Source: Pseudactinotalea terrae (lineage in GTDB: Bacteria; Actinomycetota; Actinomycetes; Actinomycetales; Beutenbergiaceae). From it: a stretch of DNA of 64,000 nucleotides. How positions within the stretch are numbered: position 1 is the first letter of the stretch; every line of letters starts with the position of its first letter. Both the position numbers and the translations under genes were made by a program. The stretch covers positions 310,001 through 374,000 of the forward strand of contig NZ_WNXZ01000002.1 of NCBI RefSeq assembly GCF_009733845.1, in the 5' to 3' direction. The notes beneath the pieces were generated by a model. It was not told the origin of the DNA. It saw only the letters and a program-made list of their open reading frames with translations, and did not search any database. Of this stretch, positions 1 to 64,000 are shown piece after piece.

Positions 1-887
1 AGACCTGCGCCGCGATCGCCAGCATCCAGTGGAGCTGGCGGCTGCTGCTCGCGACCGGCGAGCCCAGGTACGCCGACCTCATCGAGCGGCAGCTCTACAA
101 CGCGGTGCTCTCGGGTGTCACCCTCGACGGCGACCGCTACTTCTACGTCAACACGCTCCAGGTCCGCGAGGGCGCGATCGCCTACGACGACCGGATGGGC
201 GCCGCCGGGCGGCAGGAGTGGTTCGGCTGCTCGTGCTGCCCCACCAACCTCATGCGCACGCTCGCCTCGTGGCACCACTACCTCGCCACCAGCTCGGACG
301 CCGGGCTCCAGGTGCACCAGTACGCCTCGGCGCAGCTCAGCGGCGGCGGCCTGGACGTGCGGATGGGGGCCGACTACCCGTGGCACGGCGAGATCGAGCT
401 CAGCATCGAGGCCGCGCCGCAGGACGTGCGCGAGCTCAGCCTGCGCATCCCGGCATGGGCGCGCTCGGCGACCCTCGAGATCGAGGGTGAGCCTGTCGCC
501 GTCGAGCCCGGGTCCTACGCCCGGGTCAGCAGGGTCTGGCGAGCGGGCGACGTCGTGCGCCTCCTGCTGCCCATGCCGGCACGCCTGACCCGCGGTCACC
601 ACCGCGTCGACGCCGTCCGGGGTGCGGCGGCGATCGAGCGTGGTCCGCTGGTCTACGCGATCGAGCACCTCGACCAGGAGGGCGTCACGGTCGACGACGT
701 CGCGCTCGCCTCGACCGAGCTGGCCGAGGAGTGGCGGGGTGACCTCTTCGGCGGCATCCCGGTCGTCACAGCCCCGGCACGCAACCTTCCCGACGGCGAG
801 GTGGGCCGCCTCGTCGCCATCCCGTACTTCATGTGGGCGAACCGGGAGGTCGGACCGATGAAGGTCTGGCTACCGCTGGACGCCTGA
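1..887 (+). CDS. GH127 family glycosidase (beta-L-arabinofuranosidase-like), 3' part
   Basis: The reading frame is open from base 3 at the window edge, so the 5' part of the gene is missing; 294 codons plus stop remain. The visible part starts with TCAAIASIQWSWRL. The two bases before it fit a Glu codon, which would give the E-T-C zinc-ligand motif of GH127. Further on, WFGCSCCPTNLMR (about residues 76-88 of the visible part) carries the Cys-Cys pair that supplies zinc ligands and the nucleophilic Cys in GH127 enzymes. The C-terminal beta-sandwich ends in MKVWLPLDA. Family members release L-arabinofuranose from plant or arabinan glycosides. The gene lies 80 bp before a sugar-binding lipoprotein gene, so hydrolysis and uptake are probably linked. 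The exact substrate cannot be read from this fragment. Confidence 0.88.
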   Translation, partial: TCAAIASIQWSWRLLLATGEPRYADLIERQLYNAVLSGVTLDGDRYFYVNTLQVREGAIAYDDRMGAAGRQEWFGCSCCPTNLMRTLASWHHYLATSSDAGLQVHQYASAQLSGGGLDVRMGADYPWHGEIELSIEAAPQDVRELSLRIPAWARSATLEIEGEPVAVEPGSYARVSRVWRAGDVVRLLLPMPARLTRGHHRVDAVRGAAAIERGPLVYAIEHLDQEGVTVDDVALASTELAEEWRGDLFGGIPVVTAPARNLPDGEVGRLVAIPYFMWANREVGPMKVWLPLDA

Positions 888-967
888 CAACACAGGACCA
901 CCTCTCCCACGTGCCGGGCCCCCGGCGCGTCGGTCCGCCCTACCCACCCACCGCAAGGAGCCCGACA

Positions 968-2332
968 ATGAAGCCGCTCGTCCTCAACCGCCGTGACGTC
1001 CTTCGACTCGGCGGCGTCACCGCACTCGGCGGAGCCCTCGGGGGCTCCCTCGTGGCCTGCAGCTCGGCAGGACCTCAGCTGCAGTACATGTTCTGGGGGT
1101 CGACGGCGGAGCAGGAGGCCGTCGAGTCCATGCTCGCCTCGTTCGAGGGCACGCTGGACGGCGAGCTCACCGTCGAGCCGCTGTACACGCCGGACGACTA
1201 CGACACGAAGCTCAACGCGCTGGTCGCGAGCAACCGGATGCCCGACGTCGCCTACATCTCGAACGGGATGGCGTACCGGCTGGCCGAGCAGGGCAAGCTG
1301 CTCGACCTCAGCCCCTACTTCGAGGACCACCCCGGGATCGGTGGCCGGCTGCCCGAGGCCTACAACTTCTGGTCGGAGACCCAGACGTTCGGAACCCCGG
1401 CCGCGCTGGAGATCATGTGCCTGTTCACCAACAAGGCGGCCTTCAGCGAGGCGGGCGTCGAGCTGCCACCGGTCACCGCCGCCGACGCCTGGAGCTGGGA
1501 CGACTTCGTCGACGCCGCCTACCGGCTGACCGTCGACCAGAGCGGGCGCCGGCCCGACGAGGACGGTTTCGACACCACCCAGGTGGCGCGGTTCGGCACG
1601 CTCGCGAACATGTGGTCGGCCGCCTGGTACGGACTGCTGCTCAGCAACGGCGTGGACGTCGTCGACGCCTCCGGCACCACCACGCAGCTCAACAGCCCTG
1701 AAGCCGTGGCGGTGCTGCAGAACCTCGTGGACCTCATGCACGAGCACCGGGTCGCGCCATCGCCCACGCAGCTGGGCAACAACGCACCCTCCACCCCGGC
1801 CCAGCTCGCCTCGAACCGGCTCGCGATGGCGATCGACGGTCAGTGGGCGCTGCTCGACATCAGCAAGTCGGACTTCGACTACGGGATCGGCGTGCTCCCC
1901 AGCTACGGCACCCCGATGACCGCCTCGATGGGCGGCGCGATCGGGATCTCGGCGGAGACCGAGCACCTCGAGGAGGCGCTCGCGCTGTACGTCCACCAGT
2001 CCGACCCGACCGTGGTCGGGCTGTTCGGTGAAGGCCTCTGGATGCCCGTGGAGGAGAAGTACTACACGGACGAGGAGCTGATCGCGACCTGGACCGACAA
2101 CGAGGTGCACCCGCAGGAGTACCGGACCGCCGTCGTCGACTACACGATGTCGAGCTCCAAGCGGTACTTCGCGGAGACGATGAGGAACTACGAGGCGATC
2201 GACAAGATCATCTCGCCAGCGCTGGAGCGTGTGCAGACCGGCGAGGAGGAGGTCCAGGCGGTGATGGACGAGATCGCCGCCGAGCTCAATGACGGCGTGC
2301 TGCAGGGCTTCTACCCCAACCCGTTGGTGTGA
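968..2332 (+). CDS. Sugar ABC transporter substrate-binding lipoprotein
   Basis: A 454-residue family 1 extracellular solute-binding protein. The ATG was chosen because AAGGAG lies 7 bases upstream (955-960) and the signal sequence begins there. Residues 7-16 carry a twin-arginine motif (N-RR-DVLRLGG) and LVAC places a lipidated Cys at residue 31, so the protein is probably a Tat-exported lipoprotein facing the cell wall. The mature part reads YMFWGSTAEQEAVESML, typical of carbohydrate-binding proteins, and the length is normal. It is the first gene of an overlapping binding-protein/permease/permease set. No ATPase gene is present, so a shared MsmK-type ATPase elsewhere is likely. The ligand is inferred to be an arabinoside or galactoside from its neighbours. 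Confidence 0.92.
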   Translation: MKPLVLNRRDVLRLGGVTALGGALGGSLVACSSAGPQLQYMFWGSTAEQEAVESMLASFEGTLDGELTVEPLYTPDDYDTKLNALVASNRMPDVAYISNGMAYRLAEQGKLLDLSPYFEDHPGIGGRLPEAYNFWSETQTFGTPAALEIMCLFTNKAAFSEAGVELPPVTAADAWSWDDFVDAAYRLTVDQSGRRPDEDGFDTTQVARFGTLANMWSAAWYGLLLSNGVDVVDASGTTTQLNSPEAVAVLQNLVDLMHEHRVAPSPTQLGNNAPSTPAQLASNRLAMAIDGQWALLDISKSDFDYGIGVLPSYGTPMTASMGGAIGISAETEHLEEALALYVHQSDPTVVGLFGEGLWMPVEEKYYTDEELIATWTDNEVHPQEYRTAVVDYTMSSSKRYFAETMRNYEAIDKIISPALERVQTGEEEVQAVMDEIAAELNDGVLQGFYPNPLV

Positions 2333-3273
2333 GCGGCGTCAGCGCCGAGGCGGCCCCGAACGGCGCAGGCCGCCGGGGTCGCCGCGGGAACACCGGTCGG
2401 GCAGAGGCGCGCTGGGGTGTGCTGTTCGCGATGCCGGCGATCCTGGGCTTCGTGATCTTCACGATCGGCCCGATGATCGCGTCCTTCATCCTCAGCCTCA
2501 CGGACTGGACCGTCGGTGGCACCCCTGCCTTCATCGGCATCGACAACTACGTCGCCCTGACGCAGGACAAGCTGTTCTGGAAGTCCCTCGGCGTGACCAC
2601 CTACTACACGCTGGCTGCGGTCCCGCTGGCGCTGCTCGTGGGGTTCGTCGTCGCGCTGCTGGTCAATGCCGGGTGGCGGCTGCAGTCGTTGTGGCGGACC
2701 GTCTACTACCTGCCCACGCTGGTACCGGCGGTGGCCAGCGCCGTGCTCTGGATCTGGATCTTCAACCCGGACTCCGGGCTCTTCAACTCGGTGCTGCGCG
2801 CCGTGGGGCTGCCGACGTCGAACTGGATCTACTCCGAGTCGACGGCGGTGCCCTCGCTGATCATCATGAGCACCTGGGGCTTCGGCAACGCGATGGTGAT
2901 CTTCCTGGCCGGGCTGCAGGGTGTGCCGCGACAGCTGTACGAAGCGGTGGCGCTCGACGGCGGCGGCGCGTGGTCCAAGTTTCGCCACGTCACGCTGCCC
3001 TTCATGACGCCAGTGATCTTCTACAACCTCGTGACCGGGGTGATCGGCACCTTCCAAGTCTTCAACCAGGCATACATCATGACCAGCGGCGGCCCCAACA
3101 ACGCCACCCTCTTCTACATCTACTACCTGTACACGAAGGCCTTCACCGACAGCGAGATGGGGTACGCCAGCGCTCTCGCCTGGGTGCTCTTCGTCATCGT
3201 GCTGGTGATCACGGCGCTGCTGTTCCGCAACGCCCGCAGCTGGGTCTACTACGAGACGGGAGACACCCGATGA
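2329..3273 (+). CDS. Sugar ABC transporter permease 1 (MalF-like)
   Basis: A 314-residue inner-membrane permease of the carbohydrate (CUT1) class. It starts with GTG inside the stop codon of the binding-protein gene (GTGA overlap), so translation is coupled. A basic N-terminus (GRRGRRGN) precedes six predicted membrane segments. The cytoplasmic EAA loop, EAVALDGGGAWSKFRHV, lies at about residues 205-221 and contacts the ATPase. It pairs with the downstream permease to form the channel. Confidence 0.93.
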   Translation: MSGVSAEAAPNGAGRRGRRGNTGRAEARWGVLFAMPAILGFVIFTIGPMIASFILSLTDWTVGGTPAFIGIDNYVALTQDKLFWKSLGVTTYYTLAAVPLALLVGFVVALLVNAGWRLQSLWRTVYYLPTLVPAVASAVLWIWIFNPDSGLFNSVLRAVGLPTSNWIYSESTAVPSLIIMSTWGFGNAMVIFLAGLQGVPRQLYEAVALDGGGAWSKFRHVTLPFMTPVIFYNLVTGVIGTFQVFNQAYIMTSGGPNNATLFYIYYLYTKAFTDSEMGYASALAWVLFVIVLVITALLFRNARSWVYYETGDTR

Positions 3274-4136
3274 GCGCCGCCACGCAGTCGAGGCCAGCGC
3301 GCGGGCTCCGCGTCTCGCGCGGGGTGATGTTCCTCGTCCTCGCGCTCGGCGCACTGGCGATGCTGGCTCCGTTCGCCTGGCTGATCCGCAGCGCGCTCAT
3401 GACCGACGCCCAGATCTTCATCAATCCGCCGCAGTGGTTCCCGAACCCGGTCGCGTGGGAGAACTTCCCCGACGCGCTGACGGCCCAACCGTTCGCGCGC
3501 TACTTCCTCAACACGATGATCATCGAGGCGGTCGTCGTCACCGGCACGGTGCTCACGTGCTCGTTGACGGCCTTCAGCTTCGCGAGGCTGCGGTGGCGCG
3601 GCCGGAACCTCGTGTTCGGGGTGCTGCTGACCGGTGTGATGCTGCCCTATGCGGTGACGCTGATCCCCACGTTCGTGGGCTGGGCGGCGCTCGGTGCGCT
3701 CGACACCTTCATCCCGCTGACCGTGCCGGCCTGGTTCGCGGGCGCTGGTGGCGGTGTGTTCAACATCTTCCTGTTCCGGCAGTTCTTCCTGACGATCCCG
3801 TACGAGATGGATGAAGCGGCCTACATCGACGGCGCGAACCCGTGGCAGGTGTTCATCAGCATCGTGATGCCGCTGTCGAAGCCGGTGATCGTGGTCGTGG
3901 TGATCTTCACCTTCATCGGGGTGTGGAACGACTTCCTCGGACCGCTGCTCTACCTGAGCTCGAGCGAGAACTTCACGCTTGCGCTCGGCCTCGCGACCTT
4001 CCAGAGCGCCTACACCGCGCAGTGGGGGCTGCTGATGGCGGCGTCCCTGGTCGTGATCCTGCCGATCGTGCTGCTGTTCTTCGTGCTGCAGCGCTACTTC
4101 GTCGAGGGCGTGACCCTCACGGGGATCAAGGGCTGA
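3270..4136 (+). CDS. Sugar ABC transporter permease 2 (MalG-like)
   Basis: A 288-residue CUT1 permease. ATG at 3270 overlaps the previous stop (ATGA). There is a first membrane segment at about residues 18-38 (MFLVLALGALAMLAPFAWLI) and an EAA loop, EAAYIDGANPWQVF, at about residue 182. It is the last gene of the importer set. Its 3' end overlaps the convergent oxidoreductase gene by 11 bp. Confidence 0.93.
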   Translation: MSAATQSRPARGLRVSRGVMFLVLALGALAMLAPFAWLIRSALMTDAQIFINPPQWFPNPVAWENFPDALTAQPFARYFLNTMIIEAVVVTGTVLTCSLTAFSFARLRWRGRNLVFGVLLTGVMLPYAVTLIPTFVGWAALGALDTFIPLTVPAWFAGAGGGVFNIFLFRQFFLTIPYEMDEAAYIDGANPWQVFISIVMPLSKPVIVVVVIFTFIGVWNDFLGPLLYLSSSENFTLALGLATFQSAYTAQWGLLMAASLVVILPIVLLFFVLQRYFVEGVTLTGIKG

Positions 4137-5127
4137 CCGGGGCGCCTCCGGCCGCGAGCGAGGCCTGTGCCGCCAGCACGACGGCGACGTCCGCCCTCGC
4201 CGAGGCCGGCGGCACCAACGGCGCTGCGTCGTCGCGGACGGCGGCGACCCAGTCGCGGACGATTGCTGCATGGCTGTCGTAGTAGCACTCCGGCGCCGAC
4301 AGCGGCACGGCCTCGGCACCTATCACCAGGCGGGCGGAGCCGCCGTCGGAGTCGTAGTCGACCCCGATGTCGATCATGCCGGTGCTGCCGAGCACGGTCG
4401 CCTCCACCTCGACAGCGCGGGCCGGTGTGCCCCAGCAGTACAGCGACTGCGCGAGCAGCCCGGAGGCGAAGGTGAGGTCGAGGGAGTACACCTCGGCGCC
4501 GGGCGTGGAGCGGCCGGTGCTGCGGTGCGCCGCCACCGTGGCGACCGGCCCGGCGAGCGCTCGCAACAGGCTGATGTGGTGGGTCGCCTGGTCCCACAGC
4601 AGCCCGGCCATCGCCTCGTCACCCCGCCGCCACGCCGAGGCGGCCCAGACGCCGGCGAGCGTGTAGGCGCGGGTGCTGCGCAGTGCGAGCACCTCGCCGA
4701 CACGCCCGGCGTCGATCGCCGATCGCGCAGCCCTGACCGCCTGCAGGTGCGGATAGTTCTCGGCGACCGCCACCACCCGATCGGCTGCGGCACCGGCCTG
4801 TGCGATCCGGTCGCAGTCCTGCAGCGACAGCGCGAGCGGCTTCTCGACCAGGACGTGGAGGCCGAGCGCGATCGCCTCGAGCGCCGCCTCGGCGTGGGCG
4901 CCGTGCGGGACCCGGATGTCCGCGCCGTCGAGGTGCTCGTGCGCCACCGCATCGGCGAGCGTGGTGAAGGCGCGCACGCCCAGATCCGCGGCAAGCGCCT
5001 CGGCGCGGTCCGCGTCACGGTCGACGACGGCGGCCACCGTGATCTCGGGCGCGAGGCAGGGGTAGATGTCGCGCGCCATGATCGTGCCCATGGCGCCGGC
5101 GCCCACGAGCGCCACCTGCTGCCTCAT
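4126..5127 (-). CDS. Gfo/Idh/MocA family oxidoreductase
   Basis: A 333-residue NAD(P)-dependent sugar dehydrogenase-like protein. The Rossmann motif VALVGAGAMGTIMARD is at residues 5-20, and VLVEKPLALS (about residues 91-100) holds the family's catalytic Lys. The start codon overlaps the stop of the LacI gene (ATGA), so the two are co-transcribed. It may oxidise or epimerise the sugar released by the neighbouring glycosidases; the substrate is not visible from sequence. Confidence 0.88.
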   Translation of the reverse strand: MRQQVALVGAGAMGTIMARDIYPCLAPEITVAAVVDRDADRAEALAADLGVRAFTTLADAVAHEHLDGADIRVPHGAHAEAALEAIALGLHVLVEKPLALSLQDCDRIAQAGAAADRVVAVAENYPHLQAVRAARSAIDAGRVGEVLALRSTRAYTLAGVWAASAWRRGDEAMAGLLWDQATHHISLLRALAGPVATVAAHRSTGRSTPGAEVYSLDLTFASGLLAQSLYCWGTPARAVEVEATVLGSTGMIDIGVDYDSDGGSARLVIGAEAVPLSAPECYYDSHAAIVRDWVAAVRDDAAPLVPPASARADVAVVLAAQASLAAGGAPVSP

Positions 5128-6134
5128 CGCGGGCTCGCCGTGATGACGGCGGTGCTGTCCCGCTCGACGAGGCGGTGCGGCAGGACATGCCGCGCCGGCT
5201 CGGCCCGGCCCTCGAACTGGGCACTCAGCTCACGCAGCGCCGCAGCGGCCACCTCGTCGGGAAGCGGGCCCACGGAGGTGAGGCTCGGTGTCGCACGCGC
5301 ACCCTCGCTCATGTTGTCGAAGCCGGCGACGGCGATGTCGGCGGGCACCGAGCGCCCGGTGCGCGCGACCGCCTTCATCGCGCCGAGGGCGGAGGAGTCG
5401 TTCATCGCGAAGATCGCATCGATGCCCGAGGTCCGCTCGAGCGCCCCGAGGGTGGCCGCCAGACCGCCGTCGAAGTCCCAGCCCGCAGGGATGAGCAGCT
5501 CGCGCTCGACGGCGATGCCCGCCTCGGCGAGCGCGTCCAGATAGCCGGCGGTCCGCTGCTCGCACGTGAGTGCGGCACCGCGGTCGGCGCCCAGGAGAGC
5601 GACCCGCCGTCGGCCCAGGCCGATGAGGTGACGCACGGCGTCCCGCACGGCGAGGCGATTGTCGGGGCCGACGTGCGCGACCTCTCCGCCCAGGCCCCGG
5701 TCCCCGATCAGCACCAGGGGGAAGGCAGGATGTCGCAGCGACTCGTCCTCGGGGGTGAGCGCGACCGAGGACATGATGACGCCGTCGGCGAACACCTGGT
5801 CGCCTGCGAGGATCGCGAGCTCGTCCTCACGCCGTGACGCGGTCGTCACGACGGTGACCCGCAGCGATTCCTGCGCGGCGCGATCGATCACGCACTGCGC
5901 GAGCTCGGCGAAGTACGGCTCGGTCAACCGGGGGAGGGCCAGCGCCACCGTGGAGGTGCGCCCCTGCCGCAGCTGCCGGGCCGGCGCGAAGGTGCGATAC
6001 CCGAGCGCACGGATGCTCGCCATGACCCTCTCGCGGGTCTCGGGACGCACCGGCACCGAGCCCGTGACCACGTTCGAGACCGTGCGCTGGGAGACGCCCG
6101 CGTGCTCGGCGACGTCGCGCATCGTGACGGCCAC
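5124..6134 (-). CDS. LacI family transcriptional regulator
   Basis: A 336-residue regulator. The N-terminal LacI helix-turn-helix (MRDVAEHAGVSQRTVSNVVT) is at about residues 5-24, followed by a periplasmic-binding-like sugar sensor domain. GTG at 6134 was chosen because AGGAGG lies 4 bases upstream (6139-6144); an internal ATG at residue 5 is spaced too far from it. It is transcribed away from the GH2 gene, with a perfect 12-bp palindrome in between (6202-6213). It probably represses the GH2 gene and itself, and perhaps the importer, until a sugar ligand binds. Confidence 0.93.
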   Translation of the reverse strand: MAVTMRDVAEHAGVSQRTVSNVVTGSVPVRPETRERVMASIRALGYRTFAPARQLRQGRTSTVALALPRLTEPYFAELAQCVIDRAAQESLRVTVVTTASRREDELAILAGDQVFADGVIMSSVALTPEDESLRHPAFPLVLIGDRGLGGEVAHVGPDNRLAVRDAVRHLIGLGRRRVALLGADRGAALTCEQRTAGYLDALAEAGIAVERELLIPAGWDFDGGLAATLGALERTSGIDAIFAMNDSSALGAMKAVARTGRSVPADIAVAGFDNMSEGARATPSLTSVGPLPDEVAAAALRELSAQFEGRAEPARHVLPHRLVERDSTAVITASPR

Positions 6135-6201
6135 GGGACCTCCTTCGCTCGGATCGCGACCCGCACCCGCGGGGGTTGCGCCAACCTACCTTCTCGTACA
6201 A

Positions 6202-6213
6202 TGCTACGTAGCA
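6202..6213. promoter_or_regulatory. Candidate LacI operator overlapping the GH2 promoter
   Basis: TGCTACGTAGCA is a perfect 12-bp palindrome with a central CG step, as LacI-family operators have. It immediately follows a TACAAT -10 box (6197-6202) that reads toward the GH2 gene. A TTGCGC element at 6176-6181 is a weak -35 with a short 15-bp spacer. Bound repressor here would block transcription start. The link to this LacI is inferred from position. Confidence 0.68.
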
Positions 6214-6251
6214 ATCCAATCCTGGTACCCCGCAACCCCGGAGTTTCGACG

Positions 6252-8075
<1,824 letters not shown>

Positions 8076-8109
8076 GGTGAGCGCCGCCGTCGGCCACGCC
8101 CGGCGAGTC

Positions 8110-8175
8110 GAGATCGCACTCTCGGTTCGAGATCGCACCCCCGGGAGTGCGATCTCGAACCAGACGTGCGATCTC
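8110..8175. repeat. Intergenic four-arm inverted repeat built on GAGATCGCAC
   Basis: The word GAGATCGCAC occurs twice forward (8110 and 8129) and its complement GTGCGATCTC twice (8147 and 8166). The central arms form a perfect 15-bp stem (8124-8138 with 8147-8161) around an 8-base loop. No T-run follows. It lies between the GH2 gene and the molybdate operon and could act as a terminator-like hairpin or a protein-binding site. The same 10-bp word recurs at 21191-21200. Confidence 0.7.
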
Positions 8176-8238
8176 GTCACGAGCGGCCGGTGACAATCCT
8201 GGGCTCGGGCCCGCAGATGCGGCGGTATTCTCTGCTTC

Positions 8239-8637
8239 GTGGCGCAACATCGGATCAGCGAGGCGGCTCGGCTGCTGGGGGTCAGCGACGACACCGTGCG
8301 CCGATGGGTCGAGCAGGGAAAGCTCGCCACGACGACCGACTCGGCGGGCAGGGCGGTCGTCGACGGCGCCGAGCTCGCCGCGCACGCGCAGGCGGTCGCG
8401 ACCGCGGCCCAGGACGACCCGCACGCCTCGAGCGCGCGCAACCGGTTCGTCGGGCTCGTCACCGCGATCACCGCCGATACGGTGATGGCGCAGGTCGAGC
8501 TGCAGTGCGGGCCGTTCCGCGTGGTGTCGCTGATGTCGTCGGAAGCCGTGCGCGACCTGGGGCTCGAGGTCGGGTCGACGGCGGTCGCCGTCGTCAAGGC
8601 GACGACGGTCATCGTCGAGAAGGAACGCGCCCGGTGA
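8239..8637 (+). CDS. HTH-TOBE molybdate-responsive protein (MopI-like)
   Basis: A 132-residue protein with an excisionase/MerR-like helix-turn-helix (about residues 5-30, ISEAARLLGVSDDTVRRWVE) joined to a molybdate-binding TOBE (Mop) domain at about residues 66-130 (ARNRFVGLVTAITADTVMAQ). It probably senses molybdate and regulates, or buffers molybdate for, the transporter that follows. GTG was chosen because TATTCT lies 7 bases upstream (8226-8231), which predicts a leaderless transcript. Its stop overlaps the modA start. Confidence 0.86.
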   Translation: MAQHRISEAARLLGVSDDTVRRWVEQGKLATTTDSAGRAVVDGAELAAHAQAVATAAQDDPHASSARNRFVGLVTAITADTVMAQVELQCGPFRVVSLMSSEAVRDLGLEVGSTAVAVVKATTVIVEKERAR

Positions 8638-9404
8638 CGACCCGAGCCCTGCGTTCAGCGCTCGCCGCGGCGACCGCCGTCGTCGTGCTCGCGGGCTGCG
8701 CGGGCGGTGCCGAGATCGACGGCGACCCCGCAGACCAGGTCAGCGGCACCGTGACGGTCTACGCGGCCGCCTCGCTGCAGGCGGCGTTCACCGACCTGAT
8801 CACCGAGTTCGAGCAGGTGAGCCCGGCGACGGTGGCGCCGCCGGTGTACGACGGCTCCGCGACGCTGGTCACCCAGCTGACCGAGGGTGCGGACGCGGAT
8901 GTGCTCGCCTCCGCCGACACGGCCACCATGGACGACCTCGTCAGCGCTGGCCTCAACGCGAGCGACCCGGTGGTGTTCGCGACCAACACGCTCGTGATCG
9001 CCGTCGCGCCCGGCAACCCGCTCGGCATCGCCGAGCTGGAGGATCTGGACGGCCTCGACTACGTGGTGTGCGCGCCCGAGGTGCCATGTGGCGCGGCCAC
9101 GTGGTCGCTGTTCGACGTCGACGCCCTCACGGTCGAGGCGGTGAGCCAGGAGCAGAACGTCACGGCTGTGGCCGAGCGGGTCGCACGCGGCGAGGTCGAC
9201 GCCGGCCTGGTCTACGCCACCGACGTGGTCGCGCGCTCGGACGTGCTCGAGGCCGTGGTCCCGAGCGGCGCCGGCCAGGTGGTCAACCAGTACCCGATCA
9301 CCACGCTGGCCGGCGCAGACGAGGCAGCGGCGGCGTTCGTCGACTTCGTGCTGTCCGACGAGGGTCGCGCCGTGCTCGCCGAGCACGGCTTCGGCGGGCC
9401 GTGA
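8634..9404 (+). CDS. modA: Molybdate-binding lipoprotein
   Basis: A 256-residue periplasmic-type binding protein. The GTG start overlaps the upstream stop (GTGA). The signal peptide ends with lipobox LAGC (about residues 19-22). The mature part begins VTVYAAASLQAAFTDL, the classic ModA strand whose Ser contacts the oxyanion, and DGSATLVTQLTEGADADVLA follows. It delivers molybdate (or tungstate) to ModB. Length is normal. Confidence 0.94.
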   Translation: MTTRALRSALAAATAVVVLAGCAGGAEIDGDPADQVSGTVTVYAAASLQAAFTDLITEFEQVSPATVAPPVYDGSATLVTQLTEGADADVLASADTATMDDLVSAGLNASDPVVFATNTLVIAVAPGNPLGIAELEDLDGLDYVVCAPEVPCGAATWSLFDVDALTVEAVSQEQNVTAVAERVARGEVDAGLVYATDVVARSDVLEAVVPSGAGQVVNQYPITTLAGADEAAAAFVDFVLSDEGRAVLAEHGFGGP

Positions 9405-10213
9405 TGGCGCAAGAGGCGCGCACCGGCGCGCGGCTGCCGGCCTGGATCCTCGTGCCCGCCGGGCTGGGGCTCGCGCTGCTGGTGATCCCGCTGCTGGCCA
9501 TGCTGCCGCGCGTCGACTGGGCCCGGCTGCCCGCGACGATCACCTCGCCGGCCGCCCTCGACGCGCTGTGGCTCTCGGTCCGGACGGCGACCCTCGCCGT
9601 GCTCCTGTGCCTGCTGCTGGGTGTCCCGCTCGCTCTCGCGATGGCGCGCGCCCGCCCGCGCGCCGCCGCGATCCTGCGTGCGCTCGTGACGCTGCCACTG
9701 GTGCTGCCGCCGCTGGTCGGGGGTGTGGCGCTGCTCGCGGTGGTGGGGCGAACCGGGGTGCTCGGGCGCTGGCTCGAGGCGACGGGTGTCTCGATCGCGT
9801 TCACGCCGTGGGCGGTGGTGCTCGCGCAGACGTTCGTGAGCCTGCCGTTCCTCGTCATCACGGTCGAGGGCAGCCTGCGCACGGTCGGGGACCGCTATCA
9901 GGTGGTCGCCGCGACCCTCGGCGCCCGCCCGGCGACCGTGCTGCGGCGGGTCAGCCTGCCGCTGATCGCCCCGAGCCTGCTCGCGGGCACCGTGCTGGCG
10001 TTCACGCGTGCGCTCGGTGAGTTCGGCGCCACCGCGCTGGTGGCGGGCAACCGGCCCGGCGTCACGCAGACGGTCCCGATGGCGATCTACACCGCCTTCA
10101 ACGGCGCGGGCGTGACACGCGACGTGGCGCTCGTGCTGTCGGTGCTGCTGGTCGCCACCGCGCTGGCGATCCTCGTGCTGGTGCCGGCGGTGCGGCGTCG
10201 GGAGGCATGGTGA
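9404..10213 (+). CDS. modB: Molybdate ABC transporter permease
   Basis: A 269-residue permease starting one base before the end of the modA stop (TGATG). It has about six hydrophobic segments, and the loop QVVAATLGARPATVLRRVSL (about residues 166-185) matches the EAA contact region for the ATPase. The TRALGEFGATALVAGN segment is typical of ModB/CysT permeases. Operon position between modA and modC supports molybdate over sulfate. Confidence 0.94.
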   Translation: MAQEARTGARLPAWILVPAGLGLALLVIPLLAMLPRVDWARLPATITSPAALDALWLSVRTATLAVLLCLLLGVPLALAMARARPRAAAILRALVTLPLVLPPLVGGVALLAVVGRTGVLGRWLEATGVSIAFTPWAVVLAQTFVSLPFLVITVEGSLRTVGDRYQVVAATLGARPATVLRRVSLPLIAPSLLAGTVLAFTRALGEFGATALVAGNRPGVTQTVPMAIYTAFNGAGVTRDVALVLSVLLVATALAILVLVPAVRRREAW

Positions 10214-11217
10214 GCCTGCTCGTCGACGTCACCGCCGGGCGCGGATCGTTCACGCTCGAGGTGTGCCTCGACGTCCCGGCCGGTGAGGTGCTCGCCGTGC
10301 TCGGACCCAACGGGTCGGGCAAGTCCACGCTGCTGGACGTCGTCGCCGGTCTTCTCGCGCCCCACCGGGGCGAGATCAGCTGGAAGGGCCGCGCCCTCTC
10401 GACGGCGACCGGTCGCCTCGTACCGCCGTCGGAGCGCCGGGTGGGGCTGCTCGGGCAGGACCCGCTGCTGTTCCCGCACCTGACGGTGCGCGAGAACGTG
10501 GCGTTCGGGCTGCGCGCCAGAGGGAAGCGGGACGCGCTGGCTCGTGCCGACGGCTGGCTGGACCGGCTCGGGGTCGCCTCTCTCACCGACCGCCGCCCAC
10601 GCCAGCTCTCTGGTGGGCAGGCCGCGCGTGTCGCGCTGGCACGGGCGCTCGCGGCCGAGCCCGAGGTGCTGCTGCTCGACGAGCCGCTTGCCGCTCTCGA
10701 CGCCTCGGCCGCCCCCGAGCTGCGCCACCTGCTCGGCGAGGTGCTGCGCGAGACCGGACTCACCACCGTGCTGGTCTCCCACGCCGTGCTCGACGCCGCG
10801 CTGCTCGCCGATCAGGTCGCGGTGCTGCGCGAGGGGCAGGTGGTCGAGCGCGGACCGCGTGCCGAGGTGCTCGGGGCGCCGCGCACCGCGTTCACCGCCG
10901 CGTTCGTGGGCGTCAACCTGGTCCCGGCCGGTTTTGGCGGGCTGCGGCCCGCGCCCAGGGCGAGTCGCGCGAAGGTGACAAAGCTCCGGTTCCGGCCGGC
11001 CGCCGTCGTCGTGTCCGAGGAACGGGACCGGCGGGAGAACTCCTGGGAGGCGACCGTGCGGTGGCTCGAGCCCGTGACCGGCGGGGTACGGGTGCGGCTC
11101 GCGACCCCCGACCACCCCGACGTGCTCGCCGATGTCGACGCGGCGAGCGTCAGCCATCTGAGCCCGGGTGCGAGAGTGTGGGCGCACGTGCCGGCCGAGG
11201 CGGTCCAACCCCTCTGA
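10207..11217 (+). CDS. modC: Molybdate ABC transporter ATP-binding protein
   Basis: A 336-residue ATPase overlapping modB by 7 bp. Walker A (GPNGSGKS) is at residues 33-40, the signature is LSGGQAARVALARAL, and Walker B is VLLLDEPLAALD. A C-terminal TOBE-like domain (about residues 265-336) is the usual molybdate regulatory part. It powers ModB. It ends the operon, facing the histidine kinase gene 79 bp away. Confidence 0.94.
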   Translation: MVSLLVDVTAGRGSFTLEVCLDVPAGEVLAVLGPNGSGKSTLLDVVAGLLAPHRGEISWKGRALSTATGRLVPPSERRVGLLGQDPLLFPHLTVRENVAFGLRARGKRDALARADGWLDRLGVASLTDRRPRQLSGGQAARVALARALAAEPEVLLLDEPLAALDASAAPELRHLLGEVLRETGLTTVLVSHAVLDAALLADQVAVLREGQVVERGPRAEVLGAPRTAFTAAFVGVNLVPAGFGGLRPAPRASRAKVTKLRFRPAAVVVSEERDRRENSWEATVRWLEPVTGGVRVRLATPDHPDVLADVDAASVSHLSPGARVWAHVPAEAVQPL

Positions 11218-11296
11218 GCCGCAGGGTGCGCGAGTCCACACGCAGGCGCGCGATGGACGCCGACGACGCCCGCTCGGGGTGGAAGGGCGGGGCCAG

Positions 11297-12772
11297 CTAG
11301 GCGTGCTGCCCGGGCGGACCGGCGAGCGGCAGGTGGACCACCATCGTTGCCCCGCCCCCGGGCGTCGGCTCGTGCCGCACCGACCCGCCGTGCGCGGCCA
11401 CGATCGTCGCCACGATCGCGAGCCCGAGACCGCTGCCGCCGCTGGCCCGGGTGCGGGACGTGTCTGGCCGGTAGAAGCGCTCGAACACTCGCGCGGAGTC
11501 CTCGGGGGCGATGCCGGGGCCGTGGTCGCGGACCTCGAGAACGGCCCAGCCGCCGTCGGCATGGACGGCGATCTCGACCGGCGTGCCCAGCGGCGTGTGC
11601 TGCACGGTGTTGCCGACGAGGTTCGTGACCACCTGGCGGATCTTGTCGCCGTCGGCGTGGATCGTTACCGGCCCGTCGGCGATGAGCTGGGTCCGGCGGG
11701 AGGGGTCGAGAGCGCCGAGGTCGGCGACCGCGTCGGAGGCGATCGAGATGAGGTCGACGCTGCCGAGCCGGAGGCCGCGGCCCTCGTCGAGGCGGGCGAG
11801 GGCGAGAAGGTCGTTGACGAGCCCGCCCATCCGGGTGGCCTCGTCCTCCATGCGGCCGATCGTCGTCGGTACCTCCTCGGGCGGGACAGCACCCATGCGG
11901 TAGAGCTCGCCGTAGCCCCGGATCGAGGCGAGCGGCGTGCGGAGCTCGTGCGAGGCGTCGGAGACGAACCGGCTCATGCGGGCCGCCGAGGCCTGGCGCT
12001 CGGCGAAGGCGCGCTCCAGCTCGGCGACCATCGCGTTGAAGGACATCCCGAGGCGACCCACCTCGGTGGTGGGCGGCTGCAAGGGCGCGCGCTGCGAGAG
12101 GTCCCCGGCGGCCACGGCACCCGCTGCCGTCTCGATGTCGCGCAGCGGCTGCAGCGACTTCTGCACGGCGGCGTAGCCCGCGAGCGCCCCGGCCACCACG
12201 ACGGCGAGTCCGACCAGCACCATCGTCTTGATCATGTTCGCGATCGTGTCGAGCGTCGACGCCAGCGGCACCGCGATCACCATGGTGCCGACCTCGAGGC
12301 CGTCCGGGGTGGAGAGCGAGTAGCTGCCGACGCGCCAGAGCGCCGGGCCCGCCGTCGACGAGACCGTGAACTCCTCGCCGCGACCGAGCGGCGCCGGCAG
12401 GTCGGGGATGTCGGGCTCGGAGCCGTCGGCCGCCGTGGTGGAGGGCACGTGCAGGTCGCAGCCGTTGACGAGCTCGACCTGCACGAAGTAGTCGGTGGGC
12501 TGTGCTGCCTGGCTGTCGGTGGATCCTCCTGCTTGGTTGGAGGGGCAGACGTACTCCGGAGACAGGCTGACGTCGTTCGCGTAGGACTGGGCGGCCGAGA
12601 AGAGCTGGTCGTCGACCTGCTGGATCAGCGAGTTGCGCAGCAGCGCGACGACCGCGGCGCCGGACAGCGTGAGCGCCACGATGATCAGCACCGCGGTGAT
12701 GAGCGAGAGTCGCCAGCGCAGCGGCAGTGCCCGGAGCCCCTCAGGGTGCGGCTGGGGCGCCGCGCCGGTCAC
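11297..12772 (-). CDS. Two-component sensor histidine kinase (HAMP-HisKA)
   Basis: A 491-residue kinase. GTG at 12772 was chosen because it overlaps the stop of the response-regulator gene (GTGA); the frame stays open further upstream but lies within that gene. Order: membrane segment at about residues 20-42, an extracytoplasmic domain of about 130 residues, a second membrane segment, HAMP, and the dimerisation domain with phosphoryl-accepting His275 in SHELRTPL. The ATP-binding domain follows (NLVGNTVQHTPLG, DHGPGIAPED, GGSGLGLAI). It resembles the TcrY/MprB class. The stimulus is unknown. Confidence 0.93.
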   Translation of the reverse strand: MTGAAPQPHPEGLRALPLRWRLSLITAVLIIVALTLSGAAVVALLRNSLIQQVDDQLFSAAQSYANDVSLSPEYVCPSNQAGGSTDSQAAQPTDYFVQVELVNGCDLHVPSTTAADGSEPDIPDLPAPLGRGEEFTVSSTAGPALWRVGSYSLSTPDGLEVGTMVIAVPLASTLDTIANMIKTMVLVGLAVVVAGALAGYAAVQKSLQPLRDIETAAGAVAAGDLSQRAPLQPPTTEVGRLGMSFNAMVAELERAFAERQASAARMSRFVSDASHELRTPLASIRGYGELYRMGAVPPEEVPTTIGRMEDEATRMGGLVNDLLALARLDEGRGLRLGSVDLISIASDAVADLGALDPSRRTQLIADGPVTIHADGDKIRQVVTNLVGNTVQHTPLGTPVEIAVHADGGWAVLEVRDHGPGIAPEDSARVFERFYRPDTSRTRASGGSGLGLAIVATIVAAHGGSVRHEPTPGGGATMVVHLPLAGPPGQHA

Positions 12773-13488
12773 TGGGGCGCGCGCAGCATGTATCCGACGC
12801 CGCGCTTGGTGTGGATCAAGGGCTCCGCGTCGAAGGGGTTGTCGACCTTGCGGCGCAGGTAGGAGATGTAGGACTCGACGATCGCGCCGTCGCCGCCCCA
12901 GTTGTAGGCCCACACGTGGTCGAGGATCTGCGACTTGCTGAGCACGCGGCCGGCGTTGAGCATCAGGTACCGCAGCAGCGTGAACTCGGTGGGGGAGAGG
13001 TCGATCGGCTCACCGGCGCGCCGGACCTCGTGCGCGTCCTCGTCCATCTCGAGGTCACCGACCCGCAGCAGCGAGTCCTCGGTCATCGCGGCGGCGGCCT
13101 TGGCGCGGCGCAGCACCGCACGGATGCGCGCGATCACCTCGTCGAGGCTGAAGGGCTTGGTGACGTAGTCGTCGCCCCCGACCGTGAGCCCGGCGACCTT
13201 GTCGGTGGTGTCGTCACGCGCGGTGAGGAACACGACCGGCATCAGCTTGCCCTGCTCGCGCAGCCGGCGGGTGACGGTGAAGCCGTCGAGGTCGGGGAGC
13301 ATGACGTCGAGCACCACGAGGTCGGGCTCGGCCTCGAGCGCCTTCTTCACGGCCTGCTGGCCGTCAGCAGCGGTGTCGACCTCGAAGCCCGCGAACCGCA
13401 GGCTTGCTGCCAGGAGCTCGCGGATGTTGGGCTCGTCGTCGACCACGAGCAGGCGCGCCTCGGCCCGGTCGGGTGCTGCAGTACTCAT
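12769..13488 (-). CDS. OmpR-family response regulator
   Basis: A 239-residue regulator with a receiver domain (Asp61 in VVLDVMLPD as phosphoacceptor, Lys in VTKPFSLDE) and a C-terminal winged-helix DNA-binding domain (LSPTEFTLLRYLMLNAGRVL). It pairs with the overlapping downstream kinase gene. The receiver resembles the actinobacterial TcrX/PrrA class. Targets are unknown. Confidence 0.94.
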   Translation of the reverse strand: MSTAAPDRAEARLLVVDDEPNIRELLAASLRFAGFEVDTAADGQQAVKKALEAEPDLVVLDVMLPDLDGFTVTRRLREQGKLMPVVFLTARDDTTDKVAGLTVGGDDYVTKPFSLDEVIARIRAVLRRAKAAAAMTEDSLLRVGDLEMDEDAHEVRRAGEPIDLSPTEFTLLRYLMLNAGRVLSKSQILDHVWAYNWGGDGAIVESYISYLRRKVDNPFDAEPLIHTKRGVGYMLRAPQ

Positions 13489-13545
13489 GCGAACCAGTGT
13501 GCGCGCCCAGACTGGAAGATTCCTGAGAGTCGCCTGGGGAGATGT

Positions 13546-14130
13546 CTAGAGGTAGCGGTTCGGGTCGAACGCCTCGAGCGGGATGATCCGCACCCGCGGC
13601 AGCGGCACGTTGAAGGCGGCCACGTCGTCCTCGAGGTCGAAGACCTCCAACCCGGCGCCGGTCAGCTCGGTGATCTTGGCGTTGACGAACTCGCGGAAGC
13701 ACAGCACGCCCACCCGGCGCTCGCCGTCGAGCAACGACTCGAGCTGGGGCAGGAAGTCACCGTCGTGCGAGGCCAGCAGCACGTCGCCGGGGCGGTCCTT
13801 GAGCGCCTCGAGGGTGCGCTGGATACCGATGTCGACGACTTTCTCCGAGCCCGAGCCGGCCAGCGGGATCGGGTGGTAGCTCATGGCGAGCAGCGCCTGC
13901 ACGAAGCTCATCGGCATCTGACCGGTGCTCGCGTTGAGGAAGAACAGGCCTCGCACCGGTTGCTGCCAGGATCGTGAGGCGAACTCCGTGATCCTGTCCC
14001 AGCGTGGCCGCTCCTCGGGGGCGGGGCGGTGCCCGAGGACGCTCAGCCCGAGCGTCGCGTCGATGTTCTCGCCATCGACGAGCAGGTAGGTCTGTCGCGC
14101 ACTCTGCGGCGTCTCCTCGGTCTCCGTCAC
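13546..14130 (-). CDS. NYN domain (PIN-like) putative ribonuclease
   Basis: A 194-residue protein with the NYN/LabA nuclease fold: YLLVDGENIDATLG at about residues 15-28 supplies the first acidic site, and VVDIGIQRTLEAL and VLLASHDGDFLPQLESLL supply the further conserved Asp residues of the PIN-like active site. It probably cleaves RNA. It lies 57 bp downstream of the two-component operon on the same strand. The function in the cell is not known. Confidence 0.82.
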   Translation of the reverse strand: MTETEETPQSARQTYLLVDGENIDATLGLSVLGHRPAPEERPRWDRITEFASRSWQQPVRGLFFLNASTGQMPMSFVQALLAMSYHPIPLAGSGSEKVVDIGIQRTLEALKDRPGDVLLASHDGDFLPQLESLLDGERRVGVLCFREFVNAKITELTGAGLEVFDLEDDVAAFNVPLPRVRIIPLEAFDPNRYL

Positions 14131-14177
14131 CTGGCAAGCCTATGGTTTCGACCGGCTCCGGGCGTCGGGTTGCTGGT

Positions 14178-14564
14178 TCACGCTCCGCCGCGCCGTTGGT
14201 GACCGCGGCCCCACTCGCACAGCGCCCCGACCACGGGAGCCAGGGTCTGGCCGTACTCGGACAGCTCGTACGTCACGTGGGGAGGCACCGTGCCCGCGTC
14301 GATCCTGGTGAGCACGCCGTCTCGCACGAGCTCCTGCAGGTGCCGGATCAGCATCCGCTCGGTGATCGCCGGGATGCTGCGCCGCAGCTCGCTCGTCCGC
14401 ATCGGCCGCTCGGAGAGCCGCCACAGGATCGTGGCCTTCCACCGGCCGCCGATCACCGACAGCGCCGTGTCCACGGGACACTCCCGCAGCTCGCGCTCGT
14501 CCGGCTGTGTCAGCTGAGCGACCGGGCGATCAAGGGACACTGACACTGAAGACAGTACTTCCAT
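14178..14564 (-). CDS. HxlR-family transcriptional regulator
   Basis: A 128-residue winged-helix protein with the HxlR signature CPVDTALSVIGGRWKATIL (about residues 29-47) and RTSELRRSIPAITERML. The ATG at 14564 was chosen from the family start; the frame is open far upstream over the divergent gene. It is transcribed back-to-back with the membrane-protein gene at 14586, only 21 bp away, and probably controls it. Confidence 0.87.
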   Translation of the reverse strand: MEVLSSVSVSLDRPVAQLTQPDERELRECPVDTALSVIGGRWKATILWRLSERPMRTSELRRSIPAITERMLIRHLQELVRDGVLTRIDAGTVPPHVTYELSEYGQTLAPVVGALCEWGRGHQRRGGA

Positions 14565-14585
14565 GCGTGGCAGTTTAAAGTCACG

Positions 14586-15041
14586 ATGACACCTATGGAA
14601 CATCTCGTCATCGCCACCGCCGTCGTCGCAGGCCTGCTCGCCGGGCTCGAGCTCGCGGTCAGCGTCGTCGTCGGCCCGATCCTCGCCACCCTCGACCAGA
14701 CCAGCATGCTCCGCGGCCGCACGCAGGGTGCGGGCGCGCTGGGACGCGCCATGCCGGTGGCCTACGGCGTCGCGCTGGTCCTCGTGGTCGCGTCGCTGCT
14801 GGTCGGATGGGACGACGGCGCTCGCGGGCCGCTCACGGGGGCTGTCGTGGCGTACGGGGCGATCACCGCGCTGTCGCTCGGCTATCTCGTCCCCATGAAC
14901 ACGCGTGCGACGCGGTGGGATCCCGAACAGCCACCCAGCGACTGGCAGCAGGTGATGCGGCGCTGGGACCGTGGGCACGCCGTCAGGGTCGTGCTGCTCG
15001 TCGTCGCCTTCGCTCTGCTGGTGGTGGCCGTCGCGCGCTGA
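14586..15041 (+). CDS. DUF1772-like four-helix membrane protein
   Basis: A 151-residue protein with four hydrophobic segments (near residues 4-28, 55-75, 85-105 and 130-151) and the LAGLELAVSVVVGPIL opening typical of DUF1772/anthrone-oxygenase-like proteins. A TTTAAA sequence at 14574-14579 ends 6 bases before the ATG; a second ATG lies 9 bases further in. The divergent HxlR gene suggests induction by a small reactive or aromatic compound. The reaction is not established. Confidence 0.7.
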   Translation: MTPMEHLVIATAVVAGLLAGLELAVSVVVGPILATLDQTSMLRGRTQGAGALGRAMPVAYGVALVLVVASLLVGWDDGARGPLTGAVVAYGAITALSLGYLVPMNTRATRWDPEQPPSDWQQVMRRWDRGHAVRVVLLVVAFALLVVAVAR

Positions 15042-15139
15042 CGCCCCGAGCGAGGCATCCTGGACGGCGTCGCCCACCTGGTCCCGCAGCCGGGTACCGT
15101 GACCCAGATTCATGGCAAGGCGACGACAGGGAGCAACGC

Positions 15140-15601
15140 ATGGCGAAGGCCCGCGACATCGCGTTGCTGGTGCTGGGCTGGGTACTGGTGGTGGCTGGCA
15201 TCGCCGCGCTCGTGCTGCCCGGGCCCGGCCTGGTGATGGTGTTCGCCGGCCTTGCGATCCTCTCCCAGCACTACACGTGGGCAGAGAAGCGGTTGCGCCC
15301 GATCGAGATCCGGGCGATGAAGGGTGCCGCCGAGGGCGTCGAGACCGTGCCGCGGATCGTGGTCTCGACCCTGTTCGCGCTGACGATCATCGGGTTCGGC
15401 GTGCTGTGGCTCCTCAAGCCGCCGATGCCGCCGTGGTGGCCGTTGCCCGAGATCCTGTGGCTGCCAGGCGGTCGGGGCACCGGCAGCACCCTCGTGCTCT
15501 CGGGCCTCATCGGGATCGCGCTGCTGGTGTGGAGCGTGCGGCGCTTCCACGGCAAGCCCGAGGAGGTCGCGAGGATCGAGGAGCGTGCGGCCGGTCGCTG
15601 A
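15140..15601 (+). CDS. PGPGW-motif membrane protein (TIGR02611-like)
   Basis: A 153-residue protein. ATG at 15140 has AGGGAG 6 bases upstream (15128-15133). The motif VLPGPGLVMVFAGLAILS (about residues 24-41) is the glycine-proline hairpin of PGPGW proteins. Further hydrophobic segments lie at about residues 72-94 and 118-137. It is likely an inner-membrane protein of unknown role. A GC-rich hairpin follows its stop. Confidence 0.78.
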   Translation: MAKARDIALLVLGWVLVVAGIAALVLPGPGLVMVFAGLAILSQHYTWAEKRLRPIEIRAMKGAAEGVETVPRIVVSTLFALTIIGFGVLWLLKPPMPPWWPLPEILWLPGGRGTGSTLVLSGLIGIALLVWSVRRFHGKPEEVARIEERAAGR

Positions 15602-15650
15602 GCCCCGCCGCGCGAGACCCTGCCCATGCGCTCGTTCGTCGCCTGACGCC

Positions 15651-15683
15651 GACGGCCCGGCCCCCGGAGGGAGTCGGGCCGTC
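15651..15683 (+). terminator. GC-rich hairpin after the PGPGW gene
   Basis: GACGGCCCG (15651-15659) pairs with CGGGCCGTC (15675-15683) around a 15-base loop. There is no clear T-run. It lies between convergent genes and could serve both. Confidence 0.6.
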
Positions 15684-15713
15684 GCGTCGAGGCGATTCAG
15701 CTGGTGGTCGCCG

Positions 15714-16490
15714 TCACTGCTGCTGGTCGACCGGTGCATCCTCGATAGCGGGCTGAGCGGGTGCGTCCTGGACCGTGCCGCCGCGCTTGAGCGCCTCGAA
15801 CCGGGCCTCGACCTCGAGCATGTCGCCCTGCTGCTCCAGCTCGGAGAACTGGGCGTCGAGCGAGGAGGCCTGCAGCTCGGCCTGGCCGGCCACCTGTGCC
15901 TCCTGACGGCGAACCTGGTCCTCGAACCGGCCGAGCTCGCTCGTGGGGTCGAGCACGTTGATCGACCCGATGGCCTCCTGCACCTGCTGCTGGGCCTGGG
16001 CCGACTTCGCGCGGGCGACCAGCTGGTCGCGCTTCGTCTTGAGCTCGCCCAGGCGATCCTTCATGATCGCCAGCCCCTGCTTGAGCTTCTCGGCGACCTG
16101 GTTCTGCGACGCAAGGATCGGCTCGGCCTCCTTGACCTCGCTCTCGAATCCGATCTGCTTCTGCAGCGCGATCCTCGCGAGGTTGTCGTAGCGATCGGCA
16201 GCAGCAGCATCGCCCTGTGCGCGGGCCTGGTCGGCCCGCTGCGAGGCTGCGAGCGCCTTGCTGCCCCACTCCCGCACCGCTGCGACGTCCTCGTTGTAGT
16301 CCTGCTCGGCGAGGCGCAGGTTGCCGATCGTCTGCGCGATCGCCTGCTCGGCCTCGGCGATGTTGTTCGTGTAGTCGCGGACGAGCTGGTCGATCATCTT
16401 CTCCGGGTCTTCGGCCCGGTCGAGCAGCGAGTTGATGTTGGCGCGCGTGAGCTGAGCGATGCGCCCGAGGATGGTCTGCTTCTCGGTCAT
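15714..16490 (-). CDS. pspA: PspA/IM30 (ESCRT-III-like) membrane stress protein
   Basis: A 258-residue, mostly helical protein. The ATG at 16490 gives the family N-terminus (MTEKQTILGRIAQLTRANIN). Heptad-rich helices span about residues 20-220 (EDPEKMIDQLVRDYTNNIAE; AIMKDRLGELKTKRDQLVA). Such proteins coat and stabilise the inner face of the membrane under envelope stress. The short C-terminal tail (about residues 235-258) is acidic and Gln/Pro-rich. It lies just downstream of the TPM-domain gene on the same strand. Confidence 0.9.
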   Translation of the reverse strand: MTEKQTILGRIAQLTRANINSLLDRAEDPEKMIDQLVRDYTNNIAEAEQAIAQTIGNLRLAEQDYNEDVAAVREWGSKALAASQRADQARAQGDAAAADRYDNLARIALQKQIGFESEVKEAEPILASQNQVAEKLKQGLAIMKDRLGELKTKRDQLVARAKSAQAQQQVQEAIGSINVLDPTSELGRFEDQVRRQEAQVAGQAELQASSLDAQFSELEQQGDMLEVEARFEALKRGGTVQDAPAQPAIEDAPVDQQQ

Positions 16491-16539
16491 GAGGTACTGC
16501 CCTTCGTGAGTTCGTGCTGAGGCGGAACAAGGTCTAGGT

Positions 16540-18651
16540 CTATCGGCGCCTCCCGCCGCCCGCGCGGCGACTGCTGCCACCGCTGCGCCGAGAGCTGCTG
16601 CGGCCGATCGATCCCATGCTGCGGCCCATGCTGGTGCGCCCGCCGCCGGAGCGGCTGCCGCCCCAGCCCCCGCCCGAGCGGCTACCGCCGCCACCCCACG
16701 AGGATCCGCCGCCCCAGCCCGATCGCCGGCCGCCACCGAGAACCTCGTTGAGGATGCCACCGAGGATCAGCGAGCCGGCGTCGATGCCGCCCGAGCGGCC
16801 GTAGTAGCCACCACCGCCGATGCTCTCGGTGCTCCGGCGCCAGCCGTTGACGTCGTTCTGCGCGAGCTGGAGGGCGCTCGTGGCCGCGTCGTGCGCAGCC
16901 CGCGACGCTGTGAGCGCGCCCTGTGAATCGCTTTCCTGCAGGCTGCGCGCCCGCGCTAGCGACTCCGACGCGGTCGCGAGCCTGGTCCGCGCGGTGGTCT
17001 GCACGGCACCGCGGTTGGTCTCGATGAAGGCGTTCGCCCGGCCGATGGCCGCCTCGGCCGCAGCGAGCTGTCCGGCGAGCTGGCCGGCCGCCTTCCGGTG
17101 GACCTGCTCCTGCTCGCGGCGTGGTGCGAGCGCGGCGTCGAGGGCCTGCTCAGCCGCTGCCAGCTCGGACAGGGCAGCGATCGGGTCGCCGCCGTTCCTG
17201 GCCGCCGCACCGGCCTGCAGCGCCGCCTGCGCGCGCTCGACGGCCGGCGTGACCGTCGAGTCGTTCGGCGCCAGCCTGCCGGCATCGGAGACGTCGGAGG
17301 TCAGCGAGGCGATCGCGCCGTCGAGGGCGGAGCTGGCCTCGGCCAGCGTGTCGCCCGCGTGCGCGACCATCTCCAGCAGCGTGCCCACCTGCTGCAGCGC
17401 ATCCTCGGCGGTCCGCGCGAAGGCGACGGCGGTGCCGCGGTCGTCGGCCTGCACACGGGACCGGCCCTCGGTGATCGACTGCCGCGCCGAGGCGAGCAGC
17501 GCCTCGGCCTGGTCGGGCGCCCGCGCCACGGTGGTGAGCGCCGTGGCAGGGTAGATCGCCCCCAGCTGGCCGAGCGTGCCCCTCGCGGCGGGCACCCGAC
17601 CCGCGAGCTCGCGGGCGCGGGTCTCGAGCTCGTCCAGGACCGCGGGCGCGTTCTCCTGCAGGGACCGCAGGTCGGCGAGCGCCTCCGTCTGGGAGTCGAG
17701 CGCCTCGTCAGCTGCCTCGCACAGCCCCAGGATCTCGACGAGGCCCCTGCGCTGGGCGTCCTCGGACGGCGTCGAGTCGCCGAGCTGCTGCTGGATCGTG
17801 AACGCGTGGGCCAGCTGCTGCTGCGCCTGCGCCAGCGCGGCCTTGAAGTCGCGGGTGGCCTCGATGCCGAACTGCGCCTCCGCGAAGGCGAGCTCGTTGG
17901 CAGAGGAGCGCACGTCGTTGTCGAGCGCCACCAGCGCCGACCCGGCGCGCTGGCCGAGCTCGGCCGTGCTCACCGAGGCCCATCGCTGCTCGGGCGTCGG
18001 CGGCCCGCTCGGCTGTGGTGGCTGCCCGGGCTCCGGGCTCCTGCGGGAGCGGCGTGCCATCGCGACGACCCCGCCGCCGACCGCCAGCACCGCGACGCCG
18101 CCCAGCACCCACCCCAGGCCGTTGCTGCCGCCGGAGGGTTCGTCGTCGGGCTCCGTGGTCGGCGCCGCGCTCCCCGTCGTGACCTCGATGACCGCGCCGG
18201 CGGCCGCCAGCGAGGCGCCGGTCCAGTCGCCGCTGCCGACCTCGCTCCGAGCCGCAGCCTCGATGTCGCTGATGTCGGCGTCGGACAGCGGGGCCTCCTG
18301 AGCGACCGAGAGAGCCACCTCGCGGTCCTCGACGGCGATCGCAAGCAGCAGCACGTCCGTGTTCGCGTTGGTCGCGATCGCCGTCTCGTTCGCCCAGTCG
18401 ACCGCGCGCATCCCGTCGAAGGAGTCCACGTAGACGGTCCACAGGTCGTAGTCGGTCTCGGCGACCACCTCGTCAGCAGCGGCGGCGAGGTCCTCGAGAT
18501 CGGCCGCCGCCACCTGCTCGCTCGAGCGGTCGACCACCCGGTCGTCCAGGGCGAACGGGGGCTCGGCGTAGGCCGGTGCAGCGAGCACGAGCCCCGCTGC
18601 CGCCGCGACTCCGACGGCCGCCACCGCGCGGACTGCTGTCTGCTTGCTCAC
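16540..18651 (-). CDS. TPM-domain membrane protein with long coiled coil and Gly/Arg-rich tail
   Basis: A 703-residue protein. GTG at 18651 was chosen since it begins the signal peptide (residues 1-29, ending APAYA). A TPM (TLP18.3/Psb32/MOLO-1) domain follows at about residues 30-155 (DYDLWTVYVDSFDGMRAVDW). A membrane segment lies at about 177-200 (GLGWVLGGVAVLAVGGGVVA), then a long Ala/Gln/Glu-rich helical region to about residue 620, and a C-terminal tail rich in Gly, Ser, Arg and Trp (WGGGSSWGGGGSRSGGG). The gene precedes pspA by 49 bp, so envelope stress or membrane maintenance is likely. Confidence 0.85.
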   Translation of the reverse strand: MSKQTAVRAVAAVGVAAAAGLVLAAPAYAEPPFALDDRVVDRSSEQVAAADLEDLAAAADEVVAETDYDLWTVYVDSFDGMRAVDWANETAIATNANTDVLLLAIAVEDREVALSVAQEAPLSDADISDIEAAARSEVGSGDWTGASLAAAGAVIEVTTGSAAPTTEPDDEPSGGSNGLGWVLGGVAVLAVGGGVVAMARRSRRSPEPGQPPQPSGPPTPEQRWASVSTAELGQRAGSALVALDNDVRSSANELAFAEAQFGIEATRDFKAALAQAQQQLAHAFTIQQQLGDSTPSEDAQRRGLVEILGLCEAADEALDSQTEALADLRSLQENAPAVLDELETRARELAGRVPAARGTLGQLGAIYPATALTTVARAPDQAEALLASARQSITEGRSRVQADDRGTAVAFARTAEDALQQVGTLLEMVAHAGDTLAEASSALDGAIASLTSDVSDAGRLAPNDSTVTPAVERAQAALQAGAAARNGGDPIAALSELAAAEQALDAALAPRREQEQVHRKAAGQLAGQLAAAEAAIGRANAFIETNRGAVQTTARTRLATASESLARARSLQESDSQGALTASRAAHDAATSALQLAQNDVNGWRRSTESIGGGGYYGRSGGIDAGSLILGGILNEVLGGGRRSGWGGGSSWGGGGSRSGGGWGGSRSGGGRTSMGRSMGSIGRSSSRRSGGSSRRAGGGRRR

Positions 18652-18759
18652 CTGGTGATCTTCGCGCCTGGTCACGGAGGGCGCAACGCGGCGCGATGGT
18701 GAGTCCTGCGTACACCGCTCCTGGGAGCGCTCCAGCGCACTGGGGTAGGGTTCCCGCCC

Positions 18760-19476
18760 GTGCAGAACACCACTCCCCGCATCGCCGTGATCCAGCACGA
18801 GGACGCCGTCCCGCTCGACCTCCTGCGCCCCGCCCTCGGCTCCGCCGAGCTCGTGGTCGTCCGACCGGACGCCGGTGAGACGTTGCCCCCGATCTCCAAG
18901 ATCGATGGTCTCCTCGTCCTCGGCGGGACGATGTCTGCCTACGACGACGAGCGCGCCCCCTGGCTCCCGGCCGTCCGCACCTACCTGCGCGATGCCGTCG
19001 AGCACGGCACCACCACGCTCGGCGTCTGCCTCGGGGCGCAGCTCCTCGCCGTCGCGCTCGGCGGCGAGGTCGAGGTCAACGCCCCGAGCGGGCCCGAGCG
19101 CGGGGTCGTCGAGGTGCGCGTCCGGCCCGACGGCGAGGCAGACCCGCTGTTCTCGCCGATCGTCGACGCGCTCGGTCGCGACGTGCTGGCGCCATCCAGC
19201 CACAACGACGCGATCAGCGTGCTGCCCGAGGGCGCGGTGTGGCTCGCGAGCTCACGCCAGTACCCGTTCCAGGCGTTCCGCGTCGGCTCCGCATGGGGCG
19301 TCCAGTTCCATCCGGAGGCGGGCGAGGACACCTTCGCGGCATGGACCGAGCGTCACGGCGGCGACGTCGAGGCGGCCCGTGCCCGCCATCGTGAGGCGGG
19401 CGAGCAGCTGGAGAAGCTCGCCGCCGTCATCGGCCGCACCTTCACCCAGCTGGTCTGCGACCGGGTGCTCGCCTAG
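18760..19476 (+). CDS. Class I glutamine amidotransferase-like protein
   Basis: A 238-residue protein with the GATase-1 fold. The nucleophile Cys90 lies in GVCLGAQL and the partner pair is His184/Glu186 in FHPEAGED. Such free-standing domains are often annotated as GMP-synthase-like glutaminases. TAGGGT (18746-18751) lies 8 bases before the GTG, suggesting a leaderless transcript. Its partner synthase is not next to it, so the accepted substrate is unknown. Confidence 0.86.
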   Translation: MQNTTPRIAVIQHEDAVPLDLLRPALGSAELVVVRPDAGETLPPISKIDGLLVLGGTMSAYDDERAPWLPAVRTYLRDAVEHGTTTLGVCLGAQLLAVALGGEVEVNAPSGPERGVVEVRVRPDGEADPLFSPIVDALGRDVLAPSSHNDAISVLPEGAVWLASSRQYPFQAFRVGSAWGVQFHPEAGEDTFAAWTERHGGDVEAARARHREAGEQLEKLAAVIGRTFTQLVCDRVLA

Positions 19477-19485
19477 GGCAGCTGG

Positions 19486-21132
19486 CTACGCCTGCGCCAG
19501 CAGGTCCTCCGCGTCCACGATCGTGTACGCGTAGCCCTGCTCGGCGAGGAAGCGCTGCCGGTGCGCAGCGAACTCCGCATCCACCGTGTCGCGCGTGACG
19601 ACCGTGTAGAAGTGCGCGGTCTTGCCGTCGGCCTTGGGGCGCATGATGCGGCCGAGCCGCTGCGCCTCCTCCTGGCGTGACCCGAACGTGCCCGAGACCT
19701 GGATGGCGACCGAGGCCTCCGGCAGGTCGATCGAGAAGTTCGCGACCTTGCTGACCACGAGCGTGCTGATCTCGCCCTGTCGGAACCCCTCGAACAGGCG
19801 CTGCCGCTCGTTGACCGTGGTCGCACCGGTGATCAGCGGCGCCCCGATCGTCTCGGACAGGTGCTCGAGCTGGTCGAGGTACTGACCGATCACGAGCACC
19901 TGCTCGCCCTCGTGCGAGTCGACCAGGTGGCGGACCACGTCGGTCTTGGCCTTCGCCGTCGAGGCGATCCGATAACGGTCCTCCGGTTCCGAGGAGGCGT
20001 ACGCCATCCGCACCGCGTGCGGCAGGTCGAGCCGCACCTCGACGCACTCGGCCGGCGCGATCCAGCCCTGGCTCTCGATGTCCTTCCAGGGGGCGTCGTA
20101 GCGCTTGGGGCCGATGAGGCTGAACACCTCGTCCTCGCGGCCGTCCTCGCGGACGAGCGTCGCGGTGAGACCGAGCCGCCGCCGGGCCTGCAGATCCGCC
20201 GTCATCCGGAAGATCGGGGCCGGGAGCAGGTGCACCTCGTCGTACAGGATCAGGCCCCAGTCACGCGCGTCGAGCAGCTCCAGGTGCGTGTAGACGCCCT
20301 TCCGCTTCGTGGTGAGCACCTGGTAGGTCGCGATCGTGACCGGGCGGACCTCCTTGCGGGCGCCGGAGTACTCGCCGATCTCCTCGGCGGTCAGCGTGGT
20401 GCGCCGCACCAGCTCGTCGCGCCACTGCCGCGCGCTGACCGTGTTGGTCACCAGGATCAGGGTGGTCGCCTTGGCCTCGGCCATCGCGCCCGCCCCGACG
20501 ATCGTCTTGCCCGCACCGCACGGGAGCACGACGACGCCGCTCCCGCCGTGCCAGAACGTCTCGACCGCCTCCGCCTGGTAGGGCCGCATCGACCAGTCCC
20601 TGTCGTCGAGATCGATCTCGTGCGCCTCACCGTCGACGTAGCCCGCCAGGTCCTCCGCCGGCCAGCCGAGCTTCACGAGCACCTGCTTGAGGTGCCCGCG
20701 CTCGCTCGGGTGCACGATCACGGTGCTCTCGTCGATCCGCATGCCGACCAGCCCCGAGGTGCGCTTGGAGCGCAGCACCTCGGTGAGCACGGCGACGTCG
20801 GTCGCGTGCAGCACCAGCCCGTGCGTGGGGTGGCTGAGCAGCTGCAGCCGCCCGTACCTGGCCATGGTCTCCGCGATATCGACGAGGAGCCCGTGCGGCA
20901 CCGGGTAGCGCGAGTAGTCGAGCAGGGTGTTGACGACCTGCTCGGCGTCGTGGCCCGCGGCGCGGGCGTTCCAGAGCCCCAGCGGGGTGAGGCGGTAGGT
21001 GTGGATGTGCTCGGGCGCGCGCTCGAGCTCCGCGAACGGAGCGATCGCGCGACGGCACGCCGCAGCCTGCTCGTGGTCGACCTCGAGCAGCAGGGTCTTG
21101 TCGGACTGGACGATCAGGGGGCCATCGGGCAT
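19486..21132 (-). CDS. XPB/ERCC3-type DNA repair helicase
   Basis: A 548-residue SF2 helicase. Walker A is PCGAGKT at 204-210, the DEVH box is at 298-301, GLTAT is motif III, and motif VI is EAQRLGRIMRPK. An N-terminal damage-recognition-like domain precedes the helicase core (from about residue 180). ATG at 21132 has GACAAT 6 bases upstream; a GTG-less extension of 17 codons is possible but unlikely. In actinobacteria this enzyme unwinds DNA with 3'-5' polarity. It is separated here from the helicase-associated gene at 26113. Confidence 0.93.
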   Translation of the reverse strand: MPDGPLIVQSDKTLLLEVDHEQAAACRRAIAPFAELERAPEHIHTYRLTPLGLWNARAAGHDAEQVVNTLLDYSRYPVPHGLLVDIAETMARYGRLQLLSHPTHGLVLHATDVAVLTEVLRSKRTSGLVGMRIDESTVIVHPSERGHLKQVLVKLGWPAEDLAGYVDGEAHEIDLDDRDWSMRPYQAEAVETFWHGGSGVVVLPCGAGKTIVGAGAMAEAKATTLILVTNTVSARQWRDELVRRTTLTAEEIGEYSGARKEVRPVTIATYQVLTTKRKGVYTHLELLDARDWGLILYDEVHLLPAPIFRMTADLQARRRLGLTATLVREDGREDEVFSLIGPKRYDAPWKDIESQGWIAPAECVEVRLDLPHAVRMAYASSEPEDRYRIASTAKAKTDVVRHLVDSHEGEQVLVIGQYLDQLEHLSETIGAPLITGATTVNERQRLFEGFRQGEISTLVVSKVANFSIDLPEASVAIQVSGTFGSRQEEAQRLGRIMRPKADGKTAHFYTVVTRDTVDAEFAAHRQRFLAEQGYAYTIVDAEDLLAQA

Positions 21133-21326
21133 CCGACCATTGTCTCTCGCGCTGCGTGCCCTGCTCGGGCTGACTGCGCACATCCACGGTGAGATCGCAC
21201 ACTGCGCGGTGCTAGCTCACCGGCGATGTGCGCGCTCGGCAGCCGGAGCCGACCCGGCGGGGCCGGCCGCGTGGCGCAGTCACCGCTCGGGGAGGCGCGA
21301 GCTGGCCGCGGGCGTCCGAGCGCGCC

Positions 21327-21974
21327 TCAGACGACGACGGCATCTCCCGCGCGGAGCTGCACGTAGGTCCCGCCGACGCTCTCGACCGCACCGGTGATGC
21401 GTGCCTCGGAGATGCGCAGCCCGGCCTCGGAGAGCACGGCGTCGTGGATCGCGATCGCCTGCTTCGGGGCGACCTCGAGCACGAAGTCCATCGTCTCGCC
21501 GATCTTCAGCCACGGCGCGCCGGCGGGCGCGGCCAGGATCTCGACCGGCACCCCTGGCGCCACCAGCGAGTCGCCTGGGTGGTAGAGCCGGCCGTCGATC
21601 AGCACGCCCACGTTGTCGACCCGTGGCAGCGTGCGGTGGATCTCGGCGTGCGTGCCGCCGAAGAACTCCAGCCGGAAGCCGCCCACCTCACGGATGTCGC
21701 CGGGTGCCACGGCTTCGACCACGTCACCGGCCTCGCTGGCCGCGACCGCGGCAGCCACGCCCGCGGGGCCGTAGATCGGAGCCTCCGGGAACCGCTGGCG
21801 CAGGTCGGCCACGTGCTCGGAGGTCCAGTGGTCGGCGTGCTCGTGCGTGATGACGACGGCGCGGACCGCCTCCAGGTCGACGAGACGACCAGAGAACGAG
21901 CCGGGGTCGATGACGAGGGTGCCGGCGTCGCCGTCGACGGCCAGACAGGCGTGCTCATGCTTGGTGATCTTCAC
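21327..21974 (-). CDS. MBL-fold metal-dependent hydrolase (UlaG-like)
   Basis: A 215-residue metallo-beta-lactamase-fold protein. The metal motif is H44-x-H46-x-D48-H49 (THEHADH), with later His/Asp ligands in GGTHAEIH and LYHPGDSL. TAGCGT (21982-21987) lies 7 bases before the GTG, predicting a leaderless mRNA. Small proteins of this type hydrolyse lactones or phosphodiesters; the substrate is not known. It is divergent from the histidine-kinase gene. Confidence 0.84.
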   Translation of the reverse strand: MKITKHEHACLAVDGDAGTLVIDPGSFSGRLVDLEAVRAVVITHEHADHWTSEHVADLRQRFPEAPIYGPAGVAAAVAASEAGDVVEAVAPGDIREVGGFRLEFFGGTHAEIHRTLPRVDNVGVLIDGRLYHPGDSLVAPGVPVEILAAPAGAPWLKIGETMDFVLEVAPKQAIAIHDAVLSEAGLRISEARITGAVESVGGTYVQLRAGDAVVV

Positions 21975-22069
21975 GATCCTGACGCTACCGCTCTCTCCGT
22001 CACGCGGGGGAGGCGGTCCCGCCGGTAGGCGGATGGGCGGTCCGGCTGCACCCGCCCTACCCTGGCCGG

Positions 22070-23332
22070 ATGGCAGACCTGCGCCGACCCGCCGACGCCG
22101 CGATGGTGCGCGCCGACGCGCTGACCGCGCTCGCGCTGGCATTCGCCGGTGCGCTGGTCGCCGTGCTGGTGTGGACGGCGCAGATCCAGCAGTTCCAGCA
22201 GCCGATGTGGATGGCCGCGCCGTTCTCGGTGCTGATCGCCGCTCCGCTGGCGGTGCGGCGCACCCACCCCGTGGTCGCCATGGTGGCGACGAGCGTCGCC
22301 TATGCCGTGGGCGGCGAGCTCGGCGCCATGGAGATCACGGTCTCGCAGGTGGTGCTGTTCCTGCCGTTCTACTCGGTCGGTGCCTGGTGCACGAATCGGA
22401 CGCTCGCCTTCCGCGCACGGCTGGCCACCGTGATCGTCATGGCGATCTGGCTCGCCAGCGCCGGCATCCGGGGCTTCTACTCGCCCGAGACGGGCGAGCA
22501 CGGCGTGCAGGCGTTCTTCTCGTGGTTCATGGTCCAGGTCATGGTCAACGCGGCCTACTTCGCAGCCGGGTGGGTGTTCGGGGACCGGTCCTGGCAGCAG
22601 GCGGTCGAGCGTGAGGCGCTGGAGCAGGCGCAGGCGGAGGTCCGCGCCCAGCAGGTGCAGCTGACCGAGCAGGCGATCTCGCTCGAGCGGCTCCGCATCG
22701 CGCGTGAGCTCCACGACGTCGTCGCGCACCACGTCTCCGCGATGGGCATCCAGGCCGGTGCGGCCCGCCGCGTGCTATCGCGTGACCCCGAGCGCGCCGC
22801 CACCGCGCTGCGCTCGGTCGAGGAGAGTGCACGCACGGCGATCTCCGAGCTCGGCACGATGGTCGGGGCGCTGCGCAGCACGGACGAGTCGAACGCGCCG
22901 ATGCCGACGCTCGCCGACGTGCGCGACCTCGTGAACCAGGCCCGCGCCCACGGTCCGGTCGACTTCGAGGTGGTGGGGGAGCGACGCGAGCTGAGCCCCG
23001 CCGTCGAGCTCACGGCCTATCGGGTCATCCAGGAGGCCCTCACCAACACCCGCAAGCACGCCGGCCTCGGTGCCGGTGCCGATGTCCGCATCCGTTACCT
23101 CGCACAGGCTCTCGAGGTCGAGATCGGAGACGACGGCGCAGCCTCGATCAGCTCGCGTGCGCCCGGTCTCGGGGTGGGCCAGCGGGGCATGGCCGAGCGT
23201 GTGGCCGCGCTGGGCGGCAGGATCGAGATGGGGCCCAAGAGCCGGGGCGGCTACCTGGTGCGGGCAGCGATCCCCACGGGCGCGGCCGTGCGGGAGGATC
23301 TGGTCTCGAGCACCACCGAGAGGGACACGTGA
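22070..23332 (+). CDS. NarL-type sensor histidine kinase
   Basis: A 420-residue kinase. Five or six membrane segments lie in residues 15-170, a short coiled coil at 175-205, and the HisKA_3 site is His215 in RELHDVVAHHVSAM. The C-terminal ATPase contains VIQEALTNTRKHAG and a GLGVGQRGMAERVAALGG G-box. TACCCT (22058-22063) ends 6 bases before the ATG (leaderless). Its stop overlaps the response-regulator start. Confidence 0.92.
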   Translation: MADLRRPADAAMVRADALTALALAFAGALVAVLVWTAQIQQFQQPMWMAAPFSVLIAAPLAVRRTHPVVAMVATSVAYAVGGELGAMEITVSQVVLFLPFYSVGAWCTNRTLAFRARLATVIVMAIWLASAGIRGFYSPETGEHGVQAFFSWFMVQVMVNAAYFAAGWVFGDRSWQQAVEREALEQAQAEVRAQQVQLTEQAISLERLRIARELHDVVAHHVSAMGIQAGAARRVLSRDPERAATALRSVEESARTAISELGTMVGALRSTDESNAPMPTLADVRDLVNQARAHGPVDFEVVGERRELSPAVELTAYRVIQEALTNTRKHAGLGAGADVRIRYLAQALEVEIGDDGAASISSRAPGLGVGQRGMAERVAALGGRIEMGPKSRGGYLVRAAIPTGAAVREDLVSSTTERDT

Positions 23333-24000
23333 CACGCATTCTGCTGGTCGATGACCAGTCGATCGTCCGGGTGGGGTTTCGCACCATCCTGGAGACCGAG
23401 CCCGGCTTCGAGGTCGTGGGGGAGGCGTCCGACGGCAAGGTCGCGATCGAGCAGGCCGCCGCGTTGCAGCCGGACGTGATCTGCATGGACGTCCAGATGC
23501 CCGTGATGGACGGACTCGCGGCCACCCGCGAGATCACTGCCGGCGGCAGCGGTGCCGCGGTGATGATCCTCACGACCTTCGACCGCGACGACTTCCTGTT
23601 CGAGGCGATCGATGCCGGGGCCAGTGGCTTCCTGCTGAAGTCTTCGGAGGCCGAGCAGCTCATCGAGGCGGTGCACGCGCTCGCACGCGGTGACGCGCTG
23701 CTCTCGCCCGCCGTCACCCGGCGGGTGATCGAGCGCTATGCCGGCCAGGGTGCGGCGGCGGCGGCACCCCAGGCGCCGGCTGCGCCGTCGAGGCTCGAGG
23801 GACTGACCGAGCGCGAGCGCGAGGTGCTCATGCACCTGGCGCGCGGTCGGTCCAACGCCGAGATGGCGGCGGAGCTGTTCCTGGGCGAGGCGACCATCAA
23901 GACCCACGTCTCCAACGTGCTGATGAAGCTCGGCGTGCGTGACCGGATCCACGCGGTGATCTGGGCCTACGAGCACGGTGTCGTGGCGCCGGGATCGTAG
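23329..24000 (+). CDS. NarL/LuxR-family response regulator
   Basis: A 223-residue regulator. The receiver has phosphoacceptor Asp54 (ICMDVQMPVMDG), and a LuxR-type HTH lies at about residues 160-215 (LTEREREVLMHLARGRSN). GTG overlaps the kinase stop. The ABC exporter that follows, with its tandem upstream repeat, is the most likely target. Confidence 0.93.
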   Translation: MTRILLVDDQSIVRVGFRTILETEPGFEVVGEASDGKVAIEQAAALQPDVICMDVQMPVMDGLAATREITAGGSGAAVMILTTFDRDDFLFEAIDAGASGFLLKSSEAEQLIEAVHALARGDALLSPAVTRRVIERYAGQGAAAAAPQAPAAPSRLEGLTEREREVLMHLARGRSNAEMAAELFLGEATIKTHVSNVLMKLGVRDRIHAVIWAYEHGVVAPGS

Positions 24001-24010
24001 CCCGACAGCG

Positions 24011-24071
24011 GCGTGGCTCCGCCGCGCGGGGGAATCCGCGAGAGCCACGCTTCCGCCGCGCGGGCGATCCG
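24011..24071 (+). promoter_or_regulatory. Hairpin and tandem direct repeat upstream of the ABC exporter
   Basis: GCGTGGCTC (24011-24019) pairs with GAGCCACGC (24042-24050), a possible terminator for the two-component genes. CCGCCGCGCGGG occurs at 24019-24030 and again at 24053-24064, each followed by a GATCCG/GAATCCG-like word, 34 bp apart. The second copy lies just before the -35 position relative to the TAGCGT -10 box (24091-24096). It may bind the neighbouring response regulator. Confidence 0.5.
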
Positions 24072-24102
24072 GTGGGGTGCGGCGCGGCCCTAGCGTGGTC
24101 GC

Positions 24103-24987
24103 ATGATCTCGCTCCGCGGTATCAACCGCTCCTTCGGGAACCATCAGGTTCTCCACGACGTGTCCTTCGACGTCGCGCCCGGCCGGATGACCGGCTTCGT
24201 CGGAGCCAACGGCTCGGGCAAGACGACGACGATGCGCATCGTCCTCGGCGTCCTCGCCCCGAGCTCAGGCACCGTCGAGGTCGACGGCGTCCCCATGGGC
24301 CCGGGTTACCGCTCGCGCATCGGGTACATGCCCGAGGAGCGCGGGCTCTACCCGAAGATGAGCGTCATCGACCAGCTGGTCTACCTCGGCGAGCTGCACG
24401 GCATGACCGCGGCAGCTGCACGCGCACGGGGCACGGACCTGCTGGAGCGGCTCGGGCTCGGCGAGCGCCTCAAGGACACGGTCGAGGCGCTCAGCCTCGG
24501 CAACCAGCAGCGTGCCCAGATCGCGGCGGCGCTCGTGCACGACCCGATCGCGCTGATCCTCGACGAGCCCTTCTCGGGTCTCGACCCGATGGCCGTGGAG
24601 ACCACGCTGGAGGTGCTGCGCGACGTCGCGAACGCCGGGGCGCCCGTGCTGTTCTCCAGCCACCAGCTCGACCTGGTCGAGCGGCTCTGCGACGACCTCG
24701 TCATCATCGCCGACGGCCGCGTCCGGGCCGCCGGCAGCCGCGAGGAGATCCGCGCCCGGCACAGCAGCCCGGAGTGGATGCTCGTCACCTCGGCCGACAC
24801 GGGTTGGGTGCGCGACGTCCCCGGCGTGCAGGTCGTGGAGTTCGACGCCGGCCACGTCCGGTTCGCTGCGGACTCCCCGCAGCTGGCCGACACCGTGCTG
24901 CGCCAGGCGGTCGAGCGCGGCTCCGTGACGTCGTTCGGCCCCCTCAACCGCCCCCTGACCGAGATCTTCGCGGAGGTCGTCCGATGA
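24103..24987 (+). CDS. ABC transporter ATP-binding protein (NatA-like)
   Basis: A 294-residue ATPase. Walker A is GANGSGKT at 34-41, the signature is LSLGNQQR at about 131, and Walker B is ALILDEPFSGLD. The C-terminal extension (about residues 215-294) is usual in ABC-2 exporters. TAGCGT lies 6 bases before the ATG, so the mRNA is probably leaderless. It overlaps the permease gene (ATGA) and likely forms a drug, lantibiotic or sodium exporter controlled by the upstream two-component pair. Confidence 0.92.
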   Translation: MISLRGINRSFGNHQVLHDVSFDVAPGRMTGFVGANGSGKTTTMRIVLGVLAPSSGTVEVDGVPMGPGYRSRIGYMPEERGLYPKMSVIDQLVYLGELHGMTAAAARARGTDLLERLGLGERLKDTVEALSLGNQQRAQIAAALVHDPIALILDEPFSGLDPMAVETTLEVLRDVANAGAPVLFSSHQLDLVERLCDDLVIIADGRVRAAGSREEIRARHSSPEWMLVTSADTGWVRDVPGVQVVEFDAGHVRFAADSPQLADTVLRQAVERGSVTSFGPLNRPLTEIFAEVVR

Positions 24988-26099
24988 CAACCCTGACCAC
25001 CCCTCAGACCGCCGAGCGCGGGCTCTCCTTCAGCCGTGCCGTCAGCATCGTCGCCAAGCGCGAGATCATGGTGCGGCTGCGCTCGAAGGCGTTCATCATC
25101 TCCACGATCATCTTCCTCGCGGCTGTGCTCGCCTCCGCCGTCATCGGCACCCAGGCAGGCAGCCTGTTCCAGAGCACGACGACGGTCGCGGCCACCGCGG
25201 ACGCCGCCGGGGCGGTCTCGGCCCTGGAGGGCTACGAGGTCACCGAGGTCGGCACCGAGGACGAGGTCCGTGACCTGATCCTTGACGGCACGGTCGAGGC
25301 CGGCGTCGTCGGCTCGGGCACCGAGGGCTTCACCGTGATCGGTGAGCGCTCCGCGCCGGAAGGGCTGATCCAGGCGCTCAGCATCACGCCGCAGGTCGAG
25401 CTGCTCGATCCCCACGCACCGAACCCGTTCCTCACGTACTTCATCGGGCTCGGTTTCGGGCTGGTGTTCTTCATGTCCGCCATGACCTACGGCAACACGA
25501 TCGCGCAGAGCGTCGTCGAGGAGAAGCAGACCCGGATCGTCGAGATCCTGCTCGCGACCATCCCGGCCCGGGCGCTGCTCGCCGGCAAGGTGATCGGCAA
25601 CTCGTTGCTGGCGTTCGCGCAGATCGCACTGGTGGCGCTGATGGTCATCGGGGCCGGCGCTGCGACCGGGAGCTCGCTCCTCCTCGACGGCCTCGGCATC
25701 CCGCTGCTCTGGTTCGTGGCCCTGTTCACGGTCGGGTTCGTGATGATCGCCGCCCTGTACGCGGCGACGGCCTCGCTCGTGTCCCGCGTCGAGGATCTCG
25801 CCAGCGCGACCAGCCCGATCATGATGCTGGTGATGATCCCGTACGTGCTGGTGATCGTCTTCAACAACAACCCGACGGCGCTCGCTGTGATGAGCTACGT
25901 CCCGTTCTCGGCCCCGGTCGCGGTGCCGATGCGGGTGTTCCTCGGCACGACGACGGTGTGGGAGTCGCTCCTCGCGCTCGGCGTGCTCGTGGTCGCCACG
26001 GTGATCGCGCTCCGGGTGGCCGCGCTCATCTACGACAGGTCGCTGCTGCGGACCGGCAAGCGCGTCAAGGTCGCCGAGGTGCTGCGCTCGGGCACGTAG
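24984..26099 (+). CDS. ABC-2 type transporter permease (NatB-like)
   Basis: A 371-residue permease. Membrane segment 1 (about residues 37-58) is followed by an extracytoplasmic domain of about 110 residues and then five more segments. MTYGNTIAQSVVEEKQTRIVEILL is typical of the NatB/ABC-2 family (the key part is VVEEKQTRIVEILL). It is translationally coupled to the ATPase gene. The substrate is unknown. Confidence 0.9.
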   Translation: MTTLTTPQTAERGLSFSRAVSIVAKREIMVRLRSKAFIISTIIFLAAVLASAVIGTQAGSLFQSTTTVAATADAAGAVSALEGYEVTEVGTEDEVRDLILDGTVEAGVVGSGTEGFTVIGERSAPEGLIQALSITPQVELLDPHAPNPFLTYFIGLGFGLVFFMSAMTYGNTIAQSVVEEKQTRIVEILLATIPARALLAGKVIGNSLLAFAQIALVALMVIGAGAATGSSLLLDGLGIPLLWFVALFTVGFVMIAALYAATASLVSRVEDLASATSPIMMLVMIPYVLVIVFNNNPTALAVMSYVPFSAPVAVPMRVFLGTTTVWESLLALGVLVVATVIALRVAALIYDRSLLRTGKRVKVAEVLRSGT

Positions 26100-26112
26100 T
26101 CACGAGACATGC

Positions 26113-28341
26113 CTAGGCCGGGCGGACACCCACGATCCGGTGCGTCGCGACGGTGATCTCGGCCTCGCGGGCGGCATCGAGAGCGCGGATACGCCCGGCC
26201 TCGACGGACAGCGGCCGCACCACACGCTCCTGCCGCATGCCGCCGCTGCCTGCCACGACGATCCGGACCTGCGTGCCCTGAGCGGCGGCGGCACGCAGAA
26301 GGTCGAGCTCGTCGGAGGGGGTCGAGCTCGTCTCGGTGCCGGCCAGCAGCGCGGCCGCCCGGCGCTCGCCGGCGCGCATCGTGGCGATGGCCTCAGGCAC
26401 GGCGACCGGCCCCTCGCGTGGCGGGCCCTCCAGCTCCGCAGGACGTGCGGCGCGCGCCCGCCCCGAGGTGAGCTGCAGCGGCCGACCCTCAGCCGACTCC
26501 AGGAGCGGCGCAGCCCCGGCGCCGTGCAGCGCCTCGTGCACCGTGAGCGGGGTCGCATCGGCGGCCAGCGCCGTGGGGCCGATCGCCCGGAGCCCCAGGT
26601 CGGCGAGCCGCGGGTCGCTCAGCAGGGCCGCGACGGCGGCCTCGTCGTCGGCCTGGATGATCGCTGACGCCGGCTGCACGCGGACTCGCCGGTGGCGCCG
26701 CGCGATGTCGCGGACCAGGTACTCCAGGGGCTGCGGCAGCGGTGCCAGCGAGGCCCGCTGCAGCCGCTCCAGCAGGCCCTCGGCCGAGCCGCCCGCGGCG
26801 AAGGCTCGCGCGATCGAGGTCGGTGTGAACCGGACGGTGAGCGCGGCGCCGCGGCTGTCGACGTCGGCGCACGAGTCCAGCAGCCGGGCCAGCTCGGCGC
26901 TGGGTCGCCCGGGCACGATGCCGGTGAGATCCCCCTGCACGATCATCTCCTCGACGGCGGCCGGGTACAGGCCCCGGAGCGCGGCCGCGACGGCGTCGTG
27001 GTCGCCACCCTCCAGCAAGGTGCGTGCGGCCGGCCCCAGAGCCCCGGCGCCCAGCAGGCCGATGGTCTCGGCCTCGGCGAGCACGGCGACCACCGTGGCG
27101 GCAGGCGGGACCGAGCGCGGTGCCTGCCACTGCAGGTAGGCGCGCACCTGCGCCGCCGACGGTGCCGTGTTCTCGGGCCAGGCCGCCACGGCGTCGAGCA
27201 CCCGGCGCCGCAGCGGTGCGGCCCAGGACCGGTGCAAGTCCGGCGCCAGGGCCGAACGCAGGGCCCCGCGGTCGTTCCGGGTGCCCGCGAGCCACGGCAC
27301 GCGCGCCGAGCCCAGCCACGCCGTCACCAGGTCAGCCCAGCGGTCCTCCGGAGTGCGCTCGGGCCACGTCTCGGCGGCCGGGGCGGGCGCCCAACGCGTG
27401 CCCTCGTCCTCGTGCACGTGCCCGACCAGGTCGATCATGCCCGCGAGCTCGCACACGAGCACGGCGTGCTCGGTGGTCGCCGCCAGAGTGGTCGCCAGCT
27501 GCTTGATGTCCCGTGCCGCCATGCCACCGGCACGCAGCGTGGTCGGTGGTTCCTTGGCCCAGCCGGCGAGAAGCATCTCCAGATGTCGCAGGATGCCGTC
27601 CGCGGCGGTCACGACCTCGGACGCCACCACATCGGCCCGCCGCGTGGCGGCATCGCCCAGCGGTGGCTCCTGCCGCACGTCCCGGGCGAGCCGCCCGCCA
27701 CGCGCAGCAACGGCCACCTCTAGCGGCAGCACCACCTCGGTGGCGCTGGCTCGGTGCAGCACCTGGTGGTCGAGGAGCCACCGGGCGGCGGGCGGCATCT
27801 CGGTGCCGAGCGTGCCGACCGGTGGACCCCAGGTGAGTGCCTCGAGCAGCTTGCGAGCACCCTCGGGCGCCGAGCCCATCAGGGTGCGCAGCGCGGGCAC
27901 CGTGGTCGGCCAGCCCTCGAAGCTGCTCACCTGGAGCGACCGCAGCCGCGGTCCGAGCCCGAGCGGGGTGGGGCCCACAGCCTCGGCAGCCCCTGGCGCA
28001 GGCATGAGCGCGTCATCGGCGCCGAGCACGAGAGCGAGCGCGCGAAGTCGCTCGAGCGAGCCCTCCGGATCGACCCCCAGACCCGTGGTGAGCGCCGAGA
28101 CCGTCGTCGTGCCACCGCCGCCGCACATCACCACGAGAGCCTCGAGAGCGGTGAGGTCGCGCACGTCGAGGGTTGCCACGGCCCGGCTCGCCGAGGCCCG
28201 TGTGCCCGCCCGTGCCGCCATCGCCGTCAGCGAGGACGGGACGGGGCGCGCAAGATCGGGTCGGCGCTCCAGCAACGCTGCCAGCCAGGCGTCGTCGGCC
28301 GCGCGAAGTGCCTCGACGAGCGCGGGATCGCTGGTGGCCAT
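26113..28341 (-). CDS. Helicase-associated (XPB/Ssl2-like) domain protein
   Basis: A 742-residue protein. It matches, as I recall, the actinobacterial helicase C-terminal-domain family (Rv0862c type): an all-helical N-terminal half with winged-helix-like units, DYLVRDIARRHRRVRV-like sequence near residue 560 (seen as EYLVRDIARRHRRVRVQP), and a small C-terminal domain ending VATHRIVGVRPA. No Walker motifs are present, so it is not an ATPase itself. TACGAT (28349-28354) lies 7 bases before the ATG. It probably works with XPB or in a related DNA process. Confidence 0.8.
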   Translation of the reverse strand: MATSDPALVEALRAADDAWLAALLERRPDLARPVPSSLTAMAARAGTRASASRAVATLDVRDLTALEALVVMCGGGGTTTVSALTTGLGVDPEGSLERLRALALVLGADDALMPAPGAAEAVGPTPLGLGPRLRSLQVSSFEGWPTTVPALRTLMGSAPEGARKLLEALTWGPPVGTLGTEMPPAARWLLDHQVLHRASATEVVLPLEVAVAARGGRLARDVRQEPPLGDAATRRADVVASEVVTAADGILRHLEMLLAGWAKEPPTTLRAGGMAARDIKQLATTLAATTEHAVLVCELAGMIDLVGHVHEDEGTRWAPAPAAETWPERTPEDRWADLVTAWLGSARVPWLAGTRNDRGALRSALAPDLHRSWAAPLRRRVLDAVAAWPENTAPSAAQVRAYLQWQAPRSVPPAATVVAVLAEAETIGLLGAGALGPAARTLLEGGDHDAVAAALRGLYPAAVEEMIVQGDLTGIVPGRPSAELARLLDSCADVDSRGAALTVRFTPTSIARAFAAGGSAEGLLERLQRASLAPLPQPLEYLVRDIARRHRRVRVQPASAIIQADDEAAVAALLSDPRLADLGLRAIGPTALAADATPLTVHEALHGAGAAPLLESAEGRPLQLTSGRARAARPAELEGPPREGPVAVPEAIATMRAGERRAAALLAGTETSSTPSDELDLLRAAAAQGTQVRIVVAGSGGMRQERVVRPLSVEAGRIRALDAAREAEITVATHRIVGVRPA

Positions 28342-28425
28342 TCTGACGATCGTAGTGACGTACGCTTGTCCCCAGGTCCATCCGGTGCGCTCTCGCGCGC
28401 CCTCGCACGAACAGGCAGGAACACG

Positions 28426-28809
28426 GTGCCCTCCGGCAAGGTCAAGTTCTTCGACGCCGACCGCGGCTTCGGATTCATCGCGTCCGACGACGGTGGTGAG
28501 GTCTTCCTGCACGCCTCGGCGATGCCTGCTGGTGCCGCTGCTCCCAAGCCGGGCACCCGCGTCGAGTTCAGCGTGGCCGATGGCCGCCGTGGCCCGCAGG
28601 CCCTCTCGGTCACCGTGCTGGAACCGGCGCCGACCATCTCGCGCGGTCACCGCAAGCCCGCCGAGGACATGGTGCCGATCGTCGAGGATCTCATCAAGCT
28701 CCTCGACCGCTCCGGCAACCGCCTCCGAGCGGGGCGTTACCCCGAGCGCGCCGAGGCCACCAAGATCGCGGCCGTGATGCGCGCCGTCGCTGACGAGTTC
28801 GACGCCTGA
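28426..28809 (+). CDS. Cold-shock domain protein with C-terminal extension
   Basis: A 127-residue protein. The cold-shock domain (residues 1-66) has the RNP1-like GKVKFFDADRGFGFIASDDG start; RNP2 is VFLHASAM. A conserved 60-residue tail follows (RGHRKPAEDMVPIVEDLIKL). Ordinary CspA proteins are about 67 residues. It should bind single-stranded RNA or DNA. The GTG has AGGA 6 bases upstream, and a TACGCT box at 28361-28366 predicts a leader of about 55 bases. It is followed at once by the DUF3027 gene. Confidence 0.88.
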   Translation: MPSGKVKFFDADRGFGFIASDDGGEVFLHASAMPAGAAAPKPGTRVEFSVADGRRGPQALSVTVLEPAPTISRGHRKPAEDMVPIVEDLIKLLDRSGNRLRAGRYPERAEATKIAAVMRAVADEFDA

Positions 28810-28810
28810 G

Positions 28811-29596
28811 GTGAGCACGACGACCGAGACCAGCACCCGCCGTCCCGCGAAGGACGCTGTCCTCGCGGGCGCCGTCGACCTCGCTCGTGAGGTGATCGAG
28901 AGCGAGACCGACCCCGGTCAGGTGGGTGAGCACCTCGGCTTCACGTTGGACGGCGAGCGGTTCGGCACCCACGCATTCGCGTGCCTGATGCCGGGCTACT
29001 CGGGCTGGCACTGGATCGTCACCGTCGCTCGCGCACCCCGCGCCCGCACGGCCACCGTGTGCGAGACCGGGCTGCTCCCTGGCGACGGTGCGCTGCTCGC
29101 GAAGGTGTGGTTGCCCTGGGCCGAGCGCCTCGCACCTGGCGACCTCAGCCCGACCGACCGGCTGCCGTTCGACGGCTCCGACGAGCGTCTCGAGAGCGGC
29201 GTCGTCCCCACGGGCGACCCGGAGATCGACCGCGTCGCGATCCACGAGCTCGGCCTTGACCGCGAGCGCGTGATGACCTCCGCGGCGATCGACGCCGCAG
29301 CCGCCCGCTGGTACGACGGCGTCCACGGCCCGGCCAGCGCCGGCGCCCGTGCGGCTGGCGCGGACTGCGCCACCTGCGGTTTCATCATCCCCCTCGCAGG
29401 GCCCCTCGGCACGCTTTTCGGGGTCTGCGCGAACGAGTGGTCGCCCGATGACGGCAAGGTCGTCAGCTTCGATCACGGCTGCGGTGCGCACTCGGAGACC
29501 GATGTCTCGCGCAGCGGCCACGACTGGGAGCAGGCGGAGCCGCTGATCGACGAGCTCGACATCGAGGTCATCCGCACGGACCCTCCCTCTGAATAG
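28811..29596 (+). CDS. DUF3027 protein
   Basis: A 261-residue protein found in actinobacteria beside the cold-shock gene. A probable metal-binding cluster, CATCGF, then GVCANE and DHGCGAH, lies at about residues 184-230. The middle contains GWHWIVTVARAPRA. The gene starts 1 bp after the cold-shock stop, so the two form an operon. The function is unknown. Confidence 0.82.
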   Translation: MSTTTETSTRRPAKDAVLAGAVDLAREVIESETDPGQVGEHLGFTLDGERFGTHAFACLMPGYSGWHWIVTVARAPRARTATVCETGLLPGDGALLAKVWLPWAERLAPGDLSPTDRLPFDGSDERLESGVVPTGDPEIDRVAIHELGLDRERVMTSAAIDAAAARWYDGVHGPASAGARAAGADCATCGFIIPLAGPLGTLFGVCANEWSPDDGKVVSFDHGCGAHSETDVSRSGHDWEQAEPLIDELDIEVIRTDPPSE

Positions 29597-29658
29597 CGAA
29601 TAGCGTCCTCTTTTTCCACCCCCTTCTCACCCCGAGCGGACTTTCAGGTCACCTCGTA

Positions 29659-29719
29659 GGAGTTGTCGCGCGCGCGTTACCGTGAAGTGCCATCCCGGCA
29701 CTTACCCCCTGACAACTCC
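29659..29719 (+). promoter_or_regulatory. Nested inverted repeats and -10 box before the GGKDGDEFI repeat gene
   Basis: GGAGTTGTC (29659-29667) is the exact complement of GACAACTCC (29711-29719). Inside it, AAGTGCC (29685-29691) and GGCACTT (29697-29703) form a 7-bp stem with a 5-base loop. A TACCGT -10-like box is at 29678-29683. If transcription starts near 29690, the outer arms are DNA half-sites 52 bp apart, five helical turns. If it starts further upstream, the region would form a two-stem RNA leader. Either reading implies dedicated control. Confidence 0.6.
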
Positions 29720-29743
29720 ACACGGTCCTGAGAAGGAGCCCCC

Positions 29744-30436
29744 ATGTACCCCTCGGTCGTTACTGCCCTGACGACGAAGTACGTCACTTCCGTCACCCGT
29801 CTTGCACCCTCGAACGGCCCCATCCTGCCCGGTGGCAAGGACGGTGACGAGTTCATCCGCGCCGCCCTCGCCGGTGGCAAGGACGGTGACGAGTTCATCC
29901 GCGCCGCCCTCGCCGGTGGCAAGGATGGAGACGAGTTCATCCGTGCCGAGCTGGCCTATGCCGGTGGCAAGGATGGCGATGAGTTTATCGCTGCTGCGTT
30001 CGGTGGCAAGGATGGCGATGAGTTCATCGCTGCTGCGTTCGGTGGCAAGGATGGCGATGAGTTCATCGCTGCTGCGTTCGGTGGCAAGGACGGTGACGAG
30101 TTCATCGCTGCTGCGTTCGGTGGCAAGGATGGTGATGAGTTCATCCGTGCGGCGCTGGGCGGCAAGGACGGTGACGAGTTCATCCGTGCGGCGCTGGGTG
30201 GCAAGGATGGTGACGAGTTCATCGCTGCTGCGTTCGGTGGCAAGGATGGTGACGAGTTCATCGCTGCTGCGTTCGGTGGCAAGGATGGTGACGAGTTCAT
30301 CCGTGCGGCGCTGGGCGGCAAGGATGGTGATGAGTTCATCGCTGCTGCGTTCGGTGGCAAGGATGGTGACGAGTTCATCCGTGGCGAGCTGGCGTTCGCC
30401 GGCGGCGGCAAGGATGGCGACGAGTTCATCTGCTGA
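29744..30436 (+). CDS. Tandem-repeat protein with 15 copies of GGKDGDEFI (unknown family)
   Basis: A 230-residue protein I do not recognise. AGAAGGAG (29731-29738) is a strong ribosome-binding site 5 bases from the ATG. A 29-residue leader without a Sec/Tat signal or membrane segment (MYPSVVTALTTKYVTSVTRL, then APSNGPILP) is followed by 15 units, mostly 13 residues: GGKDGDEFI plus AAAF (7 copies), RAAL(A) (5), RAELAYA or RGELAFAG (one each), and a final GGKDGDEFI-Cys. That terminal Cys is the only Cys. Each unit has a net charge of -1 or -2. DGDEFIRAAL could form a capped short helix broken by GG. KDGDEFI resembles the EF-hand loop core KDGDGFI but lacks its first and last acidic ligands. The array could be a modular peptide precursor, a metal- or mineral-binding protein, or a helical solenoid. 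No modifying enzyme or protease lies beside it. Confidence 0.85.
   Translation: MYPSVVTALTTKYVTSVTRLAPSNGPILPGGKDGDEFIRAALAGGKDGDEFIRAALAGGKDGDEFIRAELAYAGGKDGDEFIAAAFGGKDGDEFIAAAFGGKDGDEFIAAAFGGKDGDEFIAAAFGGKDGDEFIRAALGGKDGDEFIRAALGGKDGDEFIAAAFGGKDGDEFIAAAFGGKDGDEFIRAALGGKDGDEFIAAAFGGKDGDEFIRGELAFAGGGKDGDEFIC
29831..30433 (+). repeat. 39-bp tandem coding repeat array
   Basis: Fifteen units, mostly 39 bp, encode the GGKDGDEFI protein. The first three units use GC-rich codons (GCC, CTC, GAC). Units from about 29962 on use GCT, GCG and GAT with near-identical DNA. That pattern fits later expansion and homogenisation by slippage or unequal recombination. Because 39 is divisible by three, the opposite strand is also open; I treat that as an artefact. 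Confidence 0.93.
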
Positions 30437-30444
30437 TCCGCACG

Positions 30445-30464
30445 GGCACGCCGTCAGGCGTGCC
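30445..30464 (+). terminator. Hairpin closing the repeat-protein transcription unit
   Basis: GGCACGCC (30445-30452) pairs perfectly with GGCGTGCC (30457-30464) around GTCA, 8 bases after the stop codon. There is no T-run, as is common in high-GC genomes. It separates the repeat gene from the MFS gene, so the repeat gene is probably monocistronic. Confidence 0.68.
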
Positions 30465-30481
30465 TGGCATGATCGCTCGGC

Positions 30482-31684
30482 GTGACTGACGAACGCCCGG
30501 GCCCGACGCCGTCATGGACGGCGTTGATCCCGGGCGTCTACCTGCCGTCCCTCGTCTTCGAGATCGGGATCGGCGCGATGATGCCGGTCCTGGCCGTGAG
30601 CGCAGGACAGCTCGGCGCCGATCTGGCGACCGCCGGCGTCATCACGGCGCTGCTCCCGATCGGGCGGATACTCGCCGACCTGCCGGCGGGAGCCGTGGCC
30701 GCACGCCTCGGCGACCGGGCCGCGATGATCATCGCCTCGGCCGTCGCGGTCGTCGGCATGGCGCTGCTCGCGCTCGCGCCCCATCTGCTGGTGCTGGGGC
30801 TCGGGGCACTGCTGCTCGGCGCCACCGAGGCGGTGTACGGGCTGGCCAGGCAGTCGTACCTGACCGAGTCGGTGCCGGTGCTGAGGCGAGCACGCGCGCT
30901 CTCGACGCTCGGCGGCGTCGCCAGGATCGGCCTGTTCATCGGTCCGTTCGCCGGGGCGGCGATCGCCCACGTCACCGATCGGACCGCGTCGATCTACTGG
31001 CTCGGCGTCGCGACGAGCATCCTCGCGGCCGTCGTCGTCGCGGTCGCGACCGACCCGGACAGGTCGCGCAAGGACCGCCCCAGACCGACCAGGCTGCTCG
31101 ACGTCGTCAGGGCGCATCGCCGGGTCCTCAGCACCCTGGGAGTGGCCGTGCTGCTCGTCGGTGCGATGCGCGGCGCGCGCATGACGGTGATCCCGTTGTG
31201 GGCCGAGCACCTCGAGCTCGGTGCCGCGACGACGAGCCTCGTGTTCGGTATCGCGGGCGGTATCGACATGCTGCTCTTCTACCCGGCCGGCAAGGTCATG
31301 GACCTCAAGGGCCGCCGCTGGGTCGCGATCCCCTCGATGCTGATCATGGGCGTGGCGATGGTGCTGATACCGCTCACCGGCACGGTGGGCGGCCTCGCCG
31401 CCGCGGCGATGCTGCTCGGCTTCGGCAACGGCATCGGGTCCGGCGTCATCATGACGCTCGGTGCTGACACGGCGCCGCCCGGGGAGCGCGCTCAGTTCCT
31501 CGGCGCCTGGCGCCTGCTCGCCGACTCCGGCAACGCAGGCGGCCCGCTGATCGTCTCCGCCGGCGCCGCGCTCGGGTCCCTCGCCCTCGGTATCACCGCG
31601 ATGGGTCCCATCGCCGCCGCCACCGCCGCTGCACTCGGACGCTGGGTGCCGGGGCGGCCGGCTCCGCCGCCGGAGCGGACATGA
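30482..31684 (+). CDS. MFS transporter
   Basis: A 400-residue transporter with about 12 membrane segments. The loop-2 motif appears as GAVAARLGDRAAMI and a second copy as GKVMDLKGRRWV. Start GTG at 30482; no clear ribosome-binding site. Its stop overlaps the acVLRF1 start (ATGA). As I recall, this MFS gene keeps the same neighbours in other actinobacteria (Rv0876c type), so it need not export products of the upstream repeat gene. The substrate is unknown. Confidence 0.86.
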   Translation: MTDERPGPTPSWTALIPGVYLPSLVFEIGIGAMMPVLAVSAGQLGADLATAGVITALLPIGRILADLPAGAVAARLGDRAAMIIASAVAVVGMALLALAPHLLVLGLGALLLGATEAVYGLARQSYLTESVPVLRRARALSTLGGVARIGLFIGPFAGAAIAHVTDRTASIYWLGVATSILAAVVVAVATDPDRSRKDRPRPTRLLDVVRAHRRVLSTLGVAVLLVGAMRGARMTVIPLWAEHLELGAATTSLVFGIAGGIDMLLFYPAGKVMDLKGRRWVAIPSMLIMGVAMVLIPLTGTVGGLAAAAMLLGFGNGIGSGVIMTLGADTAPPGERAQFLGAWRLLADSGNAGGPLIVSAGAALGSLALGITAMGPIAAATAAALGRWVPGRPAPPPERT

Positions 31685-32274
31685 CCCGCACCGTCGAGGT
31701 CGATCACGACCGGCTCGGTCGCTGGCTCGCCGGCTTCGCCGACCGCCACGGTCCGATAGCGATCGACGGCGGCCACATCGTCAGTGCCGACGGTGCCCAG
31801 GCCACGCTCGCCTCGTGGGGCACGGTCCACGCGGCCTCCGTCGAGGACCTGATCGCTGCGACGGCGCCGCCCGGGCGGATCGGCCTGCTGCTGATCCGAC
31901 GCGGTGGGTACGCCGTGGCGGTCGCCGAGGGCGCGGCGCTCGCCACTCGCAAGGTCGGCCGCCGCCACGTGCAGTCCCGGACCGCGGCAGGTGGCTGGTC
32001 CCAGCAGCGGTTCGCACGCCGCCGCGGCAAGCAGGCCGACGAGCTGGTCACGGCGGTCACCGAGCACGCGGTGACCCACCTGCGCGACGCGAGGCTGGAG
32101 GCGCTCGTACGCGGGGGCGATCGCACGCTGGTCGCGGCCGTGATCGAGGATCCGCGGTTGGCGGGACTGCGCACGTTGCCCGCGCGCGACCTCTACGACC
32201 TGTCGGACCCAACGCCTGCGGTCCTCGAGCACGCCGTTCGCCGCGCACGCTCGGTCCGCATCACACTGGACTGA
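31681..32274 (+). CDS. acVLRF1-family peptidyl-tRNA hydrolase-like protein
   Basis: A 197-residue protein of the actinobacterial Vms1/VLRF1-like release-factor group. The segment GRRHVQSRTAAGGWSQQRF (about residues 93-111) holds the Gly-Gly-x-Ser-Gln loop that replaces the GGQ motif. Arg-rich sequence follows (ARRRGKQ). It is expected to release peptides from tRNA on stalled large ribosomal subunits. It is co-translated with the MFS gene. Confidence 0.85.
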   Translation: MTRTVEVDHDRLGRWLAGFADRHGPIAIDGGHIVSADGAQATLASWGTVHAASVEDLIAATAPPGRIGLLLIRRGGYAVAVAEGAALATRKVGRRHVQSRTAAGGWSQQRFARRRGKQADELVTAVTEHAVTHLRDARLEALVRGGDRTLVAAVIEDPRLAGLRTLPARDLYDLSDPTPAVLEHAVRRARSVRITLD

Positions 32275-32282
32275 CGCGCAGG

Positions 32283-33182
32283 TCACATCCGTTCGGCGGC
32301 CACGATCTCCCGCGCCGCGGGTGCGACCTCGGCCGCGAACCGTTGCGTCTTGACGGGGTCGTCGCCCCCGAGGATGAAGCCGGAGACGCCGTGCAGGAGC
32401 GCGACGTCAGCGAGCTGCTCGGCCCACATCTGCGGCGGGCCGTCCAGGAACCCAGTGCCGTTCGTCGAGAACTCCGCACGCATGAGGTTGAGCAGCCGCC
32501 GCACCGCCGTCACTGGCCGCCCGGCTTCCTGCGCAGCCGCATCGATGTGCGCGTTCAGCGTCGGCAGCGAGTCGACGCCCTCGGGGAGGTAGTCGAGCGA
32601 GGGCAGCCAGCCGTCGCCCTTCGCGCCGGTCAGCGCGAGCATCTTGGGCTTGTAGGCGCCGATCCAGATCCCGACCGGGTGCGCGGGCGCCGGACCTCGC
32701 TTGGCGCCGTCGACGCTGTAGTACTCACCCGGCACGCGAGCAACCCCACGGGTGCCGGTGTCCCAGAGCTCGCGGATGATGTCGATGCCCTCGGACAGCG
32801 CGGCCACCGCCTGGCCCGCGGTCAGCCTGCGGGCGCCCATCGACTCGATGGCGTCCCAGAAGGCACCCGAACCCAGACCGAGCTCGAAGCGACCGCCGCT
32901 GAGCAGGTCGAGCGATGCCGCCTGGCGTGCGAGCAGCGCGGGTGGGCGCAGCGGCAGGTTGATCACGTTCGGCACGATCCGCACACGTGAGGTCTGCGCC
33001 GCGACCCACGTCATCAGCGTCCAGGTGTCGAGGAACGCGGGCTGGTACGGGTGGTCCTGGAACGACACCAGGTCGAGCCCCTCGGCGTCCGCGAGCTGCG
33101 CGAGCTGCAGCGCCTGCTGCGCTCCCGCCGCGCTGGGGGTGATGAAGCTCCCGAAGAGGAGATCGTGGCCGTAGTCCGTCAT
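32283..33182 (-). CDS. LLM-class (F420- or FMN-dependent) oxidoreductase
   Basis: A 299-residue luciferase-like monooxygenase-fold protein. Features are LDLVSFQDHPYQPAFLDTW, RVRIVPNVINLPLRPP, and a typical GRFELGLGSGAFWDAIESMG segment at about residues 98-117. AGGA lies 7 bases before the ATG. The start overlaps the stop of the upstream FAD gene (ATGA). Many actinobacterial members use F420; the cofactor cannot be fixed here. Confidence 0.87.
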   Translation of the reverse strand: MTDYGHDLLFGSFITPSAAGAQQALQLAQLADAEGLDLVSFQDHPYQPAFLDTWTLMTWVAAQTSRVRIVPNVINLPLRPPALLARQAASLDLLSGGRFELGLGSGAFWDAIESMGARRLTAGQAVAALSEGIDIIRELWDTGTRGVARVPGEYYSVDGAKRGPAPAHPVGIWIGAYKPKMLALTGAKGDGWLPSLDYLPEGVDSLPTLNAHIDAAAQEAGRPVTAVRRLLNLMRAEFSTNGTGFLDGPPQMWAEQLADVALLHGVSGFILGGDDPVKTQRFAAEVAPAAREIVAAERM

Positions 33183-34996
33183 GCTCGTGCTCCTGGGGCG
33201 AGGGGGAAGTTGTCTCGGAAGAGTCCGTCGGCGTCGTATCGGCTCTTGAGGTCGCGGAGGCGGTCCAGCACCGGCGGCGGGAACGCGCGCTCGACCCGGC
33301 CCGGCCCGGGCGCCGTGTCGAAGCTGAGGTAGAGGCCCTCCATGTGAGCCTCGAGCGGCTGCCACACCTCGTCCATCTCCGCGTGGAACGCGCCGAGCCC
33401 GGTCACCTGGAAGTCGGGGTCACGGTGGCTGAAGGCCGTCTCCTGCGGTGCCACGTCAGCGATCGCGCCACCCATCGCCCGCAGCTGGAACCAGCGCAGC
33501 CGCCCCCCGCGCAGCGCCGCCGCCGCGTCACGGGCGAACTCGGGCGTCAGCTCGGGCAGGAAGCCCGACCGCCCCACCGGCTCACCGGCACCGTGGTGAC
33601 CGTCCGGGCCCACGTCGGCTGCCGTCGACATCACTGACGCGTAGGTGGTGAGCACCACCTGCTGCTGTGCGAGCTGTCCTACCGGCACGAAGGCGTTGAG
33701 CCGCTCGATGATCGTGTCGGGGTCAGCCGACTCCACCATCCCGTACAGCTGGATGACCGACTGCCCGCGCTGGGGCGATCCGGTGACCAGGAAGACCGTG
33801 GTGTCCCGAGGTGACTGCGTCTGCGCCCGCGCGTACGCGAGCAGCGATGCCTCGACGTCCTCGCTCACGAACGTCAGCTGCGCCCAGCCGACCTCGGCGA
33901 CCTCGTCGACCTCGAGCTCGAAGGCGGTCGCGATGCCGAAGTTGGCGCCAGCCCCGCGCACCGCCCAGAACAGGTCCGAGTTCTCCTCGGCGGAGGCGCG
34001 CACCTGGGTGCCGTCGGCGAGCACCATCTCGACGGCTCGGACGTGGTCGATCGTCAGCCCGTGCGCGCGACCGAGCAGCCCGATGCCACCCGCGGTCGCG
34101 AGACCGCCCACGCCCACGCCGCCGTGGTCGCCGGAGCTGATCGCCCAGCCGTGCGGTGCGATCGCCGTGGCCACCTGCTTCCATGTCGCCCCGGGGCCCG
34201 CGCGCACGAGCCGGCGCTCGACGTCGAGAACCTCGACCGAGTCGATACCGCCCACGTCGATGATCAGCCCGCCGTCGTTCGTGGAGCGGCCGCTGAGTCC
34301 GTGCCCGGCACTGCGGATGCCGAGAGGCAGGTCGCGATGCTCGCGAGCGAACGCCAGCGCGTCTGCGACCTGGTCCGCGGTGCGAGGTCGCAGCACCAGA
34401 CCGGGGGAGCCGCCGCGCATGTAGGTGGAGCGCACCGAACGGTAGCGGGGGTCGCCCGGCTCGACAGCGGTGTCGGCCAGCGACGCGGGCACGTTGTCGT
34501 AGTCGATCCCGGGCCGTCGGCGGGCGCGCGCAGCCGCGCCGCGCGTCGAGCGTGGCCGGTCGGGCAGCAGGCCGGCCACTCGCTCGACGTCGGCGACAGA
34601 GGTCACGGGAACGACGACCGTGTGCCCGTCCTTGGCGAGTGCGCGTACCTGGTCTGGGCCGGCATCGGCCGGCGCCTCCGTCCACCCCTTCTCCAGCAGA
34701 CGCGGCCCCACCAGGAGGTCGAGGCTCTCACGAGCCTTCTCGGCGACGGCGGGGATGGGGATCGCGGCACCCGTCGGCTGTGGCATGACCGGCCTGGTGC
34801 GGCTCAGTCCGACCGCGATCCGTGCTGTTGCAGCAGCGACCCAGGTCGCCACCGTCCAGCCGTCGAGGCCGTCCTCGGCCGGCGTGGGCACCACGATCAC
34901 GTCGAGCCCGGCTCGTTCGGTGGCTCGCGCGATCTCGGCGATGGTGGGGCCGGACGGCGAGCCGCTCAGGTCGAGCACGATCCCTAGGTCGGTCAT
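33179..34996 (-). CDS. Fusion of a partial LLM domain with a BBE-type FAD-linked oxidoreductase
   Basis: A 605-residue protein. Residues 1 to about 145 look like part of a luciferase-like barrel (DLGIVLDLSGSPSGPTIAEI; TVATWVAAATARIAVGLS). Residues about 170-605 form a complete FAD-binding-4 plus berberine-bridge-enzyme protein: LGIRSAGHGLSGRSTNDGG carries the His that can bind FAD covalently; the second, Cys, attachment site is absent (GVGVGGLATAGGIGLLGR). The BBE end reads LKSRYDADGLFRDNFPL. The full LLM gene follows with an ATGA overlap. It may oxidise a shared substrate with its partner. The MarR gene upstream, divergent, is the likely regulator. Confidence 0.85.
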   Translation of the reverse strand: MTDLGIVLDLSGSPSGPTIAEIARATERAGLDVIVVPTPAEDGLDGWTVATWVAAATARIAVGLSRTRPVMPQPTGAAIPIPAVAEKARESLDLLVGPRLLEKGWTEAPADAGPDQVRALAKDGHTVVVPVTSVADVERVAGLLPDRPRSTRGAAARARRRPGIDYDNVPASLADTAVEPGDPRYRSVRSTYMRGGSPGLVLRPRTADQVADALAFAREHRDLPLGIRSAGHGLSGRSTNDGGLIIDVGGIDSVEVLDVERRLVRAGPGATWKQVATAIAPHGWAISSGDHGGVGVGGLATAGGIGLLGRAHGLTIDHVRAVEMVLADGTQVRASAEENSDLFWAVRGAGANFGIATAFELEVDEVAEVGWAQLTFVSEDVEASLLAYARAQTQSPRDTTVFLVTGSPQRGQSVIQLYGMVESADPDTIIERLNAFVPVGQLAQQQVVLTTYASVMSTAADVGPDGHHGAGEPVGRSGFLPELTPEFARDAAAALRGGRLRWFQLRAMGGAIADVAPQETAFSHRDPDFQVTGLGAFHAEMDEVWQPLEAHMEGLYLSFDTAPGPGRVERAFPPPVLDRLRDLKSRYDADGLFRDNFPLAPGARA

Positions 34997-35070
34997 GTGT
35001 ACCTCTTCCAGTCAGATCGTATGTCTAGCAGATGATTGGCTCAACAACACATCTGGCTTAGGATGTTCCC

Positions 35071-35544
35071 GTGGACAAGGACCTGGGTGTGATGCTGGCG
35101 ACGCTGCTGCGCAGCTATCGCGAGGCCATCAGCCCATGTCTGCAGAACGTGCCGCACGGCCCGCGGGGCTATCACACCCTCCGCGAGGTTGCCGCCGGGA
35201 CGCAGCCGAGCCAGGTTGCGCTGGCGGCCCACCTGGGGATCGACCGCACCGTGATGACCTACCTGATCGACGATCTCGCCGAGGCCGGTCTGGTCGAGCG
35301 GCGACCGAACCCGAGCGATCGCCGGCAGCGACAGGTGGTCGCCACGGACGATGGCGCGCGAGCGCTCTCGGAGGCATGCCGGCAGGTCCGTGACATCGAG
35401 GACTCCCTGCTCGGCGAGCTCACGGTGGCCGAGCGTGACCAGTTGCGTGCCCTGCTCGCGAGGGCGACTGGTGGCGTCGACCACCCCGTCGACGCGTGCG
35501 AGGTGGCCGCCGGCCTCGAGTCCTCGAGTGCTCCCCAGCCCTAG
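35071..35544 (+). CDS. MarR-family regulator (divergent to the FAD/LLM operon)
   Basis: A 157-residue winged-helix repressor with HTH HLGIDRTVMTYLIDDLAEAG and wing VERRPNPSDRRQRQVV. The divergent region contains CAGATG and CATCTG arms about 15 bp apart (near 35030 and 35051), a possible operator. A TAGGAT box is just upstream of the GTG. It probably controls the flavin oxidoreductase operon and itself. Its stop shares a CTAG with the convergent M23 gene. Confidence 0.87.
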   Translation: MDKDLGVMLATLLRSYREAISPCLQNVPHGPRGYHTLREVAAGTQPSQVALAAHLGIDRTVMTYLIDDLAEAGLVERRPNPSDRRQRQVVATDDGARALSEACRQVRDIEDSLLGELTVAERDQLRALLARATGGVDHPVDACEVAAGLESSSAPQP

Positions 35545-37103
35545 ACGACCTGCACGAAGACCTGCCAGCCGTGACCGACCTGGGTCGCTGACCGCACCCG
35601 GCCGTTGCCGTCGCCGTGGTAGAGGTAGAGGCGCCCGGTGGTGTTGTCGATCCCGAGCACGTCGGAGTATGTGTCCCGGTTGAAGTCGCCGACCGGCACG
35701 ATCGTGATGTTGGCCCAGCCGTGACCGATCTGCTGACCGGCGTTCATCGTGCCTTGAGGGTTCGCGAAGTACACGAACAGCCGACCGCGCGCATCGATCG
35801 CCAGGATGTCCGGCGAGCTGTCGTCGTTGATGTCCCCGCCCGCCATGACCCGGTCGAAGACGCCCCACCCGTGGCCGATCTGGGTGGGGGAGCCGACGCG
35901 GCCGTTGCCCAGGCCCGGGTACCGGAGCATCCGGCCCGAGGAGTCGACCGCGATCAGGTCGGCGCGCTGGTCGCCGTTGAAGTCGGCGATCGCGAACAGC
36001 TGCGAGAAGGACCCCCAGCCGTGCCCGATCTGGACGTGGCTGCGGAATCCGCCCTGCCCGTTGCCGGGGTAGAGGCGCAACCGCCCGCTCCGGTCGACCG
36101 CGAGGATGTCGGCGCGCCTGTCGCCGTTGAAGTCGCCCGGCGTCAGGATCTCGAACCCGCTCCAGCCGTTACCGACCTGCCGCGAGGCGAGGAATCCGCC
36201 GCGTCCGTTGCCGGGGTAGAGCCGCAGCGAGCCGCCGGAGGTGACGGCCAGCAGGTCCGAGACGCCGTCGCCCGTGTAGTCGTGGTCACCGAGCAGGTGC
36301 CGCTGGGTCCACGCGTCGTCGGTCGGCGTGACGTTGCCGCGGGGCGCCCAACCGGTGACGCCGTTGACGCTGACGCGGATGAAGCTTCCTGACTGCGAAC
36401 CAGGTGTCGACGTCAGCACCGTGCGGGAGGGCACCGTGGCGAGCACGGTCGAGGATGTCGAGGCGGTGCGGTAGACGCGCGTGGTGCCGTTCGCGTAATA
36501 ACGGCACTCGGTGGGGGTCTTCACCTGGGTGATCAGGTCCGCGTCCGCGCGCAGGTCGATGCCCTGCCGGCGGAACCACGTCTCGGGGTTGAGGAGGGTG
36601 TCGCCGTAGTCGCCGCGCCAGACCTCGAGGTGCAGGTGCGGCGAGGTCGAGACGCCGGTGCTGCCCATGGTCGCGATGCGCTGGCCCTGCGAGACTCGCT
36701 GGCCCACCCTCACGTACTGGGTCGCGCTGACCACGTTCGAGTAACCCACCGTGATCGTGACGCCGTCGATGACGTGGCGCACCGTGATCCACTGCCCGGC
36801 TGCAGAGTCCGGTTGCGCTCGCGTGACCACGCCGTCGGCGATCGCGAAGAGCCGGTTCCCGGTCGCACCTCCCAGATCCTGACCGTTGTGCCAGGTCGTC
36901 GCCATGATGATCGGCAGGCAGCGAGGCCCCTGTGCCGAGGACAGCCGGTAGGTCCCGGCGTCCACGGGCGAGGTGACGTCGCCAGAGGTGGTGGGGGCCG
37001 CCGTCGCTGGCCCGGCGGTCAGCAGCGAGGCGACGAGCGCGAGGACGAGGACCAGGAGTGCGGGTCGGTGCGCGCGACGGGCGCTGGCGGGCTGGGAGCG
37101 CAC
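35541..37103 (-). CDS. Secreted M23 peptidase with SH3b region and FG-GAP repeats
   Basis: A 520-residue secreted protein. Residues 1-36 are a signal peptide (LLVLVLALVASLLTAGPATAA). The M23 domain holds zinc ligands His72 and Asp76 (WHNGQDLGG) and His156-x-His158 (SPHLHLEVW). An SH3-like region spans about 198-262. At least four FG-GAP/VCBS repeats of about 50 residues follow (DFNGDRRADILAVDRSG; each later ending in IGHGW). It probably trims peptidoglycan at the cell surface while the repeats bind Ca2+ or a partner. The start is a GTG. Confidence 0.88.
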   Translation of the reverse strand: MRSQPASARRAHRPALLVLVLALVASLLTAGPATAAPTTSGDVTSPVDAGTYRLSSAQGPRCLPIIMATTWHNGQDLGGATGNRLFAIADGVVTRAQPDSAAGQWITVRHVIDGVTITVGYSNVVSATQYVRVGQRVSQGQRIATMGSTGVSTSPHLHLEVWRGDYGDTLLNPETWFRRQGIDLRADADLITQVKTPTECRYYANGTTRVYRTASTSSTVLATVPSRTVLTSTPGSQSGSFIRVSVNGVTGWAPRGNVTPTDDAWTQRHLLGDHDYTGDGVSDLLAVTSGGSLRLYPGNGRGGFLASRQVGNGWSGFEILTPGDFNGDRRADILAVDRSGRLRLYPGNGQGGFRSHVQIGHGWGSFSQLFAIADFNGDQRADLIAVDSSGRMLRYPGLGNGRVGSPTQIGHGWGVFDRVMAGGDINDDSSPDILAIDARGRLFVYFANPQGTMNAGQQIGHGWANITIVPVGDFNRDTYSDVLGIDNTTGRLYLYHGDGNGRVRSATQVGHGWQVFVQVV

Positions 37104-37168
37104 GAGATCTCACTTCGTCGTGACGGACGGGACTCGCGCCCGACGCTAACGGCTCGGTTCCTTCGGTG

Positions 37169-37768
37169 TCAGCGGTTCTGACGCCGGAAGTGGTACCACT
37201 GCGGCGATGTGCGGTTCATCGGCCAGCCGAGCCCCTCGACCGGTGCGTCCGAGACCTGCACGAGCTGCCAGTCGGGGAAGGCTGCCGCCACCTCCTCACG
37301 GCTGACGCCCTCGACGAAGCGCCGCATCGGCGACGGCCCGAACGCGAGCATCAACAACTCCGCTCCTGGCGTCGCGAGCGCGGTGACGCCGGCTCCCATC
37401 GCGGTCTGCTGCTGGGCCTCGAGCCCCTGGAAGCACCCGATGTCGAGGAACAGGTCGAAGGTGCCGAGCCCTGCCATCGGCAGGGCGGTCACGTCACCCA
37501 CGACGTAGCGCACGCCATCGCTGCTGTGCTCCCTGGCGGCCGCGATCGCCTCCGGGACGAGATCGATGCCCACGGCTTCCCAGCCGTGGCGGGCGAGCCG
37601 CGGCGTGTGCAGGCCGCGCCCGCACCCGAGGTCCAGAGCACGGCCTGGGGCGGTGCCTCGTTCGGCACCGACGCCGGCGATCCTTGCCTCGACGTCGGGC
37701 CCGGCGGCTCTCGCGTACCGCTCCCACGGCGTGAAGCCGAGGCGGTACATCCATCGGTAGCTCGTCAC
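37169..37768 (-). CDS. Class I SAM-dependent methyltransferase
   Basis: A 199-residue methyltransferase with motif I LDLGCGRGLHTPRLA (about residues 45-59) and DLFLDIGCFQGLE. GTG at 37768 overlaps the upstream dehydrogenase stop. Residues 1-35 begin TSYRWMYRLGFTPWERYA. The acceptor substrate is unknown. Confidence 0.86.
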   Translation of the reverse strand: MTSYRWMYRLGFTPWERYARAAGPDVEARIAGVGAERGTAPGRALDLGCGRGLHTPRLARHGWEAVGIDLVPEAIAAAREHSSDGVRYVVGDVTALPMAGLGTFDLFLDIGCFQGLEAQQQTAMGAGVTALATPGAELLMLAFGPSPMRRFVEGVSREEVAAAFPDWQLVQVSDAPVEGLGWPMNRTSPQWYHFRRQNR

Positions 37769-38718
37769 GACGTGCTGGCCTCCCCGGCCGTGACGCCCAG
37801 GAGCGGCCGACCGGAGCGATAGCGGCGCAGGTTCTCCTCGATCAGCGCGCCGGGCTGCTGCGGGCGGCCACCCGCGGCGTGCGCGGTGATGATGATGTTG
37901 GGTGCCGCCCACAGCGGGGAGGACGCCGGCAGCGGCTCGGTGCGGAACACGTCGAGCGCGGCGCCCGCGATCTCGCCCGTGCGAAGCGCCGCCTCGAGCG
38001 CCTCCTCGTCGACCGTGACGCCTCGGCCGACGTTGACGAACCAGGCGTGCCTCGGGAGTGCCGCGAACACCTCGGCGCCGACCGCGCCGTCGGTCTCGGC
38101 CGAGCCCGGGAGGATGTCGACCAGCACATCGGTACGGGGGAGCTCGGTCGGCAGGTCCGCCGGCGTGATCACCGGGTAGCCGTGACGTTCCCCGGCGCTG
38201 CGTGCGACTCCGGTGACCTCGGCGCCGAGGGCGCTCAGGTAACCGGCGAGCCGGGCGCCGATGCCGCCGAAGCCCCAGATCAGCACGCGCGCTCCCGACA
38301 ACGTGGTCAGGCCCTGCCGGTTGCGGATCTGGTTCCCGCCGTGCTCGTCCAGCCACTCCCGCTGCGTCTGCGCGGCGAACGCCTCGTCGAGGCGCCGCGC
38401 CGCGGCCAGCATCAGCGCGAGCGTGTGCTCGGCCACCGGCTGGTCGTGCAACCCGGTGCCGGCGGCGATCACCACATCGGTCCCCGCGAAAGCAGCCTCC
38501 ACCGAGTCGGTGCCGGCCATCAGACCCTGCACCCACCGGACGTTCGGCAGCTCGGCCGGCAGTGCCTTCATCCGCTCGCCCGGGTTGAGCCACACCACCA
38601 CGGCTTCGGCGTCGCGGTGCTCGTCCGGGATGGGGAGGGTGACGTCGTAGTCGACCCGGGTGACGCCGTCGGGCGCCTCGAGATCGATCGGGATGACGGT
38701 GGGGACGAGGATCTTCAT
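37765..38718 (-). CDS. D-isomer specific 2-hydroxyacid dehydrogenase
   Basis: A 317-residue NAD(P)-dependent dehydrogenase. The Rossmann motif is VLIWGFGGIGARLAGYL (about residues 145-161). The catalytic Arg lies in NVGRGVTVDEEALE and the His in ITAHAAGG. ATG at 38718 begins MKILVPTVI. The substrate is not known; it resembles the glyoxylate/hydroxypyruvate reductase or phosphoglycerate dehydrogenase branch. Confidence 0.86.
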   Translation of the reverse strand: MKILVPTVIPIDLEAPDGVTRVDYDVTLPIPDEHRDAEAVVVWLNPGERMKALPAELPNVRWVQGLMAGTDSVEAAFAGTDVVIAAGTGLHDQPVAEHTLALMLAAARRLDEAFAAQTQREWLDEHGGNQIRNRQGLTTLSGARVLIWGFGGIGARLAGYLSALGAEVTGVARSAGERHGYPVITPADLPTELPRTDVLVDILPGSAETDGAVGAEVFAALPRHAWFVNVGRGVTVDEEALEAALRTGEIAGAALDVFRTEPLPASSPLWAAPNIIITAHAAGGRPQQPGALIEENLRRYRSGRPLLGVTAGEASTS

Positions 38719-38723
38719 GTCTC

Positions 38724-38966
38724 TCACAGGTCGGGCTGCTCCCGTTGGATGGCGTGGGCCCACACGTACCCAAGCACGCCGAGCACCAGCCCGGTCAGGC
38801 ACATCAGCGCGAGCCGACCGTCGAGCGATCGACCCACGAGGTGGAGGGCGCCGACGACGGTCAGCGCCACGAGCCAGCACGCCGACCCCGTGAAGAAGAG
38901 CTTCTTCGTGTTCACGCGCGCGGGGTGCAGCTCCTGCTGGTTGCGTTGGGGGTCGAGTGCGCGCAC
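38724..38966 (-). CDS. DUF2530-like small membrane protein
   Basis: An 80-residue protein with two membrane segments (LFFTGSACWLVALTVVGALH; LALMCLTGLVLGVLGYVWAH). TACGAT (38973-38978) lies 6 bases before the GTG, so a leaderless mRNA is likely. DUF2530 genes commonly sit beside this MarR gene in actinobacteria. The role is unknown. Confidence 0.76.
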   Translation of the reverse strand: MRALDPQRNQQELHPARVNTKKLFFTGSACWLVALTVVGALHLVGRSLDGRLALMCLTGLVLGVLGYVWAHAIQREQPDL

Positions 38967-39028
38967 CCATCGATCGTAGGGGAGGCGGGCGGGTGTGCCT
39001 CCGCCCACATCTCCAGGACGACATTTAC

Positions 39029-39050
39029 TTAGTCTAACTAATGATATAGA
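39029..39050 (+). promoter_or_regulatory. Candidate MarR operator and -10 box
   Basis: TTAGT-CTA-ACTAA (39029-39041) is an inverted repeat in an AT-rich patch. TATAGA at 39045-39050 lies 9 bases before the MarR ATG. Autorepression by the MarR protein is the likely use. Confidence 0.58.
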
Positions 39051-39059
39051 ATCGTTTCG

Positions 39060-39512
39060 ATGTTTGAACCGGTCACCCCTCCCGCCCCGGGCCCGCGGCG
39101 CCCTGAACCGCTCGCGTCGCGACTGCGGACCACGCTGCTGCGCACCTCGCGGCGGCTGCGTGACCAGCGGGTGGGCGACCTCTCCGACTCCCAGATGGCG
39201 GTGCTGGGACAGCTCGTCGGGCACGGCCCCATGACGCCCGGCGACCTGGCCGAGCGCGAACGGGTGCGGCCGCCGTCGATGACCAGGATCGTCCAGCACC
39301 TGCTGGAGGCCGGCCTGGTGGAGCGCAACGCGCACCCCGGCGACGGTCGACAGGTTCTCGTCGACGCGACGCCGCAGGGTCGCGAGCACATCCTTGCCAC
39401 GCGCCGGCGTCGTGACGAGTGGCTGCAGCGCCGCCTTGCCGCACTGACCCGCGAGGAGCGCGCGACGCTCTCGGCGGCCGAGGAGATCCTGCGGCGCATC
39501 TACTCCCAATGA
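39060..39512 (+). CDS. MarR-family regulator (with downstream MFS gene)
   Basis: A 150-residue repressor with HTH GDLAERERVRPPSMTRIVQHL and wing ERNAHPGDGRQVLV. It is followed 31 bp later by an MFS exporter gene. An inverted repeat at its promoter supports autoregulation. The pair is likely a drug-responsive efflux unit. Confidence 0.89.
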   Translation: MFEPVTPPAPGPRRPEPLASRLRTTLLRTSRRLRDQRVGDLSDSQMAVLGQLVGHGPMTPGDLAERERVRPPSMTRIVQHLLEAGLVERNAHPGDGRQVLVDATPQGREHILATRRRRDEWLQRRLAALTREERATLSAAEEILRRIYSQ

Positions 39513-39543
39513 CCGACCACGAACGACAGGCAACAACGCACAC

Positions 39544-40872
39544 GTGAGCACGACCTTCGCCTCGCTGAACATCCGCAACTACCGGATCTGGTTCTTCGGC
39601 GCCCTGGTGGCGAACGTCGGTACCTGGATGCAGCGCATCGCGCAGGACTGGCTGGTACTGACCGAGCTGACCGACCACGACGGGTTCGCCGTCGGCGTCG
39701 TGACCGGGCTCCAGTTCGCACCTGCGGTGGTGCTGACCCCGATCGCCGGCATCCTCGCCGACCGCTTCGACCCGCGGAAGATCCTCATCGTCACCCAGGC
39801 GCTGCTCGGCGTCCTCGCTGCGGTGCTCGGTGCGCTCGTGCTGAGCGGGCACGCGGAGCTGTGGCACGTCTACGCGCTCGCGCTCGGGCTCGGCGTGGTC
39901 TCGGCGCTCGACGCGCCGGCACGGCAGGTCTTCGTCTCCGAGCTGGTGCCGGCGGAGCGGCTGGGCAACGCGGTCAGCCTCAACAGCGCCTCCTTCAACG
40001 CAGCCCGCTTGATCGGACCCGGCATCGCCGGGCTCGCGATCGCTGCGGTGGGGACCGGCTGGGTGTTCCTCATCAACGCGGCCTCGTTCGCCTTCACCAT
40101 CGCGGCGATGCTCGCCATGCGGCCCGCCGAGCTGGAGAAGATCCCGCGCGCCCCGCGCGCCCCAGGAGCGCTCCGCGCCGGCGTGCGGTACGTGCGCGGC
40201 CGCAGCGACATCGTGGTGATCCTGATCGTCCTGTTCGTGGTCGCGGCCTTCGGGCTCAACTTCCAGCTCACCTCTGCCGTGATGGCCACCGAGGTGTTCC
40301 ACCGGGACGCCGACGGCTACGGCATCCTCGGGTCGATCCTCGCCATCGGCTCCCTCGCCGGCGCGCTCCTGTCGGCGCGTCGGGTGCGCCCCCGCGTGCG
40401 ACTCGTGGTCGGTGCCGCGTTCGGCTTCGGCGTCTCCTCGGCGCTGATGGCGCTCGCCCCGACCTATGTGCTGTTCGCCATCGCGACGATCCCGGTCGGC
40501 TTCTTCTCGCTGACGATGATCACGTCGGCGAACGCCGCCATCCAGCTCTCCACCGACCCCGAGATGCGTGGCCGCGTCATGAGCCTGTACGTGCTCGTGC
40601 TCTTCGGCGCGACGCCGATCGGCTCACCGATCGTGGGCTGGGTCGCCGAGACATGGGGTGGTCGGTGGTCGATCCTGGTGGGCGCGATCAGCACGATCGC
40701 CGTCGCTGTGGCCGCAGCGGCGTGGAGCCGCCGCCGGTGGGGTATCGAGGTCACCTACGAGCGGCGACCCCGCCCCCACCTGGTGCTCACGCACCCCGAG
40801 GAGCGGGCCGCCCGCGAGCAGGCTCAGATCGATGTCGCCGCCGACGAGTCGGGAACCCGCACGGCCGCGTAG
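39544..40872 (+). CDS. MFS efflux transporter (EntS-like)
   Basis: A 442-residue exporter with 12 predicted membrane segments. The opening NYRIWFFGALVANVGTWMQR and GILADRFDPRKIL match the MFS_3/EntS group. The C-terminal cytoplasmic tail is about 40 residues and charged. Only a weak ribosome-binding site precedes the GTG. It is probably repressed by the MarR protein encoded upstream. Confidence 0.88.
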   Translation: MSTTFASLNIRNYRIWFFGALVANVGTWMQRIAQDWLVLTELTDHDGFAVGVVTGLQFAPAVVLTPIAGILADRFDPRKILIVTQALLGVLAAVLGALVLSGHAELWHVYALALGLGVVSALDAPARQVFVSELVPAERLGNAVSLNSASFNAARLIGPGIAGLAIAAVGTGWVFLINAASFAFTIAAMLAMRPAELEKIPRAPRAPGALRAGVRYVRGRSDIVVILIVLFVVAAFGLNFQLTSAVMATEVFHRDADGYGILGSILAIGSLAGALLSARRVRPRVRLVVGAAFGFGVSSALMALAPTYVLFAIATIPVGFFSLTMITSANAAIQLSTDPEMRGRVMSLYVLVLFGATPIGSPIVGWVAETWGGRWSILVGAISTIAVAVAAAAWSRRRWGIEVTYERRPRPHLVLTHPEERAAREQAQIDVAADESGTRTAA

Positions 40873-40879
40873 CACGCCC

Positions 40880-40949
40880 GATGTCAACGCACTTTCGACC
40901 AGGTCGACACTGCGTTGACATCGAGAGGGGTGTCGAAAGTGCGTTGAAA
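40880..40949. repeat. Three-arm inverted repeat between convergent genes
   Basis: Arm A (40880-40899) begins GATGTCAACGCA and continues CTTTCGAC. Its first 12 bases pair with 40911-40922. Its last 16 bases (40884-40899) pair with 40932-40947 (GTCGAAAGTGCGTTGA). The two pairings cannot both form. It lies between the MFS and serC 3' ends and may be a two-way terminator. Confidence 0.72.
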
Positions 40950-40960
40950 TCGGGGTGTGG

Positions 40961-42076
40961 TTACGCGAGGGCGTCCACCACGAAGTCGACGCAGCGCGTG
41001 AGCGCCTCGACGTCCGCCGGCGGTGTCGAGGGGAACATCCCCACGCGCAGCTGGTTGCGGCCGAGCTTGCGGTACGGGTCGACGTCGACGACGCCGTTCG
41101 CGCGCAGCGCCGCCGCGACCGCCTTGGCGTCGATCCTCTCGTCGAGGTCGATCGTGCCGACGACGGGGGAGCGCTGGGCGGGATCCACCACGTACGGGGT
41201 GGTCCAGTCACGCTGCTCCGCCCAGTCGTACAGGGCGGCCGACGACGTCGCGGTGCGCTCGGCGGCCCAGTCGAGCCCGCCGCGATCCAGCAGCCACTCG
41301 ACCTGATCGACCAGCAGCACCAGCGTGGCGAGTGCCGGCGTGTTGAGCGTCTCGTTCTTGCGCGAGCTCGCGAGCGCGGCCGACAGCGACAGCGAGGCGG
41401 GCGCCCAGCGGGAGGACAGCTCGTCCACCCTCGCGACAGCGGCAGGGGAGAGGATGGCGAACCAGAGCCCGCCGTCGGACCCCAGCGCCTTCTGGGGGGC
41501 GAAGTAGTAGACGTCGGTCTGCGCGAGGTCGACCTTCACCCCACCCGCGGCGGACGTCGCGTCGACCACGGTGAGTGCGTCGGCGTCGGCGCCGCGCGGT
41601 CGAAGCACGGGCGTGAGGACCCCGGTCGAGGTCTCGTTGTGGGTCCAGGCATAGGTGTCGATCCCGGGCGCCGCGACAGGGGTGGCCGTGGTGCCGGGCT
41701 CGGCCGCCACCACCTGCGGCTCGGCCAGGAACGGTGCCGCAGTGCTCGCTGCGGCGAACTTCGCCCCGAACTCGCCGCACGTCGCGTGCTGCGCGCGCTC
41801 GCGGATCAGCGAGAACGTCGCGACGTCCCAGAACGCCGTCGACCCGCCGTTGCCCAGCGCGACCTCGTAGCCCTCCGGCGCCCCGAGCAGCGTCGCGAGC
41901 CCCTCGCGCGCACGGCCCACGAGCGAGCGCACCGGGTCCTGCCGGTGCGAGGTGCCCAGCAGCGTGGTCCCCAGCGCGGCGAGCGCGTCGATCTGCGCCG
42001 GCCGGATCCGGCTCGGTCCGCAACCGAAACGGCCGTCGGCGGGGAGCAGGTCACGAGGGATGGCGAGCGCGGTCAT
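40961..42076 (-). CDS. serC: Phosphoserine aminotransferase
   Basis: A 371-residue PLP enzyme of the actinobacterial SerC branch. The PLP Lys is Lys196 in YYFAPQKALGSDGG, and PGNGGSTAFWDVATFSL-like sequence (LGNGGSTAFWDVATFSL) lies at 75-91. The N-terminus reads DLLPADGRFGCGPSRIR. It converts 3-phosphohydroxypyruvate to phosphoserine in serine biosynthesis. ATG at 42076 was chosen over an 11-codon longer frame. It is divergent from the DtxR gene. Confidence 0.93.
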   Translation of the reverse strand: MTALAIPRDLLPADGRFGCGPSRIRPAQIDALAALGTTLLGTSHRQDPVRSLVGRAREGLATLLGAPEGYEVALGNGGSTAFWDVATFSLIRERAQHATCGEFGAKFAAASTAAPFLAEPQVVAAEPGTTATPVAAPGIDTYAWTHNETSTGVLTPVLRPRGADADALTVVDATSAAGGVKVDLAQTDVYYFAPQKALGSDGGLWFAILSPAAVARVDELSSRWAPASLSLSAALASSRKNETLNTPALATLVLLVDQVEWLLDRGGLDWAAERTATSSAALYDWAEQRDWTTPYVVDPAQRSPVVGTIDLDERIDAKAVAAALRANGVVDVDPYRKLGRNQLRVGMFPSTPPADVEALTRCVDFVVDALA

Positions 42077-42220
42077 GCAGGCGATGATCCCAGGTACGGC
42101 CCCGCGCACGTCAGGACGCCCACAGCCTGGAAAGGATGGGTACGCCGTCGGAGGCCGTCGCTAGGCTGGAACGGTGCGCGAGAACGTGAGCTGGGGCAGC
42201 CGGGGTGGAGTGGTGTCGAC

Positions 42221-42904
42221 GTGACCGATCTGATCGACACCACCGAGATGTATCTGAAAACCGTCTTCGAGCTCCAGGAGGAGGGGATCCTCCCGATGCG
42301 CGCCCGCATCGCCGAGCGTCTCGGCCACTCGGGCCCCACGGTGTCGCAGACCGTCGCGCGGCTCGAGCGCGACGGCCTGATGGTGGTCACCGACGACCGG
42401 CATCTGGAGCTCACCGAGCTCGGGCAGGCCCGCGCGATGCACGTGATGCGCAAGCACCGGCTCGCCGAACGGCTGCTCGTCGACGTCATCGGGCTCGACT
42501 GGCCGCACGTCCACGAAGAGGCGTGCCGCTGGGAGCACGTGATGAGCGAGCAGGTCGAGCGTCGGCTCGTCGGACTGCTCGGGCAGCCGCAGCACGACCC
42601 GTACGGCAACCCGATCCCCGGGCTCGCTGAGCTCGGCCTCGAGGCTGCCGCCGACGAGGCGGTCGTCAGCCTCGTGGGCGTCGCGACGACCACGACGGCC
42701 CAGCTGCGGCTGGTGCGCGTGGGGGAGCCGCTGCAGGTCGATGTCGAGCTGCTCGCCGAGATGGAACAGCTCGGCATCAGGCCGGGCGAGCAGCTCCAGG
42801 TCCGCCTGGAGGATTCCGTCATCGTGCTGCGTGCGGCTGGCAACGAGTCCTCGCTCGAGCTCGGCGACGACCTCGCCAGGCACCTGTTCGTCGCCGCCGA
42901 GTGA
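42221..42904 (+). CDS. DtxR/IdeR-family iron-dependent regulator
   Basis: A 227-residue repressor, the length of DtxR. All metal ligands sit at DtxR numbering: Met10, His79, Glu83, His98, Cys102, Glu105 and His106. The HTH contains RIAERLGHSGPTVSQTVARL. A C-terminal SH3-like domain is present. GTG has GGTGGAG upstream (42204-42210); a TAGGCT box at 42162-42167 is the probable promoter. It likely represses iron-uptake genes with Fe2+ as corepressor. Confidence 0.93.
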   Translation: MTDLIDTTEMYLKTVFELQEEGILPMRARIAERLGHSGPTVSQTVARLERDGLMVVTDDRHLELTELGQARAMHVMRKHRLAERLLVDVIGLDWPHVHEEACRWEHVMSEQVERRLVGLLGQPQHDPYGNPIPGLAELGLEAAADEAVVSLVGVATTTTAQLRLVRVGEPLQVDVELLAEMEQLGIRPGEQLQVRLEDSVIVLRAAGNESSLELGDDLARHLFVAAE

Positions 42905-43017
42905 GGAATATCACTCGACCCCAACCCCCAGGCCGTGACCTGAGCGTGACATTTGAGTGAATCGTCGGGTAGCGTGACAGCGCTCGCCGGATCCCTCCTC
43001 CTGCGAGTCCTTGATCC

Positions 43018-43190
43018 GGCGCCTAACCCTGTCACCGGTCCGAGGCCGAACTATTCCGACATGACAGGGGCGGAGGACCCACTTCCGGCGCTCAGGCGCC
43101 TTGGGGTGAAGTCCTCCCGGGCCGGTCTCGACCGGCTCGGCGGACCGGGTGTACTCCCACCCGAACCCGACAGCTCACTTCGCAGGCGAC
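43018..43190 (+). ncRNA. c-di-AMP (ydaO-type) riboswitch
   Basis: Conserved blocks of the ydaO/yuaA motif are in order: CTAACCCTGTCACC, GGCGGAGGACCCACTT, TTGGGGTGAAGT, GGGTGTACTCCCACCCGAAC and CCGACAGCTCACTTCGCAGG. P1 forms between CGCCT (43020-43024) and AGGCG (43184-43188). The downstream gene is a cell-wall NlpC/P60 peptidase, the classic target. A GTGACA-18-TAGCGT promoter (42946-42975) lies upstream. Confidence 0.93.
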
Positions 43191-43204
43191 AGGAGAGGTA
43201 ACAC

Positions 43205-43987
43205 GTGTCCCGATCCGCCTCCGCGAGACATCGCGCGGCCGCCAGGCCGACGACCCCGCTCAGCTCGGTCGGCTCGGCCCTCACCGGCCCTGCTGCCCGC
43301 CGTGCGGTCGTCGCCGCCGCATCCTCCGGCATCGTGCTGACGCTCACCGCGTCCGCGAGCGTCGCCGGTGGCCTCACCGCCCCTGCGGCGCGTGGGCCGG
43401 TTCCGATGGCCAACCTGACAGCGATCGCCGACGACGACGCGATCGCGACGTCGCCGACCATCACGGTCGCTGCCGACGCCACCTGGGCCTTCTCGTCCAC
43501 CGCAGCCGACGTCAGCTCCGAGCCCCCGCCCCCGCCCCCGCCCCCACCGCCGCCGGTGGTGCAGCGCCCCACGTACACGAGCACGACCACGTCGCGTACG
43601 GCAGAGCGCACCGCGGTCGAGACGGCGACCACGGCGAGCGCGCCGGCCAACCCGAGCGGTTCGGCCATCGTCGACATCGCCCGCCGGTACACGGGCGTGC
43701 CGTACGTGTACGGCGGTGCCAGCCCGTCGGGCTTCGACTGCTCCGGCTTCACGATGTACGTCTTCGCCCAGGTGGGGATCAGCCTGCCGCGCAGCTCCTC
43801 GGCGCAGCGCTACGCCGGAACCGTCGTGTCCGCCGCGGATGCACGCCCCGGCGACCTCGTGTGGGCGCCCGGCCACGTGGGCATCTACACCGGCAACGGC
43901 ATGCACATCGCCGCTCGAAGCCCGGGCACACCGCTCTACGAGAGCCAGATCTACATGTCGAACCCGGTCTTCATCCGCGTCGGCTGA
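43205..43987 (+). CDS. NlpC/P60 cell-wall endopeptidase
   Basis: A 260-residue secreted peptidase. A long basic N-terminus with a hydrophobic segment at about residues 33-55 is the export signal. A linker contains an 11-Pro run (residues 107-117). The NlpC/P60 domain begins near residue 150, with catalytic Cys179 in GFDCSGF and His224 in PGHVGIYTGNG. It cleaves D-gamma-Glu-diaminopimelate-type links in peptidoglycan. AGGAGAGG (43191-43198) is the ribosome-binding site, just after the riboswitch that controls it. Confidence 0.92.
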   Translation: MSRSASARHRAAARPTTPLSSVGSALTGPAARRAVVAAASSGIVLTLTASASVAGGLTAPAARGPVPMANLTAIADDDAIATSPTITVAADATWAFSSTAADVSSEPPPPPPPPPPPVVQRPTYTSTTTSRTAERTAVETATTASAPANPSGSAIVDIARRYTGVPYVYGGASPSGFDCSGFTMYVFAQVGISLPRSSSAQRYAGTVVSAADARPGDLVWAPGHVGIYTGNGMHIAARSPGTPLYESQIYMSNPVFIRVG

Positions 43988-44007
43988 TCCAGGTCTCGAT
44001 CACGACG

Positions 44008-44037
44008 ACGGCCCGCACCGATCACGGTGCGGGCCGT
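44008..44037 (+). terminator. Intrinsic terminator after the NlpC/P60 gene
   Basis: A perfect 13-bp stem (ACGGCCCGCACCG at 44008-44020 with 44025-44037) around an ATCA loop is followed by TCTCGTT. It lies 20 bases after the stop codon. Confidence 0.88.
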
Positions 44038-44129
44038 TCTCGTTGGGTGGGCAGGGGTCGTCCCACCGCCGTCGTCGCGCTACGATCTACCTGATTTGTT
44101 GTGATATCCGCGAAATAGAGGGCTCTGCA

Positions 44130-44861
44130 GTGACGCTGACCGCCACGATCCCGGGGTTCGACCCCTCCATCTCCCGCCGTGCCGTGGTGGTGCGTGGCGG
44201 CTGGGACGGCCACCAGCCGGTCGAGGCCACCGACCGCTACATCCCGCACCTGCAAGCCGCCGGGTTCGAGGTCGAGGTCTTCGACAGCCCGGCCCCGTAC
44301 GCCGACGCCGAGCGGATGGCCGCGACGGACCTGATCGTGCAGTGCAACACCATGAGCACCATCGAGCCCGACCAGCTCAAGGGCCTCATCGCCGCCGTCG
44401 AGGCAGGCACCGGCTTCGCCGGGTGGCACGGCGGCATCGCCGACTCCTACCGGAACAGCAGCGACTACCTGCACCTCGTGGGCGGCCAGTTCGCGACGCA
44501 CCCGGGCAAGGCGCCCGAGGATCGCGTGGGCGGCATGGAGGACAACTACGTGCCCTACACCGTCGAGATCAGCGATCTCGGCCGGGAGCACCCGATCATG
44601 GCCGGCATCGAGCAGTTCTCGCTGGTCACCGAGCAGTACTGGGTGCTCGCCGACTCCTACATCGATGTGCTCGCCACCACCACCCAGAAGGTGCGGCCGT
44701 GGGACCCGTGGCACCGCGAGGTGACCTCGCCCGCCGTCTGGACCCGGCTGTGGGGCAAGGGCAAGATCTTCGTGAGCACGCCGGGCCACCGCGTCGACGT
44801 GCTCGAGGACGAAACCGTCGACACGATCATCAAGCGCGGGCTGCTGTGGGCCAGCCGATGA
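44130..44861 (+). CDS. ThuA-domain protein
   Basis: A 243-residue ThuA-like (glutamine amidotransferase-fold) protein with VVRGGWDGHQPVEATDRYIP, GTGFAGWHGGIADSYRNSSDYLH and STPGHRVDV. AGAGGG (44117-44122) precedes the GTG and a TACGAT box at 44081-44086 is the likely promoter. It heads an overlapping operon with two sugar oxidoreductases. ThuA proteins act on 3-keto-sugar or trehalose-type pathways in some bacteria; the reaction here is inferred only in outline. Confidence 0.86.
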   Translation: MTLTATIPGFDPSISRRAVVVRGGWDGHQPVEATDRYIPHLQAAGFEVEVFDSPAPYADAERMAATDLIVQCNTMSTIEPDQLKGLIAAVEAGTGFAGWHGGIADSYRNSSDYLHLVGGQFATHPGKAPEDRVGGMEDNYVPYTVEISDLGREHPIMAGIEQFSLVTEQYWVLADSYIDVLATTTQKVRPWDPWHREVTSPAVWTRLWGKGKIFVSTPGHRVDVLEDETVDTIIKRGLLWASR

Positions 44862-45940
44862 GGGTCGGTCTGCTCGGGGCCGGCAACATCTCGCGGCAGT
44901 ACCTGGAGGCGCTGCCCCGGTTGTCCAACCTGAGCCTGGTGGCGGTCGCGGACGCGCTGGAGGCGAACGCCGCCGCCGTCGGCGAGTCTCACGGTGTGCC
45001 GGTGCGCAGTGTCGAGGACCTGCTGACCAGCGACGACGTCGACGTGATCCTCAACCTCACCACGCCGCAGGCGCACGCGCCGCTGACCATCGCGGCGCTG
45101 CAGGCGGGCAAGCACGTCTACCTCGAGAAGCCCTTCGCGACCTCGCTCGCCGAGGCGGACGCGATGGTGGCGGCAGCGAAGGCAGCCGACCGCCGTGTCG
45201 GGTCCGCCCCGGACACGGTCCTCGGGACCGGCACCCAGACCGCGCGGGCGCTGATCGAGCGTGGCGACATCGGGCAGCCGGTGGCGGCCACGGCGTTCAT
45301 GCTGAGCGCAGGTCACGAGTCGTGGCACCCGAACCCGGCGTTCTACTACGCCGTCGGTGGCGGGCCGCTGCTGGACATGGGGCCCTACTACGTCACCTCG
45401 CTCGTCACGATGCTCGGCGCGGTCGAGTCTGTGGCCGCGATGTCGGTGAGCCCGCACGAGAGCCGGGTCGCGCCCGTAGGCGCGCCGCGTGCGGGTGAGG
45501 TGTTCCCCGTCGAGGTCCAGACGACCGTCTCGACGCTGCTGCGCCACACCAACGGTGCGGTCAGCACGCTCGTGGTGAGCTTCGACGTCGTCGCGAGCAC
45601 GCTGCCCCGCATCGAGGTCTACGGGACCGAGGGCAGCATCAGTGTGCCCGACCCGAACACGTTCGACGGCGAGGTCAGCCTGGGCAGGAAGCGTACGTTC
45701 GAGCCCGTCGAGAACATCGCGGGCTATCGCGGGGCCGGGCGCGGGTACGGCTTGGCCGATCTGGCGCGCGCGCACGAGGCCGGTGAGCCGCACCGGGCGT
45801 CGCTCGAGCTGGGCTACCACGTGTACGAGGTGCTGGAGCGGATCCTGGAGTCGGCGGCGACCGGTGCGGTGGTCCCGGTCCGCAGCCGCTGCGAGCGGCC
45901 GCAGCCGGTGCCGCTGGGCGACGACCCCGCGACGGCGTGA
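44858..45940 (+). CDS. Gfo/Idh/MocA family oxidoreductase (operon gene 2)
   Basis: A 360-residue NAD(P)-dependent oxidoreductase. The Rossmann motif is VGLLGAGNISRQYLEAL (residues 3-19), and the EKP motif is in VYLEKPFATSLAEAD. ATG overlaps the ThuA stop. DMGPYYVTSLVTMLG is the helix near the active site. A sugar or inositol is the expected substrate. Confidence 0.9.
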   Translation: MRVGLLGAGNISRQYLEALPRLSNLSLVAVADALEANAAAVGESHGVPVRSVEDLLTSDDVDVILNLTTPQAHAPLTIAALQAGKHVYLEKPFATSLAEADAMVAAAKAADRRVGSAPDTVLGTGTQTARALIERGDIGQPVAATAFMLSAGHESWHPNPAFYYAVGGGPLLDMGPYYVTSLVTMLGAVESVAAMSVSPHESRVAPVGAPRAGEVFPVEVQTTVSTLLRHTNGAVSTLVVSFDVVASTLPRIEVYGTEGSISVPDPNTFDGEVSLGRKRTFEPVENIAGYRGAGRGYGLADLARAHEAGEPHRASLELGYHVYEVLERILESAATGAVVPVRSRCERPQPVPLGDDPATA

Positions 45941-45969
45941 GCGCGGGGCGGGACGAGGAGGTCACGGAC

Positions 45970-47151
45970 ATGACGGATGGCGAGAAGCGCACGGTGCGGA
46001 TCGCGATGATCGGCTACGCCTTCATGGGGGCTGCTCACTCGCAGGCTTGGCGCAACGTGCACAGGTTCTTCGACCTGGGCGTGCACCCGGAGATGGCGGT
46101 CGTCGTCGGGCGCGACGGCGGCAAGGCCGCCGAGGCGGCCCAGCGGCTGGGATGGCAGTCCTTCGCCACGGACTGGCGCGAGGTGATCGCGCGGGACGAC
46201 ATCGACGTCGTCGACATCTGCACGCCCGGCGACACGCATGCGGAGATCGCGATCGCGGCGCTGCAGGCGGGCAAGCACGTCCTGTGCGAGAAGCCGCTCG
46301 CGAACACGGTCGCCGAAGCCGAGGAGATGGCTGCGGTGGCTGCGACCGCCCGCGCGGACGGCGCGCTCTCGATGGTGGGCTTCAGCTACCGGCGCGTGCC
46401 GGCAGTGGCGCTGATGCGCAGGATGGTCGCCGATGGCGCGGTCGGCGAGATCCGGCACGTGCGCGGCCAGTACATGCAGGACTGGATCACCGATCCGGAC
46501 TTCCCGTTGGTGTGGCGGCTCCGCAAGGAGGTCGCCGGTTCCGGTGCCCTCGGCGACATCGGCGCGCACGTGCTCGACATGGCGCAGTTCGTGACCGGGC
46601 AGCGCATCAACGGCGTCGCCGCGCAGACCGAGACGTTCGTGCGGGAGCGGCCACTGCCCGAGGGAGACGGCGCGCTGGGTGCTGCCACCTCCGGTGGTGG
46701 CGGCGAGACCGGCGAGGTCACGGTCGACGACGCCGCGGTGCTGATCGCCCGGACCGACGGCGGTGCGCTCGCCACGTTCGAGGCCACCCGGTTCGCGACC
46801 GGCCGCAAGAACCACATCGTGCTCGAGGTCAACGGCTCGGCCGGCTCGCTCGTGTTCGAGTTCGAGGACATGAACGGACTGCGCTACTACGACGCCGCAG
46901 CCGGTGATCGCGCCGGGTTCACGCGTATCGACGTCACCGAGCCCACCCACCCCTACATCGACGGCTGGTGGCCCGCCGGGCACGGGCTCGGGTACGAGCA
47001 CACGTTCGTCAACCAGGCACGCGACTTCCTGGAGGCGATCGCCACAGGCGAGGACCCCAGCCCGTCCTTCGAGGAGGGGCTAGCGATCCAGCGGCTGCTG
47101 ACCGCCGTCGAGCAGAGCGCGGAGCAGAACGCCGCCTGGACGCATATCTGA
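45970..47151 (+). CDS. Gfo/Idh/MocA family oxidoreductase (operon gene 3)
   Basis: A 393-residue oxidoreductase. ATG at 45970 is preferred because GAGGAGG (45955-45961) lies 8 bases upstream; an in-frame GTG at 45937 overlaps the previous stop and is an alternative that adds 11 residues. The Rossmann motif is IAMIGYAFMGAAHSQAW, EKP is in VLCEKPLANTVAEAE, and the active-site helix is ALGDIGAHVLDMAQF. Three such proteins occur in the window, two of them here, so a keto-sugar pathway with ThuA is likely. Confidence 0.9.
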   Translation: MTDGEKRTVRIAMIGYAFMGAAHSQAWRNVHRFFDLGVHPEMAVVVGRDGGKAAEAAQRLGWQSFATDWREVIARDDIDVVDICTPGDTHAEIAIAALQAGKHVLCEKPLANTVAEAEEMAAVAATARADGALSMVGFSYRRVPAVALMRRMVADGAVGEIRHVRGQYMQDWITDPDFPLVWRLRKEVAGSGALGDIGAHVLDMAQFVTGQRINGVAAQTETFVRERPLPEGDGALGAATSGGGGETGEVTVDDAAVLIARTDGGALATFEATRFATGRKNHIVLEVNGSAGSLVFEFEDMNGLRYYDAAAGDRAGFTRIDVTEPTHPYIDGWWPAGHGLGYEHTFVNQARDFLEAIATGEDPSPSFEEGLAIQRLLTAVEQSAEQNAAWTHI

Positions 47152-47279
47152 GGGATCAGGGGTAGCTGCCGCCCTCGGTGGTTGCCGGCTCCTGACCGGG
47201 TGTCGCGCTCGACGCGGCGCGCGCTGAGCGCGGCGCGGCGTCTCTCGAGGTGAACCCACTCTCCGTTGTGGCGCCCGAG

Positions 47280-47291
47280 TGTCTCGAGACA
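47280..47291. promoter_or_regulatory. Palindrome upstream of the universal stress protein gene
   Basis: TGTCTCGAGACA is a perfect 12-bp palindrome in the 188-bp region before the Usp gene. CACAAT at 47295-47300 could be a -10 box next to it. It does not match the DosR consensus as I know it. The rest of this intergenic region shows nothing I can name. Confidence 0.38.
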
Positions 47292-47339
47292 GGGCACAAT
47301 CGAGTCAAGAGATACCCACACGATGGGGGTGAAACGGTC

Positions 47340-48263
47340 ATGACCCACGACCAGGTGGTGATGGCAGGCGTCGACGGATCGGCACCGAGCCTGTACGCGC
47401 TCGACTGGGCCGCGGCGCACGCTGCCAAGATCGGCTGGCGCCTGCATATCGTGTGTGCTTACGCGCTGCCGACGTTCGCCGCGGCGTCCCTCGATGGTGG
47501 ATACGCCACCCTCGACGACGCCGCGATCCGGGACGGGGCCCAGGCCGCGCTCGACGAGGCCGTCGCGCGCGTCGCGGGCACCGGCGTCGAGGTGACGACG
47601 GCGCTCGAGACCGGTGACCCGGCCGGCGTGCTCGTGGAGGCGTCCAAGGAGGTGTGTCTCGCCGTCGTCGGCACCCGTGGCAAGGGTGGCTTCGCCGAGC
47701 GGATCCTGGGGACGGTGTCCTCGGCGCTCCCCGCCCACGCGCACTGCCCGACCGTGGTGGTGCCGTACCGGGAGAACGCCGAGCTGCCGCTGCCGATCCG
47801 GCGCATCGTCGTGGGCGTCGACGGCTCGCCGTCCGCCAAGGGCGCGCTGTCCCGAGCGATCGAGGAGGCGACGGTGTGGGAGGCCGAGCTCACCGCCGTC
47901 TCCGGCATCCCCATCGGCACCGGGACCGGCCTGCTCGGCTGGTTGCCCACGAGCGTGGACAGCGAGACGCTGCTCGCCGACTGCAAGGCCGGGCTCGACG
48001 TGACGGTCGATCGGGCGCTGGCGGGTCGCGACCTGGAGGTACGCCGGCACGCCCTCGACGGCACCGGCGCCGCGCTGCTCGCGGAGTTCTCGACGGCGGT
48101 CGACCTGGTCGTGGTCGGCACCCGCGGCCGGGGCGGGTTCGCAGGGATGCTGCTGGGGTCGACGTCGCAGGCGCTGCTGCATCACAGCGCGTGCCCGGTG
48201 ATGGTGGTCCCGGCCCGCACCCAGGACGAGGGACTGCCGCCCATCGCGCCCTGGGCGCGGTGA
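47340..48263 (+). CDS. Universal stress protein with two UspA domains
   Basis: A 307-residue tandem Usp protein. Domain 1 is about residues 1-150 and domain 2 about 155-300. Both have the ATP-binding motif: GTRGKGGFAERILGTVSS and GTRGRGGFAGMLLGSTSQ. It resembles hypoxia- and dormancy-induced actinobacterial proteins. A perfect 12-bp palindrome at 47280-47291 lies 48 bp before the ATG. Stress regulation is inferred. Confidence 0.91.
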   Translation: MTHDQVVMAGVDGSAPSLYALDWAAAHAAKIGWRLHIVCAYALPTFAAASLDGGYATLDDAAIRDGAQAALDEAVARVAGTGVEVTTALETGDPAGVLVEASKEVCLAVVGTRGKGGFAERILGTVSSALPAHAHCPTVVVPYRENAELPLPIRRIVVGVDGSPSAKGALSRAIEEATVWEAELTAVSGIPIGTGTGLLGWLPTSVDSETLLADCKAGLDVTVDRALAGRDLEVRRHALDGTGAALLAEFSTAVDLVVVGTRGRGGFAGMLLGSTSQALLHHSACPVMVVPARTQDEGLPPIAPWAR

Positions 48264-48270
48264 GGTTGCG

Positions 48271-49059
48271 CTAGCGGCGCAGCTCCAGCGTGCAGCACTT
48301 GGCACCGCCGCCGCCCTTGAGCAGCTCGCTGGTGTCCACCGGGATCGGGTGGTAGCCGCGGGCGGTGAGCGCCTCCGCGAGGTCGTGGGCGGCTGGCGCG
48401 ACGATCACGTTGCTGCCGTCCGAGACCGCGTTGAGCCCGAGGACCTTCGCGTCGGCGTCGGTGGCGATGATGGCGTTCGGGAACAGGTGCTCCAGCGCCG
48501 ACCGGCTGCCGGCGGAGAAGGCCGGCGGGTAGTAGGCGATCAGGTCGTCGTCGATCACGGCGAGCGCGGTGTCGAGGTGGTAGTAGCTCGGGTCGACGAG
48601 CGTGAGCGAGACCACCGCCCGCCCCACCGCTTCCTGGAGCTCCTGGTGCGCGGCCACGGTGCTGCGGAACCCGGTGCCGGCGAGGATCGCCTTGGAGGTG
48701 ACGAGCATGTCGCCCTCACCCTCGTTGACCGACGTCGCCGCGACCGGTTCGAACCCCAGCTCCGCGAGGCGCGCGAGGTACGCCGGTCCCTCCGCCTGAC
48801 GCTGCGGGTAGGTGAAGCTCGCGCTGTACGCCACGCCGTCGACGACGGTCGCGCCGTTCGCCGCGTAGACCATGTCCGGGTAGTCGGGTAGCGGCTCGAT
48901 GAGGTCCACCTGGTGACCGAGGTCGAGATAGGTGTCCCGCAGCGTCTCCCACTGCCGCATCGCGAGAGCGGCGTCGGTGGGCTCGTCGGGGTGCATCCAG
49001 GGGTTGATCTGGTAACGGACCGTGTAGTGCGTGGGTGGGCACATCAGGTAGTGGCGCAC
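48271..49059 (-). CDS. Dimethylarginine dimethylaminohydrolase (DDAH)-like enzyme
   Basis: A 262-residue amidinotransferase-fold protein. MRHYLMCPPTHYTVRYQINP is the usual start of this family, DMVYAANGATVVDG carries substrate-binding Asp, SYYHLDTALAVIDD carries the catalytic His, and the nucleophilic Cys is in GGGAKCCTLEL (Cys255/256). It should hydrolyse methylated arginine, arginine or a relative to citrulline. Start is GTG. Confidence 0.84.
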   Translation of the reverse strand: MRHYLMCPPTHYTVRYQINPWMHPDEPTDAALAMRQWETLRDTYLDLGHQVDLIEPLPDYPDMVYAANGATVVDGVAYSASFTYPQRQAEGPAYLARLAELGFEPVAATSVNEGEGDMLVTSKAILAGTGFRSTVAAHQELQEAVGRAVVSLTLVDPSYYHLDTALAVIDDDLIAYYPPAFSAGSRSALEHLFPNAIIATDADAKVLGLNAVSDGSNVIVAPAAHDLAEALTARGYHPIPVDTSELLKGGGGAKCCTLELRR

Positions 49060-49174
49060 GGGCAGGTTCTCCTCGGTACGGGTGGCCGGAGCGCCGCCAT
49101 TCTCACATCACGAGACGTCGGCGATGACCAAAGCCGCCGCGGCGCGCCGAGGCGTGACCGGCGCGAGGGTTCCG

Positions 49175-49615
49175 TCACGCGGCGCGGCGGAGCAGCCTCT
49201 CGAACCGTGCCAGGGCGAGGCGGGTCATGACGCCGAGGGAAGCGGTCAGCGGAACGGTGGTCAGGGGGAGCCCTGGCAGGCGGATGTCCCGCTCGAGCCA
49301 GTCGACGCGGCACGAGTCCTCGCGCAGGCGGGAGACGACGATCTCGGCCTCGCCGTGGAGCGCCGGGCCGAGCTTGATCCAGGCTGCCCGCCCGACGCCG
49401 TCGCTGCCGGGGCGCTCGTACCGCACCAGCTCCATGGTGTCCTTGATGAGTGCCGCGGTGGTGGCGACGACGACGTCACCCACCTCCGGTCGCCGGTCCG
49501 GCGCATCGATCCTGGTCAGCGGGATCAGTCGTTCGTGGTTGCGCAGCGCGGTGAGCCTGTCGAAGCAGACCTCGGCAGGCAGGGCGATCGTGCGACTCGC
49601 GACGGAGGTCACCAT
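49175..49615 (-). CDS. SRPBCC (START-like) family protein
   Basis: A 146-residue hydrophobic-ligand-binding-fold protein with VASRTIALPAEVCFDRLTAL and GRAAWIKLGPALHGEAEIVV. The reaction or ligand is unknown. It lies 47 bp upstream of tRNA-Arg on the other strand. Confidence 0.72.
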   Translation of the reverse strand: MVTSVASRTIALPAEVCFDRLTALRNHERLIPLTRIDAPDRRPEVGDVVVATTAALIKDTMELVRYERPGSDGVGRAAWIKLGPALHGEAEIVVSRLREDSCRVDWLERDIRLPGLPLTTVPLTASLGVMTRLALARFERLLRRAA

Positions 49616-49661
49616 GTCGTCAGCGTGCCAGAGACCTGAGAGGATGGTCCCCGCTGTCCCC

Positions 49662-49734
49662 GCCCCCGTAGCTCAGGGGATAGAGCAACCGCCTCCTAAG
49701 CGGTAGGTCGCGCGTTCGAATCGCGCCGGGGGCA
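49662..49734 (+). tRNA. tRNA-Arg (anticodon CCT)
   Basis: A 73-base cloverleaf. Acceptor GCCCCCG (49662-49668) pairs with CGGGGGC (49727-49733), followed by discriminator A. The D-arm is GTAGCTCAGGGGATAGAGC. The anticodon stem-loop is ACCGC-CTCCTAA-GCGGT, giving anticodon CCT, which reads AGG. The T-arm is GCGCGTTCGAATCGCGC. CCA is not encoded. Three repeats of its 3' end follow. Confidence 0.96.
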
Positions 49735-49933
49735 CAAGGCGCTTGCGCCGCTGGCCCCCGCGCGATTCGGGAGGAGCTGGCGACGGAGTGCGCCGGGGGC
49801 ACCAAGGCGCTTGCGCCGCTGGCCCCCGCGCGATTCGGGAGGAGCTGGCGACGGAGTGCGCCGGGGGCACAAGGCGCTTGCGCAGCCGTGACCCGGCGTG
49901 ATTCGGGAGGAGCTGGCGACGGAGTGCGCCGGC
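49724..49933 (+). repeat. 67-68 bp tandem repeat carrying the tRNA-Arg 3' end
   Basis: Unit starts are at 49724, 49791, 49859 and a stub at 49927. Each unit starts CGCCGGGGGCAC, the last bases of the tRNA plus one or two, then a nested hairpin with GGCGCTTGCGCC inside GGGGGC/GCCCCC, then GATTCGGGAGGAGC and TGGCGACGGAGTG. The third unit is diverged. The GCGCGATTCG part mimics the T-arm. Confidence 0.93.
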
Positions 49934-49934
49934 T

Positions 49935-50106
49935 GTCGTGACCCAAAGTCGTGTCCAGATCGCCAGGATTGGCCGAAACGGCGCGAAACGTGAATCTAGC
50001 CACGACTTTGGTGCATGTGCGCGTCGTGACCCAAAGTCGTGTCCAGATCGCCAGGATTGGCCGAAAACGGCGCGAAACGTGAATCTGGCCACGAGTTCGG
50101 TGCAGA
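49935..50106 (+). repeat. Two 88-bp direct repeats, each a long inverted repeat
   Basis: Copies start at 49935 and 50023 (GTCGTGACCCAAAGTCGTG). In copy 1, CCAAAGTCGTG (49943-49953) pairs with CACGACTTTGG (50001-50011). In copy 2 the right arm (50090-50100) has two changes. From 50107 to 50245 I see only a weak promoter-like CAGGGT before the next gene. Confidence 0.87.
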
Positions 50107-50245
50107 TTCGCGACGTGTCAACACATGCCCGCCTCCGCAGCGCGGCGAGCCTGGGTGCACGCGCGAGCAGATCACTCGGTCCGCGGGAGCTGAGACGTAC
50201 GGAATCGGGCTTGGCGGGACCGGCCGACGGTGGCAGGGTCATCCG

Positions 50246-50941
50246 GTGACCACGGACGTGCTGGCGAACCTCGGCCCGCGAGAGCAGCTGCGCGCCGGCC
50301 GGTTGCCGCGTCGGCTCGTGCAGCTCCTCGTGGGGCTGTGGCTGTACGGCACCTCGATGGCGATGATGATCCGGTCCTCGCTCGGCCTCGACCCGTGGGA
50401 CGTGTTCCACAGCGGGCTCACGGAGAAGACCGGGCTGAGCTTCGGTGCGATCGTGACGATCGTCGGTGCGCTCGTGCTGCTCGCCTGGATCCCGCTGCGG
50501 CAGATGCCGGGCCTGGGAACGGTGGCCAACGTCCTCGTCATCGGCATCGCGACCGACGTCAGCCTGTGGCTGATGCCGGTGCCCGAGTCGATGCTGGTCC
50601 GGGTACTGCTGATACTCGGCGGCATCGTGCTCAACGGGCTGGCCGGCGCGCTGTACATCGGCGCCCAGCTGGGAACCGGTCCGCGCGATGGTCTGATGAC
50701 CGGGATCGCCCGGCGCACCAGGTTCTCGTTGCGCCTGGTCCGGACCGCTATCGAGGTGACGGTGCTGGCGATCGGGTTCGCGCTCGGCGGCCTGGTCGGT
50801 GTCGGCACCGTGCTCTACGCCCTCGCGATCGGCCCGCTCGTGCAGAAGATGCTGCCGTGGGTGGTGGTCCGGCTGACGCCGCCGACCGTCACGGTTCCGG
50901 TCGTCACGGAGCCGGACATCGCGCCACCGAACGCGACCTGA
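50246..50941 (+). CDS. YczE/YitT-like membrane protein
   Basis: A 231-residue integral membrane protein with about five hydrophobic segments. The signature GTSMAMMIRSSLGLDPWDVFH (core LGLDPWDVFH) is at about residues 46-56 and LGTGPRDGLMTGI at about 145-157. GTG at 50246 was chosen because the frame upstream runs into the tRNA-tail repeats. The transported or sensed molecule is unknown. Confidence 0.84.
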   Translation: MTTDVLANLGPREQLRAGRLPRRLVQLLVGLWLYGTSMAMMIRSSLGLDPWDVFHSGLTEKTGLSFGAIVTIVGALVLLAWIPLRQMPGLGTVANVLVIGIATDVSLWLMPVPESMLVRVLLILGGIVLNGLAGALYIGAQLGTGPRDGLMTGIARRTRFSLRLVRTAIEVTVLAIGFALGGLVGVGTVLYALAIGPLVQKMLPWVVVRLTPPTVTVPVVTEPDIAPPNAT

Positions 50942-51156
50942 GAGGCAACAGCACTCGTGGATCCGGCGGCACGCTCATCGGTGAAACCGCAACGTGTTGC
51001 ACGAACCCTCCGCACGGCGCACACTGTGCAAGCCGGTGCGTGCCGCTCGCCCCCTGCGCGGCGCGCACCGTGCTCAGGCGCCGCAGCCCGCGCTGGATCG
51101 CTGCGGTTCCGCGCGTCAGGGCGCGCATTCATGCGCAGCGCGGTTAGCGTGGGTGG

Positions 51157-54100
51157 GTGAGCCCGCCCCGCAAGTCGCCTCGGCACCTCCATGCCGGGGC
51201 CGAAACCACCTCCGAGGACGCCGCGGCGGCTGCGGAGGAGCATGGGGGCGACGGGGGCGAGCAGGAGCCCACACCGCAGGACCCGGTGGCCGAGGCGACG
51301 ACCACCTGGCGCAACCGGCTGGGTGACCTCGCCGGGGGCAGCGCCCTCTGGGACGTCGAGAGCCTCGGGGATGCGCTCGTGGACCTCACCGCCGCTCACC
51401 CGAACGGCATCGCGCAGCTCTTCGCCGGGCGCACCACGCGGCTCAGCAACCTCGCGCGCGAGGGCTCGGCGCTGACCCATGCCCGCCGTCGGGCGCGGAT
51501 CGTGCGGGCTCGCACCGACGAGCTCGCGCAACGCTACGGCTTCGCCCCCACCTATGTCGCGATCGGCGTGGCCTCCTGGACCGTTCCCCCGCCCGACGCC
51601 GGAGAGGGGTCCGCCGCACACGGGCCCGAGGGTGCGGTCAACATCCCGGTGCTGCTGCGGCCGGTCACGATCACCGCGCACCCGGCCGACGCCGAGGTGG
51701 ACCTCGAGCTGGATCCGGCCGTGGAGATCAACCCGGTCCTGATCCGTGCGCTGCGGGCACGGGGTGTCGACCTCGACCCCGCCGATCTCATCGCTGCGAC
51801 CCAGGCCGCTCACGGCTTCACGCCCGCCCCCGCCCTCGCAGCGCTCGACGACGCCGCCGAGGGCGTGGTGCAGGGCTTCAAGCTCGAGCCGAGGGTCGTC
51901 CTCGGCGCTTTCGTGCACCCGGGCCAGGCGCTGGCGGAGGACCTCGACGCCGACAGGTTGCGCCGGCACGAGGTGGTCGCCGCGCTCGCGGGCAGCGAGC
52001 CCGACATCCGCAGCCTGCGTCGCCCGCTCCCGGTGCGACGCCTGGCCGACCCCGACCCCGAGAGCGAGCTCGGGGTCGGTGATCTCGACGCCGGTCAGCA
52101 CCGCGTGCTCGACGCGGTGGCGGGTGGTGGGCACCTGCTCGTCGACGCGCCTCCCGGCGTCGACGTGCCCGCCACGGTGGCAGCGCTGGCCGCCCAGGCC
52201 GCCGCGGAGGGCAAGCGGGTGCTCTACGTGCCCGGCACCAAGAGGGCCGGCGAGTCCCTGCACGCCAGCCTGCGGTCGCTCGGCCTCGCCGACCTCGTGC
52301 TCGACCTCGGCGCTGACACCCACTGGCGCGAGACCGCAGCGGATCGTCTGGTGGACGGGCTGGACGCCCGCGCTCCCGAGTTCGACCCGCACGTCGCCGA
52401 GATGCGGTACGAGCTCGGCCAGGCCCGCGCCGCGCTCTCCGACTACATCCACGCCCTGCATACCGCTCGCCGCCCGTGGGATGCCTCGGCATACCTCGCC
52501 ATGCAGGAGCTCGCGGAGCTGACCTCGCAACGACCGGGGCCCCGCACGCAGGTGCGGCTCGACCCGAAGGCCGTCGAGATGACGCTCGCCGAGCGTCAGC
52601 ACGCACGCGAGGAGCTGGCCCACGCCGCCGCGCTGGGAGCGTTCCGGCTCCGCGCCTCCGACACCCCCTGGTACGGGGCGGTGCTCACCGGTTCCGAGCA
52701 CGCCACCGAGACGCTGAAGCGGGTCCGGGAGCTCGCGGCGCTGCTGCCGACCCTGCGGGAGCAGGTCGAGGCCACGGCCGCCCAGACGGGGCTCGACGTC
52801 GCGCACACGCTCGGCCAGTGGTCCGAGCAGCTCGAGCTTCTCGAGGGGATCCGCGCCAGTCTCGACGTGTTCGTACCGCAGGTCTTCGAGCGCAGCGCCA
52901 ACGACATGGCGGCCGCGGCTGCAAGCCGAGCCTGGCGCGAACGGCACGGGATCACACTCTCGTGGGGCGAGCGCCGCCGCCTCAAGAAGCAGGCGAAGGA
53001 TCTGCTGCGCCCCGGTGTCGCTGTCGCCGACGTGCATGCCGAGCTGCTCGCGGTGCAGGCCCGTCGTGAGCTCTGGCGCCGGCACTGCGCCGGTGGTGGC
53101 TGGCCGCGGCTGCCCGAAGGCATGACCAACATCCTGAGCACCGAGCACGATGTCAGGCGGCTCGTGGAGCCCCTGCAGGACGTGCTCTCGCCCGCCATGG
53201 GTGACGTCGATCTGCTGGACGTGCCGCTCGCCGATCTGCACAGCAAGCTCGACCGACTCGGCGACGACGACGCGACGCTCCGGCAGATGCCCGAGCGGGC
53301 GGGAGTGCTGGGTGTGCTGAAGCGGCTCGGGCTGGGGCCGCTGGTCGAGGACCTCACCGCACGCAGGGTGCCCACCGAGCTGGTGGGCCCCGAGTTCGAC
53401 CTCGCCTGGTGGTCCAGCCTGCTCGAGCAGCTGCTGCGGGGCGACCCGGCGCTGGCCGAGCTCGATGCCTCCTCCCTCGACGTCGCCTCGGCGAGGCTGC
53501 GAGAGCTCGACACCGCCCAGACCGCCTCGCTGCGCGACCCGGTGCTGACCAGGGTCGCCGAGCACGTGCGCACCACGATCGGCTCGGACAAGCCTGCGGC
53601 GCAGGACTTCTACCGTGCGGTGCGCGGCAACCGCGTCACCGATCTCAAGGAGCTGCAGCGGCGCTTCGGCCCCGTGGTCTGGGCGCCCCGACCGATCTGG
53701 ATCGTGCCGCCGATGCTGGTGCCGCAGGTGCTGGGAAGCGAGCGCAGCGTCGACCTCGTGGTCCTCGACGCCGTGCAGCACCTGCCCACAGAGCAGGCGA
53801 TCGCCGCGATCTCGCGAGGTCGCCAGGTCGTCGTGGTCGGTGACACGCGCCGCGGTGGCGCCGGGCTCGTGGCGGCAGCGCACGTGCTGCCCAGCGTCGA
53901 GCTGCCCGGCGACAGGCTGGACCTGGACGCCGAGATCGCCGGGTTCCTCGCCGAGCACGGCTACGGCGACGTCATCCGCCCGGTACCCGGCCCGCCGCGC
54001 CCCCCGGGGATCAGCCTGCAGCTCGTGGCCGGCACCGGTATGCCCGGGCCGGGAGCCGAGTCGATCGAGAGCGTGCAGGCCGAGGTGGACCGCGTCGTCG

Positions 54101-55044
54101 ACCTCGTGATCGAGCACGCGCTCACACGCCCGGACTCCTCGCTCGCGGTGATCGCTCTCAACGCCCGCCACGCCGACCGGGTGCGTGAGGCCGTGATGTC
54201 GACCGCAGCCGGCGCGAGCATGGCGCGGTTCTTCGACCCATCCGCACCCGAGCCGTTCACGGTGGTGGACATCGAGTCGGTCGCCGGGCTGCGTCGCGAT
54301 GCCGTCATCCTCACCGTCGGGTACGGCAAGACGCCGCACGGCCGCGTGCTGTACCGCTTCGGCGCGATCAGCTCCTCGCACGGCGCGGAGCTGCTGGTCG
54401 ACGCGTTGGACGCATGCCGCCACACCCTCACCGTGGTCTCCTGCCTCGATGCCGACGAGCTGGACCCGGACCGGTTGCGCGCGGCCGGCGCCGTGGTGCT
54501 CCGCGACCTGCTGGCCTTCGCGCGTGAGGGCGTCGCCGCCCGGAGTGTCTTCGACGAGAACGAGGACGTGCCGGACCGGTTGCTCCGTGATCTCTCCGAC
54601 CGCCTGGAACGGCTCGGCCTGACGGTGGTGCCACGCTACGGCCCCGTGGGCGGGGTGCGGATCCCGCTCGCGATCGGCCATCCGGCGCTGCCGGACGAGC
54701 TGCTGCTCGCCGTGCTCACCGACGACGCCGATTACGTCACCGAACCCAGCCTGCGTCGTCGGGACCGCCACTGGGTGCAACGGCTGGAGAACCGGGGCTG
54801 GCACGTGCGGATGGTGTTCTCCACGGCGGTGTTCATGGATCCCCAGGGTGAGGCCCTCACGATCCGCGAGCTGGTGGAGCAGATCGTCGCCGAGCGCACC
54901 GGGGCTGCCGACCCGACGCTCACCCGCCCGGCCCTGCCGGCCGTCATCGACGACGACGCCGACGAGTCCGACGAGGCCCCCCAGGCCTTCGCCGAGGCCG
55001 CTGAGGATGACCCGAAGACCGGGAACGGATCAACGAGCGGGTGA
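51157..55044 (+). CDS. Degenerate superfamily-1 helicase-like protein with Vsr-like C-terminal domain
   Basis: A 1295-residue protein. The N-terminal part (about 45-320) resembles DUF4011-type regions. The helicase core lacks key residues: Walker A reads VDAPPGVDVPATVA (about 331-344) with no GKT, and the Walker B/motif III area reads VLDAVQHLPTEQ and VVGDTRRGG instead of DE...GD..Q. A helical insert spans about 430-720. Residues about 1160-1230 look like a Vsr/DUF559 nuclease-like fold (LLAVLTDDADYVTEPSLRRRD). Its tail (from about 1240) is acidic. TAGCGT lies 6 bases before the GTG. It may bind DNA without ATP hydrolysis. The next gene overlaps its stop. Confidence 0.76.
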   Translation: MSPPRKSPRHLHAGAETTSEDAAAAAEEHGGDGGEQEPTPQDPVAEATTTWRNRLGDLAGGSALWDVESLGDALVDLTAAHPNGIAQLFAGRTTRLSNLAREGSALTHARRRARIVRARTDELAQRYGFAPTYVAIGVASWTVPPPDAGEGSAAHGPEGAVNIPVLLRPVTITAHPADAEVDLELDPAVEINPVLIRALRARGVDLDPADLIAATQAAHGFTPAPALAALDDAAEGVVQGFKLEPRVVLGAFVHPGQALAEDLDADRLRRHEVVAALAGSEPDIRSLRRPLPVRRLADPDPESELGVGDLDAGQHRVLDAVAGGGHLLVDAPPGVDVPATVAALAAQAAAEGKRVLYVPGTKRAGESLHASLRSLGLADLVLDLGADTHWRETAADRLVDGLDARAPEFDPHVAEMRYELGQARAALSDYIHALHTARRPWDASAYLAMQELAELTSQRPGPRTQVRLDPKAVEMTLAERQHAREELAHAAALGAFRLRASDTPWYGAVLTGSEHATETLKRVRELAALLPTLREQVEATAAQTGLDVAHTLGQWSEQLELLEGIRASLDVFVPQVFERSANDMAAAAASRAWRERHGITLSWGERRRLKKQAKDLLRPGVAVADVHAELLAVQARRELWRRHCAGGGWPRLPEGMTNILSTEHDVRRLVEPLQDVLSPAMGDVDLLDVPLADLHSKLDRLGDDDATLRQMPERAGVLGVLKRLGLGPLVEDLTARRVPTELVGPEFDLAWWSSLLEQLLRGDPALAELDASSLDVASARLRELDTAQTASLRDPVLTRVAEHVRTTIGSDKPAAQDFYRAVRGNRVTDLKELQRRFGPVVWAPRPIWIVPPMLVPQVLGSERSVDLVVLDAVQHLPTEQAIAAISRGRQVVVVGDTRRGGAGLVAAAHVLPSVELPGDRLDLDAEIAGFLAEHGYGDVIRPVPGPPRPPGISLQLVAGTGMPGPGAESIESVQAEVDRVVDLVIEHALTRPDSSLAVIALNARHADRVREAVMSTAAGASMARFFDPSAPEPFTVVDIESVAGLRRDAVILTVGYGKTPHGRVLYRFGAISSSHGAELLVDALDACRHTLTVVSCLDADELDPDRLRAAGAVVLRDLLAFAREGVAARSVFDENEDVPDRLLRDLSDRLERLGLTVVPRYGPVGGVRIPLAIGHPALPDELLLAVLTDDADYVTEPSLRRRDRHWVQRLENRGWHVRMVFSTAVFMDPQGEALTIRELVEQIVAERTGAADPTLTRPALPAVIDDDADESDEAPQAFAEAAEDDPKTGNGSTSG

Positions 55045-55235
55045 ACGAGCCCGACAGCCCGGCTGCACCTGCGCCAGACGGCCGCCGACGCCGACGTCGC
55101 CGCGTCGTCAGACCCGGGGTCGAGCAGCCCGCGACGGACGAGCGCGCCTGGGAGGACGACGACCGCGCCTGGGGCGACAGCGCAGAGAACCGCGAGGACG
55201 CCCTGCGGCGCGACGTACCGCCTCACTGGAGTTGA
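55041..55235 (+). CDS. Small charged protein, conserved-type C-terminus
   Basis: A 64-residue protein starting at GTG inside the helicase-like gene's stop (GTGA). It has a basic run (GRRRRRRRVVRPGVEQP), then an acidic part (ERAWEDDDRAWGDSAEN) and ends DVPPHWS. Translational coupling suggests it works with, or is co-expressed with, the helicase-like protein. The function is unknown. Confidence 0.66.
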   Translation: MNEPDSPAAPAPDGRRRRRRRVVRPGVEQPATDERAWEDDDRAWGDSAENREDALRRDVPPHWS

Positions 55236-55260
55236 TCCCACGGTGCCGGTGCCGGCCCGC

Positions 55261-55313
55261 TACCCTCGTGGACGCCACGGGCGCCGGCCGGCGCCCGTCA
55301 CACCAGGAGGAGG
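55261..55313 (+). promoter_or_regulatory. mscL promoter, 22-bp palindrome and ribosome-binding site
   Basis: TACCCT (55261-55266) is a -10-like box. ACGGGCGCCGG (55277-55287) followed directly by its complement (55288-55298) forms a perfect 22-bp palindrome just downstream. AGGAGGAGG (55305-55313) is the ribosome-binding site, 7 bases before the ATG. The palindrome would sit in the 5' leader and may bind a regulator or hold an RNA hairpin close to the ribosome site. Confidence 0.6.
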
Positions 55314-55320
55314 CGCCCCG

Positions 55321-55737
55321 ATGATCCAGGGGTTCAAGGACTTCATCATGCGCGGCAACGTGGTCGAGCTGGCGATCGCTGTCGTCATCGGTTCCGCGTT
55401 CGCCGCGGTGGTCAACGCGTTCGTGTCGTCGATCGTGACGCCCATCTTGAACGCGTTCGGACCCCCGGACGCCGGTGGCTGGGGTATCGACCTGCGCGCC
55501 GGCGACACCGTCGACGGCGTCGACCCGACCCTGATCAACATCGGGGCGATCCTCAACGCGCTGATCGTGTTCCTGGTCACCGCACTCGTCGTGTACTTCG
55601 TGTTCGTCGTGCCGATGAACAAGTTCACCGAGCTGCAGAAGAAGCGCAGGGGCATCGTCGAGGACGAGCCGGCGCCGACAGACATCGACCTGCTCACCGA
55701 GATCCGCGACCTGCTCAAGGCGCAGAAGCAGGGCTGA
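55321..55737 (+). CDS. mscL: Large-conductance mechanosensitive channel
   Basis: A 138-residue channel with the amphipathic N-helix MIQGFKDFIMRGNVVELAIA, TM1 AVVIGSAFAAVVNAFVSSIV, a periplasmic loop and TM2 ALIVFLVTALVVYFVFVVPM, then the C-terminal helix DIDLLTEIRDLLKAQK. It opens under membrane tension to release solutes during osmotic downshift. The length is normal. Confidence 0.96.
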   Translation: MIQGFKDFIMRGNVVELAIAVVIGSAFAAVVNAFVSSIVTPILNAFGPPDAGGWGIDLRAGDTVDGVDPTLINIGAILNALIVFLVTALVVYFVFVVPMNKFTELQKKRRGIVEDEPAPTDIDLLTEIRDLLKAQKQG

Positions 55738-55747
55738 GCCGACGCAC

Positions 55748-55783
55748 ACGGCCGGAACCCGGCGGAGCGCGGGTCCCGGCCGT
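55748..55783. terminator. Terminator hairpin between mscL and the SAF gene
   Basis: ACGGCCGG (55748-55755) pairs with CCGGCCGT (55776-55783), and inside it ACCCG pairs with CGGGT, with one A-C mismatch. It lies between convergent genes and can serve both. Confidence 0.72.
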
Positions 55784-55791
55784 CGTCGTGC

Positions 55792-56436
55792 TCAGGCGGC
55801 GGCCAGAACCGCCCGGAACGGTCCGAAGCCGCTCGCGCCCGCGAGTGCCGAGGCATCGTCGGGGCGGATCGCCACCACGACCACGCCGTCGTCGCTCGAA
55901 CCGGATCCAGCGAGCCACGAGGCTCCCGGGTCGTCGGGGCTCGCGCGTGCCAGCACCAGCGCACCGGTGGTGACCAGCTCCGCCTCGGTCAGCCGTCCAC
56001 CGGTGTCGGCGGCCGCCAGATAGAGGTCGATGCGATCGCCCACGCGCACGAGGTCCGCCAGCACCGGGTCCGCGAGCGGTACCGGCACCACGACCCACCC
56101 GGGCGGCGCCGCGTCGGCCAGCCCGGGGCCCAGCAGCATGGTGTCGACGACCGGCACGCCCGCCGGCAGTCCCACGGTCAGGCGGGAGCCGACGGCGATC
56201 TCCGACCCGACGGTTCCGTCAGGTGCGTGCGTGGCTGGTTGCATCCGGAGGTCCGCCGCTGTGAGCACGGTGCCTGCCGGAACGTCGCGTGCGGTCACCA
56301 GCACCGGCACGGTCGGTGCTGGTGGCGGCCGCAGCTCGCCGACGACGACCCATGCGGCGAGAGCGAGGCAGAGCGCCACCACGAACCATCGGTAGCGCCG
56401 CAGGAGCGGCCGGAAGGACCGCGCGAGGTGAGCCAT
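55792..56436 (-). CDS. SAF-domain (CpaB/RcpC-like) protein
   Basis: A 214-residue protein with an N-terminal membrane anchor (about residues 16-33) and a SAF domain (VLVTARDVPAGTVLTAADLRM, about residues 45-65). SAF proteins form part of Flp/Tad pilus assembly, but no other pilus genes are in the window. The role here is uncertain. Confidence 0.76.
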   Translation of the reverse strand: MAHLARSFRPLLRRYRWFVVALCLALAAWVVVGELRPPPAPTVPVLVTARDVPAGTVLTAADLRMQPATHAPDGTVGSEIAVGSRLTVGLPAGVPVVDTMLLGPGLADAAPPGWVVVPVPLADPVLADLVRVGDRIDLYLAAADTGGRLTEAELVTTGALVLARASPDDPGASWLAGSGSSDDGVVVVAIRPDDASALAGASGFGPFRAVLAAA

Positions 56437-56531
56437 GAGGGCGACGCTAGGGCCGCCGTCGAGCCCTCACCGGAAGCACCTGGGGGTGCTGTGGACAGGC
56501 GCGCATCGGCGCGCACCTGTGGACAGCCGGG

Positions 56532-56873
56532 TCAGGAGGCCTTGCTCGCGGAGGTGCTGCTCGAGCTGGCGCTGGCCGTCGATGCGCTGCTCGACTCCTT
56601 CGCGGGCTTCGACTCCTTCGCGGGGGCGGTGCTGCCGGACTCCTTGCTGCCGGACTCCTTGCTGCTCGGCTCGGCGGGGGAGGAGCTGCTGCTCGTGCCA
56701 CGAGCATCGTTGCGGTAGAAGCCGGAACCCTTGAAGACCACGCCGACGTTGCCGAACTGCTTGCGCAGCGCGCCGCCGCACTCGGGGCACTCCGTCAGGG
56801 CGTCGTCGGAGAAGGCCTGGTAGATGTCGAAACGGTGGCCGCACGACGTGCAGGCATAGGCATAGGTGGGCAC
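56532..56873 (-). CDS. FmdB-family zinc ribbon protein with Ser/Lys-rich tail
   Basis: A 113-residue protein. The zinc ribbon (residues 1-45) begins PTYAYACTSCGHRF and continues ECPECGGALRKQFG; four Cys bind zinc. The tail (about 60-113) is low-complexity Ser, Lys, Glu, Ala. TAGAAT lies 8 bases before the GTG, a strong leaderless promoter. It is likely regulatory; FmdB was first linked to formamidase/amidase genes. Confidence 0.85.
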   Translation of the reverse strand: MPTYAYACTSCGHRFDIYQAFSDDALTECPECGGALRKQFGNVGVVFKGSGFYRNDARGTSSSSSPAEPSSKESGSKESGSTAPAKESKPAKESSSASTASASSSSTSASKAS

Positions 56874-56939
56874 GAAGCGCGATTCTACGTCCGGTGCGGC
56901 AGTCCGACGACCCACCCAGGTCCGGTTACCCTCGCTGTC

Positions 56940-59636
56940 GTGTCGAAGATGTCGGTGTGGCCACGCGTCGGGATCGGTGTCGCCGCGGTTCTCGCGGTGG
57001 TGCTGGTCGTCGGTGCGGTGACCCTGTTCACGGTCTCGCGGCGGGCGTTGCCCGATCACGCGGGTGAGTTCCGCATCGACGGGCTGAATGCCGAGGTGCA
57101 GGTGGTCCGGGACGATCTGGGCGTCCCGCAGATCTACGCGTCCACGTCGCACGACCTCTTCATGACGCAGGGCTACGTGCACGCGCAGGATCGCTTCTTC
57201 GAGATGGACTTCCGGCGCCACCTGACCGCGGGGCGGCTCTCGGAGCTCGTGGGCGCAGCCGGGCTGGGCGCCGACCGCACCATCCGCACGCTCGGGTGGC
57301 GGCACGTCGCCGAGCAGGAGTGGCCGCTGCTGTCGCAGGAGACCCGCACATACCTGCAGGCGTACGCCGAGGGTGTCAACGCCTACATCGAGGCGCGCGA
57401 GCCAGGCCAGCTCGCGCTGGAGTACACGGTGCTCGACATGCAGGTCGAGGTCGGCGAGATCGAGCCGTGGACGCCGATCGACTCGCTCGCGTGGCTCAAG
57501 GCGATGGCGTGGGACCTGCTCGGCAACTACGGCGACGAGCTCGGTCGGGCTGCCATCTACGGGCAGGCGGCAGGCTACGGTGCCGACGTCGCGCTCGAGA
57601 TGGTGAGCACGGTCTTCCCGCCGTACCCGACCGAGCGCAACCTCCCGATCCTCACGACGCCCGCGCTGCTGGAGGCGAACACCGCCCTCGAGGCTGCGGA
57701 GAGCGCCCAGGTCGACGAGACCCCGACCACGGAGACAGCGACCGGCGATCCGCTGCCGGACGCCGGCATGCACAGCGCGCTCGCCGATGTGCAGGCTGCC
57801 CTCGACGCCGTTCCGAGCCTTCTCGGGAACGGTGACGGGATCGGGTCCAACAGCTGGGTGGTCTCGGGCGAGCACACCGAGTCCGGGTTGCCGCTGCTCG
57901 CCAACGACCCGCACCTCGGGATCTCGCAGCCGGGCATCTGGTACCAGAACGGGCTGCACTGCACCACGGTGGGACCCGACTGCGAGTTCGACGTCGCGGG
58001 GTTCAGCTTCGCCGGGCTGCCCGGCGTCGTGATCGGGCACAACGCCGATCTCGGCTGGGGCTTCACCAACATGGGGAGCGACGCGGCCGACCTGTTCCTG
58101 GAGCGGGTCTACCCGGACGGCACCTACCTGTACGACGGCGAACGGGTGCCGCTGACCGAGCGGCAGGAGGTCATCGCCGTCAACGGTGGTGAGCCCGAGA
58201 CGATCGTGGTCCGCACGACCGGGCACGGGCCGATCATCTCCGATGTCCTCACCGGTTCGCGTGACGCCTCGGACCGCCCCTCGATCGAGGGCCAGCCGCC
58301 CGCGGGCGTGAACGGCTTCTCCGTGGCGATGCAGTGGACCGCGCTGATCCCGGGCCGTACCGCCGACGCGATCTTCCTGCTCGATACCGCCACGAACGCC
58401 GAGGAGATCGCGGCTGCAGCCGCCGTGTTCGAGGTTCCCACGCAGAACATCGTGTTCGCGACGACCGATGGCACCATCGGCTACCAGGCACCCGGCAAGG
58501 TGCCTATCCGCACGAAGGTGAGCGACGGCGTCGTGCCCAGCGACGGCTCGTGGCCGCGGCCCGGATGGGACCCGCGCTACGACTGGCAGGGCTACGTGGA
58601 GGCCGCCGATATGCCGCACGCGATCAACCCGGACGAGGGTTTCATCGTGGCGGCCAACCAGGCGGTGCAGGAGCCGAGCGCCGCCCCCTTCCTCACCGCC
58701 GACTACGACTACGGCTACCGGTCGCAGGCGATTCGCGACGCGCTCGAGGCGAAGATCGCCGACGGCGGTGGCCTCACCGCGGCCGACATGACCGAGATCC
58801 AGCTGATCGATGCGAACCCGTTCGCGGAGATGCTCGTGCCGGCGCTCGACGCCGTCGACATCGACGCGCAGGCGGAGTCGCCCGAGATCGCGGATTTCAC
58901 GGAGCGTGCCGTCGACCTGTTCGACGACTGGGACTACCGCAACGACACCGACTCGGCGGCGGCCGCCTACTTCGCCGCCGTCTGGCAGAACGTCCTGCGG
59001 CTCACGTTCTGGGACCAGGTGCCCGATGCGCAACGCCCCGACGGCGGCGCACAGTGGCTCGAGGCGGTGCGTGGGCTGCTGACCGACCCAGAGAGTGCGT
59101 GGTGGGACGATCGCGCGACCCTCACGGTCGTGGAGCAGCGCGACCAGATGCTCGCGCAAGCGCTCATCGACGCCCGCGCGCAGCTGACCGTCCTGCTGGG
59201 CAAGGACCCGCAGGAGTGGCGCTGGGGTGCGCTGCACCAGGCGGCGCCCGAGCACCAGAGCCTGGGCGGCGAGGCGATGCCCGGCATCATCCGCAACCTC
59301 GTCAACCCCGCCCCTGTCGGGGTGGCGGGCGGAAGCTCGATCGTCAACGCGAACGGCTGGAACGCCGCCACCTGGGAGGTCGCCGACGACGGCCAGCTGA
59401 CCTACCCCGTGTTCGACGTCACCTGGGTGCCCGCGATGCGGATGGTCCTCGATCTGTCCGACTGGGACGCCTCCACCTGGGTGCAGCTGACCGGGAACTC
59501 GGGGCACCCGCTCTCGCAGAACTACTCCGACCAGTTCCACTCGTGGGCCGAGGGCGAGACGTACCCGTGGGCGTTCAGCTCCGACGCGGTCGAGGAAGCG
59601 GGCACCGACAGACTGACGCTGCGACCGCCGGGCTGA
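56940..59636 (+). CDS. Penicillin acylase family protein (Ntn hydrolase)
   Basis: An 898-residue protein. Residues about 9-30 are a hydrophobic signal anchor. The N-terminal alpha region is followed by a spacer (about residues 240-302). The self-cleaved beta subunit starts at Ser303 in GSNSW, the N-terminal nucleophile. NDPHLGISQPGIWYQNGLH and VIGHNADLGWGFTNMGSDA are family hallmarks. Family members hydrolyse N-acyl bonds such as penicillins or acyl-homoserine lactones. TACCCT lies 7 bases before the GTG. It is divergent from the FmdB gene. Confidence 0.92.
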   Translation: MSKMSVWPRVGIGVAAVLAVVLVVGAVTLFTVSRRALPDHAGEFRIDGLNAEVQVVRDDLGVPQIYASTSHDLFMTQGYVHAQDRFFEMDFRRHLTAGRLSELVGAAGLGADRTIRTLGWRHVAEQEWPLLSQETRTYLQAYAEGVNAYIEAREPGQLALEYTVLDMQVEVGEIEPWTPIDSLAWLKAMAWDLLGNYGDELGRAAIYGQAAGYGADVALEMVSTVFPPYPTERNLPILTTPALLEANTALEAAESAQVDETPTTETATGDPLPDAGMHSALADVQAALDAVPSLLGNGDGIGSNSWVVSGEHTESGLPLLANDPHLGISQPGIWYQNGLHCTTVGPDCEFDVAGFSFAGLPGVVIGHNADLGWGFTNMGSDAADLFLERVYPDGTYLYDGERVPLTERQEVIAVNGGEPETIVVRTTGHGPIISDVLTGSRDASDRPSIEGQPPAGVNGFSVAMQWTALIPGRTADAIFLLDTATNAEEIAAAAAVFEVPTQNIVFATTDGTIGYQAPGKVPIRTKVSDGVVPSDGSWPRPGWDPRYDWQGYVEAADMPHAINPDEGFIVAANQAVQEPSAAPFLTADYDYGYRSQAIRDALEAKIADGGGLTAADMTEIQLIDANPFAEMLVPALDAVDIDAQAESPEIADFTERAVDLFDDWDYRNDTDSAAAAYFAAVWQNVLRLTFWDQVPDAQRPDGGAQWLEAVRGLLTDPESAWWDDRATLTVVEQRDQMLAQALIDARAQLTVLLGKDPQEWRWGALHQAAPEHQSLGGEAMPGIIRNLVNPAPVGVAGGSSIVNANGWNAATWEVADDGQLTYPVFDVTWVPAMRMVLDLSDWDASTWVQLTGNSGHPLSQNYSDQFHSWAEGETYPWAFSSDAVEEAGTDRLTLRPPG

Positions 59637-59651
59637 GACCAGCCGTCGGGG

Positions 59652-60272
59652 TCACTCCCCGACGAACCACCATCCCGCCGGGGTGAGCACGCCGTCCACC
59701 GTGCGGTCATGGGCGGCGCGGGGGAGCGGGGCGTCGCAGACCTCGTCCTCGAAGACGATCGCGACCACCGGGGCGTCCGGGCGCCGGTGCTCGAGCACGC
59801 GGTCGTACCAGCCGCCGCCCTGACCGAGCCGGACACCGGCGCGGTCGACAGCCAGCGCTGGTGCGAACACGACGTCGGCGCGCTGGAGCGCGGTGATGCC
59901 CAGCCCGGGGCCCTCCGGCTCGGGCGGGCGGCCCGGCGCGCGCATCTCCAGCGTGCCGCCGGGCTTGTGGAGGGCCCAATCGCGGCTCAGCCCGGCACCG
60001 AGGATGGGCAGCAGCACGTCGATGCCACGCGAGTGCAGGTGCTCGATCAACGGACCGGTGCCCGGTTCGTTGGGTCGGGCCGCGTAGACGGCGACGCAGC
60101 CGGCGTCCGCGACGATCTCGCTCGCGTGCGTGGCGATCGCCTCGCCGGCCTGGGTGCGCTCACGCGGGCTGCGGGCGTTGCGGTGGGTGCGCACCGCCTC
60201 GCGCAGCAGGTGTTTGGCGTCCTCGGTGTCAAGGGTCGCGTCTGACGTGACAAGGGACGACACCGACCACAT
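59652..60272 (-). CDS. 5-formyltetrahydrofolate cyclo-ligase
   Basis: A 206-residue enzyme from ATG at 60272, preferred as AAGGTGG lies 5 bases upstream; GTG at 60281 (209 residues) is an alternative. The hallmark is VRLGQGGGWYDRVLEHR (about residues 150-166), and DVVFAPALAVDRAG lies just before it. It converts 5-formyl-THF to 5,10-methenyl-THF with ATP in the cytoplasm. Confidence 0.9.
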   Translation of the reverse strand: MWSVSSLVTSDATLDTEDAKHLLREAVRTHRNARSPRERTQAGEAIATHASEIVADAGCVAVYAARPNEPGTGPLIEHLHSRGIDVLLPILGAGLSRDWALHKPGGTLEMRAPGRPPEPEGPGLGITALQRADVVFAPALAVDRAGVRLGQGGGWYDRVLEHRRPDAPVVAIVFEDEVCDAPLPRAAHDRTVDGVLTPAGWWFVGE

Positions 60273-60374
60273 GGGATCCACCTTCCCCTACCGAGGGGTC
60301 CGAACGCCACTCGGCACCCCGGGATCTCACGATCCTGACGCCATCGGGTGCTCGGATAGCCCTATGGTGCTCCG

Positions 60375-60950
60375 GTGGACCTCACTGACGGCGTCGTGCG
60401 TCTGCGGCCGCTGCGCCGCCGGGACGGTGCCGCCTGGGACCGGTTGCGTCGTGAGAACGAGCGGTGGCTGCGTCGGTGGGAGGCGACCTCGCCCGACCCG
60501 GGGTCGCGGCGCCCGACCTTCGGCCAGTACGTGCGCGACCAGGCGCGAGCGGCGCGCAGTGGCGCGGGCTTCAGCTTCGGCGTCGAGTTCGAGGGTGAGC
60601 TCGTCGGGCACCTGACGATCTCGGGGGTGACGATGGGCTCGCTGCGGGGTGCCGCGATCGGATACTGGATCGGGGAGCGCTGGGCCGGGCGGGGACTGAT
60701 CCCGCGGGCGGTCGCGCTCGCCGCCGACTTCTGCTTCTTCTCGCTCGAGCTGCACCGGGTGGAGATCAACATCAGGCCGGAGAACTCCCCGAGCCTGCGT
60801 GTCGTCGAGAAGCTGGGCTTCCGTGACGAGGGGGTGCGGGAGCGCTACCTGCACATCGACGGCCAGTGGTGCGACCACCGCACGTTCGCCCTCACCGCCG
60901 AGGAGATCGGCACCGGTCTGACCAGCAGACTCGCCGCGAGACGCGGCTAG
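60375..60950 (+). CDS. GNAT family N-acetyltransferase (RimJ/RimL-like)
   Basis: A 191-residue acetyltransferase. The acetyl-CoA loop is IGERWAGRGLIPRAVALA and LHRVEINIRPENSPSLRVVEKLGF is the RimJ/L helix-strand. TATGGT (60363-60368) lies 6 bases before the GTG (leaderless). It may acetylate a ribosomal protein, but targets in this group vary. Confidence 0.88.
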   Translation: MDLTDGVVRLRPLRRRDGAAWDRLRRENERWLRRWEATSPDPGSRRPTFGQYVRDQARAARSGAGFSFGVEFEGELVGHLTISGVTMGSLRGAAIGYWIGERWAGRGLIPRAVALAADFCFFSLELHRVEINIRPENSPSLRVVEKLGFRDEGVRERYLHIDGQWCDHRTFALTAEEIGTGLTSRLAARRG

Positions 60951-61009
60951 TGCTCGACACGCCGAGCCGGTAGCGGGGCGGCGGCCCTCGCCGGACCTAC
61001 CGTCGTGAC

Positions 61010-61912
61010 GTGGGCGATATCGCAGGCTGGGTTCTGCTCGGCATCGGGGTCATCGTCTTCGCGTACATCATCCCTACCGCGATCCGATCGCGGCAGGTGG
61101 TGGTCGACTCCCGGGTCGATGACCGCTACTCCGACGATCTCCGGATCGTCGCGACGGCGGGGCGTCGAGCGGGATCGTCACCGACAACAGGCAGAGTGTT
61201 CGTCCACCAGGTGCGGGCGAACGAGGAGGTTCCCATGAGTTCCCCGGCTGATCGCCAGCTCGCTGCTGCAGACGCGCGCCGCCTCGCGGCCGCCCGCGCT
61301 GCCCGCGCTGCTGCCTCGAGCCGTCGCGCTGCTGCTGCGCGCCGTCGGCTCGCGCTCACCGGGCTGCTGCTCCTGGGCGCCGCCGGCCTGTGGGCAGGCT
61401 TCGCGCTGCTGACGTGGCCGATCGTCGCTCCGATCCTCGCGACCGTCGCGCTGGCCGGTGTGGTGCTGCTCGGCCGCCGGGCCGCGACCGCCGGTAACGC
61501 CGCGGACGCGCGCTGGGAGCGCGAGCTCGAGGCGATCGCGGCGCACGCACGCGACCGCGCGTCGTCCAGCGTCCGCAGGTGCGGCAAGCCCCAGCTCCGC
61601 GTCGACGTCGATCCGACGACCCTGGTGGCCGAGGCCGCCCCGGCCATCGCGCCTGAGGCCGCCGCTCACGCACCGCGGGAGGGTGCCTGGACCCCGGTCC
61701 CGGTGCCTCCGCCCGCCTACACGCTCAAGCAGTCCGCCCCGCGCCGCGAGGTGTCGCCGCTGGCGATGGGCGCCCCCACCGAGGTCATCGAGCCCGTGGC
61801 GGCCGAGGGCGGCGAGGCAGCTCCCGCCGTCGAGCCCGCTCAGAAGCGCACCCCGGTGGAGCCGGCGATCGACGTCCAGGCCGTCCTCGCTCGCCGCCGC
61901 GCAGCAGGCTGA
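61010..61912 (+). CDS. SepX/GlpR-like divisome-associated membrane protein
   Basis: A 300-residue protein with an N-terminal membrane segment (MGDIAGWVLLGIGVIVFAYI), a central Ala/Arg-rich coiled region (about 80-115), a pair of membrane segments (about 116-160), and a low-complexity Pro/Ala/Glu tail ending VQAVLARRRAAG. This architecture and place, between GNAT and tRNA-Ala, fit SepX/GlpR, which interacts with the cell-division machinery. TACCGT lies 6 bases before the GTG. The assignment rests on architecture and context. Confidence 0.68.
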   Translation: MGDIAGWVLLGIGVIVFAYIIPTAIRSRQVVVDSRVDDRYSDDLRIVATAGRRAGSSPTTGRVFVHQVRANEEVPMSSPADRQLAAADARRLAAARAARAAASSRRAAAARRRLALTGLLLLGAAGLWAGFALLTWPIVAPILATVALAGVVLLGRRAATAGNAADARWERELEAIAAHARDRASSSVRRCGKPQLRVDVDPTTLVAEAAPAIAPEAAAHAPREGAWTPVPVPPPAYTLKQSAPRREVSPLAMGAPTEVIEPVAAEGGEAAPAVEPAQKRTPVEPAIDVQAVLARRRAAG

Positions 61913-61960
61913 GCCGACGTCATCACGACGGCGGCAGGGTGTTATTCTTGTCGCCGACCT

Positions 61961-62033
61961 GGGGCTATGGCGCAGTTGGTAGCGCGTCTCGTTCGCAATG
62001 AGAAGGTCGGGGGTTCGAATCCCCCTAGCTCCA
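61961..62033 (+). tRNA. tRNA-Ala (anticodon CGC)
   Basis: A 73-base cloverleaf with acceptor GGGGCTA (61961-61967) and TAGCTCC (62026-62032), discriminator A. Anticodon loop TTCGCAA gives CGC, which reads GCG. The T-arm is GGGGG-TTCGAAT-CCCCC. CCA is not encoded. TATTCT at 61943-61948 is the -10 box. A duplicated tail follows. Confidence 0.96.
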
Positions 62034-62038
62034 CAACA

Positions 62039-62077
62039 CAGAAGGACCAGGGCACGATTTTCGCCCTGGTCCTTCTG
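62039..62077 (+). terminator. tRNA-Ala terminator (first copy)
   Basis: CAGAAGGACCAGGGC (62039-62053) pairs perfectly with 62063-62077 around the loop ACGATTTTC, a 15-bp stem. It lies 6 bases after the tRNA. Confidence 0.88.
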
Positions 62078-62152
62078 CGTTGAGAAGGCCAGTGATTCGA
62101 GGAGTCCGCCGCAGCGGAGCGAGGACGGCGGGGTCCCCCTAGCTCCACAACA

Positions 62153-62191
62153 CAGAAGGACCAGGGCACGATTTTCGCCCTGGTCCTTCTG
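62153..62191 (+). terminator. Second copy of the tRNA-Ala terminator
   Basis: The same 15-bp hairpin as at 62039-62077, shifted by exactly 114 bp through the tandem duplication. Confidence 0.85.
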
Positions 62192-62252
62192 CGTTGAGAA
62201 GGCCAGTGATTCGAGGAGTCCGCCGCAGCGGAGCGAGGACGGCGGGGTCTCC

Positions 62253-63785
62253 CTAGCTCAACCGAGCGTGGGACTCGCGACGGAGGAACACTCGGTCGAG
62301 GTACGCGCGGACCGCACTGAGGTCGTTCCGAGGCGCCCGCGCTGCGACGTACCCGTCGGGCCGGACGACGACCACGGCGGGTCGCGGCAGTCCGTACGCA
62401 CGCGCTGCCGGTGACCCGGCAGGGAGGGGCACGACATGGACGTGCCGGTCGTGGTCTCCGAGTGCGGAGCGGATCTCGTCGTCGGGCACCGCCACGCTGA
62501 ACAGGGTGTGTGCGGTGGGATGGAGGAGCTCGTGCACTCGCGTGCCGGTGCTGGCCGGCGTGTCCGGCGCCCGGTCGCCTACAGCTGCCCGGCCTGCCGG
62601 CGCCGAGCCCCGGTGGTCGTGGTAGGAGACGTCGAGCTGGGAGATCGCGCGAGTGAGCTTGACCTGCACGGGGCGGCGGGCGAGCAGCAACGGTGCGACG
62701 TGACGGCGCGCCGCTGTGACGAGCGGGTGCTTCACCAGCGTCAAGCGGGTCACCCGACGTGTGGCCCTCACCAGTCGTTCGGCGACGGGGGCACGTTCGG
62801 AGGCATAGGTGTCCAGCAGCCCGGGATCGGCGGTCCCGGTGATGACCTCGGCCAGCTTCCAGCCCAGGTTGAACGCGTCCTGGATGCCGGTGTTCATGCC
62901 CTGGGCGCCGATGACTGAGTGGATGTGTGCGGCGTCCCCGGCGAGGAACACCCGGCCCAGGCGGTGCGAGGCGGCTCGCCGCTGATTGATCCGGAAGAGC
63001 CCGGCCTGTCGCACCTCCTCGATGACGGCGCTGCCCGGGACGGAGTCGCTGATCGACTGCTGCAGCTCTGCGTGCGTGATGCTCCGGTCCTGGCGCCCGG
63101 CGGCGTGCGGTTGGGCGATGGCGACCCGGTGCCAGCCGCCGAGCATCGGGAAGAAGGCGGCGAACCGGCCACGGTTGAGGAACGCGAAGAACTCCTCGGC
63201 AGGGCGGTCCCAGCCGATCCGCAGGTCCGCCACCGCGAAGTTCTCCTCGAAGGCAGAGCCCATGAACTCGACGTCGAGCGCGCGCCGGACCGTGCTGTGC
63301 GCGCCGTCGGCGCCGATGACCCAGTCGAGTATGGCCGTCTCGGCGCTTCCATCAGCACGGGTGAGGACGGCGGTGACGCCATCGGGGGACTGGGTGATGG
63401 AGTCGAGCGCAACGCGCCTCTCGATCCTCACACCCAGGTCGGCCAGCCTGGCCGCGAGGATGGCCTCGGTGTCGTTCTGCGGGATCATGAGCAGATAGGG
63501 GTAGCGCGTCTGAAGACTGTGGAAGTCGGCCCGCAGGATGCGTCGGCCCTCGCTGTAGACGTTGAAACGCTGCGCCCGCAGCCCGTTGTCGAGCAGGGCG
63601 GTGGTGATTCCGTGCCGCTCGTAGAGCTCGAGGGTCCGCGCCTGCATCCCCAGCGCGCGGGTATCGGTGCTGGCAGCCGCAGCCTTGTCGATCACCCTCA
63701 CCGAGATGCCACGGCGAGCGAGCTCCACCGCCAGCGTCAGACCGGTCGGGCCGGCCCCGACGACGAGGACCGTCGCGGCGCTCAT
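62253..63785 (-). CDS. FAD-dependent aromatic-ring monooxygenase
   Basis: A 510-residue class A flavoprotein hydroxylase. The FAD-binding motif VLVVGAGPTGLTLAVELA is at residues 6-23. The DG motif is VIGADGAHSTVRRALD and the GD motif is GRVFLAGDAAHIHSVIGAQG. A C-terminal thioredoxin-like domain (about 400-510) is typical of phenol/pentachlorophenol-type hydroxylases. It probably hydroxylates an aromatic compound using NAD(P)H and O2. It overlaps the SRPBCC gene upstream (ATGA). Confidence 0.88.
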   Translation of the reverse strand: MSAATVLVVGAGPTGLTLAVELARRGISVRVIDKAAAASTDTRALGMQARTLELYERHGITTALLDNGLRAQRFNVYSEGRRILRADFHSLQTRYPYLLMIPQNDTEAILAARLADLGVRIERRVALDSITQSPDGVTAVLTRADGSAETAILDWVIGADGAHSTVRRALDVEFMGSAFEENFAVADLRIGWDRPAEEFFAFLNRGRFAAFFPMLGGWHRVAIAQPHAAGRQDRSITHAELQQSISDSVPGSAVIEEVRQAGLFRINQRRAASHRLGRVFLAGDAAHIHSVIGAQGMNTGIQDAFNLGWKLAEVITGTADPGLLDTYASERAPVAERLVRATRRVTRLTLVKHPLVTAARRHVAPLLLARRPVQVKLTRAISQLDVSYHDHRGSAPAGRAAVGDRAPDTPASTGTRVHELLHPTAHTLFSVAVPDDEIRSALGDHDRHVHVVPLPAGSPAARAYGLPRPAVVVVRPDGYVAARAPRNDLSAVRAYLDRVFLRRESHARLS

Positions 63786-64000
63786 CGGTGCTCCCGGGAG
63801 AACATGGACGAGGCGGCACGGGCGAAGGCCAGCGCCTCCTGGTCGACGTAGCGCCTGGCCTTCTTGCCGATCAGTGCCCGGATCGCGACCGCGAGCGGGC
63901 CGTGCCAACCGATGCTGAGCCGGAGGAGCGTTCCCTCACCGTCGGGGAGGAGCTCGTGGGTGGCCACGGTGAGCAGGCCCGGCGTCGATGCCCGCCAGGC
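63782..64000 (-). CDS. SRPBCC family protein, 3' part (cut by the window edge)
   Basis: The frame stays open to the window edge: the visible C-terminal 72 residues start AWRASTPGLLTVATHELLP and end SSMFSREHR. LTVATHELLPDGEGTLLRLSI is the usual SRPBCC pattern (core HELLPDGEGTLL). It is translationally coupled to the monooxygenase gene. The 5' part lies beyond 64000. Confidence 0.72.
   Translation of the reverse strand, partial: AWRASTPGLLTVATHELLPDGEGTLLRLSIGWHGPLAVAIRALIGKKARRYVDQEALAFARAASSMFSREHR

Follow-up and report, generated by a model that had tools for sequence, protein, structure and literature searches.

What is the role of a bacterial protein made almost entirely of one nonapeptide, copied without a single change? 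In the window analysed here, a 64,000-nucleotide stretch of the Pseudactinotalea terrae genome, an open reading frame that begins with an ATG closely preceded by an in-frame stop encodes 15 copies of GGKDGDEFI with zero amino-acid variation (Table 1). A DUF3027 gene and an MFS transporter gene border it, and we call the position between them the slot. An earlier note, made from the DNA alone, had described 15 invariant nine-residue units behind a 29-residue leader, a strong ribosome-binding site and a single Cys at the end, all of which are present as described; the terminal Cys is the only one in the protein. Its three tail types come close to the 14 linkers seen (AAAF seven times, RAAL three times, RAALA twice, RAELAYA and RGELAFAG once each). 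The terminator it had listed is not borne out: a strong GC hairpin follows the stop codon but has no T-run, and a consensus scan returned 0 terminators and no plus-strand promoter.

Table 1. Coordinates of the slot gene, its surroundings and the prophage micro-ORFs; positions are those of the window unless a locus is named.
Feature	Position	Strand	Basis or remark
DUF3027 protein, upstream border of the slot	28811..29596	+	PF11228, E 4.6e-78
5′ UTR hairpin AAGTGCC-ATCCC-GGCACTT	29685..29703	+	folding of 85-nt UTR plus ATG
Shine-Dalgarno AAGGAG	29733..29738	+	sequence as read
CDS of the tandem-unit protein, 230 aa	29744..30436	+	stop codon 30434-30436; orthologues at the equivalent position in both other Pseudactinotalea genomes
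Leader, 29 residues, not Sec-like	29744..29830	+	best 12-residue mean hydropathy 0.78; net charge before that stretch 0
15 x GGKDGDEFI with linkers AAAF/RAAL/RAALA/RAELAYA/RGELAFAG	29831..30430	+	sequence, coding-pattern scan
Terminal Cys codon, not conserved	30431..30433	+	Gly and Leu in two sister species
GC-rich hairpin 3′ of the stop, without T-run	30445..30464	+	folding, terminator consensus scan
MFS transporter, downstream border of the slot	30482..31684	+	PF07690, E 4e-46
Micro-ORF MFGFFFGLFGWGDELI	L106:2427-2477		strong Shine-Dalgarno upstream
Micro-ORF MFRFFFGFLGWGDELI	L107:2505-2555		strong Shine-Dalgarno upstream

Although other frames are also open across the array, the 27-nt core has five variable columns and every one is a third codon position, so that the frame is real. 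The coding pattern for GKDGDEFI matches 15 places in the 4.76-Mb genome, all within this ORF (control 0). Third-position GC over 29744-30433 is 0.71 vs. 0.89-0.92 in three measured neighbour genes. Elsewhere in the window, two direct repeats begin at the 3′ ends of tRNA genes: 68 nt × 3.1 (94% matches) at tRNA-Arg (49723-49932) and 114 nt × 2.1 (99%) at tRNA-Ala (62020-62259).

Both sister species largely retain the inner 5′ UTR hairpin, and its loop reads the same in all three Pseudactinotalea genomes; folding gave z = –3.4 for the window and –2.1 and –0.3 for the sisters. Across 14 members of the family described below, z ranges from –3.4 to 0.7 and is mostly unremarkable, and we therefore make no claim for 5′ UTR hairpins of slot genes. 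Outer pairing of GGAGTTGTC with GACAACTCC (29659-29719) encloses the inner hairpin of the window. Upstream of two other slot genes (L035 and L036) a CTCTCGG...CCGAGAG pair, found by eye, brackets the AAGGAG ribosome-binding site (z –1.0 and 0.1), as if a stem could hide it. The single Rfam match up to E = 1 was to a microRNA model, at 19.4 bits vs. a gathering score of 93, and was rejected.

All three Pseudactinotalea genomes examined (NCBI taxonomy places the genus in Cellulomonadaceae) carry the gene between DUF3027 and MFS. The P. suaedae orthologue has 16 copies of GGKDGDEFI and ends in Gly; that of the third species has 22 units (20 GPKDGSEFI, one GPKEGSEFI and one GPKDGTEFI), ends in Leu and carries Cys in four internal linkers. 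Each protein ends one residue past the core, and the lone terminal Cys is peculiar to the window species. The GG pairs, which the earlier note had suggested as processing sites, are replaced by GP in all 22 units of the third species and by GW in the GWGDELI relatives, which leaves that role unsupported. Synonymous differences per 27-nt core average 1.9-3.0 within a genome; between genomes they average 2.4 for the first two species and 5.0-5.2 for the third species against either of these. Measured against the third species, the copies move as a set, which is the pattern of concerted evolution; between the two closest species it is not visible. Of the selection or ongoing homogenisation that the earlier note proposed behind the perfect conservation, selection shows as almost purely synonymous variation, and homogenisation can be seen against the third species, less so between the closest pair.

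Curated families in Pfam, NCBIfam and PHROGs gave no domain-length match over cut-off, and NCBIfam gave nothing over cut-off at all, in line, as far as these collections were searched, with the statement that no family is known; homologues do exist in related genomes. Whole-protein Pfam scores over cut-off were obtained for SH3_2 (PF07653; window protein 36.4 bits, P. suaedae 29, cut-off 21.8) and, in P. suaedae, for PF23082 (27.4 vs. 27) and PF09509 (25.4 vs. 25). In none of these does an individual stretch pass (the best SH3_2 stretch covers 17 residues), and we read the totals as sums of weak repeats; SH3_2 was rejected. The best PHROGs match has E = 0.00017, with 0 stretches passing. The AlphaFold2 model of the window protein has a mean pLDDT of 39.5 and a pTM of 0.19 from an alignment of only two sequences; as a prediction it shows no fold and is equally no proof of disorder, and it lends nothing to the suggestion of a helical solenoid. 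AlphaRep and HEAT-like repeats are helical units of ~31 residues. Eighteen phmmer matches to solved structures of this type (best 1.5e-10) were judged to be composition, because the one alignment shown consists of KDGDE-type composition over several weak domains, the unit is mostly 13 residues long and pLDDT is 39.5. A literature search on the core motifs and on peptides of Pseudactinotalea found nothing.

Similarity searches reached little beyond the genus. The window protein matched 25 of 99 genomes of relatives at E up to 1, the best matches outside the genus (2.6e-8 and 5.6e-8) having 23-24% identity and internal stops, and a scan of loci L001-L051 for [KR][DEN]G.[ED]F hit Pseudactinotalea loci only; on reading, one matched locus (L004) is an unrelated repeat. 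A search of the class matched 4 of 394 genomes at 1e-5, namely its own and three unrelated repeats. Since a genome carrying a family member (G005) gave no match there, this search leaves room for distant relatives elsewhere. A GWGDELI query of 296 genomes, a set without a positive control, matched none. Neither the window protein nor one GWGDELI array had a match among phages and plasmids; in a viral match (L122) a single KDGDEFIA lies inside an unrelated stretch. Unrelated tandem-repeat frames, GAAFLAAAFLRRF, were seen at L118 and L119 in two small-genome members of the class.

Synteny was more productive. DUF3027 is present in 56 of the 59 genomes searched, and the DNA 3′ of it was read in 22 of the 24 family genomes (for four of these, the reading covered ORFs that exceed 150 aa or carry a core-like motif). 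A slot gene with related architecture is borne by 15 of the 24, the three Pseudactinotalea and 12 others. GWGDELI arrays with RN/RA linkers form the g4 group (six copies in G012, G015 and G005, eight in G018), and GWGDELI with 8-10-residue linkers occurs in G020, G022 and G023 (four, five and four copies). GGDEELI is present four times in G008 and three times in G021, and single-copy members have GGDEEVI (G013) or GADEEVI (G016, G019). Overall the syntenic cores follow G..GDE[LF]I (the D being replaced by S in one species) or are GDEE[LV]I-like, in 1 to 22 copies. G023, which has no DUF3027 match, was placed from the MFS side, and its contig stops inside the slot gene. No family gene was seen in G004, G006, G007, G009, G010, G011, G014 or G017, and G003 has no DUF3027 match; core motif patterns matched nothing in these nine non-bearers.

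The MFS gene lies directly 3′ of the slot gene in 12 of 15 bearers and adjoins DUF3027 in the non-bearer G004; within the ~1.4 kb fetched 3′ of the slot gene, G012, G015 and G018 have no MFS gene. An acVLRF1 release-factor-like gene comes next after DUF3027, slot gene and MFS in the window, and helicase-like, luciferase-like, FAD-binding and MarR proteins complete the Pfam-recognised neighbours. At >120 bits, what three neighbourhoods outside the genus have in common with the window is limited to the helicase-like, cold-shock-like, DUF3027 and MFS genes, plus acVLRF1 in two of the three. Neither the window Pfam search nor these three neighbourhoods revealed a recognisable receptor, protease or modifying enzyme beside the slot gene, and no TPR-type receptor gene is among the Pfam-searched neighbours of the window gene.

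A g4 query finds no true match within Pseudactinotalea, overall similarity being too low for direct scoring. The Pseudactinotalea gene is nevertheless inferred to be a homologue of the other slot genes on three grounds: the slot is identical, the layout is tandem, and a GDE[FL]IRA string is common to two of three Pseudactinotalea arrays and the g4 arrays. A 20-row DUF3027 tree places the 14 bearers that it includes in one group with G004 (89/87), which fits a single origin followed by loss in G004, or an origin just after the split from G004. The GWGDELI coding pattern occurs in 7 of 396 order genomes, all of this family (41 places, control 0), a GGDEELI query of 297 genomes of the order hit only two, each a family bearer, and KDG.EFI in the 24 family genomes matches solely the three Pseudactinotalea arrays.

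Minimum spanning trees of core copies in 12 multi-copy arrays, some from near relatives and thus not independent of each other, contain 99 synonymous and three non-synonymous changes, all three in G002. For the window array the count is nine to zero (a simple neutral model with kappa 2 gives a P of about 2e-6; kappa 1-5 was run for three arrays). Copies were counted by motif and every inter-copy stretch was read as linker; degenerate copies were none seen. The array period ranges from 9 to 18 residues across members and linkers differ by clade in both sequence and length; GWGDELI itself is letter-perfect in two clades with different linkers, RN/RA (period 9) vs. 8-10 residues. This shows the core to be the unit under selection and the linkers to be free. 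With the core constant while linkers and period vary, and no fold accounting for the conservation, the core appears to act as an independent short unit.

The termini of the proteins divide the family. By hydropathy and charge, the N-termini of all 11 complete non-Pseudactinotalea members are Sec-like (best 12-residue hydropathy 2.34-2.86; charge +3 to +5), and the leaders of the three Pseudactinotalea proteins are not (0.78-1.50; 0 to +1). Without exception, the 12 non-Pseudactinotalea proteins have the isoleucine of the core as their last residue. No common protease site was found in the linkers.

Away from the slot, GWGDELI occurs in two 16-codon ORFs, in G005 and G018, each ending in the motif and thereby in the core of its own host's array. 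The micro-proteins follow MF[GR]FFFG[LF][FL]GWGDELI, nine mostly hydrophobic residues plus the core. The ORF at L106 is flanked by excisionase-like and HNH genes, and the locus also has a repressor match; the stretch is 100% identical over 3290 bp to an IMG/VR provirus (L125) with matches to terminase, portal, major head, tape-measure and integrase. The ORF at L107 lies 3′ of holin and minor-tail genes and 5′ of tRNA-Thr. By blastn at E 1e-3, the two 5-kb prophage stretches resemble each other in a single 68-bp block (91%), made up of ribosome-binding site and ORF. The ORFs differ at three positions, all residue-changing and all in the hydrophobic half; GWGDELI has none.

Across the 24 family genomes, an 18-base pattern coding for GDE[LF]I-stop has nine matches, seven GWGDELI array ends and the two micro-ORFs, and one for DEE[LV]I-stop has five, all array ends (control 0 for each). 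Neither DEE[LV]I-stop nor KDG.EFI yielded a prophage copy in these genomes, and prophage copies were seen with a single core type, in two of the four g4 genomes of one genus. Among 54 viral stretches with MF.FFFG starts, the only core-ended one is L125, the provirus corresponding to L106. A scan for short ORFs with a GDE[LF]I end matched three stretches, in two of which TGG stands in place of the stop. With the micro-protein as query, tblastn against phages reached, at E = 1, four Listeria phage records that lack annotation, and plasmids gave no match; blastn with the 81-bp micro-ORF region returned 40 phage records, none covering 80% (best 42% among the 10 listed of these 40), and these were judged chance.

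Taken together, core conservation, free linkers, the C-terminus at the core end, single-copy members and the leaderless phage version favour a multi-copy precursor that releases a short peptide to be recognised by its free C-terminus, a reading to which we give a probability of just under one half (about 0.48). Of the three ideas for the protein in the earlier note, a repeat-type peptide precursor is the best supported, through the Sec-like N-termini at the same locus in relatives, purifying selection on the core, free linkers and the core-end C-terminus. Under this reading the precursor would exit the cell, ordinary extracellular proteases would cleave inside the linkers, and the released peptides, their ...DE[LF]I C-termini free, would be bound by a partner, comparable to the pheromones that come from tandem Phr propeptides. 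As for the micro-proteins of the prophages, they would be leaderless single-copy versions made intracellularly, and in Pseudactinotalea the same kind of repeat would persist under an altered leader. Each step beyond the core as selected unit is inferred. Several observations weigh against the peptide precursor: the Pseudactinotalea proteins, the finding itself, have no Sec-like signal in any of three cases and C-termini one residue beyond the core, the linkers offer no common protease site, the neighbourhood has no recognised partner gene, and the phage copies come from two loci, in two of four genomes of one genus. Calculated [M+H]+ values are 937.4261 for GGKDGDEFI, 880.4047 for GKDGDEFI, 789.3777 for GWGDELI, 789.3625 for GGGDEELI and 1348.6855 for the uncut unit GGKDGDEFIRAAL.

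Among the alternatives, the protein may stay uncut and act multivalently at the surface or outside the cell, with short binding motifs strung along a flexible chain so that avidity does the work and copy number tunes the strength. The absence of a confident fold in the two-sequence AlphaFold2 model, the range of 1-22 copies on variable linkers, which suits beads on a string, and an acidic core able to bind cations or a surface all fit. We nevertheless hold it unlikely: single-copy members (G013, G016, G019) carry the core at the extreme C-terminus, and avidity leaves the micro-proteins unexplained. Another idea is a C-terminal recognition tag, for instance a PDZ ligand of a membrane protease, active only at a free C-terminus and with spare or homogenised internal copies; PDZ binding of the core is presumed here from general motif classes. 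Every one of the 12 non-Pseudactinotalea proteins and both micro-ORFs stop at the isoleucine, in favour of a tag, but internal copies too vary almost solely synonymously and the Pseudactinotalea proteins add Cys, Gly or Leu after the core, which makes the tag quite improbable.

RTX proteins are built of contiguous GGxGxDxUx nonapeptides. The slot proteins resemble them in their short Gly/Asp-rich tandem units, and in the g4 arrays RN and RA alternate at a period of exactly 9 residues; one GWGDELI member scores 25.1 bits (E 8.9e-6) against the calcium-binding repeat NF046115 and 16.5 bits (E 0.0018) against the RTX model NF033943. Those scores are far below the cut-offs of 625 and 1000, Pfam RTX matches are none, other members have periods of 10-18 residues, and single-copy members are unable to form a roll. 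The key aspartate is also not kept throughout, being absent from GPKDGSEFI and Glu in GWGDELI. A small calcium-binding RTX-like protein is accordingly the least probable of the explanations, and the metal-binding polymer of the earlier note fares poorly, as GPKDGSEFI has one acidic residue fewer and RTX and EF-hand families are not reached over cut-off. Scarcely more probable is an enzymatically modified RiPP of YcaO or similar type. The thiovarsolin work (PMC6511847) describes an actinobacterial repeating-core precursor, VarA, with forms from non-repeating to five repeats and an MFS gene in the cluster, comparable to the one-to-many copies and adjacent MFS gene here, and one slot member has a sub-threshold match to NF033878 (13.3 bits, E 0.075, cut-off 35). 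VarA, however, requires a cluster-encoded YcaO/TfuA, and beside the slot no modifying enzyme was recognised. YcaO (PF02624) is present in only 3 of 24 family genomes (G008, G013 and G021, all bearers) and in none of the three Pseudactinotalea, for which reason a YcaO-type RiPP was rejected as a general explanation.

For the favoured peptide precursor, the closest parallels are signalling systems. Secreted multi-copy propeptide signalling is best known from Bacillota, and in the ComS layout a very short leaderless peptide carries its signal at the C-terminus. Two Rap-Phr (RRNPPA) systems (PMC11343458) come from phages and have propeptides with duplicated pheromones; these are small secreted precursors in which a short peptide is repeated, as it is in most slot proteins, whose N-termini outside Pseudactinotalea are Sec-like. 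The difference is that Phr belongs to Bacillota and its receptor gene adjoins the propeptide gene (PMC10075063), whereas the slot family is actinobacterial, has up to 22 copies and shows no recognised receptor. The MF..FFG...GWGDELI layout of the micro-ORFs resembles ComS of Streptococcus mutans, whose signal XIP is the heptapeptide GLDWWSL (PMC6211226), except that the micro-ORF is prophage-borne and has no ComR-like receptor identified; no sequence homology is claimed. Membership in the Rap-Phr, ComS/XIP or VarA families is not claimed, given the lack of an adjacent receptor and of YcaO in Pseudactinotalea.

A Streptococcus prophage protein, Prx, interferes with the peptide-signal receptor ComR (PMC6224593), and the prophages here are possibly copying a host peptide signal. 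More speculatively, and with clearly more doubt than the precursor reading carries, GWGDELI, GGDEELI, GKDGDEFI and GPKDGSEFI could be lineage-specific forms of an undescribed actinobacterial peptide signal, with the 16-residue prophage copy sharing or subverting the host channel. Should the core instead be a tag or a polymer unit, the slot genes would still be an undescribed family with a unit under very strong selection. If the signal is real, it would place the same signalling logic in Actinomycetota, with a candidate active peptide marked out by selection and a phage-borne copy, and would provide a defined, cheaply synthesised molecule with which to find the receptor and to approach phage-host crosstalk.
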